Shown here: one piece after another, positions 1 to 64,000 of the stretch
How the letters are laid out: each line of letters opens with the position of its first letter
Position numbering within the stretch: position 1 is the stretch's first letter
Source of the DNA: Amycolatopsis sp. GM8
GTDB taxonomy: Bacteria; Actinomycetota; Actinomycetes; Mycobacteriales; Pseudonocardiaceae
Length of the DNA stretch: 64,000 nucleotides
Assembly (NCBI RefSeq): GCF_021653975.1
Contig: NZ_JAJKFK010000003.1
Location: 62,001 to 126,000, forward strand
Direction of reading: 5' to 3'
Made by a program: the position numbers and the translations under genes
The notes under the pieces: generated by a model
What the model saw: only the letters and a program-made list of their open reading frames with translations
Database searches by the model: none
What the model was told of the DNA's origin: nothing

Positions 1-2076
1 TACCCAGCGGCTAGAACCGTCGACGCACAGGACACCGTCATGGGTGTCAGCTTCCCCGATCCCTATCGATGGCTCGAAGACGAATCCGGCGAAACACAAG
101 CGTGGCAGCAGGCGCAGAACACCCTCACGGACACGTTCGTCGGGGAATGGCCACACCTGGCCGCGCTCCACGCCACGGTCGGCGAGTGCGTCGCGGACGG
201 CACCGGCTCGGCCAACTGGATGGTCGAACCCGGGCCGCGATTCGCCGGCGGCCGCTGGTTCCGCCTCGACCGGATTCCCGAGCCGGACTACCCCGAACGT
301 GCCGTCCTCGTGGTCGCCGACACCCCGGCCGGTCCCGGCCGGGTGCTCTACGACCCCAACCACGACGGAGCCCGGCAGATCTCGTGGCTCGCCCCCTCCC
401 CGGACGGCAAGGTCGTCGCCTTCGGCGTCTGCGAGGACGGCACCGAATTCGGTGAGATCTGGTTGGCAGACACGGAAACCTGCGAACGACTGCCCGACCG
501 GATACCCCATCCGGTACTGGGCCCCCTGGTCACCCCGCAGTGGCTCCCGGACAGCTCCGGGTTCTTCTACACGGCAGGCGACATGGCCTCGGAGGCGTTC
601 ACCTTCCGTGCGTTCTTTCATGCTTTGGGCGGCGAGCCCGCCACCGAACCCGAGCCGGTCGACATCATCCACGCACCGACCGTCCAGGTGGCCGCGGACG
701 GCAGGCACGCCGTCGTGACCGCCGTCTACCCGCTCCCCCAGTATGTGTGCGACCTGCCGGAACGAGAGTGGCGGCCGTTCGTCCGGGGGCTCGACTCGAC
801 GGTCCTGGGCACCATCGACGGTGATCGCTACGTCGCGATCACCAACCACGACGCGCCGCGGGGACGGATCGTCGCGATCCCGTTCGACGGGCCGGCTCCT
901 TCGGACCCGGCGACCTGGCGGGAACTGGTTCCGGAATCCGATCGCGTGCTCAGCCAGATCCGGCTGATCGGCGGCCGGCTGGTGGTGACCGGATCGATCG
1001 ACACCGAAGCGCGCGCCTGGGTCTTCGACCGTGACGGGCGGGAACTGGAGGAGGTGCCGCTTCCCGGCCGGGGCGCGCTGCCGCTCGAGATATCCCCGAC
1101 CGCCGCCGTGGCGCCCGACGGCCACCCCGACGAGTTCGTGTTCGTGTTCTCCACCCCCACCTCGTCGCCCGGGCTGTACCGCTATCGCCTGGGCTCGGGG
1201 CAGGTGGACACCCTGCGAGCGCCGCGCGTGCGCCTGCCAGGCGCGACGGTCTCACTCCGCTGGGCGGAGTCCGCGGACGGGACCATAGTGCCCTATCACC
1301 TCGTCCTGCCCGGCGGTGCGGACGGAACCCGGCCGCTCCCGACGCTCATCAGCGCGTACGGCGGCGGCGGTGCCGCCTGGCCGGCACAGTTCCCCGGCCC
1401 GGTCGCGGCATTCGTCGCGGCCGGCGGCGCGCTCGTCATTTCCCACCAGCGCGGCGGGAACGACCTCGGTTCCGACTGGGGCAACGCCGGGCGCGTCAAG
1501 AACAAGCAGAACAGCTTCGACGACGTCTACGCGATCGCCGAACACCTCGTCGCGACCGGCGTGACGACATCCGAGCGGCTCGCGGTCACCGGCTGGAGCA
1601 ACGGCGGGATCATGGCCGGGGCGGCGTTCACCCAGCGCCCGGACCTGTGGGCGGCGGTGGTTCCCCAATGCCCGATCCTCGACATCATCGGAAGCAACCG
1701 TCATCCCTACGGCCGGTTCGCCATCAACGCGGAATACGGCGACCTCGACGATCCGGACGACATCGCCCGCCTCGCCGGGATGTCGGCGTATCAGCTCGTC
1801 AAGGACGACGTGCGCTACCCGGCACTCTATGTCCACGCCGGCAATGACGACCTAGCGTGCCCGCCCGGACAGATGCGCAAGTTCATCGCGCGAATGCAGG
1901 CCACCGCCGGAGCGACGGAACCGGTATTGCTGCGCGTCTGGGATCGTGCCGGGCACGGCATGTCCGCCAGCAGGTCCGAAGGCATCACCCACACCACTCA
2001 CTGGCTCGCCTTCCTGATGCGCCGCCTGGGCATGGCTCCCGCCGACTTCATCGCTGGTAAACGAGAGGAACGATGA
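1..2076 (+). CDS. Prolyl oligopeptidase family serine peptidase (5' end outside window)
   Basis: Peptidase of family S9, a cytoplasmic alpha/beta hydrolase that cleaves short, usually proline-containing peptides. The frame is open from base 1. The residues before the first ATG at base 40 (YPAARTVDAQDTV) look like the usual family N-terminus, so the gene probably begins left of the window and that ATG is internal. DPYRWLED follows, then a propeller-like middle part and a C-terminal hydrolase domain with GWSNGG (nucleophile Ser, bases 1591-1608), HAGNDD (acid) and DRAGHG (His). The stop overlaps the next start (ATGA), implying translational coupling. The family call is firm; the substrate is unknown. 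Confidence 0.9.
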   Translation, partial: YPAARTVDAQDTVMGVSFPDPYRWLEDESGETQAWQQAQNTLTDTFVGEWPHLAALHATVGECVADGTGSANWMVEPGPRFAGGRWFRLDRIPEPDYPERAVLVVADTPAGPGRVLYDPNHDGARQISWLAPSPDGKVVAFGVCEDGTEFGEIWLADTETCERLPDRIPHPVLGPLVTPQWLPDSSGFFYTAGDMASEAFTFRAFFHALGGEPATEPEPVDIIHAPTVQVAADGRHAVVTAVYPLPQYVCDLPEREWRPFVRGLDSTVLGTIDGDRYVAITNHDAPRGRIVAIPFDGPAPSDPATWRELVPESDRVLSQIRLIGGRLVVTGSIDTEARAWVFDRDGRELEEVPLPGRGALPLEISPTAAVAPDGHPDEFVFVFSTPTSSPGLYRYRLGSGQVDTLRAPRVRLPGATVSLRWAESADGTIVPYHLVLPGGADGTRPLPTLISAYGGGGAAWPAQFPGPVAAFVAAGGALVISHQRGGNDLGSDWGNAGRVKNKQNSFDDVYAIAEHLVATGVTTSERLAVTGWSNGGIMAGAAFTQRPDLWAAVVPQCPILDIIGSNRHPYGRFAINAEYGDLDDPDDIARLAGMSAYQLVKDDVRYPALYVHAGNDDLACPPGQMRKFIARMQATAGATEPVLLRVWDRAGHGMSASRSEGITHTTHWLAFLMRRLGMAPADFIAGKREER

Positions 2077-2474
2077 CCGAGCTGATCTTCATGTCCCGGG
2101 AGCATATCGACCGGATGAACGAACTGCTCGGCGAGTCGGCTGAAGTGGCTTCCGCCTGTGCCCGGCTGGACCGTGACTATTCGCTCACTTACGAGCTGCT
2201 CGACGGGCCGGATGGCACCGTGTATTGGACCATGCGATTCGACCGGGAGCAGGGTGCGTCGTTCTCGCTGGAACCGCCGGCACATGCTGATGCGACTTTT
2301 GTTTCCGAGTGGGCGGCGACGATTCGATACAGCCGGGCGGCCCGGAATGGCGAACAGGTCACCGAACCGATCCTCGAAGTGCGCGGCGATCCGTCAGTGA
2401 CCGAAATCGTCGCCGAGGCCTTTTCGGCCGCGCATAAAGCAGCAACGATACCGACCGTTTTTCCGGAAGTCTGA
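2073..2474 (+). CDS. SCP2-like sterol-carrier domain protein
   Basis: A 133-residue protein with the look of a stand-alone SCP2-type lipid-binding domain: an alternating beta pattern through YELLDGPDGTVYWTMRFD, a middle helix (ADATFVSEWAATIRYSRAARNG) and a C-terminal amphipathic helix. No catalytic residues or signal peptide are apparent. It overlaps the peptidase stop by four bases and is probably its operon partner. SCP2 domains bind acyl-CoA or sterol-like ligands; the ligand here cannot be read. The family assignment comes from pattern only, so confidence is moderate. Confidence 0.5.
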   Translation: MTELIFMSREHIDRMNELLGESAEVASACARLDRDYSLTYELLDGPDGTVYWTMRFDREQGASFSLEPPAHADATFVSEWAATIRYSRAARNGEQVTEPILEVRGDPSVTEIVAEAFSAAHKAATIPTVFPEV

Positions 2475-2504
2475 TTCCCGGAGCACAGGCTGCGCAGAAG
2501 CAGC

Positions 2505-4175
2505 TCAGTGGTTCAGGTAGGCATCCACATTGCGCTCGACGGCGATGAGCGGAAGGGCACCGTGGCCGAGCACGGCCTCGTGGAACTCGCGGACGTCGAA
2601 CCGCTCCCCCAATGCGCGTTCGGCCGCCCGGCGCAGTTGCCAGAACTTCTCCGAACCCAGCCGGTACGACAGCGCCTGAGCGGGCAGGTCGGTGCTGTAG
2701 CGCAGGATCTCCGACGCCACCTGGGTCGGCGACTCCATGGTCATCGACGCCATGTACGCGCGGGCCTTGTCCTCGGACCAGCCCAGCAAATTGAGCCCGG
2801 TGTCCACGACCAGCCGCTGGGCGACGAACCGTTGGTGCAGGCAGGCGCCATAGCGGTCCCACGGATCGGTGTAGAGCCCCATTTCGAAACCGAGTGAGGC
2901 CGCGTACTCGGCCCAGCCCTCGCTGTAGGCGCCGAAAGACTCCGCCGTGCCCTGCGCCTGCAGCGGGTGCAGGGTGGCGTCCTCGGCCTGTCGCGCCAGG
3001 TGGAAGTGGTGGCCGGGCACCAGCTCGTGGAAGATCAGCGCCGCGGCCGAGATCTGCGCGCGGTCGGCCAGGCCGGAGCCGTTGAACCGGTAGCGGCCGA
3101 CCGGGTTGGTCGCGATGGGCGGCTCGTAGTAGCCGAAGGTCATGCCCGCTTCCAGTTCCGGGTCGAGCCGCTGGACGCCGAAGGGTGCCCGCGGCCGGAC
3201 CCGGAACCACTGGTCGAGCAGCGGTTCGATGGCGGCGATGTGCCGGCGATAGGTGGCGGCGACGTGCTCGGGGTCGGGGGCGTGGAAGCGCGGGTCGGCT
3301 TCGAGGCGGGCCCGGTAGGCGGTTTCGTCGCCGTCGAAGCCCACCTCGCGGCGGATCTCGGCCAGCTGCTCGGTCAGCTGTTCGACCTGGGCAAGACCGA
3401 GTTCGTGCACGTCAGCGGGCTCGATCGGGTAGGTGGCGTACTGGCGCACGAGCCTGCGGTAGGCCTCGGCGCCACCCGGGTACTGGCCGAGCCCGATGCC
3501 CTCGACCGCCCCCTGCGCACCCGGTCCATCCAGGTACGCCAGCACGGCGTCGAACGCGGGCAGCAACTCGTCGTCAATGAACCGGTCCACGCCGTCGACC
3601 AGCGCGCCGCGAGCCGCGGCATCGAGAGCGGTCAAGCGGGACTCGGCGGGCCGCAGGAACTCCGGGGCGGCGCCGCGATGAGCACGCACGGTGGCCAGGA
3701 AGCCGGGCAAGGCCGGGCGCGGCAGTTCGATGCCCCGTTCGGCCTGGCCGGCGAGCTTGGTCCGCACGGCCTTGACGGCGTGCGTGAAGTCGCCGGCCAG
3801 GGACAGGTAGCGCCGCGCGTCGTCGCCGGTGGCGAAGATGAACGGGCGGAACACCTGCTGGCCGGCCATGGTCCAGGTGTAGCTCTGATAGGGCGCGACC
3901 GGAAAGCTCCACCAGTAGTCCTCGTCGCTGCTGGCCAACTGGCCGGCCAGCTCGCGCACCACGGCGGCGGTCGAGGTGTCCACATCGGACACTGGGTCGA
4001 GTTCGGCCAAGAGCCGCCGGCCCAATGCGGCGGCTTCGCTCGCCTCCTCCTGGGTGCCGCGGGGCAGCCGGGTGACCGGATCGCCCGCGCGCAGCGCGAA
4101 ATGCGGTTCGGTGCGCCGCAGGTACGCCCACAGCTCGTCGGCCAGGAGGTCGGCAGGATCACTCGGTTGCGCCAT
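2505..4175 (-). CDS. DUF885 family zinc-peptidase-like protein
   Basis: About 556 residues, typical of DUF885, a family related to thermolysin-like metallopeptidases. The key motif is HELVPGHHFH (an HExxxGH zinc-binding pattern), preceded by ISAAALIF and followed by GTAESFGAYSEGWAEYA, which supplies the second conserved acidic helix. The frame extends upstream to 4265, but the ATG at 4175 (MAQPSDPADLL) is where family-like sequence begins. It is the last gene of a minus-strand run behind the LLM oxidoreductase and the PucR regulator, 93 bp after the latter. DUF885 proteins are thought to be peptidases; the substrate is unknown. Confidence 0.8.
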   Translation of the reverse strand: MAQPSDPADLLADELWAYLRRTEPHFALRAGDPVTRLPRGTQEEASEAAALGRRLLAELDPVSDVDTSTAAVVRELAGQLASSDEDYWWSFPVAPYQSYTWTMAGQQVFRPFIFATGDDARRYLSLAGDFTHAVKAVRTKLAGQAERGIELPRPALPGFLATVRAHRGAAPEFLRPAESRLTALDAAARGALVDGVDRFIDDELLPAFDAVLAYLDGPGAQGAVEGIGLGQYPGGAEAYRRLVRQYATYPIEPADVHELGLAQVEQLTEQLAEIRREVGFDGDETAYRARLEADPRFHAPDPEHVAATYRRHIAAIEPLLDQWFRVRPRAPFGVQRLDPELEAGMTFGYYEPPIATNPVGRYRFNGSGLADRAQISAAALIFHELVPGHHFHLARQAEDATLHPLQAQGTAESFGAYSEGWAEYAASLGFEMGLYTDPWDRYGACLHQRFVAQRLVVDTGLNLLGWSEDKARAYMASMTMESPTQVASEILRYSTDLPAQALSYRLGSEKFWQLRRAAERALGERFDVREFHEAVLGHGALPLIAVERNVDAYLNH

Positions 4176-4268
4176 GCCGGCGAACCTATCGCCGCGCGCG
4201 GCCGGCCCGGAATCGACAACAGTCGCGTCCTTCGCCCTCGACACCGCACGTTCGTCGCGGGTCACCGT

Positions 4269-5486
4269 TCAGTCGCCGAGCTGGTCGCGGTAGGCGGACG
4301 CGATGGCCCGCAGTTTGAGGCCCAGGTGCAGCATGAGCCGGTCGTCGCCGTTGTCGAAGCTGTACCCCGTGATCTGCTCGACCCGTTTGAGCCGCTGGTA
4401 CAGCGTGGCCCGATGGATGTGCAGCGAGTCGGCGGTGCGCCGGACGTTGCCGCCGTGATCGAAGAACTCGGTCAGCGTGTCGAGCAGGACGTGATGGGGG
4501 TCCTCCAGTTCGATGGCCGACAGCGCCGGTATCTGTGCGGCGCCGAGCAGGTCGTCCACCGGCAGCTTCAGCAGCAGCTCGTAGGGTCCCAGTTCGCCCC
4601 AGCGGGCCAGGTCGCCGATGCTGGGCAGCAGCAGCGCGGCGCGTGCGGCCAGGAACGCCTGCTGGTGGGACCCGTGCACGGCGTCGAGTTTGGTGACCGT
4701 GCCGCCGAGGCCGAAGACGGGACGGGAGTCGCGGCCGGTGAGCCGCTGGAACCGGCTGGTGATCCGCTCGGTCACCGCGTCGACCAGCATCCGGGCCGGC
4801 GGTTGCCGTTGGATGAGCAGAATCCAGCCCCGTGACCGATTGGCCACCATCAGCGCCACGTCGTCGGTCACCGTGCGCACGCCGTCCTCGATGGCCGCCT
4901 CGAACTCGACCTCGTGCGGCGCGGTCGTCCCGGCCCTGCGGCACTGCACGGCGAGGACGGTGAAGTGGGCGCGGTCCTCACCGAACAACTGCTCGGCCCG
5001 CAGGTCCTCGATCGCCTGCGCGCGCATGACGCCGTCGGACGACACGAGTTCGCGCAGGATGCCTTCGTGCCGGGCTTTGGACCGTTCGTGCAGCAGCAGC
5101 CTGCGGTAGAGCAGGGCACCGGCGGCGGCCGCGGCCTCCGCCGCGGCGGTCAGCTCGGCCGCGGTGAACACCCCGTCCTCGTCGATGAGCCACAGGTAGC
5201 CCAGCAGCATGCCGTTGCACCGCACCGGCGCGCACAGTCTCGGCTTGACCGCCTCGACGTCGACGATGCCGGGCGCGGCCCACTGGGCGATGCCCAGCGC
5301 GAGGATGCTGTCGGTGATCTCGGGCTCGACGGCCCGGTTGAGTACGGAACTGACCCGCGTCGCGTCCTCGTCGCCGAAGTGACGGCTGGCCGCGAGAAGG
5401 CGGATCGACGGGTCGTCGATGGCTACCGAGCGGCGCAGGCGTTCGGCCAGCTCGTCCACTATGGACTGCAGATCACCGTCGGACAT
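4269..5486 (-). CDS. PucR/CdaR-type transcriptional regulator
   Basis: A regulator of about 405 residues with the PucR C-terminal helix-turn-helix: GGNVRRTADSLHIHRATLYQRL followed by KRVEQITG. The N-terminal half looks like a GAF-type sensor region (GMLLGYLWLIDEDG), and the middle holds the GGDEF-like CdaR module (FGLGGTVTKLDAVHGSHQQAFLAARAA). The open frame runs to 5654, but the ATG at 5486 (MSDGDLQSIVDELAERL) fits the family start and lies only 10 bp behind the LLM gene stop, so the two are cotranscribed. It probably controls this operon; the ligand is not evident. Confidence 0.87.
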   Translation of the reverse strand: MSDGDLQSIVDELAERLRRSVAIDDPSIRLLAASRHFGDEDATRVSSVLNRAVEPEITDSILALGIAQWAAPGIVDVEAVKPRLCAPVRCNGMLLGYLWLIDEDGVFTAAELTAAAEAAAAAGALLYRRLLLHERSKARHEGILRELVSSDGVMRAQAIEDLRAEQLFGEDRAHFTVLAVQCRRAGTTAPHEVEFEAAIEDGVRTVTDDVALMVANRSRGWILLIQRQPPARMLVDAVTERITSRFQRLTGRDSRPVFGLGGTVTKLDAVHGSHQQAFLAARAALLLPSIGDLARWGELGPYELLLKLPVDDLLGAAQIPALSAIELEDPHHVLLDTLTEFFDHGGNVRRTADSLHIHRATLYQRLKRVEQITGYSFDNGDDRLMLHLGLKLRAIASAYRDQLGD

Positions 5487-5496
5487 TGCCGCGACG

Positions 5497-6450
5497 CTAC
5501 CACCGTGTACGGCCGGACCTGAGCGGATCGACGGCCTCCATGAGTGCCGTCGCCTGGGCCGGCAGCTCGGACGCCGGCGTGACGATCTGGAACACCAGGT
5601 GCTCGACCCCCGCGTCGAAGTACTCCTGCGCGCGCTCCCGGATCGAGTCCCCATCGCCGGCCAGGCAGTACCGTTCGATCACGTGCTCGGGGAAGTCCTG
5701 GCCGTAGCGGCGGGTGAGATGGTCGCGGGCCATTCGGCGCCCCTCCCCCGTCGAGTCCGCCACACAGGCGGAGATCACGTGACCCCGGACGACCGTCGCC
5801 GGGTCGCGGTCGATGGCTTCACACTGCCGCGCGATCTCGGCCGCCGAGCGTGCATACCGCTCCGGTGAGCAGAAGCCGCCGAGCCAGCCCTGTCCGAACC
5901 GGGCGGTTCGCCGCAACGCCGCCGCCGACCGACCGCCGATCCACACCGGCGTCCGGGTCGCCGCGGTCGGAACCGGCTCGATCGTGATGTCGTGGAAATC
6001 GAAGTAGGGACCGTGGTGGCTGGCTTCGGGACCCGACCACACCGCCTCCATCGCGGCCAGCGCGTCGTCGGTCCGCCGCCCTCGCTCGGTGATGTCGACG
6101 CCACAGGCCTCGAAGTCCTTGACGCCCTCGCCCCCGACTCCGATGCCGAGCACGAGACGGCCGTCGGAAAGCGTCTGCAGTGAGTTGGCCTGCTTCGCGA
6201 CCATGCTCGGGTGGCGCAGCGGCAGCAGCAGCACGCCCGCCCCGAGCCGCACCCGCTGCGTGCACGCCGCGAAGTAGCTCAGCGCGGTGAAGATCTCGAG
6301 GGTCGGGTTGTGGAACGAGAGGTGCTCGCCCACCCAGATCGAGTCGTACCCCAATGCCTCGGCGCCACGGGCGGCATCGCCGTAGTAGCGGTGATCGGGC
6401 AATCCGTCGGGATACTGCCCGCTGATCTGGATCCCGAGCGCCACGCCCAT
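5497..6450 (-). CDS. LLM class F420/FMN-dependent oxidoreductase
   Basis: A 317-residue luciferase-like monooxygenase of the F420-dependent subgroup. The barrel is visible from GYDSIWVGEHLSF through GAGVLLLPLRHPSMVAKQANSLQ to SDGRLVLGIGVGGEG, followed by the substrate loop and the terminal ELPAQATALMEAVDPL. ATG 6450 (MGVALGIQISGQ) is preferred over the upstream ATG at 6534 because it starts the first barrel strand. It heads the run LLM-PucR-DUF885 and is divergent from the CoA-transferase gene at 6600. Cofactor choice between F420 and FMN cannot be settled from sequence alone. Confidence 0.85.
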   Translation of the reverse strand: MGVALGIQISGQYPDGLPDHRYYGDAARGAEALGYDSIWVGEHLSFHNPTLEIFTALSYFAACTQRVRLGAGVLLLPLRHPSMVAKQANSLQTLSDGRLVLGIGVGGEGVKDFEACGVDITERGRRTDDALAAMEAVWSGPEASHHGPYFDFHDITIEPVPTAATRTPVWIGGRSAAALRRTARFGQGWLGGFCSPERYARSAAEIARQCEAIDRDPATVVRGHVISACVADSTGEGRRMARDHLTRRYGQDFPEHVIERYCLAGDGDSIRERAQEYFDAGVEHLVFQIVTPASELPAQATALMEAVDPLRSGRTRW

Positions 6451-6503
6451 GGTTGAACTCCGTCCGCGGCTCGAAGTGATGACTACACCAAACCATGAGT
6501 GAC

Positions 6504-6588
6504 CGTATACGATCGACTGTGGCCGGGGCAACAATGGCCCACGTCGATGCGCGATAGCTAGTCGAATCCGCGAAAGATTGTGTACGAA
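6504..6588. promoter_or_regulatory. Divergent promoter region with two GTRTACGA sites
   Basis: Between the LLM gene and the CoA-transferase gene lie CCGTATACGAT (core CGTATACG at 6504-6511, a perfect palindrome) and TTGTGTACGAA at 6578-6588. They share GTRTACGA. The GTnnnAC spacing resembles GntR/FadR-family operators, and a GntR gene lies at 8659-9306. The second site is immediately before the GGAGG ribosome site of the 6600 start. Regulator assignment is inference. Confidence 0.4.
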
Positions 6589-6599
6589 ATGGAGGAACG

Positions 6600-7790
6600 A
6601 TGGGTCCGCTCGACGGAGTGCGGGTGCTCGACATGGGCAACCTCGCCGCCGGCCCGATCACGGCGACGTTGCTCGGCGACCTCGGTGCCGAGGTGATCAA
6701 GATCGAACATCCGCGGATCCCGGACGCCGCCCGGGGCTACGGCCCGCAGTACCGGGGCAAGTCGCTGTACTGGCGGTCGATCGCCCGGAACAAGCGGTGC
6801 GTGACACTCGACCTCTCCCGGCCCGAGGGCCGGCCGGTCCTCGACGCCCTCATCGAGCGGACGGACATCCTGGTCGAGAACTTCCGGCCGGGCACGCTCG
6901 AGAAGTGGGGCATCACCTGGCCCGGCATCCAGGCGGTCAATCCCCGGCTGATCCTCCTGCGGACCAGCGCCTTCGGGCAGTCCGGCCCGTACCGCCAGTT
7001 TCCCGGCTTCGGGACGCTCGCCGAGGCCATGAGCGGCTACGCGTTCATCACCGGCGAAGCCGATGGCCCACCGCAACTCCCCCAGTTCCCGCTCGCCGAC
7101 GGCCTGGCCGCCTACATGGGCGCCGTCGGTGTGCTCGCGGCGCTGCGGCACCGCAACGAAACCGGGCGGGGGCAGTGGATCGACAACAACCTCTACGAGC
7201 CGATCATGCGCCTGATCGAGATCGTGAACATGGAGTACCGGCACCTCGGCACGGTGCGGCAGCGGACGGGCAGCCGGCTGGGGGATTCCTCGCCGCGTGG
7301 CGCCTACCGCACGGCGACGAAGGACACCTGGGTCGCACTGTCGGGATCGAGCAACGCGACCGCCCTGCGGGCCCTGCGCGCGATCGGCCGGGACGACTGG
7401 GCCGATGATCCGGCGTTCGCGACCAACCCGGGACGGGTCGAGCGCAGCGACGAGATCCACCAGGCACTCGCGGATTGGATCGGTGCCCACGAGGTCGAGG
7501 AGGTGCTCGCGACCTTCCGGGCGGCCGACGCCCCGATCGGCCAGATCTACGACGCCGCAACCGTCGCCGAGGACCCGCACTTCCGGGACCGGGAGCTGTT
7601 CGTGCGGGTGCCGGACGACGACGGTGAGATGATCTCGGTCCAGAACGTGATGCCGCGGTTCTCCGAGACACCGGGATCGGTGCGCCGGCTCGGCGTGAGC
7701 CACGGCCACGACACCGACGAGATCTACGGTGACCTGCTGGGTTTCCCGGCCGACCAGCTGGCCGCCCTCCGCGAGAGCGGCGTCATCTGA
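6600..7790 (+). CDS. CaiB/BaiF (class III) CoA-transferase
   Basis: A 396-residue CoA-transferase that moves CoA between carboxylic acids. Family signatures: LDGVRVLDMGNLAAGPITA at the N-terminus, GDLGAEVIKIEHP, VLVENFRPGTLEKWG-type sequence and GRGQWIDNNLYEP, whose Asp aligns with the catalytic aspartate that forms the acyl anhydride. A GGAGG ribosome site sits four bases before the ATG. The stop overlaps the next start (TGATG), pairing it with a CitE-like lyase: together they would activate a hydroxy-acid and split the CoA ester, as in citramalate or itaconate use. The acid itself is unknown. Confidence 0.88.
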   Translation: MGPLDGVRVLDMGNLAAGPITATLLGDLGAEVIKIEHPRIPDAARGYGPQYRGKSLYWRSIARNKRCVTLDLSRPEGRPVLDALIERTDILVENFRPGTLEKWGITWPGIQAVNPRLILLRTSAFGQSGPYRQFPGFGTLAEAMSGYAFITGEADGPPQLPQFPLADGLAAYMGAVGVLAALRHRNETGRGQWIDNNLYEPIMRLIEIVNMEYRHLGTVRQRTGSRLGDSSPRGAYRTATKDTWVALSGSSNATALRALRAIGRDDWADDPAFATNPGRVERSDEIHQALADWIGAHEVEEVLATFRAADAPIGQIYDAATVAEDPHFRDRELFVRVPDDDGEMISVQNVMPRFSETPGSVRRLGVSHGHDTDEIYGDLLGFPADQLAALRESGVI

Positions 7791-8662
7791 TGGCCGCTCC
7801 CGTCCTGGCCGAGAGCCGGAGCTTTCTGTTCTGTCCCGCCCATGACGCGCGCAAGACCGCGCGGGTCGACGACTTCGGCGCGGACGCCGTGGTCCTCGAC
7901 CTCGAAGACGCCGTGCCGCCCCACGAGAAGGCCGGTGCGCGCGGGCTCGCCCGGAAGGCGCTCGCCGGAATCGTGCACGCCCACGCCGGTGTCCGCAGTA
8001 ACGGCCTGGACACCGGGTTGGCCCTAGACGACATCGCAGCGGTGGTCTCGGCGGGCCTGGACTTCGTCGTCGTGCCGAAGGTGACCACACCCGAGGACCT
8101 CGCCACGGTCGACCGGCACCTCGGCGAATGCGAGGAGCGGGCCGGTCTCGCACCGGGTTCGGTGGCGCTGGTGCCCCTGATCGAGCGGGTGAGCGCCGTG
8201 CTGTCCGTCGCCGAGCTGGTCAAGGCTGCCCCCGCCCGGGTGCCGCGGCTGGCGTTCGGGCTGGGTGACTTCGCCCTCGAGGCCGGCATCCCGGTCGCGA
8301 TGGGCGAGGCGATGCTGACCGCGAAGTCCCTGATCGTCATGGCCTCCGCCGCCGCCGGCCTCGCCCGTCCGGTCGACGGGCCCTATCTGACGCTGGCGGA
8401 CCCCGACGGGCTGGCCGCCGACTCCGCGCGCAGCCACGCCCTCGGGTTCGGCGGGCGGGTCGTCGTGCATCCACCTCAGGTCGGACCGGTCAACGCGTCC
8501 TACCCGCTCGCCGACCACCAGGCCCTGTCGCGCGCGACCCGGCTGGTCGAGGAGTTCGAGGCCTCGATCGCGACCGGTAAGGCGGCGATGCGCTTCGAGG
8601 GGGAATTCGTCGACTACCCCGGCTACCTCGCGGCCAAGCGGTTGCTGGCGCGCAACCACTAG
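7790..8662 (+). CDS. HpcH/HpaI family CoA-ester lyase (CitE-like)
   Basis: A 290-residue TIM-barrel lyase of the CitE/malyl-CoA lyase family, which splits 3-hydroxyacyl-CoA esters by Mg-dependent retro-Claisen chemistry. Canonical residues are present: VVLDLEDAV (acidic pair), the Arg of GVRSNG, the Glu of PLIERV and the Asp of FGLGDFALE; the C-terminal GGRVVVHPPQV loop is also typical. It is translationally coupled to the CoA-transferase. Its stop overlaps the stop of the convergent GntR gene by four bases. A citramalyl-CoA or malyl-CoA-like substrate is plausible, not shown. Confidence 0.87.
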   Translation: MAAPVLAESRSFLFCPAHDARKTARVDDFGADAVVLDLEDAVPPHEKAGARGLARKALAGIVHAHAGVRSNGLDTGLALDDIAAVVSAGLDFVVVPKVTTPEDLATVDRHLGECEERAGLAPGSVALVPLIERVSAVLSVAELVKAAPARVPRLAFGLGDFALEAGIPVAMGEAMLTAKSLIVMASAAAGLARPVDGPYLTLADPDGLAADSARSHALGFGGRVVVHPPQVGPVNASYPLADHQALSRATRLVEEFEASIATGKAAMRFEGEFVDYPGYLAAKRLLARNH

Positions 8663-9306
8663 CCGCGAGTGTCGTCGGCCTCGGAGACGGGCGAGCCCGG
8701 GTAGAACCGCCGCGAGCGCAGGATGTTGGAGCTGCGGGCCGCCTCCGCCCACTCGGGATCCCGGGCGCGGACCGCCTCCACGATCTCCCGGTGCTGCAGG
8801 ACGCTGTAGTGGATGTCGTCGTCGGAATAGCGGTCGAAGAGGTGGACGATCCAGGTCGCCTTCCCGAGGTGCTCCGCGATACTGGCCAGCCGCGGGGACC
8901 GGGCGGCGGTCTGGAGGGCGGTGTTGAACTCACCGCCCAGCCGGATGGTGTCCTCACGGGTGCAGTCCGGGCGGGACATCTCGTCGACGATCCGGGTCAG
9001 CTCGGCGATGTCGGCCGCGTCGGCCCGGGTCGCGGCGAAGCGGGCGGCGGCTCCTTCCACCATGGCCCGGATCCGGAGCAGATCGTCGTACTCTTCGGGC
9101 CCCCAATCCGTCACCACCGCGCCGCGGTGCGGGACCAGCGTGACCAGGCCCTCCACGCTCAGCGAATGCAGCGCTTCGCGGACGGGGGTCCTGCTGGTCC
9201 CGATCTCCTCGGCGATGATGTCCTCACCCAGCCGGGATCCCGGGGGGTACTTGCCGGTCAGGATGCCGAACCGGATCGCTTCGGCCGCCCGTGTGCGTGC
9301 GCTCAT
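8659..9306 (-). CDS. GntR family regulator (FadR/FCD subgroup)
   Basis: A 215-residue GntR regulator. The N-terminal winged helix is clear: AIRFGILTGKYPPGSRLGE, then IGTSRTPVREALHSLSVEGL and VTLVPHRGAVVTDW. The C-terminal helical FCD domain follows (LLRIRAMVEGAAARFAA ... GGEFNTALQTAARS ... LQHREIVEAVRARDPEWAE), with the usual metal-binding Asp/His positions. It lies convergent to the CoA-transferase/lyase pair and 36 bp behind the carboxymuconolactone-type gene, so it could be read with either unit. FCD regulators usually bind small organic acids and act as repressors. Confidence 0.9.
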   Translation of the reverse strand: MSARTRAAEAIRFGILTGKYPPGSRLGEDIIAEEIGTSRTPVREALHSLSVEGLVTLVPHRGAVVTDWGPEEYDDLLRIRAMVEGAAARFAATRADAADIAELTRIVDEMSRPDCTREDTIRLGGEFNTALQTAARSPRLASIAEHLGKATWIVHLFDRYSDDDIHYSVLQHREIVEAVRARDPEWAEAARSSNILRSRRFYPGSPVSEADDTRG

Positions 9307-9342
9307 CGCACACCATTATCGACGACCCGCCTACCCGGTGCC

Positions 9343-9756
9343 CTAACCGCCGGTCGTGTTGTGCGCCTTCTCCGCCTCGTACTCCGCCAGTGCCTCGGCG
9401 AGCAAGGGATAGGCGACGAGGGGCACGTGGTAACCCGCGGTCAGTCCGGTGAGCCGGAGTGTCTCCACGATCTGCGCGGGCTCCACACCGGCCCGGAGCG
9501 CTTCGAGCATGTGGAAGCGGCAACCGCCGTGGAAGTGGTCGGCCGCGTCCAAGGCGAGCAGGACGAGCTGACGCACCGGCTCCGACAGCGAGGTGCCGGG
9601 CCCCATCGCGTGCTGATAGCTGGCGTGGAAGTCCAGTAGTGCCTGCGGATCGAAGCGAGCGGCGACGTCGAACGCTTCGGGCATGTGGCCACGATCCGCG
9701 CGGATCGTGGCGAGGACGTCCTCGGCCGAGGGACCGGAGGTGGTCTCCGTGCTCAT
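9343..9756 (-). CDS. Carboxymuconolactone decarboxylase-like protein
   Basis: A 137-residue all-helical protein of the CMD/AhpD fold: MPEAFDVAARFDPQALLDFHA, LSEPVRQLVLLALDAADHFHGGCRFHMLEAL and AGVEPAQIVETLRL. The AhpD redox pair (CxxC then His) is not present; the motif reads HxxCxxH, so peroxidase activity is unlikely. ATG 9756 (MSTETTSGPSAEDVL) is chosen because the longer frame runs back into the upstream gene. It is the last gene of the operon running from 13903, four bases after the dehydroquinase-like gene, and probably acts on the product of that pathway. Confidence 0.8.
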   Translation of the reverse strand: MSTETTSGPSAEDVLATIRADRGHMPEAFDVAARFDPQALLDFHASYQHAMGPGTSLSEPVRQLVLLALDAADHFHGGCRFHMLEALRAGVEPAQIVETLRLTGLTAGYHVPLVAYPLLAEALAEYEAEKAHNTTGG

Positions 9757-9760
9757 CGAC

Positions 9761-10297
9761 CTACTCCGCCTTGGCGCCGAAGAAGGTCTCGTCGTCCAGG
9801 GCGAGCACCAGGGACAGCAAAGCACCCGCGTAGCTGTACTCGCGCATGCCCATGAACTGACCGGACACGAACGGCGTGAAAGTGGACTCGCCCGCGCCGT
9901 AGACCGGGCCGCGCGCGGTCGCGGCGGAGGCCCTGATGTTGGCGAAATGCACCTCGATCACCGGCTTGCCGGTGTCGTAGAGGGCGAACGGGACCGCGTG
10001 ACTGGACGTGGTCAGCCCCGCCGGGTTGACGACGTAACCGTCGACCCGGTCGCTCGACTCGTGGATGTACTCCAGGATGTCGCCCTCGTGGTTCGACATG
10101 AACCGCTCCACCACGACGCCGAGCCGGGCGCCCCAGGCCTGGGCGAATTCGCCGAGCCCTTCCGCGGAGACATTGGGGCCGTACATCCGCTTGTTCCGCC
10201 GAGCGAGATTGGAGACGTTGGGGCCGTCGATCACGGCGATGGTGTAGCGCTGGTCGCTCGTGCGGAGTCCTTCGATGGCAGATGGCGTCGTTGTCAC
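9761..10297 (-). CDS. Type II 3-dehydroquinate dehydratase-like protein with altered active site
   Basis: A 178-residue protein with the flavodoxin-like fold of type II dehydroquinases: IAVIDGPNVSNLARRNKRMYG aligns with the GPNLNxLGxREPxxYG motif, keeping the Arg and Tyr of the active-site lid. SNHEGDILEYIHE, NPAG and EVHFANI are also kept. Compared from memory with AroQ of M. tuberculosis, His81 is Thr (GLTTSS), Asp88 is Phe and Arg112 is Ala, and a glycine-rich insertion follows. GTG 10297 overlaps the preceding stop (GTGA). Its place inside a catabolic operon argues against a shikimate role. It is probably a related hydratase or dehydratase of unknown substrate. Confidence 0.75.
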   Translation of the reverse strand: MTTTPSAIEGLRTSDQRYTIAVIDGPNVSNLARRNKRMYGPNVSAEGLGEFAQAWGARLGVVVERFMSNHEGDILEYIHESSDRVDGYVVNPAGLTTSSHAVPFALYDTGKPVIEVHFANIRASAATARGPVYGAGESTFTPFVSGQFMGMREYSYAGALLSLVLALDDETFFGAKAE

Positions 10298-11265
10298 TGT
10301 GCTGGCTCGCTTTCGTGTGTCGTGTTCGTGCTGGTGGTCCAGGAGAAGGTCAGTGCGTCCGGTGCCCGCGCCGTATCGGGCACGGGGCCGACGTGCCGGA
10401 CGAAGCCCAGGCCGGGCACCCCGGCGCCGTCGAGCCAGTTGGCCGTGTCGACAAGGGCGGCGAGGTCGGTTCCGGTGTCGTAGCCGGCGAGTTCGAGGGC
10501 CTGGGCGGCGTCCTCGGTGCACACCCCGCCACCGCGCTGGCCCGGCATCGCGGGATGGCCACCGCTGCCGGCGAGCGAGACGTCGATGGTGCCGACGCCG
10601 AGGGCGGCGAGTTCGAGGACGTTCGCCACGCCGAGCCCCCGGTTGTCGTGGACCTGGACGGTCAGCGACCCGAGGGGCACATGGCGGGCCGCGGCGTCGA
10701 CCAGCTCGCGGATCTGGGGCGGGGCGGCGTAGCCGACGGAGTCAGCCAGGACCCACTCGCTGATGCCGATGTCGACGAGCCGGCGGGCCAGCGGCTCGAG
10801 CTCCGCCGGGCCGCGCGCGGGCCCGGTGGGGCCGCCCCACGCGAAGATGACGTAGGTGCCCAGGGCGATCCCCAGCTCCGCGGCGACGGCTGCCAAGCGC
10901 TCCAGCACGACGAGCGAGTCGGCGGTGCTGCGCCCGATGTTGGCCCTGGCAAAGGCGTCGTCGGCCGAGAGCAGGAAAGTGGCGGAGTCCGCACCGGCGG
11001 CGGCAGCGGCGCGCAGGCCCCGCTCGTTCCCGATACAACAGCCCAGGGTCAGACCGGGAGCCGCGCGCACCGCGGCGAACACCTCGGCGGCGTCGGCCAG
11101 GCCCGGGATGAGATCGGGACGCACGAACGAGGACAGCTCGAAGTCCCGGATCCCGGCCCGGACGAGCCGTTGCACGAGCTCGATCTTCACCTCGGTCGGC
11201 ACCTGGTGCGCCTGGAAAGTGAGCCGCGGCGCGATCTCGCGCAGCCGGACGGCCGGGCCGCTCAT
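10294..11265 (-). CDS. HMG-CoA lyase-like DRE-TIM protein lacking canonical catalytic residues
   Basis: A 323-residue protein that aligns along its length with hydroxymethylglutaryl-CoA lyase: REIAPRLTFQ, FELSSFVRPDLIPGLADAAEV, VLADSVGYAAP, VQVHDNRGLGVANVL and GGHPAMPGQRGGGVCTED. The usual catalytic and metal residues differ: PRDGLQ reads PRLTFQ (Asp lost), VHCHD reads VQVHD (first His lost), the GGCP cysteine is His, and the Asn of SGN is Gly. Fold and ancestry are clear, but normal HMG-CoA cleavage is doubtful. ATG 11265 overlaps the ligase stop (ATGA), so it is tightly coupled to the acyl-CoA ligase and the dehydroquinase-like gene. Confidence 0.8.
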   Translation of the reverse strand: MSGPAVRLREIAPRLTFQAHQVPTEVKIELVQRLVRAGIRDFELSSFVRPDLIPGLADAAEVFAAVRAAPGLTLGCCIGNERGLRAAAAAGADSATFLLSADDAFARANIGRSTADSLVVLERLAAVAAELGIALGTYVIFAWGGPTGPARGPAELEPLARRLVDIGISEWVLADSVGYAAPPQIRELVDAAARHVPLGSLTVQVHDNRGLGVANVLELAALGVGTIDVSLAGSGGHPAMPGQRGGGVCTEDAAQALELAGYDTGTDLAALVDTANWLDGAGVPGLGFVRHVGPVPDTARAPDALTFSWTTSTNTTHESEPAQ

Positions 11266-12872
11266 CGGTGCCGGGTCGGGGTCAGGCCCGCGGCTTCGGC
11301 GTCCCACGCGTCATCGGTGAGCCCGGCCTCCCGCAGCACCGCCTTACGGATCTTGCCGGTGGGGGTCGCGGGAAACTCTCCGACGAGGCGGTAGTAGCGA
11401 GGCACCATGAAGTACGGCATGGCCCGGTCGCAGTGTGCGAAGAGATCCTTCAGGTCGAGTTCGGCGCCCTCGGCGACCTGGATGACGGCCATCACCTCCT
11501 GCTCGCCGAGATCGGAGGCGACCCCGATCGCGGCGGCCTCGGCCACGGCGGGATGGGCCAGCAGGACGGCCTCGACCTCCTGGGACGACACGTTCTCGCC
11601 GCGGCGGCGCAGCGCGTCCTTCTTGCGGTCGACGAAGTAGAAGTAGCCGTCCTCGTCGGTGAAGCCGAGGTCTCCGGTGTGCCACCACAGGTCGCGGGAG
11701 TTCTCCAGGGTGGCCTCGGGCTGGTGGTAGTACCCGGACAGCATGATGTGCGGGACGCGGGGCCGGTACACGATCTCCCCGACCTGCCCGGGTGCGACCG
11801 GGAAGCCCAGGTCGTCGTGCACCTCCAGGATGGTCGTGGCGGACGGGACGCCCATGGAGCCGATCTTGCGCCGCTGGATGGGGTTCCAGACGATCGTCTT
11901 GATCTCGGTCAGGCCGTAGCCCTCCACGACGTGCACCCCGAAGCGTTCCTCGACCGCGGTCAGCACCGGGGCCGGGGCGGGCGCGGCGAAGACCTTGTGG
12001 GCGGGATGGTCCCGGTCGCGGTCCGACGGCGGCTGGGCGAGCAGCATCGGCAGGACCGAACCGAGGGCGTTGAACTGGCTGACCTCGTGGCGGCGGATCT
12101 CGTCCCAGAACCGGCTCGCACTGAACCGCCGGCCGAGCACGATGGTGGCGCCCGCGACGATGGCGTGCAAGGAAATGTTGAACTTCGCGGCCCCGTGGAA
12201 CAGCGGCAGACAGGTGTAGAGCCGTTCGTCCGCAGTGGTCTCCATGGCCACCGCGAACTCGTGCGCGGCGACCACGGGCATCAGCGTCGGGTAGACCGCG
12301 CCCTTGCTGCGGCCGGTGGTCCCAGAGGTCAGCATGATGCCCACCGGGTCGTCCAGGCCGACCTCGGGGAACGACGTCGACTCATCGCCCCGGGCGAGCA
12401 TGGCTTGCCAGGTGAGGATCTCGACACCGGGCAGCGACACACCGGCCGGGACCGTGTCGGCCAGCAGCACGATCGTCCGCAGCGCGTGGGGTCGTTCCGG
12501 CAGCGCGGCGACCAGGTCGAGCAGCCCGGGCTCGGTGAGCAGGACCTGCACATCGGTGTGGCCGAGCGCGTGTTCGAGGAAGGCACCCTTGTAGGCGGTG
12601 TTCACCGGGACCTCGACGAGGCCCGCGCGGGCGATCCCGAAGAAGGCGACGAGGACCTCGACGCGGTTGGGCAGGAACACCCCGACCGACGTGCCGGGGG
12701 CCGCTCCGAGGCCGAGCAGACCCCGTGCCACCGCGGACGCCGACGCGTCCAGTTCGGCGTAACTGAGCTGCTCGTCTTCGAACACCAGGGCCGGTTTGCC
12801 GGGGGTGCGGCCGGCACGGTCGGCGAGCAGTCCGCCGACCGTGCCGCCGCCCAGCGATTGCAGGTCGAGCAC
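11262..12872 (-). CDS. AMP-dependent acyl-CoA ligase
   Basis: A 536-residue ANL-superfamily ligase that makes acyl-CoA from an acid, ATP and CoA. Motifs in order: LTSGTTGRSKGA (P-loop), VVEGYGLTEIK (A5), WWHTGDLGFTDEDGYFYFVDRKKD (A7/A8 hinge) and PTGKIRK with the catalytic Lys. The open frame continues to 13214, but GTG 12872 (VLDLQSLGGG) has an AAGGAG ribosome site and lies two bases behind the preceding stop. It stands between the SsuD-like monooxygenase and the HMG-CoA-lyase-like gene and presumably activates the pathway acid. Related to ligases for medium-chain or branched acids; the substrate is unknown. Confidence 0.88.
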   Translation of the reverse strand: MLDLQSLGGGTVGGLLADRAGRTPGKPALVFEDEQLSYAELDASASAVARGLLGLGAAPGTSVGVFLPNRVEVLVAFFGIARAGLVEVPVNTAYKGAFLEHALGHTDVQVLLTEPGLLDLVAALPERPHALRTIVLLADTVPAGVSLPGVEILTWQAMLARGDESTSFPEVGLDDPVGIMLTSGTTGRSKGAVYPTLMPVVAAHEFAVAMETTADERLYTCLPLFHGAAKFNISLHAIVAGATIVLGRRFSASRFWDEIRRHEVSQFNALGSVLPMLLAQPPSDRDRDHPAHKVFAAPAPAPVLTAVEERFGVHVVEGYGLTEIKTIVWNPIQRRKIGSMGVPSATTILEVHDDLGFPVAPGQVGEIVYRPRVPHIMLSGYYHQPEATLENSRDLWWHTGDLGFTDEDGYFYFVDRKKDALRRRGENVSSQEVEAVLLAHPAVAEAAAIGVASDLGEQEVMAVIQVAEGAELDLKDLFAHCDRAMPYFMVPRYYRLVGEFPATPTGKIRKAVLREAGLTDDAWDAEAAGLTPTRHR

Positions 12873-12874
12873 GG

Positions 12875-13903
12875 TCAAAGCTCCTTCTTGGCGCGCAACA
12901 GGAAGTTCTCCAGGCCAGGATCCCAGGCGGCCTCGGCCCCCGTCGTGACAAGGAAGGTGCCGATCCCCAGTTCGTGGTAGGTGCCGAGGGTGTCCAGGAT
13001 CTGCTCCTCGGTCCCGACCAGCGCCTGGGAGTTGGCGAACCCACCCAGCAGCTTGGTCAGCCCGGTCCAGAAACAGGTGTCGTGGAGCTCCTCGTCGGTC
13101 AGCGCCAACGCCCGCTGCCGCCCGACGGAGTTGTCGGTCGCCGAGGAGCGCAGGAAGGTGTGGTCGCCCTGGGCCGCGGCGATCTGCTGCTCGACCGCGC
13201 GGGCCTTCGCCCACGCCTCGTCCTCGGTGTCCCCGATGAACAGCCGCAGGCTCAGCGAGAAGTCCATCGGCCGGCCGTAGCCGTCCGCGGCGGCCCGTAC
13301 CCGCGAGATGCGCTCTCGCGTGCCGGCGAACGGCTCCCCCCAGAGCATGTAGAGGTCGGCGTGCCGGGCACCGAAGTCCACGGCGGCGTCACTCTCGCCG
13401 CCCATGAAGATCGGGACCTGGCCCTGGACCGGGCGGGTCAGGATCTTGACGCTCTCCGCGGAGTAGAAGCGGCCCTCGTGATCGAACGACGTCGGCTCGG
13501 TCCAGGTCCGGCGGACGAGATCCAGGTACTCGATCGCGCGCTCGTAGCGCTCCGATTTCGGGGTGTGGTCGCTCTCGCGGTGCAGGTCCTTGTCCGAGCC
13601 CCCCACCACGACGTTGATCGCCAATCGCCCGCGTGCCAGCACATCCAGGGTGGCGAAGTACCGGGCCGCCGCGGTCGGGGCCATCACGCCGGGGCGGTGG
13701 GCCACGATCGGCGAGAACTTCTCGGTCATCGCCAGCATGTAGGGCGCGGTCGCGTGGTTGTGCGGCCAGATCGACGAGTACCCCACGAGCACCCGATCGA
13801 TCGCCTCCGATGCGTCGAGCTCACGCACCCGCTCGGCGAGCCGGGCGGTCTCGGTCTCGCCCGGTTCGAGCGGCTGGAGCCCCGTGAAGAAGTCGACCAT
13901 CAC
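12875..13903 (-). CDS. SsuD-like FMNH2-dependent monooxygenase (LLM class)
   Basis: A 342-residue luciferase-like monooxygenase close to alkanesulfonate monooxygenases: FSPIVAHRPGVMAPTAAARYFATLDVLARGRLAINVVVGG is diagnostic, followed by SERYERAIEYLDLVRRTW and QVPIFMGGESDAAVDFGARHADLY. Such enzymes use reduced flavin from a partner reductase to oxidise or cleave C-S, C-N or C-C bonds. No flavin reductase gene is adjacent. It is the first gene of a compact operon continuing with the acyl-CoA ligase and lies 29 bp downstream of a candidate MarR site. Confidence 0.87.
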   Translation of the reverse strand: MMVDFFTGLQPLEPGETETARLAERVRELDASEAIDRVLVGYSSIWPHNHATAPYMLAMTEKFSPIVAHRPGVMAPTAAARYFATLDVLARGRLAINVVVGGSDKDLHRESDHTPKSERYERAIEYLDLVRRTWTEPTSFDHEGRFYSAESVKILTRPVQGQVPIFMGGESDAAVDFGARHADLYMLWGEPFAGTRERISRVRAAADGYGRPMDFSLSLRLFIGDTEDEAWAKARAVEQQIAAAQGDHTFLRSSATDNSVGRQRALALTDEELHDTCFWTGLTKLLGGFANSQALVGTEEQILDTLGTYHELGIGTFLVTTGAEAAWDPGLENFLLRAKKEL

Positions 13904-13931
13904 TCACTCTCCTCTATCAGTATGCTTGCAT

Positions 13932-13951
13932 CATATAAGCATGCTGGCTAT
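13932..13951. promoter_or_regulatory. Candidate MarR operator upstream of the LLM operon
   Basis: The sequence CATATAAGCATGCTGGCTAT matches the site at 14981-15000 in 14 of 20 positions and the palindrome at 16879-16898 in 13 of 20, sharing AAGCATGCT. It lies just before the 13903 start and slightly overlaps the 3' end of the dehydrogenase gene, which suggests the LLM operon has its own regulated promoter. Confidence 0.5.
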
Positions 13952-14967
13952 TTCCCCAGTGTGATCTGCCGGAGGATCTCCACCACGGGCGCGGTGACCT
14001 CGATCGTTCCGCGACGGAGGGTCTCCTCCCGCAGGGCCGCCGAGCGGTCGAAGGGAACCCGGACCGCCCCTCCGCCCTCGACGGGACGGGTCGCGCGGAC
14101 GGATTGGGCGAAATCGGCCGCCCTGGCGCGGAAATCGGCCGCGTCACCGAGCGTCGACGGGTCGACGATGACGGCCAGGAACCCGCAGTCGGAGGCGCCG
14201 ACCGGGGTCGCCGAAGCGCCGGAGAGCATGCCCAGCAAGTGGACGACGAGGGCGAGCCCGGAACCCTTGTGCCCACCCCACACAGTGAAGGCGCCTTGCA
14301 GGGCTGCGGCGGCGTCGGTGGTCGGCCGGCCCTCGGGGTCGTAAGCCCTCCCCTCGGGCAGCGGCTCGCCGAGCCGCGCCGCCAGGGTGACCTCGGCGTG
14401 CGTGATGGACGAGGTGCCGATGTCCCAGATCAGCGGGCCGCCGGCGGTCGGGAACCCGAACGCGATCGGGTTGGTGCTGAACCGGGATTCGGTGCCGCCG
14501 TACGGCGCGACGAGGGCGGGGCCACTGCCCGCGATCATGCCGACGAACCCGGCGTCGATGACGCGCTCGAGGTAGTACGAGAACATCCCCGTGTACCAAG
14601 TCTGGCGGGCGCTGACCACGGCCATGCCCTGGGCCCGCGCCTTCTCCAGGCCGAGCTCCATCGCGCGGACCGCGACGAGGTAGCCGACCTGGTCCCCACC
14701 GTCCAGCGCCGCCGACACCGGGGTCTCCCGCTCGACCCGGATCGGCTGCGGTGGCGCGGTGGCGCGGATCCGCTCGATGATCGACACGGCGCGGGCCAGC
14801 CCGGCATAGGACAGTCCGCGCAGCTCGCAGTCCATCAGGTGGTCCGCGATGATCGCGGCCTCATCTGCGGTGTAGCCGACGGCGACCAGCGCCTCGGTCA
14901 CGATGCGGAGGGCGTCGCCGAGGGTCAGGCTGACCGTCGCCGCGGAGGTGGTGGTCGAACCAGGCAT
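13948..14967 (-). CDS. Malate/L-lactate dehydrogenase family oxidoreductase
   Basis: A 339-residue NAD(P)-dependent 2-hydroxyacid/2-ketoacid oxidoreductase of the Ldh_2 family (malate, lactate, ureidoglycolate, sulfolactate and diketogulonate enzymes). Family features: the N-terminal helix LRIVTEALVAVGYTADEAAIIADHL, YGGTESRFSTNPIAFGFPT, IWDIGTSSITHAEV and WGGHKGSGLALVVHLLGML with the conserved GGHKG. ATG 14967 has a strong GGAGG site; the longer frame up to 16089 is an artefact of GC-rich DNA and runs through other genes. It is divergent from the MarR gene. The specific hydroxy-acid cannot be read. Confidence 0.86.
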   Translation of the reverse strand: MPGSTTTSAATVSLTLGDALRIVTEALVAVGYTADEAAIIADHLMDCELRGLSYAGLARAVSIIERIRATAPPQPIRVERETPVSAALDGGDQVGYLVAVRAMELGLEKARAQGMAVVSARQTWYTGMFSYYLERVIDAGFVGMIAGSGPALVAPYGGTESRFSTNPIAFGFPTAGGPLIWDIGTSSITHAEVTLAARLGEPLPEGRAYDPEGRPTTDAAAALQGAFTVWGGHKGSGLALVVHLLGMLSGASATPVGASDCGFLAVIVDPSTLGDAADFRARAADFAQSVRATRPVEGGGAVRVPFDRSAALREETLRRGTIEVTAPVVEILRQITLGK

Positions 14968-14980
14968 GTCAGAACCTCCA

Positions 14981-15000
14981 GGTGTAAGGATGCTGTCTAA
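14981..15000. promoter_or_regulatory. Candidate MarR operator in the dehydrogenase/MarR divergent promoter
   Basis: The 42-bp gap between the divergent starts holds GGTGTAAGGATGCTGTCTAA, related to the sites at 13932 and 16879 through AAG(C/G)ATGCT. A MarR protein repressing itself and its divergent neighbour from one site is the standard arrangement of the family. The palindrome is imperfect. Confidence 0.45.
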
Positions 15001-15009
15001 GCTTGGGGC

Positions 15010-15477
15010 GTGGATATTGCTGCGGGCCAGTCGGACTACCTCACCGATGCGGTCGTCCGCCTCGAACGTGCGGTGGCGAACATCGGGGCGATGCGACTCA
15101 AACCGTGGCGGATGACGCTGTCGGGTTACGCCGCACTCAAGATCCTGGAGCGGCAACCCAATCTGTCGCTGGCCCAGCTGTCCCGGCGCTGCTTCGTGAA
15201 GCCCCAGACGATGACCAGGATCGTCGCCGAACTGGAGCGCCGGGAATGGGTGGACCGGAGCCCGCACCCGGAGAGCGACCGAGCCATCTCGCTGGCCCTG
15301 ACCCCCGCGGGCCGGGCCAGCCTCGGTGAGATGGCGGCCGAGGTCGACAAGATCGAGTCGACCCTCGGCGGCATGCTCGATCCCGGCCAGTTCCCCGAAC
15401 TGGTCGCCACCCTCCGGCGATGCGCCGTCGCGGTCGAGGCCGAGATCAAGCATGCGCGCCAAGCGAACCGGCACTGA
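15010..15477 (+). CDS. MarR family transcriptional regulator
   Basis: A 155-residue MarR-type winged helix protein. The DNA-binding part is LSGYAALKILERQPNLSLAQLSRRCFVKPQTMTRIVAELERREWVDRSPHPESDRAI with the wing SLALTPAGRASL; the flanking helices form the dimer. GTG 15010 gives the expected N-terminus (MDIAAGQSDYLTDAVVRLERAV). No clear ribosome site precedes it, and the leader may be very short. It lies between the two transcription units it probably controls, as suggested by the shared motif in three promoter regions. MarR proteins usually respond to phenolic or carboxylic compounds. Confidence 0.9.
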   Translation: MDIAAGQSDYLTDAVVRLERAVANIGAMRLKPWRMTLSGYAALKILERQPNLSLAQLSRRCFVKPQTMTRIVAELERREWVDRSPHPESDRAISLALTPAGRASLGEMAAEVDKIESTLGGMLDPGQFPELVATLRRCAVAVEAEIKHARQANRH

Positions 15478-15482
15478 ACGAC

Positions 15483-16796
15483 TCAGGCCGGCTCGGGTGC
15501 GACCGGCGTGGCCCGCTCCGGGGTTCGGGGCGCCAGCACGGTGCGCAGGCCGAGGGCGGTGATCCCGCTCAGCACGGCGGAGCCCATGAGCACGAACGCG
15601 CCGGCGCGGTTGTCCCCCGTCGCCTGGACCAGCCATTGGGTCAGGTAGATGATCGATCCACCGAAGATGGCGACGGCCACGTTGAAGGCCACCGAAACGC
15701 CGGTGCCGCGCGCGTGCACGGGGAACAGTTCGATGTAGGTGATCGGGGCCATCCCGGAATAGAACGACGGCCCGGCGGCCAGCAGTACCGCGCAGACGGC
15801 GAGCAGCCAGGGGTTCGACGCCGCCGTCAGCCCGGCCATCAGCGGATAGGACGCGACGAGGATGATCGCCGTCGCGATGAGCAGCGCCGGGCGGCGCCCG
15901 ATCCGGTCCGACAGGCGGCCGCCCGCGACGACGAGCCCGATGCCGACGGCCAGCGCGCACCCGACCACGGCCGTCGCCGTCACGGCCGAGAAGTGCAGCT
16001 GGATGATCAGGTTCTGCACGTAGGTGAAGGCCAGGTAGAAACCGACGGCGTGGGTGGCGGCCACCCCGACCAGCAGCGCGAAGCGCCACAGCCGCCGGTC
16101 GACCGGCGTCCGTTCCCGCGCGTTGTCCCGGACCTCGACGAACTCCGGGGTTTCGCCCAGCCGGCCCCGCAGGTAGAGCCCGATCGCGCCCAGCGGGAGC
16201 GCCAGCAGGAAGGGCACCCGCCAGCCCCAGGACAGCATCGCCGCGGGGCTCAGCGAGAGGTTCAGCCCCACCACGACGAACGCGCCGATGAGGAGGCCGG
16301 CGAGGCTGCCCATCTGGACCCGGCTGGACATCTCCCCCTTGCGGTCCGCGGGCGCGAATTCGGCGGCGTAGATGATCGCGGTGCCGTACTCCCCGCCCGC
16401 CGCGAGCCCCTGCAGCATGCGCAGGACGACCAGCAGGATGGGCGCGGCGATCCCGATCGTCTTCGCTGTGGGCAGCAGGCCGATCAGCGTGCTGACCGTC
16501 GCCATGCCGATCAGCGTCAGCACCAGGGCGGGCTTGCGGCCGAGCCGGTCCGACGCCGGCCCGAACAGCAGCGCGCCGACCGGCCGGATGACGAACGCGG
16601 CGCCGAACACCGCGAACGCCGAGAGCAACGCGACGCCCGGGGTGGCGTTGGGGAAGAAGTTCTTCGCTATCACGGAGGCCACGAACCCGTACACCGCGTA
16701 GTCGTAGTTCTCGACGGTGTTGCCGATCGCGGCGGCCAGCGTGGCGCGGCGCAGAGTGCCCGCACTTACAGATTCTGCTTCGGATAGTGCCGTCAT
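15483..16796 (-). CDS. MFS transporter, metabolite:H+ symporter (MHS) type
   Basis: A 437-residue twelve-helix transporter of the MHS group, which imports organic acids such as shikimate, alpha-ketoglutarate, citrate or phthalate-type compounds. Signatures: AAIGNTVENYDYAVYGFVASVIAKNFFP in helix 1, LFGPASDRLGRKPAL in loop 2-3, QGLAAGGEYGTAIIYAAEFAP in helix 4 and GGRLSDRIGRRPAL in loop 8-9. It is convergent with MarR (five-base gap) and divergent from the SnoaL-like gene across a palindromic operator. It probably imports the substrate of the neighbouring operon. Confidence 0.9.
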   Translation of the reverse strand: MTALSEAESVSAGTLRRATLAAAIGNTVENYDYAVYGFVASVIAKNFFPNATPGVALLSAFAVFGAAFVIRPVGALLFGPASDRLGRKPALVLTLIGMATVSTLIGLLPTAKTIGIAAPILLVVLRMLQGLAAGGEYGTAIIYAAEFAPADRKGEMSSRVQMGSLAGLLIGAFVVVGLNLSLSPAAMLSWGWRVPFLLALPLGAIGLYLRGRLGETPEFVEVRDNARERTPVDRRLWRFALLVGVAATHAVGFYLAFTYVQNLIIQLHFSAVTATAVVGCALAVGIGLVVAGGRLSDRIGRRPALLIATAIILVASYPLMAGLTAASNPWLLAVCAVLLAAGPSFYSGMAPITYIELFPVHARGTGVSVAFNVAVAIFGGSIIYLTQWLVQATGDNRAGAFVLMGSAVLSGITALGLRTVLAPRTPERATPVAPEPA

Positions 16797-16878
16797 GGCG
16801 ACCTCTCCTTCGAGGCGATGAGGCAGGCGGTGTGTGTTAACCGCAGGTCACCGAGACGCTAACCGAGCAGGTGCCCGG

Positions 16879-16898
16879 ATTGCAAGCATGCTTGTAAT
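16879..16898. promoter_or_regulatory. 20-bp near-perfect palindrome, candidate MarR operator
   Basis: ATTGCAAGCATGCTTGTAAT is an inverted repeat with one mismatched pair (core CAAGCATGCTTG is perfect). It lies between the divergent transporter (16796) and SnoaL-like (16966) genes. The core AAGCATGCT recurs at 13932 and 14981, so the same regulator is expected at all three. Confidence 0.65.
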
Positions 16899-16965
16899 GT
16901 GTTCGGTAGCTGAGTTAACGTCGTGATCCGGTCCGCCCGGGACCGCGAGGGAAGGAGAACACTCG

Positions 16966-17472
16966 ATGACAGCCACTCCGTCGACGTCGACGAGTTCGGT
17001 GCGGGACGGTGACGCCGCGGACCGGTCCGCCGTCCGGGACGTCCTCGAGCGCTACACCTACGCGATGGATCGCCGGGACACGGCACTCATGCGCAGTTGC
17101 TTCACTCCCGACGCCGACCTGTCCTACTTCGGCGGCCTGCGCACCTTCACCGGCGCCGAGTTCGCGGACACGTTCGTGTCCTCGCTCGAGCCGTTCGGAT
17201 TCATCGACCACAGCATCAGCAGCCTGCGGATCACCGTGGACGGTGACGTCGCGGCCGTGGACACGCACATCTCCGCGACGATGGCCCTCAAGGACAAGCC
17301 GTCGGTGCTGATCCGATGGGTCCAGGTGAAGGACACAGTCGTCCGGGACTCCTCCGGGTGGCGGATCGCCAAGCGCCGCCACGTGCCGCTCCTGCAGTAC
17401 GAATCACCGACCTCCCCGATCGACTTCCCGGGCGTCGGCGGCAAGGACCCGGACAGCGCGGATCTTTCGTAG
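16966..17472 (+). CDS. SnoaL-like (NTF2 superfamily) protein
   Basis: A 168-residue protein with the cone-shaped NTF2 fold: DRSAVRDVLERYTYAMDRRDTALMRSCFTPDADLSYFGG, a middle hydrophobic strand (FIDHSISSLRITVDGDVAAVDTHISATM) and SSGWRIAKRRHVPLLQYE. This fold covers small isomerases, dehydratases and hydroxylating-dioxygenase beta subunits; catalysis cannot be assigned. The first ATG follows GAAGGAG. It is divergent from the MHS transporter across the palindrome at 16879 and ends at a strong hairpin. It probably belongs to the same catabolic regulon. Confidence 0.8.
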   Translation: MTATPSTSTSSVRDGDAADRSAVRDVLERYTYAMDRRDTALMRSCFTPDADLSYFGGLRTFTGAEFADTFVSSLEPFGFIDHSISSLRITVDGDVAAVDTHISATMALKDKPSVLIRWVQVKDTVVRDSSGWRIAKRRHVPLLQYESPTSPIDFPGVGGKDPDSADLS

Positions 17473-17483
17473 CGCCACGGAAA

Positions 17484-17515
17484 GCCCCGTACCCGTCGTT
17501 CGACGAGTACGGGGC
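17484..17515. terminator. Strong hairpin between convergent genes
   Basis: GCCCCGTACCCGTCG and CGACGAGTACGGGGC pair over 15 positions with one mismatch and a two-base gap between arms. It lies 12 bp after the SnoaL-like stop and eight before the stop of the convergent transporter. A bidirectional terminator is the simplest reading; there is no U-tract, as is common in actinomycetes. Confidence 0.75.
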
Positions 17516-17522
17516 CGCGTGG

Positions 17523-18899
17523 TCAGGTGGCGTTCTCCCCGATGTCTTCGAGCCGGCGGCCGCGGGTGCGTTCGCCGAACAGTCCGACGGTGAGTCCACA
17601 GAGGACGATGAAGACGGCGGTGGTCGTGAAGACCGCGCCGAAGCCGAGGGCGGCGGCGATGGCGGCGATGAGGAAGGCGTTGCCGAACCCGGCGAGGCGT
17701 CCCAGACTGTTGGCGAAGCCCGCGCCGAGTCCACGTAGGACGGTCGGGAAGACCTCGGGCAGGTAGGCGTAGACGACGGCGGTGTTGGTCTGCAGCAGCA
17801 TGGTGACGAGGAAGCCGCTGATCACCAGCGCCCAGTAGGTTCCGGTGAACGCGAAGACCACCATCAGCGCGGCGGTGATCGCGGTGAGGATCATCGAGGT
17901 GGTGCGCCGCTGGAAACGGTCGGCCAGCAGCATCGCGCACAGCGCGCCGAGGGGCGGACCGGCGGAGAAGATCGTGGTGATCGTCAGTGCCTCGGCCGTG
18001 GAGTAGCCCCGCTGGACGAGCAGGGTGGGGACCCAGCCGGTGAACCCGAAGACGCCCAGCGTGCCGAAGACCACCGTCAGGGTCGCGACGATCGTGCGCT
18101 TGCGGATGCCTGGCGCGAACAGGTCGGCGGACTTCTTCTGTTCGTGGATGATCGGCGACTCGACGACCTCGGGCAGCGGGCCCGGCAGCTGGGACTCCAG
18201 CCGTTGCACGATGTTCCTGGCCTCCTCCAGCTGGCCGTTGACCGCGGCCCAGCGGACCGACTCCGGGAGCACGAACCGAGCGAGCAGGGCGGGAATCAAG
18301 CCGATCGCGCCGAAGACGAACAGCCAGCGCCACGCGCCCGGCGACAGCGGCACGATCAGCCGGGCCGCGCTGGCGACCAGTGGGACGCCGAGCAGGCCGA
18401 TGCCCAGCATGAGCGCCTGGGCCCGGCCGCGGCTCTTACCGGGGAACATCTCGGCGACATAGACGATCAGTACCCCGGTGACGGCCTGGATGCCGACGCC
18501 GGTGATGACCCGCAGCACCCCGAGCACGGCCAGATTGGGCGCCAGGGCGCACAGCAGCGACGCGACCGAGTAGACGACCGTCGCCCAGACGAGGACGCGG
18601 CGGCGGCCTATCCGGTCCGAGAGCCGGCCGCCGATGATCCCCCCGGCGAACATGCCGAGGAACGAGTAGGAGGTCAGCTGCCCGATCTGGGTCACGGACA
18701 GGCCCCACTCGGCCCGGATCGCCGGGGCGGCGTAGGCGAGGCCGTTGGTGTCCATCAGGTCGCAGATGAACAGGATGCCGAGCAGAACCATCCAGCCCCG
18801 ATGGGACCGGGTGGTTCTGGGCAGCCGTTCGAGCCGGGCGGCCAGCCTGCCCGCGACGGCCTGGGGATCCGCGGAAGCGCGGTCGAGAGTGTCGTCCAT
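17523..18899 (-). CDS. MFS transporter (aromatic-acid/sugar-porter-like)
   Basis: A 458-residue, twelve-helix major facilitator. Visible features: FICDLMDTNGLAYAAPAI in helix 1, GGRLSDRIGRRRVLVW in loop 2-3, TGVLIVYVAEMFPGKSRGRAQ at helices 4-5, a long central loop with charged residues, and YAYLPEVFPTVLRGLGAGFANSLGRL, typical of the AAHS and sugar-porter groups. It is the last gene of a minus-strand run with the alpha/beta hydrolase (57 bp gap) and the YrdC-like gene. It probably imports an acid processed by the IclR-controlled genes; the substrate is not known. Confidence 0.88.
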   Translation of the reverse strand: MDDTLDRASADPQAVAGRLAARLERLPRTTRSHRGWMVLLGILFICDLMDTNGLAYAAPAIRAEWGLSVTQIGQLTSYSFLGMFAGGIIGGRLSDRIGRRRVLVWATVVYSVASLLCALAPNLAVLGVLRVITGVGIQAVTGVLIVYVAEMFPGKSRGRAQALMLGIGLLGVPLVASAARLIVPLSPGAWRWLFVFGAIGLIPALLARFVLPESVRWAAVNGQLEEARNIVQRLESQLPGPLPEVVESPIIHEQKKSADLFAPGIRKRTIVATLTVVFGTLGVFGFTGWVPTLLVQRGYSTAEALTITTIFSAGPPLGALCAMLLADRFQRRTTSMILTAITAALMVVFAFTGTYWALVISGFLVTMLLQTNTAVVYAYLPEVFPTVLRGLGAGFANSLGRLAGFGNAFLIAAIAAALGFGAVFTTTAVFIVLCGLTVGLFGERTRGRRLEDIGENAT

Positions 18900-18956
18900 C
18901 GTGCTCTCCTTCGAGCCGGTGAGGGGGGTGAATCGCAGGGCGGTCGTCCGCGGACG

Positions 18957-19793
18957 TCAGATGGTCAGCCGCGCGGAATCGTGGCTGATGAGGAGGTCGG
19001 TGACCTCGGCCGGACGCTCCAGCATCGGGAAGTGCCCGCAGTCCGGTAGCACGATCAGCTCGGAACTCGGGAGGTGCCGCGCGAGCAGCCGGGTCCATTC
19101 GGTGGACTCCGACGGGCGCAGCTTGGTGCGCTTGCCGGTGGCCGCGACCCCAGTTGTCTGAACCACTGTGGTGGGCGTATCGATCTGCGCCAAGGCGACC
19201 GGGAGTTGATGTGCGTCCCAGTCGAGAGTGGCCTTCGCAACCGCGCTGACCAGCGGCTCGTCGAAGACGGCAGCTCGCCGGAAGATCATTTCCACGACGG
19301 GATGTGGGAGCCCGTCGAGGAGCATGTCGTCGAAAAGGGCGCGAACGAAACCACGTGCGCCGAGCCGATCCAATGCGCGGGCCAGTGGATGATCGGCCGT
19401 TCCTGCCGTCGCCAGCCTGCTGCCGTCGACGAGGACGAGACCGGAGACGAGGGCGGGAAACCGGTAGGCGAGTTCGAGGCACACCCGGCAGCCGAGGCTG
19501 TGACCGGCGACCACGACCGGACCGAGGCCCAGGTGTTCGAGGAGCTCGCGCACCGCATGGGCGCAGCGGCGCACCGACCACGCCGCCGGGTCCGGCTCGG
19601 TGCTCCGGCCGTGGCCGGGCAGGTCGATCGCCACCACCGGTCGTCGCGCGGCCACGGCTTCGACCTGCGCGGTCCAATCCGTGCTGTCGCAGAACGCGCC
19701 GTGGATGAGCACGACCGGGGTCCGTTGGCCGATGCCATCGTGGTTGTGCAGCGCGTAGTGAAGCTCGCCATCAGTGGTGTGATGGATGGGCAT
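18957..19793 (-). CDS. Alpha/beta hydrolase
   Basis: A 278-residue hydrolase with a complete triad pattern: oxyanion-region VVLIHGAF, nucleophile Ser99 in GHSLG, and His254 in LPDCGHFPMLERPAEV. The lid lies around residues 125-190. These enzymes open lactones, cleave C-C bonds of meta-cleavage products or hydrolyse esters. Neighbours on the same strand are a YrdC-like gene upstream and a transporter downstream, so it is probably part of the IclR-linked catabolic set. The substrate cannot be inferred from sequence. Confidence 0.87.
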   Translation of the reverse strand: MPIHHTTDGELHYALHNHDGIGQRTPVVLIHGAFCDSTDWTAQVEAVAARRPVVAIDLPGHGRSTEPDPAAWSVRRCAHAVRELLEHLGLGPVVVAGHSLGCRVCLELAYRFPALVSGLVLVDGSRLATAGTADHPLARALDRLGARGFVRALFDDMLLDGLPHPVVEMIFRRAAVFDEPLVSAVAKATLDWDAHQLPVALAQIDTPTTVVQTTGVAATGKRTKLRPSESTEWTRLLARHLPSSELIVLPDCGHFPMLERPAEVTDLLISHDSARLTI

Positions 19794-19868
19794 CTCGTTC
19801 TCCTCGCTTCTTCGTTGAAGCCGGATGGATGTCCCCCAGTAGCCGAAAACCGGCGCGCGGCCGGGGCC

Positions 19869-20597
19869 TCAGCTCACCGAAGCTTGTTCGCGGAGGTGGC
19901 CGGACGGCAGGGCGGCACGTCCCGGGTCGGCGGGGAGCTTGATGCCGAACTGGTTGTCCATGATGTCGCTGATGAGGTCGTAGCAGGACCCGATGCGGAC
20001 GACCTCCATGGTGCGGAAGTCGATGACGGTCGAGGACCGCTGGTAGTGGTGCCACTTGCAGAGCCCGTAGTCGACGACGAGGTCCACGGCGTCGATGATC
20101 GGCTGCTGGATGTCCTCGACCCGGAACTTGGTGCCGGTGCCGGTGAGATTGGCCGACGAGCCGAAGAGCGGCAGCCCCGCCGCGTGGGTGAGGCGGACGA
20201 CCTCCTCGGGGAGGCGGCCGTTGTTCAGCAGCATCGCGAGCGTGTTGTCGACGGTGCTGGCGGTCAGCGTGTCGGCCTCGGCCGCGGCGATGACGGGATG
20301 GTCGGCCCGATAGGGGGCGACGACGCAGAGCGGCAGGCGCGCGTCGAGGGTGATCGCGTCGATGATCTCCTGCTCGCGGCTGCCGAGTTCGTGCACCTCG
20401 CGGTGCAGCTCGTAGTTCCCGGCCATCGCGTTCCGCTTGTGCGGGGCGCGCTGCTTGGCGTCGAACAGCCGCTGCAGCCGCGCCCCCGAGTTCGCGCCCG
20501 CCGCGTAGCCGATGTCGCCGGGCATGATCACCGCGCCGCCGGCGCTGATCGTGTCGAAGATGCGCTTCGCGTCGCCCTTGATGTCGTGCCTGCCCAT
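19869..20597 (-). CDS. Divergent YrdC/Sua5-fold protein
   Basis: A 242-residue protein of the Sua5/YciO/YrdC fold. The basic patch KQR (AKQRAPHKRNAM) and the late motif GSSANLTGTGT are present, but the usual PTDTxYGLG motif reads PGDIGYAAG, and the tail carries VIDFRTMEVVRIGS. In housekeeping TsaC proteins these residues bind ATP and threonine for tRNA t6A synthesis. This copy is in a catabolic neighbourhood and has changed there, so a different small substrate is likely. ATG 20597 follows a GGAGG-like site; the longer frame to 20828 runs into the promoter region. Divergent from IclR. Confidence 0.75.
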   Translation of the reverse strand: MGRHDIKGDAKRIFDTISAGGAVIMPGDIGYAAGANSGARLQRLFDAKQRAPHKRNAMAGNYELHREVHELGSREQEIIDAITLDARLPLCVVAPYRADHPVIAAAEADTLTASTVDNTLAMLLNNGRLPEEVVRLTHAAGLPLFGSSANLTGTGTKFRVEDIQQPIIDAVDLVVDYGLCKWHHYQRSSTVIDFRTMEVVRIGSCYDLISDIMDNQFGIKLPADPGRAALPSGHLREQASVS

Positions 20598-20911
20598 CCG
20601 AGCCTCCTTGCTCACTAAGTGGGTCGCCTGACCGTATTGCGAATCGGAACGATAGCGCGCCGAAGGCCGAGCCGATAGACCTTGCTGGTCATCTTGACCT
20701 AGGCAAAGGACAGCATCTACCTTTGGACCACTTCGTGGCAAGGGCTGCCACGATGTAGTCATCGGAGGACGCAATGCATCGAAGCCTTGCGGCTCGGGAA
20801 ACGCATCTCCGACCAGTTCGGCGCCCACCTGACCCGCCGCGGCGGGCGTCCATATCCTCGGGTGAACGGTGCACGAGGACGTACAGATCCACTGAGACGG
20901 AGCGCGAAACG
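20598..20911. promoter_or_regulatory. Divergent promoter region with two inverted repeats
   Basis: This 314-bp gap between the YrdC-like and IclR genes holds no convincing gene. It contains GGTCATCTTGACC (20687-20699, perfect, three-base centre) and CGTGGCA-AGGGC-TGCCACG (20734-20752, perfect seven-base arms). Either could be the operator of the adjacent IclR protein. An ATG at 20774 opens the IclR frame early but lacks family-like sequence. Confidence 0.45.
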
Positions 20912-21706
20912 ATGCCTGAAGGCCAGCCCTCGATCCTCGTCATGGAGAAGGCGGTGCGCGTCCTCGACTGCTTCTCCCCCGAACACACGCGGCTGTCATT
21001 GAGCGACCTCCGGCGGCTGACGGGCATGCCCAATTCGACGGTCGCCCGGCTCGTGCGCACCCTCGTCGCCAGCGATCTGCTGCAGAAGACGGGCGACGAG
21101 TACTGCGTCGGCCTGCGCGTGCTCGGCTGGGCATCGGCCGCGTCGGCCGGCTCGGACCTGCTGGCCGCCGCCGACCCGGTGGCCGCCCACCTGCGGGACG
21201 TGACCGGCGAGACGGCCGGGCTCTACATCCGCCGCGGCACCACCCGGGTGGCCGTCATCGTCAAGCTCAGCCCCCGGTCGATCATCTACCGCAGCGACGT
21301 CGGCCAGCTCTTTCCCATGCACCTCGGCGCGGCCGGCAAGGTGTTCATGGCCCACGACGACCGGGTGCTCAACGCGGTCCTCGTGGACACCGCCGACCAG
21401 GCGCCGGGCGAGTCGCGGATCGCGCTGGACCGGCAGCTCGAGTTCGTGCGGGCGAACGGCTGGATCTTGACCGAGGAGGAGCGCGAGGCCGGCCTCAATT
21501 CGATGGCCGCGCCCGTGTTCGACGCGAGCGGGGCGGTCGTGGCCGCCGTCGCGGTCGGCGGTCCCTCGTTCCGGCTCGACCGGGCGGCGGCCGAGAAGTT
21601 CGGTCCGCTCGTCGCCGAGTCCGCGCACGCCCTGTCGCGGCGCCTCGGCTATGGCGGCGCCCCGGCCGGACGAGCGCAGGCCGGCGTCACCGGCGAGACG
21701 GCGTAG
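20912..21706 (+). CDS. IclR family transcriptional regulator
   Basis: A 264-residue IclR regulator. The winged helix is [15 protein letters not shown] ... [31 protein letters not shown], followed by a GAF-like effector domain with [23 protein letters not shown] and the closing [25 protein letters not shown] 20912 (MPEGQPS) has a GGAG site; the 46 upstream codons are not family-like. Only two bases separate its stop from the LeuC-like start, so it is cotranscribed with the genes it probably controls. NdgR/LtbR of actinomycete leuCD loci is divergent from leuC, unlike here. Confidence 0.9.
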
Positions 21707-21708
21707 TC

Positions 21709-23109
21709 ATGGCCACCTTGCTGGACAAGATCTGGGACGCCCACACGGTGCACCGGGGTGCCGGCGGCACCGACCTGCTCTACGTCGACTTCCACCTGCT
21801 CCACGAGGGGTCGAGCCCGCAGGCGTTCGAGGGTCTGCGCCTGGCCGGCCGCAAGGTCCGCCGGCCCGACCTCACGCTCGCGACCGAGGACCACGTGGTT
21901 CCCACCCGGGGCCTGCCGGACCCGTCCGGTGTGGCCGCGACGATGCTGGAGGCGCTGCGGCGCAACTGCGCGGAGTTCGGGGTCCCACTGCACCGGTCGG
22001 GCACCGACGGCCAGGGCATCGTGCACGTGATCGGACCGGAACTGGGGATCACCCAGCCGGGCCGCATCATTCTGTGCGGCGACAGCCACACGAGCACCCA
22101 CGGCGCGTTCGGCGCGCTCGCGTTCGGCATCGGCACGAGCCAGGTCGAGCACGTGCTGGCGACGCAGACCGCCGCGTTCGCCAAGCCACGGGCCATGGCC
22201 GTGACACTGCACGGCGAGCTGCCCGAGGGCGTGTCGGCGAAGGACGTGGCACTCGCCATGATCGGCCGGATCGGGACCGGGGGCGCGCAGGGCCACGTGA
22301 TCGAGTACCGCGGGCCCGCCATCGAGGCGATGTCGATGGAGTCCCGGCTGACGCTGTGCAACATGTCCATCGAGGCGGGCGCGAAGGCCGGCATGATCGC
22401 GCCCGATGGCGTGACCGTCGACTACCTCCGCGGCCGGCCGTACGCGCCCACAGGCAATGCCTGGGAGGACGCCGTCGCATCGTGGGAATCGCTGCGCAGC
22501 GACGACGACGCCGAGTTCGACCGCACCGTCGACATCGACGTGACGGCGCTGTCGCCGTTCGTCAGCTGGGGCACGAACCCGAGCCAGGTCGTCGAAGTGG
22601 GCGGCGTGGTCCCGGATCCGGCCGACAACCCGGATCCGGCATTGCGAGGTGCCGCCGAGCGGGCGCTGACCTACATGGATCTCGCGCCGGGAACCCCGAT
22701 GCGGGAGATCCCGGTCGACGTGGTGTTCCTGGGGTCCTGCACGAACGGGCGCATCGAGGATCTCCGCGCCGCCGCCGGGCTCCTCGACGGCCACCGGATC
22801 GCACCCGGGGTGCGGATGCTCGTCGTCCCCGGTTCGGCTGCCGTCAAGAAGGCCGCCGAGTCCGAGGGGCTCGACGAGGTGTTCCGCACGGCGGGGGCGG
22901 AGTGGCGCACGGCCGGCTGCTCGCTGTGCGTGGCGATGAACGACGATTCGCTGGCCGCGGGCGAGCGCTGCGCCTCGACCTCCAACCGCAACTTCGAAGG
23001 CCGGCAGGGCCGGGGTGGCCGCACCCATCTGGTCTCGCCGACCACGGCGGCCGCGACGGCATTGACCGGCCGTCTCACCGCACCATCGGACTTGGGAGTC
23101 CTTCGATGA
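21709..23109 (+). CDS. Aconitase-family hydratase large subunit (LeuC-like)
   Basis: A 466-residue large subunit of a LeuC-type [4Fe-4S] hydro-lyase. The three cluster cysteines are in [11 protein letters not shown] and [35 protein letters not shown] and RFDHIGxE-class loops are of the LeuC type. These enzymes move a hydroxyl between adjacent carbons or hydrate a double bond (isopropylmalate, citraconate, dimethylmaleate). The gene follows IclR by two bases and overlaps the small-subunit gene (ATGA). The downstream PrpB-like lyase favours a catabolic role over leucine synthesis; that is inference. Confidence 0.88.
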
Positions 23110-23690
23110 AACCGATCACCACGATCTCGGGGCGCGCGGTCGCGATCCGCCGCACGAGCATCGACACCGACCAGATCATCGCCGCCCGGCACTGCCTGCG
23201 GACGACCCGGACGGGTTTCGCCGAGCACCTTTTCGCCGCCTGGCGGGCGGAACCCGGTTTCCCGCTGTCCGATCCGGCGTACGCCGGGGCCACGATCCTG
23301 TTCGCCGGCGCGGACTTCGGTTCCGGCTCGTCGCGCGAGCACGCCGTGTGGGCGTTGCAGGACCACGGATTCACCGTCGTCGTCGCCTCCCGGTTCGGCG
23401 ACATCTTCGCCGACAACGCCGTCCGGTCCGGGCTCGTCCCCGCCGTGGTGGCGGACAGCGAAGTCAGCGCGATGATGGACGCCGTCGAGGCCGATCCCGC
23501 GGCGCTCGTCACGGTGGATCTCGTGACGCTGACCATCCGCACCGCCGGGATCGAAGCCCCGATCCGGATGAACGCCGACACCCGGCAGCGGTTCCTGGAC
23601 GGTCACGACGGCATCGATGTGACCCTCCAGCACGAGGCCGCCATCCGCGCGTTCGAGAGTTCCCACGTCCCGATCGCGAGGGCCTCATGA
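23106..23690 (+). CDS. Aconitase-family hydratase small subunit (LeuD-like)
   Basis: A 194-residue swivel-domain subunit: [43 protein letters not shown] and [21 protein letters not shown] are the classic LeuD motifs, with GSGSSREHA forming the substrate loop. The ATG at 23106 overlaps the large-subunit stop. The gene is hidden inside a much longer open frame starting at 21651 that has no biological meaning upstream. It would form a heterodimer with the preceding subunit. Confidence 0.88.
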
Positions 23691-24544
23691 CCGCCCGGCC
23701 CGGCGCCGCGCTGCGTGCGCTGCTCGACAGCGGGACCTTCGTCGTCGCCCCGGGGATCTACGACGGGTTGAGCGCGACCCTCGTCGAGCGGCACGGGTTC
23801 GCCGCCGCCTACGTGTCCGGCGCCGCCGCGGCATTGGTGAACCTCGCGCGCCCGGACCTCGGCCTGCTCAGCGCCGGCGACATGGCCCAGCACGTGACGC
23901 GCCTGCGGGCGGCGACTTCCCTTCCGCTCATCGTCGACATCGACACCGGCTACGGCAACGAGGTCAACGTCCGGCACGCCGTCGAGACCTTCGAACGGCT
24001 CGGCGCCGCGGCCGTGCACATCGAGGACCAGGAATTCCCGAAGCGCTGCGGCCACCTGGACGGCAAGTCCGTCGTCCCGGCCGACGTGGCCGCGTCGAAG
24101 GTCCGGGCCGCCGTCGCGTCGCGGACCGACATGCTCGTCATCGCCCGGACCGACGCCATCGCGACGCTCGGTGTGGACGAGGCGATCGAGCGCGGCAACC
24201 GGTTCGCGGACGAGGGCGCCGACCTGATCTTCGTGGAGGCGCCGAGGACCGTCGCCGAACTGGAGCGCATCGCGGCCGAGGTGCACGCACCCGTCCTGGT
24301 CAACGTGGTTCCGCAGGGCCGCACACCCGTGCTGCCCCTGGACGAGTACCGGCAGCTCGGCTTCGCCATGGCGATCCTGCCGTCGGCCACCCTCGGCGCC
24401 GCGGCGGCCGCGATGGGTTCGGCGCTCAGCTCACTGGCGCGGACCGGAGTGCCCGACGCCGCCGGTCCCGGTCCGGTGGAGCTCTTCGAGCTCGTCGGTC
24501 TGAGCGAATGGCTGACCTGGTCGGGAAAGTACAACCCGGCCTGA
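23687..24544 (+). CDS. Isocitrate lyase/PEP mutase family lyase (PrpB/dimethylmalate-lyase-like)
   Basis: A 285-residue TIM-barrel lyase. Motifs: PGIYDGLSATLVERHGF, VDIDTGYGNEVNV (metal site), HIEDQEFPKRCGH with the catalytic Cys of the KRCGH loop, VIARTDA, and EAPRTVAELERIA. Methylisocitrate lyase and 2,3-dimethylmalate lyase share these. The start overlaps the LeuD-like stop (ATGA). With the LeuCD-like pair, the arrangement resembles dimethylmaleate hydratase plus dimethylmalate lyase, which would give propionate and pyruvate, but 2-methylisocitrate or citramalate-type substrates fit too. Confidence 0.86.
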   Translation: MTARPGAALRALLDSGTFVVAPGIYDGLSATLVERHGFAAAYVSGAAAALVNLARPDLGLLSAGDMAQHVTRLRAATSLPLIVDIDTGYGNEVNVRHAVETFERLGAAAVHIEDQEFPKRCGHLDGKSVVPADVAASKVRAAVASRTDMLVIARTDAIATLGVDEAIERGNRFADEGADLIFVEAPRTVAELERIAAEVHAPVLVNVVPQGRTPVLPLDEYRQLGFAMAILPSATLGAAAAAMGSALSSLARTGVPDAAGPGPVELFELVGLSEWLTWSGKYNPA

Positions 24545-24545
24545 G

Positions 24546-25367
24546 TCAGGGGGCCCCTGGCCGGACGACCACGACCGGGCATTCTGCGTGTTGCAGCACG
24601 GCCTGGCTCGTCGAGCCGAGTCCCAGTCCGGCCAGGGCACCCCGGCCCCGCGAGCCGACGACGATCAGCTGCGCGCCGGTGGCGAGGAGAGCGCGCGACG
24701 GCCGGTCCGAGACCACCCGTTCCTCGACGGTCACCTCCGGATACTTCGCCCGCCAGCCGGCCAGGCGTTCGGACAGGAGCCGGCGCTCGTCGGCGACCGG
24801 CGTGTCGGTGCCGGCATGGACGGCGACCAGCGGGACCTCGCGTGTGGACGCGGCGTCGAAGGCGAACGTGACCGCGGCGTCGCTGAGCTCGGAGCCGTCC
24901 ACACCGACCACGACCGGACCGCTGCCGGAGTTTTCCGTCCCCCGGACGACGACAACCGGGCAGTGCGCACGGGCCGCGAGCGCGACCGCCACTGAGCCCA
25001 CCAGCAGTCCCGTGAACCCACCCGGGCCACGGGAACCGAGCACCACCAGCTGGGCCTCCCGGGAGACACGCACCAGAAGTTCGGCCGGGAGGCCCGCCAG
25101 CAACTCGGTCCGGACCGGTAGCTCCGGCGCGACCGCACGGGCGAGTGCCGCGGCTTGCGACAACCAGGCCGTGCCCTGCTCCCGGATGGCGTCGCGGTAG
25201 CTCCTCGGGAGACTCACCGGCGTGTAGGGCGCCGGGGAGGGCGTGAACCACGCGTGGACCAGCAGGAGCGTGCTGCCCCGCCGGGCCGCCTCAGCGGCGG
25301 CCCATCGGACGGCCTGGTCGCTCGACGGCGAACCGTCCACACCTACGACGATCGGGCCGGCGGCCAT
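24546..25367 (-). CDS. Universal stress protein, two tandem domains
   Basis: A 273-residue protein with two USP domains. Each ends in the nucleotide-binding signature (VVLGSRGPGGFTGLLVGSVAVAL and [24 protein letters not shown]), and each opens with (V/I)[10 protein letters not shown] 25367 has a GGAGG site six bases upstream and lies two bases behind the stop of a second tandem USP gene. In mycobacteria such ATP-binding USPs (Rv2623 type) are DosR-controlled and affect growth arrest. It is convergent with the lyase gene, with a one-base gap. Confidence 0.92.
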   Translation of the reverse strand: MAAGPIVVGVDGSPSSDQAVRWAAAEAARRGSTLLLVHAWFTPSPAPYTPVSLPRSYRDAIREQGTAWLSQAAALARAVAPELPVRTELLAGLPAELLVRVSREAQLVVLGSRGPGGFTGLLVGSVAVALAARAHCPVVVVRGTENSGSGPVVVGVDGSELSDAAVTFAFDAASTREVPLVAVHAGTDTPVADERRLLSERLAGWRAKYPEVTVEERVVSDRPSRALLATGAQLIVVGSRGRGALAGLGLGSTSQAVLQHAECPVVVVRPGAP

Positions 25368-25369
25368 CG

Positions 25370-26293
25370 TCACCCTCCTTCGCGCACGTCGGAGCCGGCC
25401 GCCGGACGAACCACGGCGACGGGGCACGCGCTGTGATGCAGCAGTGCCTGGCTCGTCGAACCCAGGCCCATGCCGGTGAGCGTGCCCCGCCCGCGCGAGC
25501 CGACCACGATCAGCTGGGCACCCTCGGCGCTGGCGAGCAGGCCGCGCACCGGCCGGTCGCACACGACCTCCTGCCGGACCTCGACCTCCGGATATTTCTC
25601 CTGCCAGCCGGCCATCCGCTCGGCGAGCAGCCCGCGTTCTTCCTCGGCGACGGCGTCCCAGTCGATGTCGAACGGCAGCACCGACCAGGTCTCGGCGACG
25701 GACACGTCGACCCAGGTGTGCACGGCCACCAGCGGCACCCCGCGCAGGCCGGCTTCCTCGAACGCGAACGCCACCGCCGCGTCGCTGACCGCCGAGCCGT
25801 CCACGCCGACGACGACCGGCCCCGAGGCGGGCGGCGGATCGTCGGGCATCCGGCCGCGCACGACCACGACCGGGCAGTGGCCGTGGGCGGCGACCCCCGA
25901 GGACACCGAGCCCACCAGCATTCCCTTGAACCCGCCCAGCCCCCGCGAACCCAGTACGACCAGGCGAGCGTGTGCGGACTCTTCGATCAGCTCGGCCACC
26001 GGCAGCCCGACGCGCAGCTCGGTCCGCACGTCAATCCCGGGCGCCGCGTGCCAGGCTTCCGCTCTGGCCTGCCGCAACCAGCGATGCCCCTGCTGGACGA
26101 GGTCCTCGGTGATCCCGGCTTCCGTGGCCGCCGAAGTGTGCGGGCCCAATGCCGGCAGCACGCAGGCGTGGAACAGGTGCACCGTCGTGTGGCGGGCCGC
26201 GGCTTCCCCCGCGGCCCAGCGAGTCGCGTGCAGCGACGAGGTGGAGCCGTCGACGCCGACAAGGATCGAATCCCGTGTTCCCCGCTCGTCCAT
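25370..26293 (-). CDS. Universal stress protein, two tandem domains
   Basis: About 307 residues, again two USP domains: [50 protein letters not shown], then [16 protein letters not shown] and [26 protein letters not shown]. Three in-frame starts (GTG 26302, GTG 26299, ATG 26293) are possible and none has a clear ribosome site; ATG 26293 is used here. It is divergent from the DevR-like regulator across a region holding DosR-box-like repeats, and is first in the two-gene USP operon. Confidence 0.9.
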
Positions 26294-26350
26294 GGTCACC
26301 ACAGTGCCGCCGCGCGTCGTGGCCTGGGAGGGCCGGGCGTCCCCGGCCGT

Positions 26351-26406
26351 GGGGCCGAAGGGCCCGGACGCCGGAGATGACCTTGGTCCTCAGGGTCGGG
26401 GACCAA
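26351..26406. promoter_or_regulatory. DosR-box-like sites upstream of the DevR-like gene
   Basis: Two elements lie between the divergent USP operon and the response regulator: GGGGCCGAAGGGCCC (26351-26365), and TTGGTCC followed after ten bases by GGACCAA (26383-26406, perfect seven-base arms). Both resemble the GGGAC(C/T)-N-GGNCCC dyads bound by DevR/DosR proteins. Autoregulation would be expected. The match is by eye only. Confidence 0.5.
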
Positions 26407-26468
26407 ACGCAGCGCCGGGTGGACCGGTCGCTCCCCTAGCGTCGGCGGTACGAGACTTGGGAAAGGTG

Positions 26469-27125
26469 ATGACGGTGATCAGGGTGTTTCTGGTGGACGA
26501 CCATGAAGTCGTCCGACGTGGAGTGGCCGGGCTGCTGGAAGCAGACCCCGGACTGACCGTCATCGGCGAAGCAGCCACCGCCGCACACGCACTCGCCCGC
26601 ATCCCCGCCCTGCGGCCCGACGTGGCGCTGTTAGACGTGCGACTCCCCGATGGCAATGGCGTCGAACTCTGCCGCGAACTACGCTCCCGGGTACCCGAGC
26701 TGAACATCCTCATGCTCACCTCCTACACCGACGAAGAAGCCATGCTCAACGCCATCCTCGCCGGCGCCGGCGGCTACGTCATCAAAGACATCCAAGGCCT
26801 CCAACTGATTTCGGCCGTACACGAAGTCGGCTCCGGCCGCTCACTCCTCGACAACCGCGCCGCCGCCACCCTCATGGCCAAACTCCGCGCCGACGCCACC
26901 CACAACGGACCACTCTCCGAACTCACCCAACAAGAACGCATGCTCCTCGACCTCATCGGCGAAGGCCTCACCAACCGCCAAATCGCCGAACGCATGTACC
27001 TCGCCGAAAAAACGGTGAAGAACTACGTCTCCCGGCTCCTCACCAAACTCGGCCTCGAACGCCGCACCCAAGCCGCCGTGCTCGCCACGAAAATGAGTTC
27101 GCGCAAGCAGCCGAGCAACGCGTGA
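26469..27125 (+). CDS. devR: DevR/DosR-like NarL-family response regulator
   Basis: A 218-residue response regulator very close to mycobacterial DevR/DosR. Receiver: [13 protein letters not shown] (acidic pair Asp10/11), phosphoacceptor Asp56 in [11 protein letters not shown], Thr84 in [10 protein letters not shown] and Lys106 in GGYVIKDI. Output domain: [56 protein letters not shown] 26469 is preferred over a much longer in-frame extension that overlaps USP coding DNA. No sensor kinase (DevS/DosT type) is in the window, so its partner lies elsewhere. It probably controls the surrounding stress genes under low oxygen or NO. Confidence 0.9.
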
Positions 27126-27139
27126 TAAGGGGCCGAGCC

Positions 27140-28621
27140 ATGCGACAACACCAGGTGCCTTCCCAGCTCACGTCGACGCGTCAGCCCTGGAGCGACATCC
27201 ACGAAACCCATATCGGGACGGTGTTCCTGGTCGGCGAGTACGCCTACAAGCTCAAGAAGCCGGTCGACTTCGGTTTTCTCGACTTCACTCGCCGCGAGAC
27301 CCGGGAACAGGTGTGCCACAAGGAGGTCGCCCTCAACCGGCGCCTCGCCCCGGACGCCTATCTCGGCGTCGCGGACGTGAAGGGCCCCGATGGCGAACCC
27401 TGCGACCACCTCGTCGTGATGCGCCGCATGCCCGAAGAGCGGCGGCTGTCGACGCTGGCTCGCGCCGGAGCGCCGCTGAACGACACGATCCGCGAGCTGG
27501 CCCGCATCATGGCGCGGTTCCACGAGCGGGCCGAGCGCGGTCCCTCAATCGCCGCCCAAGGTTCCCGTGACGCGATCCGCGCCCGCTGGCGCGACAGTTT
27601 CGCGCAGGTGCGCCCGTTCCAGGGAGTGGTCGTGCACGCCGAGGTGGCGAGCGAGATCGAGCAGCTCGTCGAAGAGTTCCTGGCGGGCCGGGAAGCCCTG
27701 TTCGCCCGCCGCATCGCGGCCGGGCACGTCCTGGACGGGCATGGAGACCTGCTCGCCGACGACATCTTCTGTCTCGACGAAGGGCCACAGATCCTGGACT
27801 GCCTCGAATTCGACGACACCCTGCGCGCGGTCGACGGCCTCGACGACGTCGCCTTCCTCGCCATGGACCTGGAACGGCTCGGCGTGCCGGAACTCGGGGA
27901 GCTGCTGCTCGACCGGTACATCGAACACACCGGCGATCCCGCTCCCCCGGCGCTGCGCCACCACTATCTCGCCTACCGCGCCTTCGTCCGCGTCAAGGTG
28001 GCCTGCCTGCGCCACGATCAGGGCGACCCGGCGGCCGCCGAACTGGCCCGCCACTACGCCCGGATCGCGCTGCGGCACCTGCGCCGCGGCGCGGTGCGGC
28101 TGATCATGGTCGGCGGCCTGCCGGCGTCCGGCAAGTCGACCCTGGCCGACGCCGTCGCCGACCGGCTGGGCGCCACGGTGCTGCGAACCGACCGGATCCG
28201 CAAGGAGCTCGCGGGCCTGCCGGCCGAGCAGAGCGCGGCCGACGAATACGGGCAGGGGCTTTACGACGCGGCGCACACCGACCAGACCTACGCCGAGCTC
28301 AGCCGCCGGGCCGCTGATCTGCTGGCACTGGGCGAAACCGTGGTCCTCGACGCGTCGTGGAGTTCCGCGGACCACCGCGCCGCCGCCATCCAGATCGGCG
28401 CGGCGACACACAGCGAAATCGTGCCCCTCCGGTGCTGGGCCCCGGAAGCGACCACGGCCGCCCGGCTCGTGGCACGGAAGGATTCGATCTCCGATGCCAC
28501 CCCGGAGATCGCCCGGCACATGACCGCACACCTGCATCCCTGGCCGGACGCGCACACGATCTTCACCGCGGGCACCGAGGAGGACTCGCTCGCCCAAGCG
28601 CTCGGCTATCTGGATCGCTGA
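27140..28621 (+). CDS. Bifunctional APH-like kinase / P-loop ATPase (Rv2004c-like)
   Basis: About 493 residues. The N-terminal half is an aminoglycoside-phosphotransferase-like domain (YAYKLKKPVDFGFLDFT, HGDLLADDIFCLD as the Brenner-type motif, CLEFDDTLRAVDGLDDVAFLAMDLE). The C-terminal part is a P-loop kinase-like domain with LIMVGGLPASGKSTLADAVA (Walker A) and VVLDASWSSADHRAAA. This architecture matches Rv2004c, a DosR regulon member of M. tuberculosis of unknown substrate. ATG 27140 has an AAGGGG site; GTG 27122 overlaps the regulator stop. It is in an operon with the DevR-like gene. Confidence 0.82.
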   Translation: MRQHQVPSQLTSTRQPWSDIHETHIGTVFLVGEYAYKLKKPVDFGFLDFTRRETREQVCHKEVALNRRLAPDAYLGVADVKGPDGEPCDHLVVMRRMPEERRLSTLARAGAPLNDTIRELARIMARFHERAERGPSIAAQGSRDAIRARWRDSFAQVRPFQGVVVHAEVASEIEQLVEEFLAGREALFARRIAAGHVLDGHGDLLADDIFCLDEGPQILDCLEFDDTLRAVDGLDDVAFLAMDLERLGVPELGELLLDRYIEHTGDPAPPALRHHYLAYRAFVRVKVACLRHDQGDPAAAELARHYARIALRHLRRGAVRLIMVGGLPASGKSTLADAVADRLGATVLRTDRIRKELAGLPAEQSAADEYGQGLYDAAHTDQTYAELSRRAADLLALGETVVLDASWSSADHRAAAIQIGAATHSEIVPLRCWAPEATTAARLVARKDSISDATPEIARHMTAHLHPWPDAHTIFTAGTEEDSLAQALGYLDR

Positions 28622-28624
28622 CGA

Positions 28625-28659
28625 CGGTGCCGCCCCCGATTCCTTCGAGGGCGGCACCG
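28625..28659. terminator. Hairpin terminator between convergent genes
   Basis: CGGTGCCGCCC and GGGCGGCACCG form a perfect 11-bp stem with a 13-base loop, placed three bases after the Rv2004c-like stop and before the convergent flavodoxin stop at 28670. It probably ends both transcripts. Confidence 0.75.
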
Positions 28660-28669
28660 GCCTGGCGGT

Positions 28670-29188
28670 TCAGGCCTTCGCGGTCGTCGTGGTCAGCAGC
28701 GTCTCACCCCACTCACGCGCCCGCTCGAGCTCGCCCGGGGCCAGCTCGGGTGGCGTCGAGCTGGTGACGAAGAAGCTCTGTGGCTTCCCCGGGATCTGGT
28801 AGCCGTGGCGCCGCAACACGTTCGCGGCGCTGTGGGCCGCCGAACCGACCAGCCAGCGTGCCTTGTCGAGGCGGGTGTCGAACACGGCCACCGCCAGCCC
28901 GTCCGGCGCCGGGCCGAGCGAGCCGAGCCATTCCCGGATCCCCCGCTCGCGCGACAGCGCCCCACCTTCCGCCTGCCCCGCCGCGCTTTCCCGCGTCGAC
29001 GGGCGGCTCATCCCGTGCACGTGGGTGGGGCCGCCCACGACGAGCAGATCGACATCGCCGAGCTGAGCCGGCGCGTCGTCGACATTGGTCACCGCCACCT
29101 CCCCCGCCGGCCTGAGACCTTCGGCGACGGCCTTGGCGATCAGCTCGGTGGTCCCGAACATCGATTCGTACACGATCAGCACCCGCAT
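28670..29188 (-). CDS. Flavodoxin family protein
   Basis: A 172-residue flavodoxin-like protein. The FMN phosphate loop is near the N-terminus (VLIVYESMFGTTELIAKAVAEGL), followed by DLLVVGGPTHVHGMSRPSTR and the later flavin-contacting VAVFDTRLDKARWLVGSAAHSAA. ATG 29188 has a GAGGAG ribosome site; the longer frame to 29467 covers the promoter. It is divergent from an Acg-like nitroreductase across a DosR-box-like dyad, so it is a likely hypoxia-induced electron carrier or flavin reductase. Confidence 0.83.
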   Translation of the reverse strand: MRVLIVYESMFGTTELIAKAVAEGLRPAGEVAVTNVDDAPAQLGDVDLLVVGGPTHVHGMSRPSTRESAAGQAEGGALSRERGIREWLGSLGPAPDGLAVAVFDTRLDKARWLVGSAAHSAANVLRRHGYQIPGKPQSFFVTSSTPPELAPGELERAREWGETLLTTTTAKA

Positions 29189-29252
29189 CTGTCTCTCCTC
29201 TTCCACTGTGGACTGCTCATCCCGACCCTGCGCGCGCCCGGCACGGCACACC

Positions 29253-29268
29253 AGGAACGAAGGTCCCC
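29253..29268. promoter_or_regulatory. DosR-box-like dyad between flavodoxin and nitroreductase genes
   Basis: AGGAACGAAGGTCCCC resembles the GGGNCCGAAGGNCCC element seen at 26351. It lies about 65 bp upstream of the flavodoxin start and 90 bp upstream of the nitroreductase start, so it could serve both. Confidence 0.45.
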
Positions 29269-29354
29269 GGCGCTCAGGGATTTCGGCTCTGCCCGGGCCC
29301 GGTGATCCGGTGGCACGTTGTCGGGAGGACACCCGATTTCGAGGCAGGTTTTCC

Positions 29355-30353
29355 ATGGAACGCGGTCTTCCCGACAGCTTCACCGTCGACGCGGCGATCG
29401 CGCTCGCCGTCCGCGCACCGTCGGTGCACAACTCCCAGCCGTGGCAGTGGCGCGTCGGCGAGCGCACCCTGCACCTGTATGCCGATCCCGCCCGCCGGCT
29501 ACCGGAAACCGACCCCGACGGCCGGGACCTCCTGCTCAGCTGCGGTGCCGCCCTGCATCACCTGCGCGTCGGCTTCGCCGCGCTGGGGTGGCGGGCGGCC
29601 GTGCACCGGCTGCCCAATCCCGCCGAGCCGAACCACCTCGCGGCCATCGAACCGCACCGCCACGAGCCCGCCAAGCGCGATATCGAACTGGCCGCGGCGA
29701 TCCCACGCCGGCGCACGGACCGGCGCCGGTACAGCTCATGGCCGGTGCCGGCCGGGGACATCGGCCTGATGGCCAAGGCAGCGGCCGAGGAGGGCACGTT
29801 CCTGCAGGCCACCGACGGCTACGCCCGCTACCACCTGGCACACGCGATCGCCGAAGCCGACCGTCAGCACGCACGGAACCCGGCCTACCGCTTGGAACTG
29901 GCGGCGTGGAGCGGCCGCGAGGCCTCGCCCGACGGGGTGCCGAGCGCGAACGTGCCGCTGCCGGACGACACCCCGGGTGCGCTGCCGGCCCGCCCGTTCG
30001 CCGCGCCACGGCTGGCGCAGACGCCCGGAACCGCCGGGGAGGACGACGAAGCCGTGCTGCTCGTGCTGGGTACCACGTCCGACGATCGGCTGTCCCAGCT
30101 GCGCGCCGGGGAAGCGACCAGCGCGGTATTGCTGACCGCGACGGCACTCGGGCTGTCCAGCTGTCCCCTCACGGAACCCCTGGAGCTGCCCGGCACGCGC
30201 GAGACCCTGCGCACCAAGGTCATCGACGGCGCCTACCCGCAGATGGTGCTGCGCGTCGGCTGGGCACCCGTCAACGCCGAGCCGCTGCCGGCGACCCCCC
30301 GGCGGGCACTGGACGAGGTCCGCGTTCCGCTCGGGCAACCCGTCGGGCGCTGA
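29355..30353 (+). CDS. Acg-like nitroreductase family protein
   Basis: A 332-residue protein of the large nitroreductase subgroup typified by mycobacterial Acg (Rv2032), a DosR-regulated protein that binds FMN but may sequester rather than use it. Visible: LAVRAPSVHNSQPWQWRVGERTLHLYADPARRLPETDPDGRDLLLSCGAALHHLRVG, RRRTDRRRYSSWPVP, and the C-terminal GEATSAVLLTATALGLSSCPLTEPLELP. ATG 29355 fits the family start. Its place in the stress island agrees with DosR control. Catalytic activity cannot be judged from sequence. Confidence 0.85.
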   Translation: MERGLPDSFTVDAAIALAVRAPSVHNSQPWQWRVGERTLHLYADPARRLPETDPDGRDLLLSCGAALHHLRVGFAALGWRAAVHRLPNPAEPNHLAAIEPHRHEPAKRDIELAAAIPRRRTDRRRYSSWPVPAGDIGLMAKAAAEEGTFLQATDGYARYHLAHAIAEADRQHARNPAYRLELAAWSGREASPDGVPSANVPLPDDTPGALPARPFAAPRLAQTPGTAGEDDEAVLLVLGTTSDDRLSQLRAGEATSAVLLTATALGLSSCPLTEPLELPGTRETLRTKVIDGAYPQMVLRVGWAPVNAEPLPATPRRALDEVRVPLGQPVGR

Positions 30354-30357
30354 GCGG

Positions 30358-31239
30358 TCACGACCCGCCGTCGTCGGGGTCGGACCGGGCGACCAGCACG
30401 GGGCATTCGGCGTACTGGATCAAGGCCTGGCTCGCGGAGCCCAGCAGCAGCCCGGCGAACCCGCCGCGGCCACGGCTGCCGACGACGACCAGTCGCGCCC
30501 GGCGGCTCCAGTCCAGCAGGCGCTGCCGCGGCCGGTCCCGCTCGGCCACCGGCTCCACGGGCACCTCGGGGTATTTCTCCTGCCAGCCGGCGAGTGCCTC
30601 GGTGAGCACGCGGGTTTCCGCGTCCTGCAACGGTTCGACCTCGCGCCCGGCGCGGGCCGTACCGAAGATCTGCGCGTAGTCGGCGTCGCGCCACGCGTGC
30701 ACGGCGACCAGCGGGGCGCCGCGAAGCGCTGCCTCCTCGAACGCCATCGCCAGTGCGGGCTCGCCGGACAGGCTGCCGTCGACACCGACGATCAGCGGCG
30801 CGTCCGGCCGGTCGTCCCCGCGGATCACCAGCACCGGGCATTTCGCGTGCGCCACCAGCGCCGACGTGGTCGAACCGGCCAGCAGGTCGCCGAGCACCCC
30901 GCGCCCGGCCGAACCGAGCACGATCATCCTCGCGTCCCGGGAACGCTCGATCAGCAACGGGATCGGAGCCTCCACAGTGGACTCCGGCACGATCTCCAGC
31001 CGCGGGTACCGCGCCTCGACGGCGGCCACCGCGTCGCCGACGATCTTCTGTGACTCGGTCCGCCGGTCCTCGAGCCAGTCGCCCGGCGGTACCGTCTCGG
31101 CATAGAAGGCGTCCGGGATGCCGAACGCGTTGATGACGAACAGCGGCTCATGCCGCAACGCCGCTTCCTCAGCGGCCCATGACACGGCTCGCAGCGACGC
31201 GTGGGTGCCGTCGGCTCCGGCCACGATGCCCCAGCTCAT
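30358..31239 (-). CDS. Universal stress protein, two tandem domains
   Basis: A 293-residue tandem USP. Domain ends are MIVLGSAGRGVLGDLLAGSTTSALVAH and [31 protein letters not shown]; both ATP-binding G-2x-G-9x-GS patterns are intact. ATG 31239 follows AGGAGGAG. It is the second gene behind the Rv1733c-like membrane protein (24 bp gap), and its stop is four bases from the nitroreductase stop. Probably part of the DevR-type response. Confidence 0.92.
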   Translation of the reverse strand: MSWGIVAGADGTHASLRAVSWAAEEAALRHEPLFVINAFGIPDAFYAETVPPGDWLEDRRTESQKIVGDAVAAVEARYPRLEIVPESTVEAPIPLLIERSRDARMIVLGSAGRGVLGDLLAGSTTSALVAHAKCPVLVIRGDDRPDAPLIVGVDGSLSGEPALAMAFEEAALRGAPLVAVHAWRDADYAQIFGTARAGREVEPLQDAETRVLTEALAGWQEKYPEVPVEPVAERDRPRQRLLDWSRRARLVVVGSRGRGGFAGLLLGSASQALIQYAECPVLVARSDPDDGGS

Positions 31240-31263
31240 GTGGTCTCCTCCTGACGCTCGGTC

Positions 31264-31833
31264 TCAGTAGTGGCTGGGCAGATGCGTCCATTCGAGTTCC
31301 CAGCGCGCGTAACGGCGGCGGTCCAGGACCAGCCGAACGAGCCAGAACATCCCGCCCGCGACCAGGGCGACCGCGAGCCAGCCCAGCGCCGCCACGGCGA
31401 TCGCGGCGACGAGAGCCACATCCGGCGCGGGTGGCGCGGCGACCGCGTTTCCGTTGCCGTCGAGCCAGATCTGGACGGTCGAGCCCGCCGCGCTGCCGCC
31501 CGCGGCGGACACCACGCCGGTGCGCACGTCGCCGTCGGGAAGCCGCCACGAGGCCTCGACGGACCGCACCGCGCCGACGGCGACACCTTGCGGGGTGACC
31601 AGTGGCGGGGGCGCGTCGGCCAGCAGCACCGCGCTCGCCGGATGCCGGTCGGCGGCCGCCGCGACGGCCGATTCGCGCTGGGCCGCGTAGGTGCTGGAGC
31701 CGAAGGCGAACGCGAACGGCACAGCGGCGAGCACGACGAGTAGTGCGAGCACCAGCACCGTGGCCTCGATCCGGTCCTCGGTGCGCACGAGCGGGTTGCC
31801 GCTCGCGCAGGCCACCCACCTTCTGCCGTTCAT
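31264..31833 (-). CDS. Rv1733c-like two-TM membrane protein
   Basis: A 189-residue membrane protein with two transmembrane helices (about residues 25-46, VLVLALLVVLAAVPFAFAFG, and 136-165, VALVAAIAVAALGWLAVALV) around an extracellular beta-rich domain with TPQGVAVGAVRSVEASWRLPDG. The N-terminus NPLVRTEDRIEA and the overall layout match Rv1733c of M. tuberculosis, a DosR regulon antigen of unknown function. It is divergent from the CBS gene at 31942 across two DosR-box-like dyads and precedes a USP gene. Confidence 0.8.
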   Translation of the reverse strand: MNGRRWVACASGNPLVRTEDRIEATVLVLALLVVLAAVPFAFAFGSSTYAAQRESAVAAAADRHPASAVLLADAPPPLVTPQGVAVGAVRSVEASWRLPDGDVRTGVVSAAGGSAAGSTVQIWLDGNGNAVAAPPAPDVALVAAIAVAALGWLAVALVAGGMFWLVRLVLDRRRYARWELEWTHLPSHY

Positions 31834-31868
31834 GTCCTGAGCCTGCCGCCCCGGAACCCCCGGGCGAA

Positions 31869-31911
31869 GAGGCCTTTGTCCTCACCAGACGGGGCGGAGG
31901 GCCCCTTGTCC
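31869..31911. promoter_or_regulatory. Two DosR-box-like dyads in a divergent promoter
   Basis: GAGGCCTTTGTCCTC (31869-31883) and AGGGCCCCTTGTCC (31898-31911) lie 31-73 bp upstream of the CBS gene and 36-78 bp upstream of the Rv1733c-like gene. Paired boxes 20-30 bp apart are usual for DevR/DosR promoters. Confidence 0.5.
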
Positions 31912-31941
31912 ACGGCGGACCGCGCCGACGATGCTCGCCCT

Positions 31942-32361
31942 ATGAAAGCAGCCGACCTCATGAGCAGCCCCGTCTACGGGATCACGCCCGACGCCGGTAT
32001 CGAGGAGGCCGCGGCGGTGATGGTGGATCACGGGTTCACCACGCTGCCGGTCATCACGGCCGACGGCGCCCTCCTGGGTGTGGTCACCGAATCCGACCTG
32101 GTGCGGGCCCGGTTCACGCCCGGCTCACGCGGCGAGACCGCACCCGAGAACGGCGTCATCGCGGGCATCCGGCCTTACGCGGTGCGCCAGGTGATGCACG
32201 GCGGGCCACTCGCGGTACGGCCGGAGATGGAGCTGTCCGACGTAGCGTCCGCGATGATCGATGCCCGCCGGCGCTGCCTGCCGGTCGTCGATACCGCTGA
32301 CCGCGTGGTCGGCATCATCTCTTGGCGCGACCTGCTCTCCAGTCTCCTCACGCGCCGGTGA
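31942..32361 (+). CDS. CBS-domain pair protein (Hrp1-like)
   Basis: A 139-residue protein made of one CBS pair: MKAADLMSSPVYGITPDAGIEEAAAVMVDHGFTTLPVITADGALLGVVTESDLV and VRQVMHGGPLAVRPEMELSDVASAMIDARRRCLPVVDTADRVVGIISWRDLL. CBS pairs bind adenine nucleotides. The stand-alone form resembles Hrp1 (Rv2626c), one of the most strongly DosR-induced proteins of M. tuberculosis. ATG 31942 is preferred over an in-frame extension to 31876 because it starts the first CBS repeat and leaves the dyads in the promoter. Confidence 0.87.
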   Translation: MKAADLMSSPVYGITPDAGIEEAAAVMVDHGFTTLPVITADGALLGVVTESDLVRARFTPGSRGETAPENGVIAGIRPYAVRQVMHGGPLAVRPEMELSDVASAMIDARRRCLPVVDTADRVVGIISWRDLLSSLLTRR

Positions 32362-32393
32362 CCCTCACCGGATCCGACCACCTGGAGGTAGTC

Positions 32394-32846
32394 ATGACAC
32401 CAAGCCGGAAAATCGTCGTCGGCGTCGACGGCTCCCCGCAGAGCGAAGCCGCGCTGCGCTGGGCAATCGACGAGGCGAGCACCAGCGGAGCCCGGGTCCG
32501 CGCCGTGCTCGTCCGGGCCCGCGACCCGCTGCTGCCGGGCACCTCGTACGCGATCCAGCCGCACGGCCGCCGCCCGGTCGCCGACCGCGAGGACTACGTG
32601 CGGCTGCTCCACACGACCGTGGAGAAGTCGCTGCAGGGCAAGGAAAACCCGCCGCAGGTGCAGGACGTGGTGGCCGACGGCGACCCCGCGAAGGAGCTGA
32701 TCCGGCAGTCCGGCGACGCGGACCTGCTCGTCGTCGGCTCCCCCGGCACCCGGCTGCTCAGCGGCGGCGTCGCGACCCGGTGCGTGCGGCACGCACACTG
32801 CCCCGTCGTCGTGCTCACCGCCGAAATCGCGCGGCGCCACGCCTAG
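32394..32846 (+). CDS. Single-domain universal stress protein
   Basis: A 150-residue single USP domain: [23 protein letters not shown] at the start and LLVVGSPGTRLLSGGVATRCVRHAHCPVVVL at the end. The glycine loop reads GSPGTRLLSGG instead of GSRGxGG, so nucleotide binding may be altered. ATG 32394 follows GGAGG by five bases, and the gene is 32 bp behind the CBS gene in the same direction. Its last 32 bases overlap the 3' end of the convergent acetate kinase gene. Confidence 0.85.
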   Translation: MTPSRKIVVGVDGSPQSEAALRWAIDEASTSGARVRAVLVRARDPLLPGTSYAIQPHGRRPVADREDYVRLLHTTVEKSLQGKENPPQVQDVVADGDPAKELIRQSGDADLLVVGSPGTRLLSGGVATRCVRHAHCPVVVLTAEIARRHA

Positions 32847-33939
32847 CGGGTGCGCCTGGCGCCTGAGCGGTCACCCCCAGCAGGGCCGTCGCTTCGCGGG
32901 CGAGCTCCAGGTCTTCCCGCGCGGTGATCGTGAACAGCGCGACCCGCGCGCCCGGCGGGCTGACCAGCCGGTCCCCCTCACCCGCCAGCCGTGCCGTGTC
33001 GATCTGCAGGCCCAGCAGCGAAAGCCCGCCGACGAGCTCACCGATCAGGTCCGGCTGGTGTTCGGCGACCCCACCGGTGAACACCACCGCGTCGAGCCGG
33101 TCCAGGCTCATCGCGGCCGCACCGATCTCGCGGCGCAGCCGGTGCAGGTACACCTCGACGGCGGCGCCGGCATCCGCGTCCCGGTTCGCGCGCGCGGCCA
33201 GGACCTCCCGCAGGTCCCCGCTCGTCCCGGTCATCCCGGCCAGTCCCGAGCGGTGGTACAGGGTGTCGGTGAGCCCGCCCAGGTCGACCTCGCCGGTGCC
33301 CAGGACGTAGAGCAGCAGGCCGGGATCGACCGAACCGGACCGGGTCGCCATCACCGCGCCTTCCAGTGGCGTGAACCCCATCGACGTGTCGAGGCTCGCC
33401 CGGCCACGGATCGCGGTCACCGACACGCCCGCGCCGAGGTGGCAGCACAGCAGGTGCACCTGCGGCATCGCGAGCAGCTCGGCACACCGCCGCGCCGCGT
33501 ACTGGCAGGACAGGCCGTGAAAACCGTAGCGGCGCAACCGGCCCTGCGCCGTCCAGGCGCGCGGCAGCGCGTACCGGGCGGCCGCCTCCGGAAGTCCATT
33601 GTGGAATGACGTGTCGAAGCACCCCACCACCGGCAGATCCGGCCACTCGGCGCGCACCAGCCTCGCCACCTCCACCGACAGCGGCTGGTGCAACGGGGCC
33701 AGCGAACCGAGCCGGTCCAGCTGCGCCAGCAGCTCGTCGCCGACCAGTTCCGGGCCCGGCCGGGAACCGCCGTGCACGAACCGGATCGCGACGGCGTCCG
33801 GCCGCCCCCAGCGCTCAACCGCCTGCCGCAGCACGTTTTCGTCCGTGCTGTCCCACGTCTCGACATGCGCCAAGGCGCCGTCGTCGATCAGTGCCGCTTT
33901 CATACTCGACGAACCGGGGTTCAAGGTCAGTACGCGCAT
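32815..33939 (-). CDS. ackA: Acetate kinase
   Basis: A 374-residue ASKHA-fold kinase converting acetyl phosphate and ADP to acetate and ATP. Signatures: LTLNPGSSSMKAALI (phosphate loop), RFVHGG, GCFDTSFHNGLP with the catalytic Asp, RRYGFHGLSCQYAARR, and MGFTPLEGAVMATRSGSVDPGL with the catalytic Arg. The motif HGxSHxY reads HGLSCQY, a change at the second His. It lies 13 bp behind the phosphoketolase gene, giving the complete phosphoketolase-acetate kinase route to ATP. It is shorter than the usual 400 residues, mostly at the C-terminus. Confidence 0.9.
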   Translation of the reverse strand: MRVLTLNPGSSSMKAALIDDGALAHVETWDSTDENVLRQAVERWGRPDAVAIRFVHGGSRPGPELVGDELLAQLDRLGSLAPLHQPLSVEVARLVRAEWPDLPVVGCFDTSFHNGLPEAAARYALPRAWTAQGRLRRYGFHGLSCQYAARRCAELLAMPQVHLLCCHLGAGVSVTAIRGRASLDTSMGFTPLEGAVMATRSGSVDPGLLLYVLGTGEVDLGGLTDTLYHRSGLAGMTGTSGDLREVLAARANRDADAGAAVEVYLHRLRREIGAAAMSLDRLDAVVFTGGVAEHQPDLIGELVGGLSLLGLQIDTARLAGEGDRLVSPPGARVALFTITAREDLELAREATALLGVTAQAPGAPARRGAARFRR

Positions 33940-33952
33940 CCGTGCCCCCCGG

Positions 33953-36316
33953 TCAGGACCAGGTCCAGTCGCGCACCTCGGGCAGGTCTTCGCCGTACTC
34001 GCGGGTCCACCGGCGGTGCCGCTCGCGGGTCTCGGCCATCGTCTGGCGGACGATGGCCGCCCGCCGGGCGAGGCCGGGCACCCGGTCGATCACGTCGATC
34101 ACCAGCTGGAACCGGTCCATGTCGTTGAGCACCAGCATGTCGAACGGGGTCGTCGTGGTGCCGCGCTCCAGGTAGCCGCGCACGTGCAGGCCCGCGTGGT
34201 TGTGCCGGCGATAGGCCAGCCGGTGGATCAGCCAGGGGTAGCCGTGGTAGGCGAAGATCACCGGCCGGTCCGCGGTGAACAGCGCGTCGAACTCGCGGTC
34301 GGCCATGCCGTGCGGGTGTTCGGTGTCGGGCTGCAGGCGCATCAGGTCGACCACGTTCACCACCCGCACCGCCAGCTCCGGCAGGTACCGCCGCAGCAGC
34401 GAGGCCGCGGCGAGCACCTCCATCGTCGGCGCGTCACCCGCGCAGGCCAGCACCACATCCGGCTCTCGGTCTCCGAAAGTGCCCGCCCAGTCCCAGATCC
34501 CGGCGCCGCGCGCGCAGTGCAGCGCCGCCTGCTCGGGGTCCAGCCAGTTCGGCGAGTCGTTCTTCCCCGCCACGATCACGTTCACGTAGTCCCGGCTGCG
34601 CAGGCAGTGTGCGGCCACCGAGAGCAGGGTGTTCGTGTCCGGCGGCAGGTACACCCGCACCACCTCGGCGCTCTTGTTCGCGACGTGGTCGATGAACCCG
34701 GGATCCTGGTGCGAGAACCCGTTGTGGTCCTGGCGCCAGACATGCGAGGTCAGCAGGTAGTTCAGCGACGCGACCGGGCGCCGCCACGGGATCTGCCGGT
34801 GCACCCGCAACCACTTGATGTGCTGGTTCACCATCGAGTCCACGATGTGCACGAACGCCTCGTAGCACGAGAAAAGGCCGTGCCGCCCGGTCAGCAGGTA
34901 CCCCTCGAGCCAGCCCTGGCACAGGTGCTCCGAGAGCACCTCCAGCACCCGGCCGTCCGTGGCGAGATGCTCGTCGGCGGGCTCGATCGCCGCCTGCCAG
35001 GCCTTCGCGGTCACCTCGTACACCGCGTCCAGCCGGTTCGACGCCGTCTCGTCCGGGCCGAACAACCGGAAGGTGCTGCCGTTGCGGGCGAAGACGTCCC
35101 GCAGGTAGCGGCCGAGCACCCGGGTCGGCTCGGCACTCGACGCGCCCGGCCGCGCGACGGGCACGTCGTGCTCGGCGGGATCCGGCAACCGCAAGGGGCG
35201 CAACAGCAATCCCCCGTTGGCGTGCGGGTTCGCGCCCATCCGGCGCTGCCCGCGCGGGATCACCGCCGTCACCGCCGGCCGCGGCCGGCCCGCCGCGTCG
35301 AACAGCTCCTCCGGCCGGTAGGACCGCAGCCAGCTTTCCAGTGCCCGCAGGTGTTCCGGGTTCTCCCGCACCGCCGGCAGCGGGACCTGGTGCGCCCGCC
35401 ACGTACCTTCCACCTGCTGACCGTCCACAACGGACGGTCCGGTCCAGCCTTTCGGGCTGCGCAGCACGATCATCGGCCACCGCGGCCGCTCGTCACCCGA
35501 GCGGGCGCGGTCTTGGACGCGCCGGATCTCGGTGTGGATCTCGTCGAGCGTGCGGGCCATCGCCCGGTGCATCGACGCGGGTTCGTCACCGATGACGTAG
35601 TAGGGCGCATAACCGTAGCCACGCAGCAAATCGTCCAGCTCGCGCTCCGGGATCCGGGCCAGCACGGTGGGATTCGCGATCTTGTACCCGTTGAGGTGCA
35701 GGATCGGCAGCACCGCCCCGTCGTGCACCGGATCGAGGAACTTGTTGGCATGCCAGCTCGTCGCGAGCGGACCCGTCTCGGCCTCACCGTCGCCGATCAC
35801 GCACGCGACGATCAGGTCCGGATTGTCGAACGCGGCCCCGTACGCGTGGGCCAGCGAGTAACCCAGCTCGCCGCCCTCGTGGATCGAGCCCGGCACCTGC
35901 GGCGCGACATGGCTCGGTACCCCACCGGGAAAGGAGAACTGCCGGAACAGCGTCCGCATGCCCTCGGCGTCCTGCGTGACTTCCGGTGCCACCTCGGGAT
36001 AACTGCCCTCCAGCCAGGTGTTCGCCAGCAACGCCGGGCCGCCGTGACCGGGCCCGGTCACGAACATCATGTCCAGGTCGTACCGGCTGATCAGCAGGTT
36101 CAGATGGGCGTACACGAAGTTCAGGCCCGGCGAGGTGCCCCAGTGCCCGAGCAGCCGCGGCTTGATGTGCTCGGGCCGCAACGGCTCGGTCAGCAAGGGG
36201 TTGTCCAGCAGGTAGATCTGCCCCGCGGACAGGTAGTTCGCCGCCCGCCACAACGCGTGGACCTGGTCCAGCTCGGTCTCGCTGAGCGCCGCGGCGGGCT
36301 CGGTGATCGCGCTCAT
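33953..36316 (-). CDS. xfp: Phosphoketolase (xylulose-5-P/fructose-6-P)
   Basis: A 787-residue thiamine-diphosphate enzyme that splits xylulose 5-phosphate or fructose 6-phosphate with phosphate to acetyl phosphate. Signatures: [57 protein letters not shown] (phosphoketolase signature 1), [18 protein letters not shown] (signature 2, ThDP-binding) and [21 protein letters not shown] 36316 overlaps the USP stop (ATGA); the longer frame is excluded by that overlap. It is third in the operon CBS-BON, USP, Xfp, AckA. Substrate preference cannot be fixed from sequence. Confidence 0.93.
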
Positions 36317-37197
36317 TTCTCGTCCTGCGGGCGGACGACCAGCACCGGGCACTGGGCGTGATGCAACAGCGCCTGGCTGGTCGAGCCCAGCAGCAACCCG
36401 CGGAACCCACCACGCCCGCGACTACCCACCACCACCAGCTGCGCCTGGGCACTCCACTCCAGCAACTGGCGCCGCGGCCGATCCTTGACCACCACCCGCT
36501 CCACACTCACATCCGGGTACTTCTCCTGCCACCCAGCCAAACTCTCCGCCAACACCCGCGCCTGCTCCTGCCCCGACGGCTCCGTCTCCAGCAACGCGTA
36601 CTCCCACGGCACGATCGTGGCGTAGTCCATATCGCTCCACGCGTGCACCGCCACCAACGACGCACCACGCCACGACGCCTCGTCGAACGCCACACCCAAC
36701 GCACTCACACTCGTCGGACTGCCGTCCACACCCACCACCACCGGCCCGTCCCGGCGCTCCTCCCCACGCACGATCACCACCGGGCACACACCACGCGCCG
36801 CCACCGAAACCGCCGTCGAACCAGCCAGCATCCCCTCGAACCCACCACGACCCGACGCACCCAGCACGATCATGCGCGCCTCCTGCGACAGCTCGATCAG
36901 CATCGGCACCGGGGGCAGCCGGAGGCGGGCCGCCGTCACGACCACATCGGGATCGACCTCACGCACCGCTTGCGTGGCCTCGTCCAGCTGCTGCGAAGCG
37001 ACCCGCTCCACGGCGTCGAACGACTCCTGCGGAATGGGCAGTCCGGCGCCGTAGTACCCGAGTGCCGGGTCGACGCCCGACACCAGATGCAGCCGGAGAT
37101 TGCGGGACGCCGCCTCCGCGGCCGCCCACCGGGCCGCCTGCAATGCCTGCTCTGATCCGTCGATGCCGACGACGATCGCGCCCTTGCTGTCAGTCAT
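36313..37197 (-). CDS. Universal stress protein, two tandem domains
   Basis: A 294-residue tandem [53 protein letters not shown], then [23 protein letters not shown] and [32 protein letters not shown]. Its first eight bases overlap the end of the CBS-BON gene, and its stop overlaps the phosphoketolase start, so the operon is tightly coupled. The stretch at about 36340-36870 uses many GTG, TTG and AGT codons unlike the first third of the gene, which suggests a patchwork origin. Confidence 0.92.
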
Positions 37198-37798
37198 GGA
37201 TCCTCTCCGCGTTCTCGGTCAGAACGGTCGCGCTGACCACTCCCGGTACCGCTTCTGCCAGCACGGTCGCCACGTGGCGGTCGCCCTCGTTGTCGAACTC
37301 GTCGGAAATGCGCACGACCCCGTCGTGCACCTCGACCCGCCACCGATCCGGGCCGCCGTACACCGCGAGGTGATGCCGGACGTCGGCGGCGATCTCGGTG
37401 TCGTCCCGGGCGAACATGCGCACGAGGTCGCCGCGGGTCACGATCCCCACCACGCGCGCACCGTCCGCGATCGGCAGCGCCCGGATCCGCGAGTCCAGCA
37501 ACGCCCTGGCGACCTCGACCACGTCCGCGCCCGGCGCTACCGCGGTGGCCGGGGTGGTCATCACGGCACCGACGGTCTCGCCGGGTGTCACCCGCTGGGC
37601 CGGCGCGAACCGCGGGTCCGGTGGGAACCGCTCACCGATCAGGTCGGCCTCGGTCACGATCCCGATCAGCCGGTCGTCGTCGTCCACCACGGGCAGCGCG
37701 GTGAACCCGTGCCGCGCCAGCAGCTCGGCGGCGTGTTTGGCGGAACTGGCCGCGGTCACGGTGACCACCGGCCTGCTCATGATGTCCCGTGCTCGCAT
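37190..37798 (-). CDS. CBS-domain pair plus BON domain protein
   Basis: A 202-residue protein: two CBS repeats (MRARDIMSRPVVTVTAASSAKHAAELLARHGFTALPVVDDDDRLIGIVTEADLI; VGAVMTTPATAVAPGADVVEVARALLDSRIRALPIADGARVVGIVTRGDLV) and a C-terminal BON domain (DVRHHLAVYGGPDRWRVEVHDGVVRISDEF ... VATVLAEAVPGVVSATVL). The long acidic loop and BON tail are common in actinobacterial hypoxia sets. ATG 37798 has a GAGGAG site. It is first in the operon with a DosR-box-like dyad about 85 bp upstream. Probable nucleotide sensor; the function of BON here is unknown. Confidence 0.88.
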   Translation of the reverse strand: MRARDIMSRPVVTVTAASSAKHAAELLARHGFTALPVVDDDDRLIGIVTEADLIGERFPPDPRFAPAQRVTPGETVGAVMTTPATAVAPGADVVEVARALLDSRIRALPIADGARVVGIVTRGDLVRMFARDDTEIAADVRHHLAVYGGPDRWRVEVHDGVVRISDEFDNEGDRHVATVLAEAVPGVVSATVLTENAERIHD

Positions 37799-37868
37799 GA
37801 TCGCGTCTCCTCGTCGCTCGCTCACCGGCGACGCTATTGAGCGTTCGACGGCACGGCAGCGGCCGAGT

Positions 37869-37897
37869 GTCCTCGGGATCGAGGACTTCGTGCCCTC
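37869..37897. promoter_or_regulatory. DosR-box-like element upstream of the CBS-BON operon
   Basis: GTCCTC and GAGGAC form a perfect inverted repeat with a six-base centre (37869-37886), continuing into GAGGACTTCGTGCCCTC (37881-37897), which resembles the GGGACTTC-GNCCC dyad of DosR promoters. It lies upstream of the phosphoketolase operon. Confidence 0.5.
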
Positions 37898-37983
37898 TCC
37901 GGTTCAGCGAAGGCGTTCGAGGATCGTCCTGTCAAGCCGTTCGCCCGATGCGGTCATCGAAGTGCCACCGGCAACCGAGCGGT

Positions 37984-38478
37984 TCAGAGCCAGAGACCGT
38001 CGCCGAGGCCGGTGATACTCGGCTCGTCTCCCGCCTCCGCGAAGGCGGCCAACGCGCGGACGAGACCGCGCCGTGCGGTGACGGGCATCCGGCTGACGAT
38101 ACGGGCGATCTCCCGCCGCCGCCGTTGGGTGACCTCGCGCACGACCGCGGCTCCGGCACCGGTCAGCGAGACGACGAGCTCACGGCGGGAGGCGGGGTTG
38201 GCCTCGCGGCTGACCAGGTCGGCGACGACGAGCCGGTCGACCATCCTGGTCGCGGTCGACGGGTTCACCGCGAGCGACTCGGCCACGGCCGTGAGCTTGA
38301 CCGGTCCGCGGCTGTCCAGCACGACCAGCAACCGGAACTGCGGGATCGTGATCGATTCGTCGACGGCCGCGATCGACCGGGCGGACACCGCGACGAGAAG
38401 CCGGGAGGCGGTGAGCACGGCATCGGCGACCGCGTCGACGTCCTCGGCGGCCGGCGTTGCGGTACGACGGGTGGGCAT
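37984..38478 (-). CDS. MarR family transcriptional regulator
   Basis: A 164-residue MarR protein: VDAVADAVLTASRLLVAVSARSIAAVDESITIPQFRLLVVLDSRGPVKLTAVAESLAVNPSTATRMVDRLVVADLVSREANPASRRELVVSLTGAG shows dimer helix, recognition helix and wing. It is divergent from the ClC channel gene (start 38539), with two symmetric elements in the 60-bp gap, and probably represses both. The effector is unknown. Confidence 0.9.
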   Translation of the reverse strand: MPTRRTATPAAEDVDAVADAVLTASRLLVAVSARSIAAVDESITIPQFRLLVVLDSRGPVKLTAVAESLAVNPSTATRMVDRLVVADLVSREANPASRRELVVSLTGAGAAVVREVTQRRRREIARIVSRMPVTARRGLVRALAAFAEAGDEPSITGLGDGLWL

Positions 38479-38505
38479 ACCCCTGTTCTACCTCACACCG
38501 GCTAC

Positions 38506-38536
38506 GTATGCCCTGGGCAAGTGTTGCATACTGCAA
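38506..38536. promoter_or_regulatory. Candidate MarR operators between marR-like and clc genes
   Basis: GTATGC at 38506-38511 and GCATAC at 38526-38531 form an inverted repeat with a 14-base centre. Overlapping it, TTGCATACTGCAA (38524-38536) is a perfect TTGCA-TAC-TGCAA dyad of the TTGC...GCAA type often bound by MarR proteins. It ends two bases before the channel ATG, so binding would block translation-start DNA directly. Confidence 0.5.
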
Positions 38537-38538
38537 AG

Positions 38539-40305
38539 ATGTCGGTGAGGATGCGCGGAGCACAGGGGACGGTGCCGGTACCGGCACATCAGCCGGTCGG
38601 GGTGTGGCTGCGGGAAAGCCCGACCGGGCTCGCGGTGCTGGCGGTGGTGATCGGTGCGGGCGCGGGGCTGGGCGCGGTGGTGTTCCGCTGGCTGATCACC
38701 GCGTTCACGCGCTTGTTCTCCGGACATGCGGACTACGCCGCGGCCGGTGGCGAGACGCATCCGTGGTTTCCCGTACTGGGGCCATGGTTCCTGCTGATCG
38801 TGCCGGTGCTCGCGGGGCTGATCTACGGCCCGCTGGTGTACAAGTTCGCGCCGGAAGCCCGCGGCCACGGGGTGCCGGAGGTGATGTACGCCGTGGCCGA
38901 ACGGGGCGGGCGGATCCCCGCTCAGGTGACCGTGGTGAAGGCACTGGCCTCGGCACTGACGATCGGCTCCGGCGGATCGGTCGGACGTGAGGGGCCGATC
39001 GTCCAAATCGGATCCGCGCTCGGCTCTACCTTCGGCCGCTGGTTCAGGCTGCCGGAAGGCCGGTTGCGGATCCTGGTCGCCTGCGGTGCCGCGGGTGGCA
39101 TCGCCGCGACCTTCAACGCACCGATGGCCGGTCCGTTCTTCGCGATGGAGCTGATCCTGCGCGACTTCGCGGTCGAGTCCTTCGGCGCGGTGGTGCTCTC
39201 CAGCGTCACCGCGAGTGTCGCCGGGCGCGCGGTGTTCGGCGACGTCGCGTTCCTGGCGCTACCGCCGTTCACCCTGCGCAACCCGATCGAGTACCTGCTG
39301 TTCATCGTGCTCGGTGTCGTGGTCGGGGCCTGCGGTGTGCTGTTCACCAAGGTCCTGTACTGGATCGAGGACGCCTGCGACTGGGCCTGGCGCGGCCCCG
39401 AATGGCTGCGCCCCGCGGTCGGCGGGATCGTCCTGGGTGGACTGCTCCTGCTGCTGCCGCAGATGTACGGCGTCGGCTATCCGGTGCTGCAGAACGCCGT
39501 CGAAGGCAAATACGTCTTCGGGTTCCTGCTGCTCCTGCTCATCGGGAAGATCATCGCGACCAGCCTGACGATCGGCATCGGCGGCTCCGGCGGCGTCTTC
39601 GCCCCGTCGCTGTTCATCGGCGCGATGGGCGGCACCGCCTTCGGTATCGCCGTGCACACCTGGCTGCCCGCGGCGACCGCCTCCCCCGGCGTCTACGGGC
39701 TGATCGGGATGGGCGCCGCCTTCGCCGGCTCGGCGCGGGCGCCGATCACGGCGGTAATCATCCTGTTCGAACTGACGGGGCAGTACACGATCATCCTGCC
39801 GCTGATGACCGCGATCGTCATCGCCACCCTCACCAGCAAGGCGCTACTCGGCGAGGACACCATCTACACGCTCAAACTCCGCCGCCGCGGGGTCGACATC
39901 GGCAACCACCCCGAAACACGCCGCCTGGCGGGCACCACGGTCGCCCAGGTACTGGAACCACTGCCCGAAGCGCTGACCGCGGACACCCCGCTGCCACCTG
40001 CCGCACGGGCACTCGCGCTGTCCGGACACGGAATCCTGCCGGTCATCGGCGGCGACGGCCGGTACCACGGCTGCGTCACCGCGCGCGCCGTGGCCGAAGC
40101 CCTCACCGGCGAGCGCGACGAGACCGTGGGGAGCCTGGCGGAACTGCCACCCCTGGTCACCGCGGAGTCCCGGCTGACCGACGCGCTCGACGCCCTTACC
40201 CAGGCCGCCGGCACCGGCCTTCCCGTCCTCGACGAGAACGCGGGCACCCTGACCGGCTGGATCACCCACCAGGGCATCCTCACCGCCCTGCACCCGGCGG
40301 CCTGA
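38539..40305 (+). CDS. ClC-type chloride channel/antiporter with C-terminal CBS pair
   Basis: A 588-residue ClC protein. The three anion-site motifs are GHGVPEVM (usually GSGIP), GSVGREGPIVQ with the gating Glu, and GSGGVFAPSLFIGAMGG. Roughly ten or more membrane helices lie between residues 25 and 440, followed by two cytoplasmic CBS repeats (VAQVLEPLPEALTADTPL ... ILPVIGGDGRYHGCV; ADALTQAAGTGLP-like). The gating Glu suggests proton-coupled exchange. The ATG at 38539 has no clear ribosome site; ATG 38551 is an alternative. Divergent from a MarR regulator and followed three bases later by the decayed nitroreductase-like gene. Confidence 0.88.
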   Translation: MSVRMRGAQGTVPVPAHQPVGVWLRESPTGLAVLAVVIGAGAGLGAVVFRWLITAFTRLFSGHADYAAAGGETHPWFPVLGPWFLLIVPVLAGLIYGPLVYKFAPEARGHGVPEVMYAVAERGGRIPAQVTVVKALASALTIGSGGSVGREGPIVQIGSALGSTFGRWFRLPEGRLRILVACGAAGGIAATFNAPMAGPFFAMELILRDFAVESFGAVVLSSVTASVAGRAVFGDVAFLALPPFTLRNPIEYLLFIVLGVVVGACGVLFTKVLYWIEDACDWAWRGPEWLRPAVGGIVLGGLLLLLPQMYGVGYPVLQNAVEGKYVFGFLLLLLIGKIIATSLTIGIGGSGGVFAPSLFIGAMGGTAFGIAVHTWLPAATASPGVYGLIGMGAAFAGSARAPITAVIILFELTGQYTIILPLMTAIVIATLTSKALLGEDTIYTLKLRRRGVDIGNHPETRRLAGTTVAQVLEPLPEALTADTPLPPAARALALSGHGILPVIGGDGRYHGCVTARAVAEALTGERDETVGSLAELPPLVTAESRLTDALDALTQAAGTGLPVLDENAGTLTGWITHQGILTALHPAA

Positions 40306-40308
40306 GTC

Positions 40309-40704
40309 ATGGGCCTGGTCGACCACACCCCGCGCGGCGCACTGCGGAAGTTCCTGCGGGCGCCGGTTCCGTTGTACCGGGCCGGATTCGGGCCAGTGCT
40401 GGGAAACCGGCTGCTCTACCTGGTCCACATCGGACGCAAGAGCGGCCTGCGGCGCGAGGCGATCCTCGAGGTGATGGCCATCGACCGGCGGATCCCGGAG
40501 TTCGTCGTCGTCTCCGGCTGGGGCGACCGCGAACCCCGGACGCGCGTCCTGACCGCCGCGGAGACCGTCCGGGTGCTCACGGACTACCGTGCACGCCATC
40601 CACGTGTCTGGCGGAAGATCGCGCCGCTACTCGGATTTCCACTCGACCCGGCGGCTGGGGAGGCGATGGCCCGGATCCGGGCCATCGCCTTCAGCCCCGA
40701 GTGG
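40309..40704 (+). pseudogene. Deazaflavin-dependent nitroreductase-like gene with internal gap and no stop
   Basis: The first 60 codons are typical of the Ddn-like F420-dependent family: FLRAPVPLYRAGFGPVLGNRLLYLVHIGRKSGLRREAILEVM and VVVSGWGDRE. The expected block of about 20-25 residues (xDWYRNLxxxPxVxVxVGxR) is then absent, and sequence resumes with ETVRVLTDYRARHPRVWRKIAPLLGFPLD. No stop codon follows in frame: the frame continues through the whole convergent acyl-CoA ligase to 42378. In another frame a TGA occurs at 40722. An in-frame deletion plus a late frameshift or lost stop is the best explanation; sequencing error is possible. Confidence 0.6.
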
Positions 40705-42282
40705 TCAGGACAGCTCGCGCTTGAGGATCTTGCCGGTCGCGGTCATGGGCAGCTGGGACACGAACTCGACGATGCGAGGGTATTTGTACGCCGCCATCTG
40801 CTCCTTGCCCCACGCGACCAGTTCGTCCTCGGTGATCGTGGCACCGTTTTCGAGGATGACGAGCGCCTTGACCTCCTCACCGTGGCTGTCGTGCGGCACG
40901 CCGATGACCGCCGCCAGCGACACGGCCGGGTGCGTCATCAGCACCTCTTCGATCTCGCGCGGGTACACGTTGTAGCCGCCGCGGATGATCATGTCCTTGG
41001 ACCGGTCGACGATGTAGTACCAGCCGTCCTCGTCGCGGCGGCCGAGGTCGCCGGTGCGGAACCAGCCGTCCCGGATGGCCTCCTCGGTCGCCTCGGGGCG
41101 GCCGTAGTAGCCCTTCATGACGTTGTGGCCCTTGATGGCGATCTCGCCCACGGCGTCGCCGTCGCCGATCTCGTCCCACGACTCGGCACCGAGCAGTTTC
41201 ATCTCCACCCCGGGGATGGGGACGCCGATCGAGCCGACCCGCGGCTCCTCGCCGTACAGGCTGAAGCTCGCCACCGGCGAGGTCTCCGAGAGGCCGTAGC
41301 CCTCGAGGATGGTCACGCCGAACTGCTCCTTGAAGTTCTTGTGCACCTCTCCCGGCAGCGCCGCTCCGCCGGCTATGGCGATGCGGAGGTTCTTGGCCAG
41401 CTGCTCGACGTCGACCTTGTCGCCGGCCTCCTTGAGCGCTCGGAGGAGGCCCCAGAACATGGTCGGGACACCGGCGAAGAACGTCACGCCCTCGGACGCC
41501 ATCAGCTCCAGCGCCGGCCCGGCCTCGAACCGCGGCAGCATCACGACCTTGCCGCCGAAGGCCGCGCCGGCGTTCTGGATGACGGTCTGTCCGAAGGAGT
41601 GGAACAGCGGCAGGACGCACAGGCACGTGTCGGGCTTCTCGGCGTCCGCGGCGAAGATGTCGGCGCCGGCGAGCGCGTTGTCGCGCATGTTGCGGTGCCG
41701 CAGTTCCGCGCCCTTGGGCTGCCCCGTCGTGCCAGAGGTGTAGAGGATGACCGCGGTGTCGTCCTCGTCGGTCCCGACGGTCTCGAACGCTGTCGGCTGG
41801 TTTTGGGTCGCCTGTCCCAGCGTCTCGGTGCCCTCGATCGGGCTGTCGGCCGCGGGGTCGGCGGTGATCATGAAGAAGTGCTCGCAGCTGTCGGTCCGGG
41901 TGAACCCGGCGTGGCCCTCCTGGCCGATCGGCAGCTGGGCGCTGCCCTCGAAACAGAAGTAGGCCTTCGCGTCGGAGTCGTCGAGGTGATAGGCCACCTC
42001 ACGGCCCTTGAGCAGCACGTTGAGCGGCACCACGGCGGCGCCGGCCTTGAGGATCCCCCAGTAGACGATGGAGAAGTACGGCACGTTCGCGCAGCTGAGC
42101 GCCACCTTGTCGCCGTGCTTGATGCCCCGGCTGACGAGCAGGTTGGCGACCTGGTTGGCCGCTGCCCGCACCTGCGCGTATGTCAGCCGCGTGCCCGTGG
42201 CCGGGAAGACGATCGCCTCCCGCTCGGGGTACTTCCCGGCGCTGTCGTCGAGCAGGCGGGCGAGATTGAACGTCGCGGACAC
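40705..42282 (-). CDS. Long-chain fatty-acid-CoA ligase-like enzyme
   Basis: A 525-residue ANL-family ligase: VILYTSGTTGQPKGAELRHRN (P-loop), ILEGYGLSETSPVASF, GWFRTGDLGRRDEDGWYYIVDRSKDMIIRGGYNVYPREIEEVL and MTATGKILKREL with the catalytic Lys. The pattern is that of FadD-type acyl-CoA synthetases. ATG 42282 is the start of family-like sequence. It runs convergent into the decayed nitroreductase-like gene and has gene fragments upstream, so it stands alone; regulation is not visible. Confidence 0.9.
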   Translation of the reverse strand: MSATFNLARLLDDSAGKYPEREAIVFPATGTRLTYAQVRAAANQVANLLVSRGIKHGDKVALSCANVPYFSIVYWGILKAGAAVVPLNVLLKGREVAYHLDDSDAKAYFCFEGSAQLPIGQEGHAGFTRTDSCEHFFMITADPAADSPIEGTETLGQATQNQPTAFETVGTDEDDTAVILYTSGTTGQPKGAELRHRNMRDNALAGADIFAADAEKPDTCLCVLPLFHSFGQTVIQNAGAAFGGKVVMLPRFEAGPALELMASEGVTFFAGVPTMFWGLLRALKEAGDKVDVEQLAKNLRIAIAGGAALPGEVHKNFKEQFGVTILEGYGLSETSPVASFSLYGEEPRVGSIGVPIPGVEMKLLGAESWDEIGDGDAVGEIAIKGHNVMKGYYGRPEATEEAIRDGWFRTGDLGRRDEDGWYYIVDRSKDMIIRGGYNVYPREIEEVLMTHPAVSLAAVIGVPHDSHGEEVKALVILENGATITEDELVAWGKEQMAAYKYPRIVEFVSQLPMTATGKILKRELS

Positions 42283-42451
42283 GTGGCCTCCGTCACTTTT
42301 GGCGCAGCAATTCGGTGCGGCTATTACCCGGAAGTCTATCGGGATTCCTCACCAATCGGCGGGATCCTGCCTCAGTAGCCCAGCCACCCGTTCACAACTT
42401 CCCGCATGGAAACCCATTTCCGTTCCCACGTTCGAAACTGGCTCCGTCCGG

Positions 42452-42638
42452 CTAGGCGAAGTTCCCCGCAAATCGGGCGACACCGCCGCCCTGGTCAACG
42501 TAGGAATCGACCGCGTCGCGCATTTCCCAGGTCCAGTACTCGTCATGGCCCGCGATGGCGGCGCAGTCATATTCGGCCAGGATATCGGGGTGAGAAATGC
42601 CATTCATGCTGGCTGATGAGATCGACTTCGTAACGAGG
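42452..42638 (-). pseudogene. Remnant of an N,N-dimethylformamidase-large-subunit-like gene
   Basis: Read on the minus strand, YEVDLISQHEWHFS in one frame continues after a one-base shift as PDILAEYDCAAIAGHDEYWTWEMRDAVD and then SYVDQGGGVARFAGNFA followed by TAG. This matches the conserved HDEYWTxxMRDAxxxYVxxGGxxxxxGGN region of dimethylformamidase-type large subunits. There is a stop just upstream and nothing similar downstream, so only about 60 codons of a much longer gene remain. The order of the frames and the stop where Trp is expected show decay. Confidence 0.6.
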
Positions 42639-42696
42639 GCACCGTCATCTCCAATGGGACACGGGGAGCCTCCGGCGGAAGCGTGACAAAACCTCG

Positions 42697-42871
42697 TGCC
42701 TCGGCGGCGTGTTCACCGAGGTGCTCGGCGATGTCGCGTTCGCGCTGGCCCCGGTCGGACCACCCGACGCCCGCGATCTGTTGCGACGACTCAAATCCGC
42801 GGCGACCGACGCGCCCGCGGGAGGCCGCGCCGCTCCTGGAGCAGCTGGCCTACCACGAAACCCGGGCTTGA
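42697..42871 (+). pseudogene. Remnant of an ADP-forming acyl-CoA synthetase ATP-grasp region
   Basis: The segment LGGVFTEVLGDVAFALAPVG followed by PPDARDLLRRLKSA matches the end of the ATP-grasp domain of ADP-forming acetyl-CoA synthetases and Pat-like proteins (GGVFVEVLxDVAFRxAPL). The continuation expected after it appears in a different frame (REAAPLLEQLAYHETRA, stop at 42871). Only about 58 codons remain and a frameshift lies inside, so this is a broken fragment. It lies head to head with the dimethylformamidase-like remnant. Confidence 0.5.
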
Positions 42872-43066
42872 CACTCGTCCGGGCCCCGCCGGCCGGTGGT
42901 GGTGGTGCGACAGCGGTCCGGCGATGAGCCCGATCACCGACCTGTCCCGGACGATCAGGCAGCCAGGTCTGCTGCGAACGGCGATACCCGCACCACGTGG
43001 TGAATCGAGCATCACCTGTTTCCGGCGCCGCCGCGGCCGAACCCGCGCCGCGGCGGCCGGCGTGGT

Positions 43067-43225
43067 TCACCGCACCGTTTCCGGGACCGTGTCGAGCGTG
43101 TGGAGCAGGCGAACCGCGAGTTCCCTGCCTTGTTTTTCCGAAAGTTCGGTGTCGTTCCGGATAATTTTCTGGACGAGCTGGAGGCGCTGCTCGTAGCGGG
43201 ATACGACTACGGTGTTCGACATCAT
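43067..43225 (-). CDS. Small unknown protein (52 residues)
   Basis: An ORF of 52 codons starting at ATG 43225 (a second ATG follows at 43222), preceded by the purine-rich AGAAAGAAGAAACG and 12 bases behind the stop of the opine-dehydrogenase-like gene. The product is charged and helical: SRYEQRLQLVQKIIRNDTELS then EKQGRELAVRLLHTLDTVPE. It has no signal peptide, membrane helix or cysteine. I do not recognise a family. Same strand, spacing and ribosome site make it a probable fourth member of the operon. Confidence 0.55.
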   Translation of the reverse strand: MMSNTVVVSRYEQRLQLVQKIIRNDTELSEKQGRELAVRLLHTLDTVPETVR

Positions 43226-43237
43226 CGTTTCTTCTTT

Positions 43238-44446
43238 CTACACGAAGGCGGCGTCGACCGGGTCGACGCCGTTGGCGGGCAAGCTTGTCTCGACGGTCAT
43301 CACCTGGTGGGGGTAGTCCGGGCTGCGGTGCTGGAAGGTCAGGATGTCACGGTTGCGGATGGTTCCGTCGCGGATCTCGATGGCTCGTTTGAGCGTCTCG
43401 TCGCCATCCCAGCCGGCCGGTCCCGCGAGCACCGCCCGCAGATGGGGCAGCAACGCCTCGCTTATTTCCCAGGTTGCGGAATTCCACAGGTAGGAGGGGC
43501 TGTGGTCGACAGCGTAGTACGTGACGTTGTCGCCGACGACGAACGTTGGCTGGGTGAACGAGGTCGGCTTCGCCCAGCTGAACCCCATCCCCTCGTCACA
43601 CGAGACGTCGATGATGAGGCTGCCCGGGGCGAGTGCCGGGAGGTCGTCGTCGATCAGGAAGGTCAGTGGTGCGGCGGTGTCCTGCAGCACGCAGTTGACG
43701 ATGATGTCGTGTTGGGCGAGGAATCCCGCCAGCGGGACCCGTCCGCCGGGAGTGAGTGCGTGACTGCGGCGCAGTTCGGTACCGCCGGCCACGTCGTGGT
43801 CGAAGTGCACGAATCGCGCGGAGTGGATCGGCGAGCCGACCGCGGTGATCCCGCGCTGAGTGAGAATGTCGATGTTGTGCACGCCGTGCGCGTTCAACGC
43901 TGTCACCGCTCCGCGTGCGGTCGCCCCGAACCCGATCACCACCGCTCGCAGCCGGCGCCCGTAGTCACCCGTGGTTCCCGTGAGCGCCATGGCGTGCAAC
44001 ACCGAGCAGTAGCCCGCCAGCTCGTTGTTCGTGTGGAACACATGCAGGTTGAACGACCCATTGGCACTCCAGTGGTTCATCGCCTCGAACGCGATCAGCG
44101 TGAGCCGCCCGTCGATGGCGCGCTGGGTGAGCCTGCGGTTCTGGACGCAATGCGGCCAGCCCCACAGCATCTGCCCGGGGCGCAGCTCCGCGAGATCCTC
44201 CGGCAGAGGTTTGGCCAGCAGGATCACGTCGCAGTCGGCGATCAGCTGCTCCCGGGACCTCAGCCCGGCGACCGACGCCGCCAGCTGTTCGTCGGACACA
44301 CCGAAACGCGCGCCATAACCGTGTTCGAGATAGATGCGCCGGCGAAGGTCCGCATCGACGCGCGAGAAATGCGCGGGGTGGATCGGTAGTCGAAGCTCGT
44401 TTTCCTTACCGGACCGTGACAGGATTCCGAGAGTGACCTGGTGCAC
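43238..44446 (-). CDS. Alanine dehydrogenase/PNT-fold protein, N5-(carboxyethyl)ornithine synthase-like
   Basis: A 402-residue NAD(P)-dependent dehydrogenase of the alanine dehydrogenase/transhydrogenase superfamily. The N-terminus LGILSRSGKENELRLPIHPAHF and GYGARFGVSDEQL fit the AlaDH substrate domain; RLRAVVIGFGATARGAVTALNAHG is the Rossmann loop; DVSCDEGMGFSWAKPTSFTQP and YYAVDHSPSYLW are family-specific. It most resembles N5-(carboxyethyl)ornithine synthase, which joins pyruvate and an amino acid reductively. GTG 44446 has an AAAGG site and follows the GNAT gene by 14 bp. The amino-acid substrate is unknown. Confidence 0.78.
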   Translation of the reverse strand: MHQVTLGILSRSGKENELRLPIHPAHFSRVDADLRRRIYLEHGYGARFGVSDEQLAASVAGLRSREQLIADCDVILLAKPLPEDLAELRPGQMLWGWPHCVQNRRLTQRAIDGRLTLIAFEAMNHWSANGSFNLHVFHTNNELAGYCSVLHAMALTGTTGDYGRRLRAVVIGFGATARGAVTALNAHGVHNIDILTQRGITAVGSPIHSARFVHFDHDVAGGTELRRSHALTPGGRVPLAGFLAQHDIIVNCVLQDTAAPLTFLIDDDLPALAPGSLIIDVSCDEGMGFSWAKPTSFTQPTFVVGDNVTYYAVDHSPSYLWNSATWEISEALLPHLRAVLAGPAGWDGDETLKRAIEIRDGTIRNRDILTFQHRSPDYPHQVMTVETSLPANGVDPVDAAFV

Positions 44447-44460
44447 AGGCGCCTTTCTGA

Positions 44461-45066
44461 TCAGTTGCCGCCGAAGGCCGGCGGGAGGTGGGCCTCAGGG
44501 GCTGCCCGGTCGAGGTCGGCCGGGCGGAGCCGGAAGACCTGGAGGGTGAGCCCGAAGTACTTACCGGTCTCGCCGACCCACTGCATGCCGTTGCGGCGGA
44601 CGGTCGCGGCGGCTCGGGTGTTCCCAGGGCGGACGACGGCGAACAGCTCATCGACGTCATGGCGAAACGCCCAGCCGGCCAGCACATGGGTGGCTTCGCT
44701 GGCATATCCGTAGCCCCAGCAATCAGGGCGCAGCTGCCAGCCGATCTCGAGATCCTCGTTACCCGGTGGGAGGGGAAGCAGAATCGCCCCACCGATGACC
44801 TGTCCGTCGCCGCGTCGCTCGATGGCCCAGCGCCCGGCCGGCAACGGCGTCCGGGCGGTTTCGGCGATCCAGTGCTGCAACAGTAGGCGCATGGCCGCCA
44901 GATCGGGCACCCGGTCCATGACCGGGCTGAGCCACCGCGCCACCGCGGTGTGCCCGTACACCTCCAGCGCCGCGGGCGCATCGTCGATCCGCCAGCCACG
45001 CAACGTCAGTCGCGTGGTGCTCAACGGTGGGCGCGGTACCGGCACGGCCGGATCATTCGTGTTCAT
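44461..45066 (-). CDS. GNAT acetyltransferase (RimJ/RimL type)
   Basis: About 201 residues: LSTTRLTLRGWRIDDAPAALEVYGH opens the RimL-type domain; GQVIGGAILLPLP, LEIGWQLRPDCWGYGYASEATHVLAGWAF (acetyl-CoA loop region) and VVRPGNTRAAATVRRNGMQWVGE follow. ATG 45066 (MNTNDPAV) is chosen although no clear ribosome site is seen; in-frame GTG 45126 and TTG 45135 are alternatives. It precedes the opine-dehydrogenase-like gene by 14 bp. It could acetylate the product or substrate of that enzyme, or an unrelated target. Confidence 0.82.
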   Translation of the reverse strand: MNTNDPAVPVPRPPLSTTRLTLRGWRIDDAPAALEVYGHTAVARWLSPVMDRVPDLAAMRLLLQHWIAETARTPLPAGRWAIERRGDGQVIGGAILLPLPPGNEDLEIGWQLRPDCWGYGYASEATHVLAGWAFRHDVDELFAVVRPGNTRAAATVRRNGMQWVGETGKYFGLTLQVFRLRPADLDRAAPEAHLPPAFGGN

Positions 45067-45131
45067 GGCAAGGTCGTTTCCGGTTGTGCCGACCGATTCG
45101 AGGTCAACCGGCTCGAGCCTGCTCACCGTGG

Positions 45132-45632
45132 TCAACGGACCTGGCCGCCATCAACCTCCCAGCGCTGTGTGGGGTGGCCAACCGCGAGAAGCTCCTCGAT
45201 GTTGTCGGCGTTGCCCCGCCGCGAAGCCCTCATCATGGCGTCGTGCGCGCCCGCCGGCGTGGTTTCGGGTGGCACCACCAGCAGAGTCAAGCGCCGCCGG
45301 CCCTGACCGGTCACCGTGACGGTGTCGGCGTGCTGCGAACCGAACCCCTCCAAACGAACAGCCCGGCCCTCGGTCGTGAGACGGCGAGCGGCCGGCCGCC
45401 ACATCGTCACGTTGTAGGTCACCCGCTCGATCCGGCCCGGCCGAACTGCCAGCACCGCAAGCAATGCTGGTAGTTCGGCTGCCAGGTCCCGGGACCGGGG
45501 CCACCACGCACCGTCGACAAACCCCGTGGTGGGCGCCTTCGGCTTCAAATGCAAGCGCAGCGTGTGCCGAGGCTGCTCGATGACCGTGACGGCCGATGGG
45601 GTGGCGATCGGTGTGCGCGGGCTCGACATCAT
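45132..45632 (-). CDS. DUF5994 family protein
   Basis: A 166-residue protein with the DUF5994 hallmark HTLRLHLKPKAPTTGFVDGAWWPRSRDLAAELPALLAVL, then VTYNVTMWRPAARRLTTEGRAVRLEGF and LTLLVVPPETTPAGAHDAMMRAS. No enzyme motif, signal or membrane helix is visible. ATG 45632 or the adjacent ATG at 45629 may be used. It is first in the minus-strand run with the GNAT and opine-type genes, and divergent from a paralogue at 46040. The family is common in actinomycetes and has no established function. Confidence 0.8.
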   Translation of the reverse strand: MMSSPRTPIATPSAVTVIEQPRHTLRLHLKPKAPTTGFVDGAWWPRSRDLAAELPALLAVLAVRPGRIERVTYNVTMWRPAARRLTTEGRAVRLEGFGSQHADTVTVTGQGRRRLTLLVVPPETTPAGAHDAMMRASRRGNADNIEELLAVGHPTQRWEVDGGQVR

Positions 45633-46039
45633 GTCGATCTCCCGTCCCTGGCCGCGTGCGCGGCCGACCTGAAACTGTCGAGGACGACACGAGCTTGACC
45701 ACTCGCGTACGAGATGCTCCCGACGGCACTCACACTACGCCCATTTCGGCCACTTGAGGCGGAATGGTTCTACGCGTTTCTCGTAGCGAGAGTCGAATGT
45801 GCGACTCGGGATCGCGGACGCACCGGTAAGCGCGAGGTGTGCTGCGTCCACACGCGACACCTAGCGAGCGCGCCTGTCCCGGGCGGTGGCGCGTCATCTC
45901 CGGCCCGGCCGCGGTGCGAGCCGCGTGGCGAGTAGTGTGGATGTCACCGGAAGCACTTCGCGCGCTGACAATCACGTTGGCGTCGCTACCGGCGAACAGC
46001 GGTACCGGCCGGGTGCCGGCCGGGGACAGGAGCGCCGAC
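45633..46039. promoter_or_regulatory. 407-bp divergent intergenic region between DUF5994 paralogues
   Basis: No convincing coding sequence was found. A perfect dyad GAGTCG-AATGTG-CGACTC occurs at 45790-45807, preceded by the small hairpin TCTCG-TAG-CGAGA. Promoters for both DUF5994 genes should lie here. No sigma-factor element could be assigned with confidence. Confidence 0.4.
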
Positions 46040-46552
46040 ATGTCGTCGGGCCCACACCTGCGCAGGACCACTTCCCACACCACCCGCCAGGCCTTGCGGT
46101 TGACGTTGAAACCCCAAGCGGCGGCGATGGGAATGATCGACGGCGCCTGGTGGCCGCGGTCACGCGACTCTCTCGCCGAGTTTCCCGCGATGATCGCCGG
46201 AATTCAATGGCGCCTTGGCCGGCCGGACCAGGTGGCCTACAACAGCGACGCCTGGACCGAAACGCCCCGCCATATGGTGGTCGATGGCCACGCCGTCCGG
46301 CTCGTGGGATTCCGGTTCCTGGACGAGAACACCGTGCTGGTATCCGGGCGCGGCTGGCACCGGATGGCCTTACTGGTCATTCCTCCGGAGTCGGCCGGGC
46401 GGACCGCCGTGAAGGCGCTGGCCAGAGCGGCCAACCCGGAGAACACCGAGCAAGCCGAGGAAATCCTGATCCACAGCGGCATCGGTGCCGGCCCGTCGGA
46501 CCCGCACGTCCCGGCACCGCGCACCCCGGCAGCGGAGACCAGCACACCCTGA
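46040..46552 (+). CDS. DUF5994 family protein (paralogue)
   Basis: A 170-residue paralogue of the protein at 45132: QALRLTLKPQAAAMGMIDGAWWPRSRDSLAEFPAMIA, VAYNSDAWTETPRHMVVDGHAVRLVGF and HRMALLVIPPESAGRTAVKALARAANPENTEQAEEIL. ATG 46040 has AGGAG seven bases upstream; the open frame extends further back without family-like sequence. A proline/alanine-rich tail ends the protein. The two genes are divergent and share their promoter region, so they are probably coexpressed. Confidence 0.8.
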   Translation: MSSGPHLRRTTSHTTRQALRLTLKPQAAAMGMIDGAWWPRSRDSLAEFPAMIAGIQWRLGRPDQVAYNSDAWTETPRHMVVDGHAVRLVGFRFLDENTVLVSGRGWHRMALLVIPPESAGRTAVKALARAANPENTEQAEEILIHSGIGAGPSDPHVPAPRTPAAETSTP

Positions 46553-46665
46553 GTCACCGAAATTTCCGGACGAGGAATGCCGAGCGGTCACGGTCCAACG
46601 TGAATTGTCCACAAAGGACAGTTGTGAACGTCCACCCGCACTGGAACGTCGCCGTGGTTTCGCGG

Positions 46666-46866
46666 TCATGCTTCTTTGTTGTTGATGTCGTTTTGCCTGC
46701 CGGCGCAGACACATCCGCGACTGACGCCGCCAGCCATCGTCGCCGTGCAGTAGCGGCGGGCGATCGAATCATGCGAATTCCAGCTGTGTCGGCAAGCGGT
46801 ACAGGCGTTGTCGCCCCCGCTGCCGTCCACGCCGGTAACTCCCGGTTTCACGTCGGTGCTCGCCAC
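46666..46866 (-). CDS. Small Cys-rich RGCVC-motif protein
   Basis: A 66-residue protein with a compact metal-binding pattern: ACTACRHSWNSHDSIARRYC followed by TATMAGGVSRGCVCAG. Two CxxC-like pairs plus His residues suggest a zinc- or iron-binding fold; a small actinobacterial group with the RGCVC end is known to me only as of unknown function. GTG 46866 follows GAGAGG by seven bases. The flanking intergenic DNA carries no other gene. It stands alone between the DUF5994 gene and the kinase. Confidence 0.55.
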   Translation of the reverse strand: MASTDVKPGVTGVDGSGGDNACTACRHSWNSHDSIARRYCTATMAGGVSRGCVCAGRQNDINNKEA

Positions 46867-47074
46867 GTTTCGGCCTCTCGTTGGTCGCGCATGAGAAGGA
46901 ATTCACGCCTCGGCGGTATTTCGGCTCGGCCGGTGTGCACCAAGGTCCGGAGCGATGCCCCCACCGTACGCGCTCGCCGTCACGGCCTGCGCGGCGCACG
47001 CTCAACCGCTCCCCCACGCTCGAGAGCGGCCGGCACGCCGCTTGTCCATCACATCCGCGACGGCGCACCCACGG

Positions 47075-49288
47075 TCAATGCGGCCGGGTGAGGTCGCCGG
47101 GGTGGAAGGCGTTGACGGTGGCTTCGACCGGCGCGTCGAGGTCGGCCTTGTGCGCTCGCGGATAGCCCCAGCGCAGGCAGGCGCGTGAGGCCGGCCCGGC
47201 GTAGCCGCGTTCGTAGAAGATCTGGCCACCGGCGTCGTACCCGGAGATCGTGTACGCGGTGCCGTCGACCTGCTGATGGGTCACCTGGCCGCCCTCGCCC
47301 TCGATCTCCTGGGCCGTCTCGTCCAGGATCTCCTGGGCGGTCCGGGCGTCGTTGGCGCCCCACACGGTGAGCGTCGCGCCCAGGGAGGCATTGGTGTACT
47401 GCATGCCATCGCCGTTCTCCGGGTGGTACGGGCTCGCGGTGTAACCGGCGGGCACGAGCGTGCTGAAACCGAACCGGGGATTGGTATACGTCGTCCCGCT
47501 CGGCCGAGCCGAGGACGACGCCGGTGCCGAGGCCGGCTGCCGGCCGAGCATCGTCAGCAGTTGCGGCTGCAGCAGGTCCGAGATCTCGTCATAGGGCAGT
47601 GAGACCGTTTCCTGTCCGGACGCCATATCGCAGCCGAGCTCGTACCACTTGATCAGGAAATCGACCCCGGTCGCGGTGAAGCCGATGTCCGCGCCCGGCA
47701 CGTGATCAGCACCTTGAACCTGGGACGCGTCGATGGACACCTGGTCACCGCCGTAGCTGCCGATGGCCGGCGTGCTGCAGAAGCCGTTCCTGGTGTGCGG
47801 GCCCAGCCGGGCGGTCAGCGTGTCCATCCCGGCCGCGGTGAGGACCTCGGGCCGGAACATCTCCCGCGGCCCGAGCACCTGGCCGGTGCTCAGGTCGACG
47901 TTGACCGTCTCGGGGAACTGCCAGCTCGAATGGGCGATCACGGCCGAGTCGAGCGTGTGGTCGTAGCGGACCGACAGCAGGCCCGTCGTCTGGAGCAGTA
48001 CTTCCGCCGTCGTGTGCGCCTTCAGCACGTCACCGCGTTCCCGCACCATGCCGAGGATGTCCGGGTCCGCCAGCTCCTGCCGCAGGCTCTGCAACCGCTT
48101 GTCGATGGGCGCGCGAAGGGCGTCGTTGACGCGTTGCTGCACCGCGGCGTCCGCGTGCCCGGACACCTGGGGATACTGCAGCGAGTACGTGATGGGCAGC
48201 GCCGGATCCTGCCCGGCCGCGGTTTGCACCGTCACGGACAACGCCGCCTGCCGCGGCGGGTCGCCGAGGCTGGTGTAGACCCACACTCCGCCGGCGACGA
48301 GCGCGCCGATCGCGAGGACCGAGATGACGATCTTGCCCACGGTCGCGGCCACCACGCCCGTTCCCGTGCCGCCCGCGGCGGCGACCGGTGCGGCGGCCAT
48401 GCCCCCTGTCGCCAGCAACGCGAGCGGGGTCAGGGCGGTCAGCGCGGCGACCGAGGTGGCGAGCCGCTTCCAGCCGCGCCGCTCCCAGTCCTTGCCGTAG
48501 GCCGCGCGGGCGACCGATTCGAGCTCGGTCACGAACGCCTCGGCGCTCGCCGGCCGCCACGCGGGATCCTTGGCCATCCCCCGCGCGATCAGCGGGCGCA
48601 GGTCCTCGGGCACGACGTCCAAGGGCACGGAGCCGCGCTCGTGCAGGGACCGCAGCTGCTCGGTGGTGCCGGCCTCGAAGGGCCGGTGCCCGGTGACGCA
48701 CTGGAAGAATACGCAAGTTGCCGCGTACACGTCGGTCGCGGGGATCCCTGGCTGCCCGGCCCACTGCTCCGGGGCCATGTAGGACGGCGACCCTGCCGCC
48801 AGTCCACTTTGGCCGTCCAATGTGGCCAGACCGAAGTCCACCAGCTTCGACTCGCCCTCGCGGGAGACCAGCACGTTGCCGGGTTTGTAGTCACGGTGCA
48901 CGACACCGGCCGCGTGCGCCGCGGCGAGCCCGAGCAGCGATCCCTTCAGGATCGCCAGCGCCGACTCCGGGGCCAGCGTCCCCTCGGCGGCGAGCAGCGC
49001 CCGCAGCGACACGCCGGGGACGGCCTCCATCACCAGTGCCGCGCCCTGCGGTGACTCGATGAATTCGAACAGGCGCACGACGTGCGGGCTCGTGACCCCG
49101 CGCAGCAGCCACGCTTCCCGACGGAACCCGTCGGCGACCCACGGTTCACTCAGGAATTCGCCGCGAAGGTACTTGATCGCGACAAGCTGTCCCGATTCCT
49201 CGTGCTTGGCGAGCACGACCCGGCCGAATCCGCCGGCACCCAGTTCGTCCACCTCGGCGAAGCCCGGGACCTGCCACTTTTGGTTCAC
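47075..49288 (-). CDS. Transmembrane Ser/Thr protein kinase with DUF3298-like extracellular domain
   Basis: A 737-residue Hanks-type kinase. Kinase domain 8-270: glycine loop GAGGFG (17-22), Lys39 in VAIKY, HRDYKPGNVL (131-140), DFGLA (151-155) and APEQ (172-175). Hydrophobic segments at about 280-305 and 318-340 (KIVISVLAIGALVAGGVWVY) anchor it. The outer part resembles RsiV/DUF3298 domains (ITYSLQYPQVSGHADAAVQQRVNDALR; VNVDLSTGQVLGPREMF) and ends in a second region after a Ser/Ala-rich linker at about 595. PASTA repeats are absent. It is divergent from the lipoprotein at 49435; ligand and substrates are unknown. Confidence 0.88.
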   Translation of the reverse strand: MNQKWQVPGFAEVDELGAGGFGRVVLAKHEESGQLVAIKYLRGEFLSEPWVADGFRREAWLLRGVTSPHVVRLFEFIESPQGAALVMEAVPGVSLRALLAAEGTLAPESALAILKGSLLGLAAAHAAGVVHRDYKPGNVLVSREGESKLVDFGLATLDGQSGLAAGSPSYMAPEQWAGQPGIPATDVYAATCVFFQCVTGHRPFEAGTTEQLRSLHERGSVPLDVVPEDLRPLIARGMAKDPAWRPASAEAFVTELESVARAAYGKDWERRGWKRLATSVAALTALTPLALLATGGMAAAPVAAAGGTGTGVVAATVGKIVISVLAIGALVAGGVWVYTSLGDPPRQAALSVTVQTAAGQDPALPITYSLQYPQVSGHADAAVQQRVNDALRAPIDKRLQSLRQELADPDILGMVRERGDVLKAHTTAEVLLQTTGLLSVRYDHTLDSAVIAHSSWQFPETVNVDLSTGQVLGPREMFRPEVLTAAGMDTLTARLGPHTRNGFCSTPAIGSYGGDQVSIDASQVQGADHVPGADIGFTATGVDFLIKWYELGCDMASGQETVSLPYDEISDLLQPQLLTMLGRQPASAPASSSARPSGTTYTNPRFGFSTLVPAGYTASPYHPENGDGMQYTNASLGATLTVWGANDARTAQEILDETAQEIEGEGGQVTHQQVDGTAYTISGYDAGGQIFYERGYAGPASRACLRWGYPRAHKADLDAPVEATVNAFHPGDLTRPH

Positions 49289-49434
49289 AGCACAGCATCA
49301 GATCACCAACCGGGCGCCGGCGCCACCGAAAAGTGCGATTTCACATTCTTCGTCTGAACCTTCCCGATTCCGCCCCGCCACGGCACCACTGTCGCTTATG
49401 CTCCGGTGGTTCTTCCTGACTCGAAAGGTATTCC

Positions 49435-49971
49435 ATGTCCATTCGCACTTTGCCCTTCCTGGCCGTGGGCGCCGTCCTGCTGGTCGCCGGATGTTCGGGC
49501 GGAGGTGACTCGGCCGCTCCGGCGGCGTCGGAGACCTCCGCGATCTCCGTGGCACCGTCCTCGACCCCGGCCGCGCCGCCCTCGACCCCGGCATCCACAC
49601 CGCAAGCCACGTCCACGCGGCAATCCGCGTCCGCCGGCGCGATCGAGCGGTACGAGACGTTCCTGCACGCGGTGGGCAAGGAAGATCTCGCGACGGCCTG
49701 CGAAATCGCCGCCCCGGCCGCGAAAAAGGCCGAGGACGAGGGCTTCGGGCCGTGCGAGCAGACGTTCCCGGTGACGTTCCAGATGATCTCCCCGGCGCAG
49801 AAGCGGGCGCTGCAAGGTGCCACGGTGGACCAGGCGAAGGTCAAAAAGGACAGTGCGACGAAGGTCGAGATCCCGGCCAGCGCGGTGAAGGCCACCGCCA
49901 AGTTCACCGACAGCGATCTGGGCGACGCCGTACTGGAGTACCGCGGCGGCCAGTGGTACGTCACCGACTGA
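49435..49971 (+). CDS. Lipoprotein of unknown function
   Basis: A 178-residue secreted lipoprotein: signal peptide MSIRTLPFLAVGAVLL with lipobox VAGC (Cys at about 20), a Ser/Pro/Ala/Thr-rich linker (residues 25-65), then a small domain GAIERYETFLHAVGKEDLATACEIAAPAAKKAEDEGFGPCEQTF with two cysteines, ending in LEYRGGQWYVTD. The last part resembles the ketosteroid-isomerase/DUF4878-like folds of actinobacterial lipoproteins. It is followed by a strong terminator, so it is monocistronic. Confidence 0.75.
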   Translation: MSIRTLPFLAVGAVLLVAGCSGGGDSAAPAASETSAISVAPSSTPAAPPSTPASTPQATSTRQSASAGAIERYETFLHAVGKEDLATACEIAAPAAKKAEDEGFGPCEQTFPVTFQMISPAQKRALQGATVDQAKVKKDSATKVEIPASAVKATAKFTDSDLGDAVLEYRGGQWYVTD

Positions 49972-49992
49972 GTCCCTGATCCACAATGGACC

Positions 49993-50027
49993 CTTTCGTG
50001 AGCCCGGGGTCTCCGGGCTCACGAAAG
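49993..50027. terminator. Perfect 15-bp hairpin terminator
   Basis: CTTTCGTGAGCCCGG and CCGGGCTCACGAAAG pair perfectly over 15 bp around the loop GGTCT. It begins 21 bp after the lipoprotein stop. The stem is long enough for termination without a U-tract; such hairpins recur in actinomycete genomes. Confidence 0.8.
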
Positions 50028-50174
50028 ACACCGCCACCGTCGGACGCACCATCATCAGGCCGGTCCCCCCACGTCAGCCAGGAACGATCGGAGCGAACGC
50101 TAGCAAAACCGGCCGGCCGATGTGACACTTTTGGCCAAAGATGTCTCATCCGGGTGGATCGAGCGGACTGCCGT

Positions 50175-50690
50175 TCAGTGGAGGTTCAGGAGCACGAAGT
50201 TCTTCAGCACGATCATCACGATCCCCAGCGCGGCACCGGTGCCCGTGAGTCCGACCAGCGGCCACCCACTCAGCCGCGCGGCGCGGCCGGCGGACCAGGC
50301 GTGCCACGTGAGCACGACGACAGCCGTCGCGAGGCCCGCGTTCGCCGCGGTCAGGGTCGAGGCGCCGGCCAGGCGGGCGAGCAGGGCGACCGCCAGTGGT
50401 CCGACGGACGCGGTGACCATCGGCCAGGTCACCGCGAGCTCCGCGCCGATCCGCCGGAGGGCGGGCAGCTTCCCGTCGGCCACCTGCTCGCCCAGCAGCT
50501 CCGCGTACTCCTCGGCCAGCCAGTACACGAACAGCGTGACCACGACCGCGATCGCGAGCGCCGCGGTGGAGAGCTGGTTCCCCACCGCGGCCAGGATCGC
50601 CGCGGTCACGATCACGCCGTAGATGCCGGCCGCGCGGCGGCGGCCGGCACGCCTGGCCGCCGCGTCACGCGGCGGCTCGACCGCGATCAC
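50175..50690 (-). CDS. Integral membrane protein of unknown function
   Basis: A 171-residue membrane protein with about five hydrophobic helices: GIYGVIVTAAILAAVGNQ, ALAIAVVVTLFVYWLAEEYAEL, VTASVGPLAVALLARLAG, ATAVVVLTWHAWSAG and LVGLTGTGAALGIVMIVLKNF. GTG 50690 overlaps the upstream DUF7144-like stop (GTGA), so it is cotranslated; the longer frame to 51191 is an artefact. The charged EEYAELLGEQ between helices is notable. No transporter motif is seen. Confidence 0.7.
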   Translation of the reverse strand: MIAVEPPRDAAARRAGRRRAAGIYGVIVTAAILAAVGNQLSTAALAIAVVVTLFVYWLAEEYAELLGEQVADGKLPALRRIGAELAVTWPMVTASVGPLAVALLARLAGASTLTAANAGLATAVVVLTWHAWSAGRAARLSGWPLVGLTGTGAALGIVMIVLKNFVLLNLH

Positions 50691-51166
50691 CAGGTGTCGG
50701 CGGAACGGACTTCCCTGCCGTGCACGATCACGGCCCAGATGACCAGCACGTCGAGTGCGATGATGATCGTCGACCACACCGGGTACGCCGACAGGAACGC
50801 CAGTTGCGCGACGGCGTTCACGACCGCCAGCACCACGGCCACGACCCGCGCCCAGGCGGCACCGGTGAACAGGAAGATCCCCGCGACCACGGCGAGCGCG
50901 CCGACGATCAGGTGGATCCAGCCCCACCCGGTCAGGTTGAACACCAGCAGGCCCTGCGGGCCCACCACGTAGTAGTTCTTGTTGAACAACGCGACCAGGC
51001 CCTGGATCACGTTGAACATGCCGAGCAGGATCATCATGGCGCCGCCGAACCAGATCCAGCCCACCCACATCGTCCGGCCCGCGGTCTGGGCCTGGGGTTG
51101 TGTCGTGACGGGTCCGGTCGAGGCGGTCGCCGAGAATCCCGACTGGGACTGTGCGTGTTGAGTCAT
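50687..51166 (-). CDS. DUF7144-like four-TM membrane protein
   Basis: A 159-residue protein with a Gln/Thr-rich N-terminus and four helices: WVGWIWFGGAMMILLGMFNVIQGLVALFN, GWGWIHLIVGALAVVAGIFLFTG, RVVAVVLAVVNAVAQLAFLSAYP and WSTIIIALDVLVIWAVIVHGRE. The NKNYYVVGPQGLLVFNLTGWGW segment is typical. ATG 51166 follows GGAGG. It shares its design with the gene at 51241 and is probably a tandem paralogue. Such proteins are frequent in stress islands of actinomycetes; function unknown. Confidence 0.75.
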   Translation of the reverse strand: MTQHAQSQSGFSATASTGPVTTQPQAQTAGRTMWVGWIWFGGAMMILLGMFNVIQGLVALFNKNYYVVGPQGLLVFNLTGWGWIHLIVGALAVVAGIFLFTGAAWARVVAVVLAVVNAVAQLAFLSAYPVWSTIIIALDVLVIWAVIVHGREVRSADTW

Positions 51167-51240
51167 GGTCCCTCCTTCGGTTGGCGCCCATGGTGTGGCA
51201 AGCCGCTCCGGCCCCTCCTCGCCCATGCCGGGTGAGACCC

Positions 51241-51654
51241 CTATTCCTCGAGCGTGATCTCCCGTCCGTGCACCAGCAGCGCGTAGATGATCAGCACGTC
51301 CAGCACGATCACGATGATCGACCAGAACGGGTAGGCGGGGATGAACACGAGATGCACCAGGGCACTCGCCGCCGCGATGACGGCCGCGGCCGCCTGCGCC
51401 ACCGCCCGCCCGGACAGCACGCCGATACCGACCACGAACGCGAGGATCCCGAGCCCGAGATGCAACCAGCCCCACACGGTGTAGCTGACGTTGATCGCCA
51501 TCCCGGACGGGCCCACCGCGTAGTAGTTGTCATCGAGCAGCGCGACCAGGCCGTCGACCGCGTGGAACAGGCCCAGCAGCACCAGCATGATGCCGCCGAA
51601 ACTGACCCAGCCGGTCCAGCCCGTCGGATGCGCTTTCGCCTGACTGTCGCTCAT
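51241..51654 (-). CDS. DUF7144-like four-TM membrane protein (paralogue)
   Basis: A 137-residue paralogue of the preceding protein: WTGWVSFGGIMLVLLGLFHAVDGLVALLDDNYYAVGP, GWLHLGLGILAFVVGIGVLSG, AAAAVIAAASALVHLVFIPAYPFWSIIVIVLDVLIIYALLVHGREI. ATG 51654 (MSDSQAK) lacks a clear ribosome site and an in-frame start further upstream is possible. It lies 74 bp upstream of its paralogue on the same strand and is divergent from the DUF1269 gene. Confidence 0.75.
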   Translation of the reverse strand: MSDSQAKAHPTGWTGWVSFGGIMLVLLGLFHAVDGLVALLDDNYYAVGPSGMAINVSYTVWGWLHLGLGILAFVVGIGVLSGRAVAQAAAAVIAAASALVHLVFIPAYPFWSIIVIVLDVLIIYALLVHGREITLEE

Positions 51655-51770
51655 CACGTGCACACCGTCACGCCGGGCCGGTCCGGCGTCCTCACACGTC
51701 GCGGGTGATGGCATCGGCGCGCCGCGGCCGGAGAGTGCGGGCGAATCCCCAAAAACGAGGAGGCTGAGGC

Positions 51771-52277
51771 ATGGGCACCTTGACGGTGTGGAAGTTCGAC
51801 TCGGCGGGCGGGGCGGAGCAAGCGCTCGGCCTGCTCACGAGGCTGCAGAAGGAACAGCTCATCAAGGTCAGCGACGCCGCGTACGTCACCTGGCCGGAAG
51901 GCAGGAAGAAGCCCAAGACGAAGGAGCTCGGCAAGCTCACCGGCACCGGCGCGCTCGGCGGCACCTTCTGGGGCTTCCTGTTCGGGTTGATCTTCTTCAT
52001 CCCGCTGCTGGGCATGGCCGTCGGCGCGGCGGTCGGGGCACTCGCCGGTTCGATGGCGCACGGCGGGATCGACGAGGACTTCATTCGCAGCGTGCGCGCG
52101 CATGTCGTCCCCGGCACGTCGGCGCTGTTCGTGATGACCACCGAGGCCGTGGCCGACCGGGTGCTGGAGCCGTTCAAGCAGACCGGCGCCACGCTCATCA
52201 CGACCAACCTGTCCCGCGAGCAGGAAGACCGGCTGCGCGAGGCGTTTTCCGAAGAGACCGAGGCACACACCGTCTGA
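51771..52277 (+). CDS. DUF1269 family membrane-associated protein
   Basis: A 168-residue DUF1269 protein: TLTVWKFDSAGGAEQALGLLTRLQKEQLIKVSDAAYVTW, a glycine-rich hydrophobic middle (GALGGTFWGFLFGLIFFIPLLGMAVGAAVGALAG) and GTSALFVMTTEAVADRVLEPFKQTGATLITTNLS. The ends resemble a ferredoxin-like fold and the centre a membrane hairpin. The first ATG follows GAGGAGG. It is convergent with the diacylglycerol-kinase-like gene. Found often in stress-related loci; function unknown. Confidence 0.85.
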   Translation: MGTLTVWKFDSAGGAEQALGLLTRLQKEQLIKVSDAAYVTWPEGRKKPKTKELGKLTGTGALGGTFWGFLFGLIFFIPLLGMAVGAAVGALAGSMAHGGIDEDFIRSVRAHVVPGTSALFVMTTEAVADRVLEPFKQTGATLITTNLSREQEDRLREAFSEETEAHTV

Positions 52278-52284
52278 ACCGCCG

Positions 52285-53643
52285 TCACGCGACCCGCTGC
52301 TTCCGGGCCGGCCGCCCGGCCAGCACCAGGAGCAGCGCGGTCGCGACGGCCTTCGGTCCGGTGGGCGAAACCGCCGCCGGTGAGGCGCCGGGCGTGCCGC
52401 GCGGCACGCGGACCCGTAACGCGCCGGGCAGGCAGTGGAACCGTAGTGGCGGCGGCAGCCGCAGGGCTTCGCCGTCGACGCCGACCTCGACCAGCGGGCG
52501 ATCCGACTCGACCACGAAATCCCGCGCGAGCCAGGACTGGTAGCCGGGGAAGCGGGACAGCCGCCCGGTCATCTCGGCAGAAACGAGGGCCGGCACGTCC
52601 CGGGCCCGGTCGACCGTGACCGTCACGATGCCCAGCTCGCCCGAGTCGAGCCGCTCGCGGGTGCCGAACCCGGCGAGGTGATCGAGCCGGTAGGCGCCGT
52701 TGGAGACCAGCAGGACGTCGGCGGAGCCCCGCGGCGTGCCGTCCTGGGCGGTGAACCGCAGGTCCGGGCGTTCGGCCTGCGGCCCGAGCAGGTCGGGCAG
52801 CTGCTGCGCGACCGTCGCCGCCTTGGCTTCCCGGTACTGGGGCGACTGCACCACGGTGGCGTAGACGCCGAGCGACGCGTTGTTCACGAACACCCGATCG
52901 CCCAGCTTCGCCAGGTCGACGCGGCGCTCGACGGCCTGCCCGAAGGCGTCCAGCGCGACGACGACCTTCTCGCGATCGAGCCCGAGGTCGAGCGCGAAGT
53001 GGTTGCGGGTGCCGGCGGGCACGCAGACGAACGCGATGCCGTGCCGCGAAGCCACATCGGCGACGATGGCCTGCGACCCGTCTCCCCCGGCCATGCCCAG
53101 CACATCGGCGCCGCCCGCGACCGCGCCCTCGGCCAGCTCGCGGAGATCGTCGTCGGTGGACAGCTCGACCGGGATCACACCGCGCGTCCTGGCCTCGTCC
53201 GCGAGATGGAACCGCTCGACCTTGCCGCCGCCGGACCAGGGGTTCATCAGCAGCACCCCGCGCCGGGCGGGCCGGACGTCACGGGTGTCCGCGGGACCGG
53301 TGAGGTCGGACCCCAGCGCGACCCGCGCCGCCCAGGCCGCCAGCGCGCAGAGAACCGCCAGCACCACGAACAACAGGTAGGTCCGCAAACCGGGCAAGGC
53401 GAAGGTGCCCGCGATCGCGAGCACGGCCAGGACGATCGCGAGCACGCGGCGGATTCCCTTGCTCACCAGAGCGGCCCACGCCGCGCCGAGCACGACCGCC
53501 GTCAGCAGCACCGCGGCGATGACCTGCAGGGGACTACGCACGAGCGCGGCGATACCCACCGCGAACGCGGCGGCGGCCGAAACCAGCGCGACGGCGGCCA
53601 GTACCCGGCGGCCGGCCGAGGGCCGGGTGGTGTGTTCGGTCAT
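52285..53643 (-). CDS. Diacylglycerol kinase-like lipid kinase with N-terminal membrane domain
   Basis: A 452-residue protein. Residues 10-112 form about four membrane helices; then the DAGK/LCB5 catalytic domain: GVLLMNPWSGGGKVERFHLADEA, MAGGDGSQAIVADVA (the GGDGS nucleotide motif), CVPAGTRNHFALDLGL and FVNNASLGVYATVV. The C-terminal beta domain reads VEVGVDGEALRLPPPLRF. It phosphorylates a lipid such as diacylglycerol, probably at the membrane. Seven bases separate its stop from the convergent DUF1269 stop. Confidence 0.87.
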   Translation of the reverse strand: MTEHTTRPSAGRRVLAAVALVSAAAAFAVGIAALVRSPLQVIAAVLLTAVVLGAAWAALVSKGIRRVLAIVLAVLAIAGTFALPGLRTYLLFVVLAVLCALAAWAARVALGSDLTGPADTRDVRPARRGVLLMNPWSGGGKVERFHLADEARTRGVIPVELSTDDDLRELAEGAVAGGADVLGMAGGDGSQAIVADVASRHGIAFVCVPAGTRNHFALDLGLDREKVVVALDAFGQAVERRVDLAKLGDRVFVNNASLGVYATVVQSPQYREAKAATVAQQLPDLLGPQAERPDLRFTAQDGTPRGSADVLLVSNGAYRLDHLAGFGTRERLDSGELGIVTVTVDRARDVPALVSAEMTGRLSRFPGYQSWLARDFVVESDRPLVEVGVDGEALRLPPPLRFHCLPGALRVRVPRGTPGASPAAVSPTGPKAVATALLLVLAGRPARKQRVA

Positions 53644-53729
53644 GGCGGCGCCTCCTCGCGGTCAGCGTCGGCGGCGCCCGGTGCCGCGGCTTCGCCCGGC
53701 CGGGATGAACTGAAGAACACCTGCGGCGG

Positions 53730-54218
53730 GTGAGGACCGCCGGTGCCGGGCGCGGCATCGTCACCGGAATGGTCCCCCCGGAGCCACGTCAGACCGCGCT
53801 CGCGGCCGCCGACGCCGCGCTCGGCGCGGCGACGACCGTCGCCGGGATCTGCCTGCGGACCGCGGCGCCGGTCGTGAACCTGGTGCCGCGCCCCGAAAAC
53901 TGGCCCGCTCCGCTGCGCCGGCTCGCCGAGCGCGGCGCCCGGGACCGGCAGGCGGCGATGCGCGTTTTCGGTGCGGTGGCGCCGGTTGCGGTGATGGACG
54001 TGCTGGATCGGCTGGATCTGGCCGGCATCGTGCGGGACGTGATCGACGAGATCGGCCTGCCGGAACTGATCCGGGTCTCGACGGGGTCGGTCGCCGGTGA
54101 CGCGGTGCGCGACGCCCGGCTCCGGCTGATGGCGGCCGACGACACGGTGGGGCGCTGGACGGGCACGGTGCTGCGCCCGCGAAGGGCGGCGGACGAGCGT
54201 GGGAAGCGGGCTCGCTGA
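53730..54218 (+). CDS. Hypothetical protein
   Basis: Up to 162 residues; starts GTG 53730 and ATG 53769 are both possible, neither with a good ribosome site. The sequence is helical and amphipathic: TALAAADAALGAATTVAGICLRTAAPVVNLVPRPENWPAPLRRLAERG and MDVLDRLDLAGIVRDVIDEIGLPELIRVSTGSVAGDAVRDARLRLMAADDTVGRWTG. I do not recognise a named domain; similar proteins precede RDD genes in actinomycetes. It overlaps the RDD gene by 20 bp, so they form an operon with the lipoprotein behind. Confidence 0.6.
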   Translation: MRTAGAGRGIVTGMVPPEPRQTALAAADAALGAATTVAGICLRTAAPVVNLVPRPENWPAPLRRLAERGARDRQAAMRVFGAVAPVAVMDVLDRLDLAGIVRDVIDEIGLPELIRVSTGSVAGDAVRDARLRLMAADDTVGRWTGTVLRPRRAADERGKRAR

Positions 54219-54759
54219 CCCGCCGCAGTGGGAGAGCCCGCTCCCTCGCGAGGCCAGGACACACCAGGGCCGCCACGCCGGGATCGTCAGCCGGACGGTC
54301 GCCGTCGTTGTCGACGTCGTGGTGCTGGCGGTGATTCTGGCCGGCCTCTACCTCGGCGCCACCGGCGTGGTGTTCGTGCTGGACCCGGTCGGGTTCCGGT
54401 TCCCCGCCCCGCCGCGGGCGGTGCTCCTCGGGACGGGTCTCGGCGTGGCGGTCTGCTATTTCGCGCTCTGCTGGGCGGTCACCGGCCGGACCGCCGGCGG
54501 CCAGCTGTTCGGCGTGCGCGTGCTCGACCGGCGTGGCCGGCCGCCGCGGTGGGCGCCCGCGCTGCTGCGTGCCGTGGCGTGCGTCTTCTTCCCGGCGGGG
54601 CTGCTCTGGGCCATCGGGCCGAAGCGCAGGTCGCTGCAGGACATAGTGCTGCGCACAGCCGTGGTCTACGACTGGCAGGCCAGCTCACCCGAACCGCGTG
54701 AGGCTCGCGGGACCGGCCCGCGCGACCGTGGTGAGGTTTCCGGCGGAGAGGGACGATGA
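54199..54759 (+). CDS. RDD family membrane protein
   Basis: A 186-residue RDD protein with three to four membrane helices: GIVSRTVAVVVDVVVLAVILAGLYLG (with the Arg and the two Asp positions of the family), RAVLLGTGLGVAVCYFALCWAVTGRTAGGQLFGVRVLDRRGRPP and ALLRAVACVFFPAGLLWAIGPKRRSLQDIVLRTAVVYDW. GTG 54199 overlaps the preceding gene, and its stop overlaps the next start (ATGA). Proposed roles in the family include ion exchange; none is shown here. Confidence 0.85.
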   Translation: MGSGLADPPQWESPLPREARTHQGRHAGIVSRTVAVVVDVVVLAVILAGLYLGATGVVFVLDPVGFRFPAPPRAVLLGTGLGVAVCYFALCWAVTGRTAGGQLFGVRVLDRRGRPPRWAPALLRAVACVFFPAGLLWAIGPKRRSLQDIVLRTAVVYDWQASSPEPREARGTGPRDRGEVSGGEGR

Positions 54760-55235
54760 TGACCACACCGCGAATCCTGTCCGGCACCGCGGCGCTCGCC
54801 GTCGCGGCGATCGTGGCCGCCGGCTGCTCGTCCGGCGGCAACACCCCGAGCACGCCCGGCCCCCCGCCGCCGGCCAGCCCGTCGCCGACCAGCCCGGCCA
54901 CGACCTCCAAACAGGTCAGCCCCGAGTGCGCCAGCCTCGTTTCCGATGGCCAGGCGCTGGTGACCGTGGTGACCCAGTTCATCGGCGGCCAGGCGACCGG
55001 TGACCAGGTGCGGACGGCGGCGAGCGACCTGTCCGATTCGATCGACTCGGCCCGCGAGGCGGCCGGCGCGCAGGCGGGCGTTCAGCTCGACGCCGCCGAG
55101 GCCGCGCTGCAGCAGCTGCAGACCGCGCTGACCGCGCGGCCCCCGGACGTCGCGAGCATGCGGGCCGCGGCGAACGCGGCGCTAACCGCCCTGCGTGGCG
55201 CCGTCACCGTCTGCCAGAGCACCACTCCCGGCTGA
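54756..55235 (+). CDS. Lipoprotein with helical domain
   Basis: A 159-residue lipoprotein: signal ILSGTAALAVAAIVAAGC with lipobox VAAGC, a Ser/Pro-rich linker (SSGGNTPSTPGPPPPASPSPTSP), then a helical domain with two cysteines (SPECASLVSDGQALVTVVTQFIGG ... LRGAVTVCQS). The start overlaps the RDD stop. Its last 54 bases overlap the 3' end of the convergent membrane-protein gene. Function unknown. Confidence 0.75.
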   Translation: MMTTPRILSGTAALAVAAIVAAGCSSGGNTPSTPGPPPPASPSPTSPATTSKQVSPECASLVSDGQALVTVVTQFIGGQATGDQVRTAASDLSDSIDSAREAAGAQAGVQLDAAEAALQQLQTALTARPPDVASMRAAANAALTALRGAVTVCQSTTPG

Positions 55236-56528
55236 CGGCGGGTGCTCCTCGGGTGGCCGGGCCAGGAACTGGACCACCGCGAGGCAGAACAGCAGCACCA
55301 GCGCGATGATGAGCACCGCGATGCCGCTCGGCTGGCTCAGGAACAGGAACACCAGCACGGCGATCGCGAGCAGCGCGACCCGCAGCAGGGTGCGGTGGGC
55401 GTAGACCCAGGCGCCGACGGGCCCGGACTGCGGGGCGGCGCGGCGCAGCCGCGCGATCCCGTTCACGGTGCCCCGGCGGATGGCGACGGCGGTGACCGAC
55501 GGCCCGGCGAGGAACGCGCCGAGCGCGACCACGATGCCCACGGCGAAGATCGTCCGCAGCCCGATGCGCAGGTACCGCACGAAGATGTCGTACGCGTCCG
55601 AGGTCGCGATCGTCGCTCTCGGCGGCACCGCCCCGATCAGCACGCTGCGCACGATGAGCAGCGCGCCCGCGACGACGAGCATCGACAGCGCGATGCCCAA
55701 TGCGGCGCCGATCAGCGCGCGCCGGTGCCGCCTGGCGAGGTAGATCCCCAGTGCCAGCAGCACGAGCATGACCCACGGCAGCCAGGTCGCGACGGTGTCC
55801 AGCAGCGAGTACGCGTTCTGCGCCCGTTCCAGCTGGGTGGCGTTGGCGATCGCGATCGTCGGATGGACGTCGGGCACCCGCGCCGCCAGGCCGAACCCGT
55901 TGGCCACGAGCTGTTGCTTGGCCGCGTTGACGAACGGGCCGAGGTCGAGCATCACCTGGCCATTGGAGACCGTCACGGCCTGGCTGTTGCCGGAGAGCAC
56001 CTGGTCCATCTGACCGTGCACGGTCCGGATCGTCTGGTCCCACAGCTGGGCGACGGCCGGGCTGGCGACGATGCCGGCGACCCGGTCGTGCACGAAGTTC
56101 TGCACGCTGGAGGTCAGCGGGCCGGTGAGGCCCTGCAACGCGTCGGTGACACGGGGCGGCACTCCTTGCGCGGACAACGCCTGCACGCCTTCGGTGGCCA
56201 ATGCCTGGACGTCGACATAGCCGAAGATCGTGTCGCTGACCCGATCCGTCACCGCCGCCTGGATCGACGGCTCCCGGATGAGCGGGCTCGCCGTCGCGAC
56301 GAACCGGTCGGTGTCGGCGACCTGGTTGTGCACCCAGACGGTCAGCAGTGACAACGGCGCGAGCACACAGCCGAGCGTGATCAGCACCGCGGCTCCGAAG
56401 GACTTCCAGGAGAATCCGCGCCGGCGCGGGGCCTCGCGCAGCGTCCGCACCTCGGCGCGGAGCCGGGTCAGCTCGGCTCGCTCGCCGGCGGTCAACGGGG
56501 CGGTGCTCTCCTCGACCGTGTCCGACAT
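55182..56528 (-). CDS. Large membrane protein of unknown function
   Basis: A 448-residue protein: an N-terminal coiled-coil stretch (LTAGERAELTRLRAEVRTLREAP), one helix (SFGAAVLITLGCVLAPLSLLTVWV), a large extracytoplasmic domain beginning NQVADTDRFVATASPLIREPSIQAAVTDRVSD, then about five more helices. This layout is common in actinomycetes; the outer domain is all-helical and lacks catalytic motifs. ATG 56528 is supported by sequence pattern; the longer frame to 56720 crosses the next gene. It lies 16 bp behind the 77-residue gene. Confidence 0.75.
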   Translation of the reverse strand: MSDTVEESTAPLTAGERAELTRLRAEVRTLREAPRRRGFSWKSFGAAVLITLGCVLAPLSLLTVWVHNQVADTDRFVATASPLIREPSIQAAVTDRVSDTIFGYVDVQALATEGVQALSAQGVPPRVTDALQGLTGPLTSSVQNFVHDRVAGIVASPAVAQLWDQTIRTVHGQMDQVLSGNSQAVTVSNGQVMLDLGPFVNAAKQQLVANGFGLAARVPDVHPTIAIANATQLERAQNAYSLLDTVATWLPWVMLVLLALGIYLARRHRRALIGAALGIALSMLVVAGALLIVRSVLIGAVPPRATIATSDAYDIFVRYLRIGLRTIFAVGIVVALGAFLAGPSVTAVAIRRGTVNGIARLRRAAPQSGPVGAWVYAHRTLLRVALLAIAVLVFLFLSQPSGIAVLIIALVLLFCLAVVQFLARPPEEHPPSAGSGALADGDGATQGG

Positions 56529-56544
56529 GGTGCGCCTCCGCGGT

Positions 56545-56778
56545 TCACTCGGGTCTTTCGGGCAGCGCGGGAATCCGGTGCATCGAAACCACTCGCAGGC
56601 CGAGATTGTCCAAAAGTGCCAGTATTCCGCGAAGTTGTGCCTGGTCGGCCACCTGGCCGTAGATGAGGGTCTCCGGTGTGGCCTGTTCCACCTGCACGTC
56701 GCCGAGCTCACCAACGGCATCGCGCAGCGGCTTGGAAAGGCGCCCGCGTACCCGGAATTCGTAGTTCGCGCCGGTCAT
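56545..56778 (-). CDS. Small conserved-type protein (77 residues)
   Basis: ATG 56778 (MTGANYEFRVRGRLSKPLRDAV) is preceded by GGAGTGAGG. The 77-residue product, with a beta-alpha-beta pattern (YEFRVRG ... LIYGQVADQAQLRGILALLDNLGLRVVSMHRIP), looks like a small ACT-like or ferredoxin-like sensor fold, similar to short proteins next to membrane genes in related genomes. It probably forms an operon with the large membrane protein downstream and is divergent from the LuxR ATPase. Confidence 0.65.
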   Translation of the reverse strand: MTGANYEFRVRGRLSKPLRDAVGELGDVQVEQATPETLIYGQVADQAQLRGILALLDNLGLRVVSMHRIPALPERPE

Positions 56779-56809
56779 TTCCTCACTCCAGAGACGATCG
56801 ATCGAAACT

Positions 56810-56827
56810 CCACAGTGGCAGCTGTGG
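56810..56827. promoter_or_regulatory. Inverted repeat in divergent promoter
   Basis: CCACAG-TGGCAG-CTGTGG is a perfect dyad with six-base arms between the divergent 77-residue gene and the first LuxR ATPase gene. It is a candidate operator; the regulator is unknown. Confidence 0.35.
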
Positions 56828-56921
56828 CGAGCATTTCCTCGCCCCCGCGGGGTGAGATGGTGTCCTCCGGTGGCTGCGCGAGGAGAAAGCCCGCAGAATG
56901 AAAGGAAAGGCGGGAGGTTCG

Positions 56922-59552
56922 ATGGGGCTGTCCGGCACTTCCGGTACCCGCAGGCGAGTGCCCACCACGAAGCTGGCGGCACCGGAACCTCCGCCGTACC
57001 TCGTTTCCCGCCCCCGCCTACTGTCCACATTAGACACCTCGGCCGAGCGGCCGGTCACGGTGGTGAGCGCGCCGGCCGGGTTCGGCAAGACGCTGCTGCT
57101 CGCCGACTGGCTGGCGCACGGCAACCATCACGGGCGCGCGGTCTGGGTCGTGGTCGACGGGTACGACAACGACGAGCGGTACTTCTGGTCCGCACTGCTG
57201 GACGCGCTGAGCGCGCATCCGGCCATGACGCAGGGCGCCGCATTGACCGCGCTGGCCGTGCCCGAGAGTCCCAGTGAGGATCCCGCGTTCCTCGCGTCGG
57301 TGGTCGACATCCTCGACGAGCAGCGGGAACCCATGGTGCTGGTCCTCGACGACCTCGACGAGCTGACCGAACCCGGGCCGTGGCACGGCCTGCACCAGCT
57401 GGTGCGGCACCGGCCAGCGGGGCTGCGGCTGGTGCTGTCGGGCCGCCGCGCCCCGCCGCTGTCGCTGGCCCGGTTCCGGCTCGCCGACGAGCTGACCGAG
57501 CTGCGCGCCGACGACCTCCGGTTCACCGCGGCGGAAGCCGAAGCGATGTTCGCGGCCTCCGGGGTGACCGTCCCGCCGAGCCTGCTCGACCGCGTGACCG
57601 AGGCGTCCCAGGGCTGGGCGGTAGGCCTGCGGCTCGCGGCGGAGGCGGCGGGCCGCGACGACGGGATCGAGCGGTTCCTCGCCGGGCAGGACCGCACGCT
57701 GCAGGAATACCTGGCCGACGAGGTGCTCTCCCCGCTCCCCGTGAGCACGCGGGAGTTCCTGCAGGCGATCAGTGTGTGCCGGTCGCTGACCCCGGAGCTG
57801 GCCAGGGCGCTGTCCGGCCGGGAGGACGCCGCGGCCCTGCTGCGTGAGCTCAGCGAACAGGCCATGCTGCTGAGCCCTGCCGCGGAGGGTGAGTCGCGCC
57901 TGTCGCCGCTGGTGCGCAGCTACCTGCTGGCCGACCTCGTCCGGCGGGATCCGGCGCGCCTGTCCCGGCTGCACCTGCTGGCCTCGAACCACTTCGCCGG
58001 GCAGGACCGCCCCGTCGGCGCGCTCGTGCAGGCCGTCCGCGCGGGTGAGCAGGCACGGATCGCCGAGCTCTTGGCACGGTACGCGGCGCGGCTGTTCGTC
58101 TCGGGCGCGCACCAGGTCCTCCGCTACGCCCTCGACGCACTCGACGACCCGACCGTGGACCCGCTGTTCACCCTCGTGCTGGCCGCGCTGAACCTCGAAC
58201 GCGGCGAGAGCGCCGCCGCCGACCTGCAGCTGGGCCGGGTCCACGCGCGCTGGCCGCTACGGCCGCCGGCGGTGCTGACCGTCCTGCGTGACGTCACGCT
58301 CGCCCGCCGGGCCCAGCTGTCCCGGGACCAGCACGAACTGACCCAGGCCGGGGCGCGGATCGACCTGACGCTGGCCGAGGACACCGGTCTCGAGCTGCTC
58401 GCGGCGGTCCAGCGGGAGAGCGCGCTGCTGAGCGAGCAGGCCCTCCCCCAGGCCCGCCGGCGGATCGGTGCGGTGCTCGTGTCCGCGCGGCGCCAAGGGC
58501 AGGACCACGTCACGACGCGGTGCCTGACCACGCTCGGGCAGATCGCCGAGCGGTGCGGCGACTACCGGGCGATGGCCGGGTTCGCCCGCGCCGTCGCCGA
58601 CCGGAACCGGGCACCGGGCCGGCGCGGCACGGTCGATGGCGCGGCCACTTCGGTTTTGCTGGCATACCACGCTTTCCTGCGCGCCGACCTGCCCGCGTGC
58701 ATCGAGCTGGTGCCCGGGGACGGGTCCGCGCGGCAACCGGGCGCCGGCCCCGCGGCGGCGGTGCTGGCGGGCGCGGCCGAGTTCGAACTCGGCCGGTGGC
58801 GCAGCGGGCTGCGGCGGATGGACGAGGTGCGGGCGTCGCTGACCGGCCGCGCGCCGGCCGAGGATGTGGCGCTGTGCGCGGTGCTCGAACAGCGCGCCGC
58901 GCTGCTGCTCGGCGCGGGTGAGCGGGCCAGGGAGGTACTGCACTGGGCCCAGGAAATGGGCGTGGAGCGCGCGGAACTGCTGCTCCTGCGGGCGCGGGCG
59001 CAGCTGGCGCTGGGCCGCAACGATCTGGCGGCCACGATGGCCGGTTCCCTGTTCGAAGGCGACGTCCCGGCGACGTTGTCGTGGACGGCCATCGAGGCGG
59101 CCGTGGTGGCCGTGGTGGCCATGCTGGGCACCGGCGAACGGGCGCGCGCACACCGGATGCTGGCGCAGGCGCTGTCCTGGAGCGAGGGATCCGGCGTGTG
59201 GTTCCCGCTGGTGTGCGCCCCGGCGCAGGTCGCCGACGAGCTCACCGCCCAATTGGGCAGGCTGGGTAAGCGCGATCGCTTCACGGTCCGGCTGCTGCAG
59301 CGGCGGCGGTCGCTCGACCCGCCGCCGTTGCCCGCGCCGCTGACCGACCGCGAGCAGAGTGTGCTGCGCCTGCTGCCGACCCTGCGCTCCATCGACGAGA
59401 TCGCCGAGGACCTGACCGTTTCGCCGAACACCGTCAAGACACATGTGCGCGGGATCTACGCGAAACTGTCCGTGCGGCGGCGCCGGGACGCGGTCGCGGT
59501 CGCGATGCGCCGAGGCCTGCTGGACGCCGAGAACGGTGACAGCACGGGATAA
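56922..59552 (+). CDS. MalT-like LuxR-family ATPase regulator
   Basis: An 876-residue STAND-type regulator. N-terminal P-loop ATPase: VVSAPAGFGKTLLLADWLAHG (Walker A) and PMVLVLDDLDELTEPGPW (Walker B), then a winged-helix and helical repeat region, and at the C-terminus a LuxR helix-turn-helix (LTDREQSVLRLLPTLRSIDEIAEDLTVSPNTVKTHVRGIYAKLSV). ATG 56922 has GGGAGG four bases upstream; ATG 56898 with AGGAG twelve bases away is less likely. Such proteins activate genes on ligand and ATP binding. No biosynthetic cluster lies here, so its targets are unknown. Confidence 0.88.
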   Translation: MGLSGTSGTRRRVPTTKLAAPEPPPYLVSRPRLLSTLDTSAERPVTVVSAPAGFGKTLLLADWLAHGNHHGRAVWVVVDGYDNDERYFWSALLDALSAHPAMTQGAALTALAVPESPSEDPAFLASVVDILDEQREPMVLVLDDLDELTEPGPWHGLHQLVRHRPAGLRLVLSGRRAPPLSLARFRLADELTELRADDLRFTAAEAEAMFAASGVTVPPSLLDRVTEASQGWAVGLRLAAEAAGRDDGIERFLAGQDRTLQEYLADEVLSPLPVSTREFLQAISVCRSLTPELARALSGREDAAALLRELSEQAMLLSPAAEGESRLSPLVRSYLLADLVRRDPARLSRLHLLASNHFAGQDRPVGALVQAVRAGEQARIAELLARYAARLFVSGAHQVLRYALDALDDPTVDPLFTLVLAALNLERGESAAADLQLGRVHARWPLRPPAVLTVLRDVTLARRAQLSRDQHELTQAGARIDLTLAEDTGLELLAAVQRESALLSEQALPQARRRIGAVLVSARRQGQDHVTTRCLTTLGQIAERCGDYRAMAGFARAVADRNRAPGRRGTVDGAATSVLLAYHAFLRADLPACIELVPGDGSARQPGAGPAAAVLAGAAEFELGRWRSGLRRMDEVRASLTGRAPAEDVALCAVLEQRAALLLGAGERAREVLHWAQEMGVERAELLLLRARAQLALGRNDLAATMAGSLFEGDVPATLSWTAIEAAVVAVVAMLGTGERARAHRMLAQALSWSEGSGVWFPLVCAPAQVADELTAQLGRLGKRDRFTVRLLQRRRSLDPPPLPAPLTDREQSVLRLLPTLRSIDEIAEDLTVSPNTVKTHVRGIYAKLSVRRRRDAVAVAMRRGLLDAENGDSTG

Positions 59553-59564
59553 CGACACGCTGAG

Positions 59565-59583
59565 TAGGGGCCCTTCGCCCCTA
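59565..59583. promoter_or_regulatory. Hairpin or operator between tandem LuxR ATPase genes
   Basis: TAGGGGC-CCTTC-GCCCCTA is a perfect seven-base inverted repeat, 12 bp after the first ATPase stop and 34 bp before the second start. It could be a weak terminator. Its sequence also resembles the reverse strand of the DosR-like element at 26351 (GGGCCCTTCGGCCCC), so an operator role is possible. Confidence 0.4.
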
Positions 59584-59616
59584 GGAGAGCGCGGCCCGGC
59601 TCAATAGTTTGCCTAA

Positions 59617-62223
59617 ATGGCTGGTTATACGCGTATACGTCAACTCGGGCAGAGCAGCCGGATACCGCGCGTGAAACTCGTACCGCCATGCCTGCCTCAG
59701 TACTACGTCGCGCGCCCCGGGCTGCTGGACCGCCTCATCCGCGGCGTGGAGTCGACGGACGTCATGCTCCTGAGCGCGCCGGCCGGGTACGGCAAGACCC
59801 TGCTGCTGGCCGACTGGATCGCGGCGACCGGCACCGCCGACAAGGCCTGGGTCGCCGTGGACAGCGGCGACCAGGGCGCCGACCGGTTCCTCGCCACGCT
59901 GCTGTACGCGATCCGCGAGCACACCGGCGCGCGCGCCATGGCCCCGTCCGCCGGCGACGACGCGGAGACGCTGCTGGCCGCGCTGATCGACACCATCGAC
60001 GCCTTGCCCGACCGGCTGTTCCTCATCCTCGACGACGTGCAGGAGCTGCTCGGCGGGCAGGCGACGGACGTGCTCGCCGCGCTCATCCGGCATCAGCCCC
60101 GCAACCTGCACATCGTGCTCGCGGCGCGGACGGACCCGTTGCTGCCACTCGCACGACTGCGCGTGGCGGGCCGGCTCGCCGAACTGCGCAGCGCCGAACT
60201 GCGCTTCCTGCCCAGCGAGGTGCCGGCGGTCCTGCGCACCGCCGGGGTCGAGCTGACCGACGAGCAGGTGCACAATCTCGCCGAGCTCACCGAGGGCTGG
60301 ATCGCCGGGCTGCGGCTGGCCGCCCGGTCGCTGTACCGGATCCCCGACCCGGGCGGCGTCATCGAGGAATACCTCAGCAACGACCGGACGATCACCGACT
60401 TCCTGGCCGGCGAGGTGCTGCCGGACCTGCCCCCGCAGGGCCGGCGGCTGCTGCGGTTGCTCAGCGTCTGCGAGACCGTCACGGCGGAGCTCGCCGGCGC
60501 GCTCGCCGGGGACAGCAAGGCGGGCGATGTGCTGGCCGAGCTCGAACGCGAGAGCTCGCTCGTCGCGGCGTTCGGCGAGGACCGGCGGTGGTACCGCATC
60601 CATCCCCTGCTGCGCTCGTACCTGAACGCGGATCTGCGCCGCACCGATCCCCAGCTGGTGCACGGGCTCCACCGGTTCCTCGCGCGGTGGTTCGCCGCCG
60701 AAGGGCAGCCGACGGAGGCGCTCCGGTACGCGCGGCTCACCGGGGACGGCGCCGCGGTGGCGGAGTTCCTGCACGACAAGGCGATCGAGCTGCTCGTGCT
60801 CGGCGAGCCCCAGCTGGTCCTCGACGGGCTGTCGGCGGCGGGCGGCGAGATCGTCTCCCGGGATCCCTGGCTCCTGCTGTTCTCGGCACTGGCACATCTG
60901 GAAAAAGGCGATCTCGTTACCAGCGAACGGGATCTGGCGCGCTGCGGCGGGATCTGGCCGGACCGGCCGGAGCCCGTACTCGCCCAGGTGCGCCGCCTGG
61001 TGCACTCGGCACAGGCGCTGGCGTCGGGACGGGGAGCGCTGGCTCCCGCGAGCGAGTTCGCCGAGCCGCCCGACGACGTGCCATGGCTCGTCGCCTGGAC
61101 GGCACTGGACCGGGGTGTCTCGCTGACGTTCGCCGGCCGGCACGCCGAGGGTGTGGCCGAGCTCGAGCGCGCGCAGGAGGTGTGCCGGTTCGAGGGGCTG
61201 GACTTCCTGTTGCTGCACACCAGGCTCGCGCTGGCGTTCGCCGCCGCGGGGCACGATCTGCCTGCCATGGAACGGATCTGCACCGGGGCGATGGAGCTGG
61301 CGAACGAGGGCGGCTGGCGGCACTCGCCGTTCCTCGCCGCCGGGCACGCCATGCTCGGGATGGCCCGGCTCGCGCGATTGGATCCCGTGGGCGCGACGGA
61401 ATCGGTGCGGCGCATCGGAAACGACGCCCCGGCCGGTCTCCGCTTCACGGCCAGGATGGTGGCGGGGACCGCATTGTTCGACCGGGGCGATCCGGCCGCG
61501 AGCCTCGCCCGGCTGCACGCCGCCCGGCACGAACTGGGCGACCAGCCGGTGATGCCGTGGCTGATCGCGACGGCGGCCTTGCTGGAACACCAATGCGCGC
61601 TGTCGCTGGGTCAGTTCCCGCTCGCCGCGGAGGTCGCGACCTGGGCGGGCCTGCGCCTGGGCGACACTCCCGAGCTGCGATTGATGGCCGCACGGGCCCG
61701 GCTCGCGGGCGGCGAGTACGCCGAGGCGCTCGCCATTGTGCGGGCATTCTCGGACACCCACATACCGCCGGCGGTGTCGGTGACGAACGTCGAAGTACGG
61801 CTGATCGAGGCCGCGGTGGCGCTCGCGACCGGGCGGCGCACACAGGGACGTGAGGCGCTCGCCGCCGCGCTCGCGCTGGCCAGGCCGGGCGGGCTGATCC
61901 GGCCGTTCGGCTACGCCGAGCCGTCGGTCCGCAGCCTGCTCGCCGATCAGATCGGCGGGTTCGCGGACTGCGACGCGTTCGCCTCGCAGGTCCGCCGCAG
62001 GCTGGTCACGTTCGACGGCAGGCGGGCGGACGAGATGCTCACCGGCCGCGAGCGGGCGGTGCTGATCCGGCTGACCTCACCGGATCCGCTCGACGAGGTC
62101 GCGTCCGATCTCAGCATCTCGATCAACACGGTGAAGACCCATGTCCGGGCGATCTACGCGAAGCTCGGGGTCAACAGCAGGCGGGCCGCGGTGGTCGCCG
62201 CACGCGAGCGCGGGCTGAACTGA
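59617..62223 (+). CDS. MalT-like LuxR-family ATPase regulator (tandem paralogue)
   Basis: An 868-residue paralogue of the preceding regulator: LLSAPAGYGKTLLLADWIAATG (Walker A), RLFLILDDVQELLGGQ (Walker B), LTEGWIAGLRLAARSLYR, helical repeats, and LTGRERAVLIRLTSPDPLDEVASDLSISINTVKTHVRAIYAKLGVNSRRAAVV at the C-terminus. The ATG at 59617 has no ribosome site, and a perfect palindrome lies in its first codons; GTG 59671 (VKLVPPCLP) is an alternative start. The second gene probably arose by duplication and may be autoregulated. Confidence 0.85.
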   Translation: MAGYTRIRQLGQSSRIPRVKLVPPCLPQYYVARPGLLDRLIRGVESTDVMLLSAPAGYGKTLLLADWIAATGTADKAWVAVDSGDQGADRFLATLLYAIREHTGARAMAPSAGDDAETLLAALIDTIDALPDRLFLILDDVQELLGGQATDVLAALIRHQPRNLHIVLAARTDPLLPLARLRVAGRLAELRSAELRFLPSEVPAVLRTAGVELTDEQVHNLAELTEGWIAGLRLAARSLYRIPDPGGVIEEYLSNDRTITDFLAGEVLPDLPPQGRRLLRLLSVCETVTAELAGALAGDSKAGDVLAELERESSLVAAFGEDRRWYRIHPLLRSYLNADLRRTDPQLVHGLHRFLARWFAAEGQPTEALRYARLTGDGAAVAEFLHDKAIELLVLGEPQLVLDGLSAAGGEIVSRDPWLLLFSALAHLEKGDLVTSERDLARCGGIWPDRPEPVLAQVRRLVHSAQALASGRGALAPASEFAEPPDDVPWLVAWTALDRGVSLTFAGRHAEGVAELERAQEVCRFEGLDFLLLHTRLALAFAAAGHDLPAMERICTGAMELANEGGWRHSPFLAAGHAMLGMARLARLDPVGATESVRRIGNDAPAGLRFTARMVAGTALFDRGDPAASLARLHAARHELGDQPVMPWLIATAALLEHQCALSLGQFPLAAEVATWAGLRLGDTPELRLMAARARLAGGEYAEALAIVRAFSDTHIPPAVSVTNVEVRLIEAAVALATGRRTQGREALAAALALARPGGLIRPFGYAEPSVRSLLADQIGGFADCDAFASQVRRRLVTFDGRRADEMLTGRERAVLIRLTSPDPLDEVASDLSISINTVKTHVRAIYAKLGVNSRRAAVVAARERGLN

Positions 62224-62232
62224 GCGCCGTTC

Positions 62233-62817
62233 TCAGGTGAACGCGGCACGCGCGGGTGCCGCCGCCCGCCTGCGCAGGTGAATCCCCGCGCCGAACGTGA
62301 CCACGCCGACCACGACGAGTTCGAGCCCCAGCACCCACACCAGCACGCGCAGGCTGGGCGCCGGCCACACCAGCAGGACGATGCCGGCCGCGGCGGACAG
62401 CATCCCGACCGTGATGGACCAGCCGCGCCCCGGCCGCTCGGGCGAGGTGAGCGCGCGGATGGTGCCGAGCACGCCGTCGACGACCCAGAACAGGCCCAGC
62501 AGGAGGATCAGCAGGGTCAGGGTGCCCGCCAGGTGGCGGAGGAACACGATCCCGCTGATCAGCGAGATGACGCCGAACAGGGCCAGCAGCAGGCGCCGCC
62601 TGCCGTCCTGGTGGCCGGGGGCGAGTGCCGCCCCGAGATGGAACAGCCCGGCCAGCACGGCGAAGACACCGAACGTCACGGCGATCACGTTCAGCGTGGC
62701 GTCCGGCCAGACCAGCACGATGACCCCGATGATCGTGGTGACCGTGCCGAACCCGATGAGCCCGCCAGCCCATCCGGTGACCGGCGCCGTCTCGCGCCGC
62801 ATTGGGCTGTCCGTCAT
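62233..62817 (-). CDS. HdeD-type DUF308 membrane protein
   Basis: A 194-residue protein with six membrane helices in three DUF308 hairpins: GLIGFGTVTTIIGVIVLVWPDATLNVIAVTFGVFAVLAGLFHLGAAL, LLLALFGVISLISGIVFLRHLAGTLTLLILLLGLFWVVDGVLG and SITVGMLSAAAGIVLLVWPAPSLRVLVWVLGLELVVVGVVTFG. ATG 62817 follows GGAGGAGG. In E. coli HdeD is an acid-stress membrane protein. It is convergent with the second LuxR ATPase gene (nine-base gap). Confidence 0.87.
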   Translation of the reverse strand: MTDSPMRRETAPVTGWAGGLIGFGTVTTIIGVIVLVWPDATLNVIAVTFGVFAVLAGLFHLGAALAPGHQDGRRRLLLALFGVISLISGIVFLRHLAGTLTLLILLLGLFWVVDGVLGTIRALTSPERPGRGWSITVGMLSAAAGIVLLVWPAPSLRVLVWVLGLELVVVGVVTFGAGIHLRRRAAAPARAAFT

Positions 62818-62932
62818 GGCCCCTCCTCCACGCTGTGCAGCGGAAGAACCCACGGTCGCGCGGCGGCGCACACGCCCGAATCACCCGCGAGAGGTGGTAC
62901 CGGCGTCCCGCACGCGGGCCAACACTGGCGCC

Positions 62933-63367
62933 GTGAGCGCACCGACCAAGTCCCCGCCGCCGGCCACCCGCCGTGCCGGCCACAGCGCGGACCTGCACAT
63001 CGTCGCCTGGGCGAAGACGAAGGAGTCGTGCATCGCCGAGGCCGTGCAGGCATTGTGCGGAAGCCTTGTGCGGGCCCGGATCTTCCCGGCCACGTCGCTG
63101 TCCACCTTCCTCGTGCGCGGCCCCACGGACGAGGAACTCCTCGTGCACGCGATGGAGACGGTCATCGCGGGGATGCGCAAGCGGAACGAGATCCCACTGG
63201 CGATCGAAGCGGTACCGGACCCGGCCGGGCTGCGGCTGCGCTGCGACGTGGCCGACATCGGCTCGATCCTGCCCACCGGTGCCCTGCCGAAAGCTGTCTC
63301 GCAGCGGCGTCCGCGCTGCGAGGCGGTGCCGGGCGGCTGGCGCTGCGCGGTCCGGATCGACATGTGA
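62933..63367 (+). CDS. Archease-like protein
   Basis: A 144-residue protein with the archease pattern: GHSADLHIVAWAKTKESCIAEAVQALCGSLV (family: xHTADxxIxAWGxTxEEAFxxA), ELLVHAMETVIAGMRKRNEIPLAIEAV and PKAVSQRRPRCEAVPGGWRCAVRIDM (family: IKAVTxxxxxxxxxxxGWxxxVxxDV). Archease helps the RNA ligase RtcB; no rtcB gene is in the window. GTG 62933 is chosen from sequence pattern and lacks a ribosome site. It precedes the PLDc_N/SHOCT gene by 27 bp. Confidence 0.65.
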   Translation: MSAPTKSPPPATRRAGHSADLHIVAWAKTKESCIAEAVQALCGSLVRARIFPATSLSTFLVRGPTDEELLVHAMETVIAGMRKRNEIPLAIEAVPDPAGLRLRCDVADIGSILPTGALPKAVSQRRPRCEAVPGGWRCAVRIDM

Positions 63368-63394
63368 AAAACGAAGCCCGGCAAGGAGAAAACC

Positions 63395-63808
63395 ATGGTG
63401 CTGGCGCAATCGACCTCGAACTATCCCTTCCTGAATCTGGTCTGGACGATGCTCGTCTTCTTCGGCTGGGTCATCTGGTTCTGGCTCCTGATCGTCATCT
63501 TCGGCGATCTCTTCCGGCGCTCGGACATCTCCGGCTGGGGCAAGGCGGGCTGGACCGTGCTCGTCCTCGTGCTGCCGTTCATCGGCGTGCTCATCTACCT
63601 CGTCGCCGAGGGCAAGCACATGGGCGCGCGCAAGCAGGCGCAGGCGGAGGCCGCGCAATCCCAGTTCGACGACTACGTCCGGTCCGTGGCGTCCGACAGC
63701 GGTGACGGTGCCGCGGGCGAGATCGCCAGGGCGAAGAAGCTGCTCGACGACGGAGCGATCAGCGAAGGCGAGTACCAGGCACTGAAGTCGCGCGCCCTGG
63801 CGCGATGA
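63395..63808 (+). CDS. PLDc_N/SHOCT membrane protein
   Basis: A 137-residue protein with two helices (FLNLVWTMLVFFGWVIWFWLLIVIFGDLF and GWTVLVLVLPFIGVLIYLVAEGKHM) of the PLDc_N type and a C-terminal SHOCT motif (GEIARAKKLLDDGAISEGEYQALKSRAL). The first ATG follows AAGGAG. SHOCT tails occur in membrane stress proteins and may mediate oligomerisation. The next gene starts 12 bp after its stop in the same direction. Confidence 0.88.
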   Translation: MVLAQSTSNYPFLNLVWTMLVFFGWVIWFWLLIVIFGDLFRRSDISGWGKAGWTVLVLVLPFIGVLIYLVAEGKHMGARKQAQAEAAQSQFDDYVRSVASDSGDGAAGEIARAKKLLDDGAISEGEYQALKSRALAR

Positions 63809-63820
63809 CCGCGTCGCACG

Positions 63821-64000
63821 ATGGCCAGCCGCGACGCAACACTGCGACGGCGACGGTTCGTGCTGCTGGGTGTGGTGCGGCCGCTGACCACGGTCGTGGT
63901 GCTCGTCGTCGCCTACTACGTGCTTCCCGCGGCCGCCCGCCCCGGTGGTGCGCTGGTGCTGCTGATCGGCGGGCTCGGCGTGGTCGCGGCGATGGTGGTG
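63821..64000 (+). CDS. Membrane protein, possibly potassium-channel family (3' end outside window)
   Basis: From ATG 63821 the frame stays open to the window end: MASRDATLRRRRFVLLGVVRPL, then a helix TTVVVLVVAYYVLPAAARP and the start of another (GGALVLLIGGLGVVAAMVV). The arrangement, a basic start followed by LRP...VAYYxLP, is seen at the N-terminus of small actinobacterial two-TM ion-channel proteins, but the pore motif would lie beyond the window. An alternative ATG at 63805 overlaps the previous stop but gives no membrane-like sequence. Confidence 0.5.
   Translation, partial: MASRDATLRRRRFVLLGVVRPLTTVVVLVVAYYVLPAAARPGGALVLLIGGLGVVAAMVV

Follow-up and report, generated by a model that had tools for sequence, protein, structure and literature searches.

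A conserved protein family with the HMG-CoA lyase fold and an altered active site, encoded beside an acyl-CoA ligase and an FMN-dependent monooxygenase

HMG-CoA lyases, like the related DRE-TIM enzymes, are considered to be metal-dependent, and the DRE-TIM metallolyases are defined by an Asp-Arg-Glu set of residues together with an HxH metal motif. In HMG-CoA lyase (HMGCL), Arg41 acts on the thioester enolate, and the divalent metal activates the 3-hydroxyl group. For the human mitochondrial enzyme, a review lists Arg41, Glu72, Tyr167, and Cys266 as the residues most critical to catalysis and Asp42, His233, His235, and Asn275 as the Mg2+-binding residues (PMC6941031). The protein presented in this study is encoded on the minus strand of the window, i.e., the whole 64,000-nucleotide stretch of Amycolatopsis sp. 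GM8 DNA that was analysed. Its gene runs from the ATG at 11265 to the stop at 10294 and encodes 323 amino acids, and residues of the window protein are numbered from this ATG. The gene itself and the codons of the residues discussed below are as follows.

10294..11265, minus strand: HMG-CoA-lyase-fold protein with an altered active site, 323 aa (homology search and multiple alignment)
11221..11223, minus strand: Leu15 codon, replacing the metal ligand Asp42 of HMGCL (alignment)
11035..11040, minus strand: Cys76-Cys77 codons, family-invariant; mostly Val/Ala-Leu in canonical lyases (multiple alignment)
10654..10656, minus strand: Gln204 codon, replacing the metal ligand His233 (alignment)
10648..10650, minus strand: His206 codon, the kept metal-ligand position (His235) (alignment)
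10555..10557, minus strand: His237 codon, replacing the catalytic Cys266 (alignment)
10525..10527, minus strand: Gly247 codon, replacing the metal ligand Asn275 (alignment)

The window protein has the fold of HMG-CoA lyase (HMGCL/MvaB, PF00682; PDB accession numbers 2cw6, 1ydo, and 6nds) and is 28 to 32% identical to the solved lyases, which match it at E values of 2e-39 to 2e-31. The alignment with HMG-CoA lyase reported in the first-pass annotation is borne out by phmmer, in which human HMGCL (2cw6) matches residues 20 to 292 (E = 5e-39) and the Bacillus subtilis lyase (1ydo) residues 20 to 294 (E = 2e-39), both ranges being counted from an upstream GTG. The HMGL-like TIM-barrel family PF00682 is matched at 96.7 bits (cut-off, 29), and the best NCBIfam match is the HMG-CoA lyase model PRK05692 at 193.4 bits, which is below its cut-off of 246. 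A second copy, a canonical HMG-CoA lyase, sits elsewhere in the same genome.

The window protein and HMGCL share the residues at the Arg41, Glu72, Tyr167, Asp204, His235, and Glu279 positions of HMGCL, and the first three of these correspond to Arg14, Glu43, and Tyr138 of the window protein. The retention of Tyr167 is weak evidence, because this position is Tyr in just 20 of the 28 canonical lyases aligned. Four positions that define catalysis are altered, as the first-pass annotation had noted: Asp42 is replaced by Leu15, His233 by Gln204, Cys266 by His237, and Asn275 by Gly247, both in the phmmer alignment and in the multiple alignment with the 28 canonical lyases. Its further statement that the metal and catalytic residues have been lost is correct for the catalytic Cys and for three of the four metal ligands, but the second His of the HxH motif (His235, here His206) is kept as the sole ligand among the Leu, Gln, His, and Gly found at positions 42, 233, 235, and 275. 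Unlike the DRE-TIM metallolyases (isopropylmalate, homocitrate, and citramalate synthases and DmpG-type aldolases), the window protein therefore lacks the Asp of Asp-Arg-Glu, in which Leu takes its place while Arg and Glu are kept, and the first His of HxH, which reads QxH in the multiple alignment. At the five positions 42, 233, 235, 266, and 275, the canonical lyases have Asp, His, His, Cys, and Asn in 28 of 28 rows, whereas the altered family has Leu, Gln, His, His, and Gly in 21 of 21 rows, two of which (L049 and L008) come from one genome. His237 is thus present in all family rows against Cys in every canonical row. The same altered residues were found in 51 of 51 rows, with 36 distinct sequences among them, when every fetched locus with an ortholog was checked; this set takes in L041 and L060 to L089 and includes duplicates, many genomes being represented twice.

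Displacement of the canonical residues by local gaps, which had been set beforehand as grounds for rejecting the loss, was looked for in the alignments and refuted nothing. Compared with the canonical lyases, the window protein lacks two residues in the loop after PR and has one extra residue in the loop near GGG, and it carries neither an Asp close to the first site nor an Asn close to the second. An Asp lies four residues further on in some relatives (FQD, e.g., in L043), and L057 has an Asn three residues earlier; neither fits as a shifted ligand, because the alignment of PR and GG would break. The apparent Leu at position 42 of some canonical lyases in pairwise tblastn alignments (e.g., L012) is likewise a matter of gap placement, as all 28 have Asp there in the multiple alignment. 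His20 was considered as a new catalytic residue and was rejected, as L056 has Phe at this position.

The altered proteins are a group of their own. In a tree of 48 rows (IQ-TREE), 20 of them lie on one side of a branch with support of 100/100, apart from the 28 intact HMGCLs. L049 and L008 were treated here as one genome: the tree omits L049, the conservation counts and the SsuD-residue counts given below omit L008, and the 21-row alignment keeps both. The genes are under purifying selection, with dN/dS values of 0.12 to 0.24 in ten pairs (Nei-Gojobori), and 31 further family rows read to the first stop have open frames of 302 to 317 codons. Nine positions (15, 77, 148, 151, 176, 204, 237, 247, and 249) are invariant in the 20 family rows and differ from the residue that at least 90% of the canonical rows have in common. 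All nine fall within the loops predicted on the catalytic face (p = 2e-5, or p = 0.011 if the count is restricted to columns with at least 90% conservation in the canonical lyases), and these loops are richer in invariant positions (46 of 87) than the rest of the protein (50 of 193; p = 2e-5); since the loops were assigned from predicted secondary structure, both enrichments rest on that model. The active site has been exchanged and has not eroded. The new Cys-Cys pair, Asp102, Trp171, and Tyr179 also set the family apart from HMG-CoA lyase, as do its own tree group and its own gene neighbourhood. The proposal that the gene is not simply decaying agrees with the dN/dS values and with the fixation of the replacements across relatives.

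Patterns derived from the window protein matched 16 loci in a scan of GTDB genome contigs, at 58 to 90% identity, from Amycolatopsis, Pseudonocardia, Streptomyces, Nocardia, and Nocardioides, and all 16 carry the four changes. Four of 72,556 plasmid records (NZ_CP012185, NZ_CP012182, NZ_CP080242, and NZ_CP110397) contain a relative together with the gene cassette described below; two are from Pseudonocardia of an Apterostigma ant (80% identity), and the others are from a Polymorphobacter and a Paraburkholderia of lichens (58 and 55%, respectively). The four changes are present in all three plasmid relatives examined and are common to every relative whose DNA was fetched, including those on the two plasmids of lichen-derived proteobacteria; the fetched regions exclude G1244, G1245, G1275, and plasmid NZ_CP012182. 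The family is rare and patchy among the sampled genomes, because an ortholog is held by 18 of 390 genomes of the window's own family, 3 of 298 of its order, 1 of 394 of its class, and 1 of 396 of its phylum, where the last three sets overlap and each count includes the window genome. The class search (limit 1e-60) and the phylum search (with a profile, limit 1e-90) gave no match outside the window genome. In the order, the three orthologs (the window protein at 100% and two at 67 to 68%) are followed, among the matches listed, by proteins of 40% identity or less. The 27 of these that were fetched (L010 to L036) all have Asp, His, His, Cys, and Asn, as does the second copy in the window genome (L004), and no form intermediate between canonical and altered lyase was seen among the matches listed from the 298 genomes.

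The gene lies in a compact cluster. It overlaps the acyl-CoA ligase gene by ATGA, in agreement with the tight operon that the first-pass annotation described, and the next gene by GTGA. The neighbours are listed below with their occurrence in 26 non-redundant loci; L041, a near-copy of L040, is excluded from the counts, as are 7 of 14 later regions (L076, L077, L078, L080, L081, L087, and L088), which were taken as loci already counted.

11262..12872, minus strand: AMP-forming acyl-CoA ligase, ATGA overlap with the lyase-like gene; 26/26 loci
12875..13903, minus strand: SsuD-like FMN-dependent (LLM) monooxygenase; 26/26 loci
13948..14967, minus strand: Ldh2-family dehydrogenase (malate/lactate/sulfolactate type); 26/26 loci (24 with the window query, 2 with a Polymorphobacter query)
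15010..15477, plus strand: MarR-type regulator, divergent in the window; 24/26 loci with the window query
15483..16796, minus strand: MFS transporter with metabolite/H+ symporters as nearest matches, none of which reaches its curated cut-off; 17/26 loci
9761..10297, minus strand: accessory type II dehydroquinase-like protein, GTGA overlap with the lyase-like gene; 7/26 loci
9343..9756, minus strand: accessory carboxymuconolactone-decarboxylase-like protein (Pfam CMD, 21.4 bits, below the cut-off of 23); 4/26 loci with the window query

The monooxygenase, the ligase, and the lyase-like gene lie together on one strand in all 26 loci. The gene order is Ldh-monooxygenase-ligase-lyase-like in 23 actinobacterial loci and monooxygenase-lyase-like-ligase in two proteobacterial loci. 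The Ldh2-type dehydrogenase is on the opposite strand in L052 and about 5 kb downstream in L057, which has a second, opposite copy. An annotated MarR regulator in L058 shares 84% identity with the regulator of the window. Flavin reductase genes were found in 21 loci (19 with the main query, and L037 and L057 with other queries), and none was found with three queries in the first 25 kb of the window or in L038, L040, L042, and L056. Other neighbours detected with the queries used are a 4HBT thioesterase (13 of the 26 loci), a TcuA-like flavoprotein (12 loci), and RibBA (9 loci).

The monooxygenase and the lyase-like protein co-occur closely: among 390 genomes of the family, those with a monooxygenase ortholog of at least 79% identity are precisely the 18 that hold the lyase-like protein, and both proteins match the same four plasmids. 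Seven further genomes among the 390 have, at the same E-value limit, a monooxygenase only (41 to 47%) and no lyase-like ortholog. This co-occurrence reflects inheritance as one cassette, which is not in itself proof of one pathway; one pathway is the simplest reading, because the core of the cassette is kept in two phyla. On the question raised in the first-pass annotation, whether relatives with the same four changes share the operon, the ligase and the monooxygenase lie alongside in every locus. We are dealing with a conserved family that has a fixed core gene set and not with one odd protein, which is stronger than was first stated.

The reading that we prefer, to which we assign a probability of about 0.5, is that the window protein is a functional enzyme of a separate family that split from the HMG-CoA lyases and that, within a mobile catabolic cassette, it acts on a CoA thioester through Arg14 and His206/His237 chemistry in place of the metal centre. 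The core of this cassette would consist of the AMP-forming CoA ligase, the SsuD-like FMN monooxygenase, and the Ldh2-type dehydrogenase, to which a transporter and a flavin reductase are often added. A CoA ester is the likely substrate because the ligase adjoins the lyase-like gene, a linkage that suggests this role and does not prove it. The lyase-like protein would still bind an acyl-CoA, either the product of the ligase or one that the monooxygenase has oxidised, and the kept Arg14 (Arg41 of HMGCL) would stabilise the thioester enolate. General acid-base catalysis by His206, the new His237, or both would then make or break a bond next to the enolate, in a site from which the canonical Asp/His/His/Asn metal centre has presumably been lost. 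Activation of a 3-hydroxyl by a metal is unlikely, because Asp42, His233, and Asn275 are gone. The reach of His237 to the active site is only putative, as its loop (residues 235 to 245) has pLDDT values below 50 in the structure model. The earlier suggestion of a kept fold probably selected for another reaction is supported by the conserved family, the fixed replacements, and the fixed core genes. Only tentatively do we go further and propose a metal-independent enzyme on the DRE-TIM fold, in which a His-based acid-base site stands for the metal and the Cys, in a horizontally spread degradation pathway with the FMN monooxygenase as obligate partner.

Other readings explain part of these observations. 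The metal may still be used and be held by rebuilt ligands, e.g., Gln204, His206, His237, and perhaps Asp102 or Cys76/77. Gln204 and His206 leave two of the four canonical ligand positions metal-capable, and the new invariant His237, Asp102, Cys76, and Cys77 are predicted to lie where barrel strands end or just past that point. These residues together could form a metal site. A rebuilt site is nevertheless unlikely in our judgment, as only one of the four canonical ligands is left, Leu and Gly occupy two of the three changed positions, and the loop of His237 is not confidently placed in the model. The loss of the catalytic Cys and three metal ligands, together with the close co-occurrence with the monooxygenase, would also suit a non-catalytic partner whose role is to bind or present a CoA ester or to support the accompanying monooxygenase. 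We consider such a pseudoenzyme improbable, because conservation is higher in the catalytic-face loops than elsewhere in the protein, the replacements, including the new His at the Cys position, are fixed, and Arg41 and Glu72 are kept.

It is very doubtful that the protein is still a lyase for HMG-CoA or a close analogue that tolerates the changes. The fold is the same and PRK05692 is the best NCBIfam match, but the score falls short of the cut-off of that model, the genome has a canonical copy at another site, and the lost residues are among those described as critical or metal-binding in the review on the human enzyme (PMC6941031). Decay of the gene, to which the loss of catalytic residues might point, is refuted by the low dN/dS values, the open frames, the wide spread of the family, and the fixed replacements.

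If the window protein is an enzyme of a separate family, as we prefer, it probably performs a new step in an undescribed breakdown pathway, because the same monooxygenase and CoA ligase lie beside the gene in every relative examined. The close link to these two enzymes marks a catabolic pathway in actinomycetes and on two lichen-derived proteobacterial plasmids, and a conserved family that discards most of the metal site and keeps Arg41 and Glu72 would show how this fold changes its chemistry. Searches of open-access papers gave no paper whose title describes a gene cluster of this kind.

The neighbouring proteins provide leads to the pathway. The partner monooxygenase scores 173.3 bits against TIGR03565 (alkanesulfonate monooxygenase), below the cut-off of 518.2, and its best solved relatives are the SsuD/MsuD alkanesulfonate monooxygenases (E = 1e-42). 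Like these, it has in all 26 loci the Trp of WGEP and the final Arg of QRR; unlike SsuD, it has Ser and Arg in all 26 loci at the positions aligned with Arg226 and His228, two residues of the sulfonate site. The solved structure nearest to the Ldh2-type dehydrogenase is an L-sulfolactate dehydrogenase, and a SorA-like sulfite dehydrogenase gene (528.5 bits; cut-off, 600) is located upstream of the cassette on the Polymorphobacter plasmid (L056, 9412-10632). Sulfonate degradation was not adopted as the pathway, given SorA in only 1 of 26 loci and the Ser and Arg at the SsuD Arg226/His228 positions. Tricarballylate-like acids are another lead, considered because of the TcuA-like gene in 12 of the 26 loci and the MFS transporter matches, which include TcuC; ProP scores above TcuC, and both are below cut-off. 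In Paraburkholderia D15, genes for a thiolase, a MaoC protein, a CoA ester lyase, and a CoA transferase adjoin the cluster. In the window, a CaiB-type CoA transferase gene followed by a CitE/HpcH-like lyase gene (6600-8662, plus strand) lies downstream of the operon on the opposite strand, and no match to either was seen in the fetched stretches around the 16 GTDB relatives.

The dehydroquinase-like protein encoded at 9761-10297 scores 91.8 bits against TIGR01088 (type II 3-dehydroquinate dehydratase, aroQ), below the cut-off of 169.85. The YG Tyr, the NP Asn, and the EVH His are all present in it, but it differs at the residues aligned with the His of SHTS and the Arg residues after NI, which have functional roles in type II dehydroquinase; it is possibly a second repurposed enzyme.

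Apterostigma ants, the source of two of the four plasmid records with the cassette, are fungus growers, and the other two records come from lichens. These sources are a lead to the substrate, small in number. A further plasmid, from Cupriavidus oxalaticus (L090), carries a relative (59%) of the F420_oxidored-like protein of the proteobacterial cassette, which covers the start of an "amidohydrolase family protein" (19072-20637), as if fused; an Ldh relative (60%) is nearby, and neither the monooxygenase nor the lyase-like protein has a match there. In L043 and L084, the TcuA-like gene is split into pieces. The match to the Streptomyces iranensis ligase (L045, 8376-9967) falls into two pieces with a slight overlap, suggestive of a frameshift or an error in the sequence.
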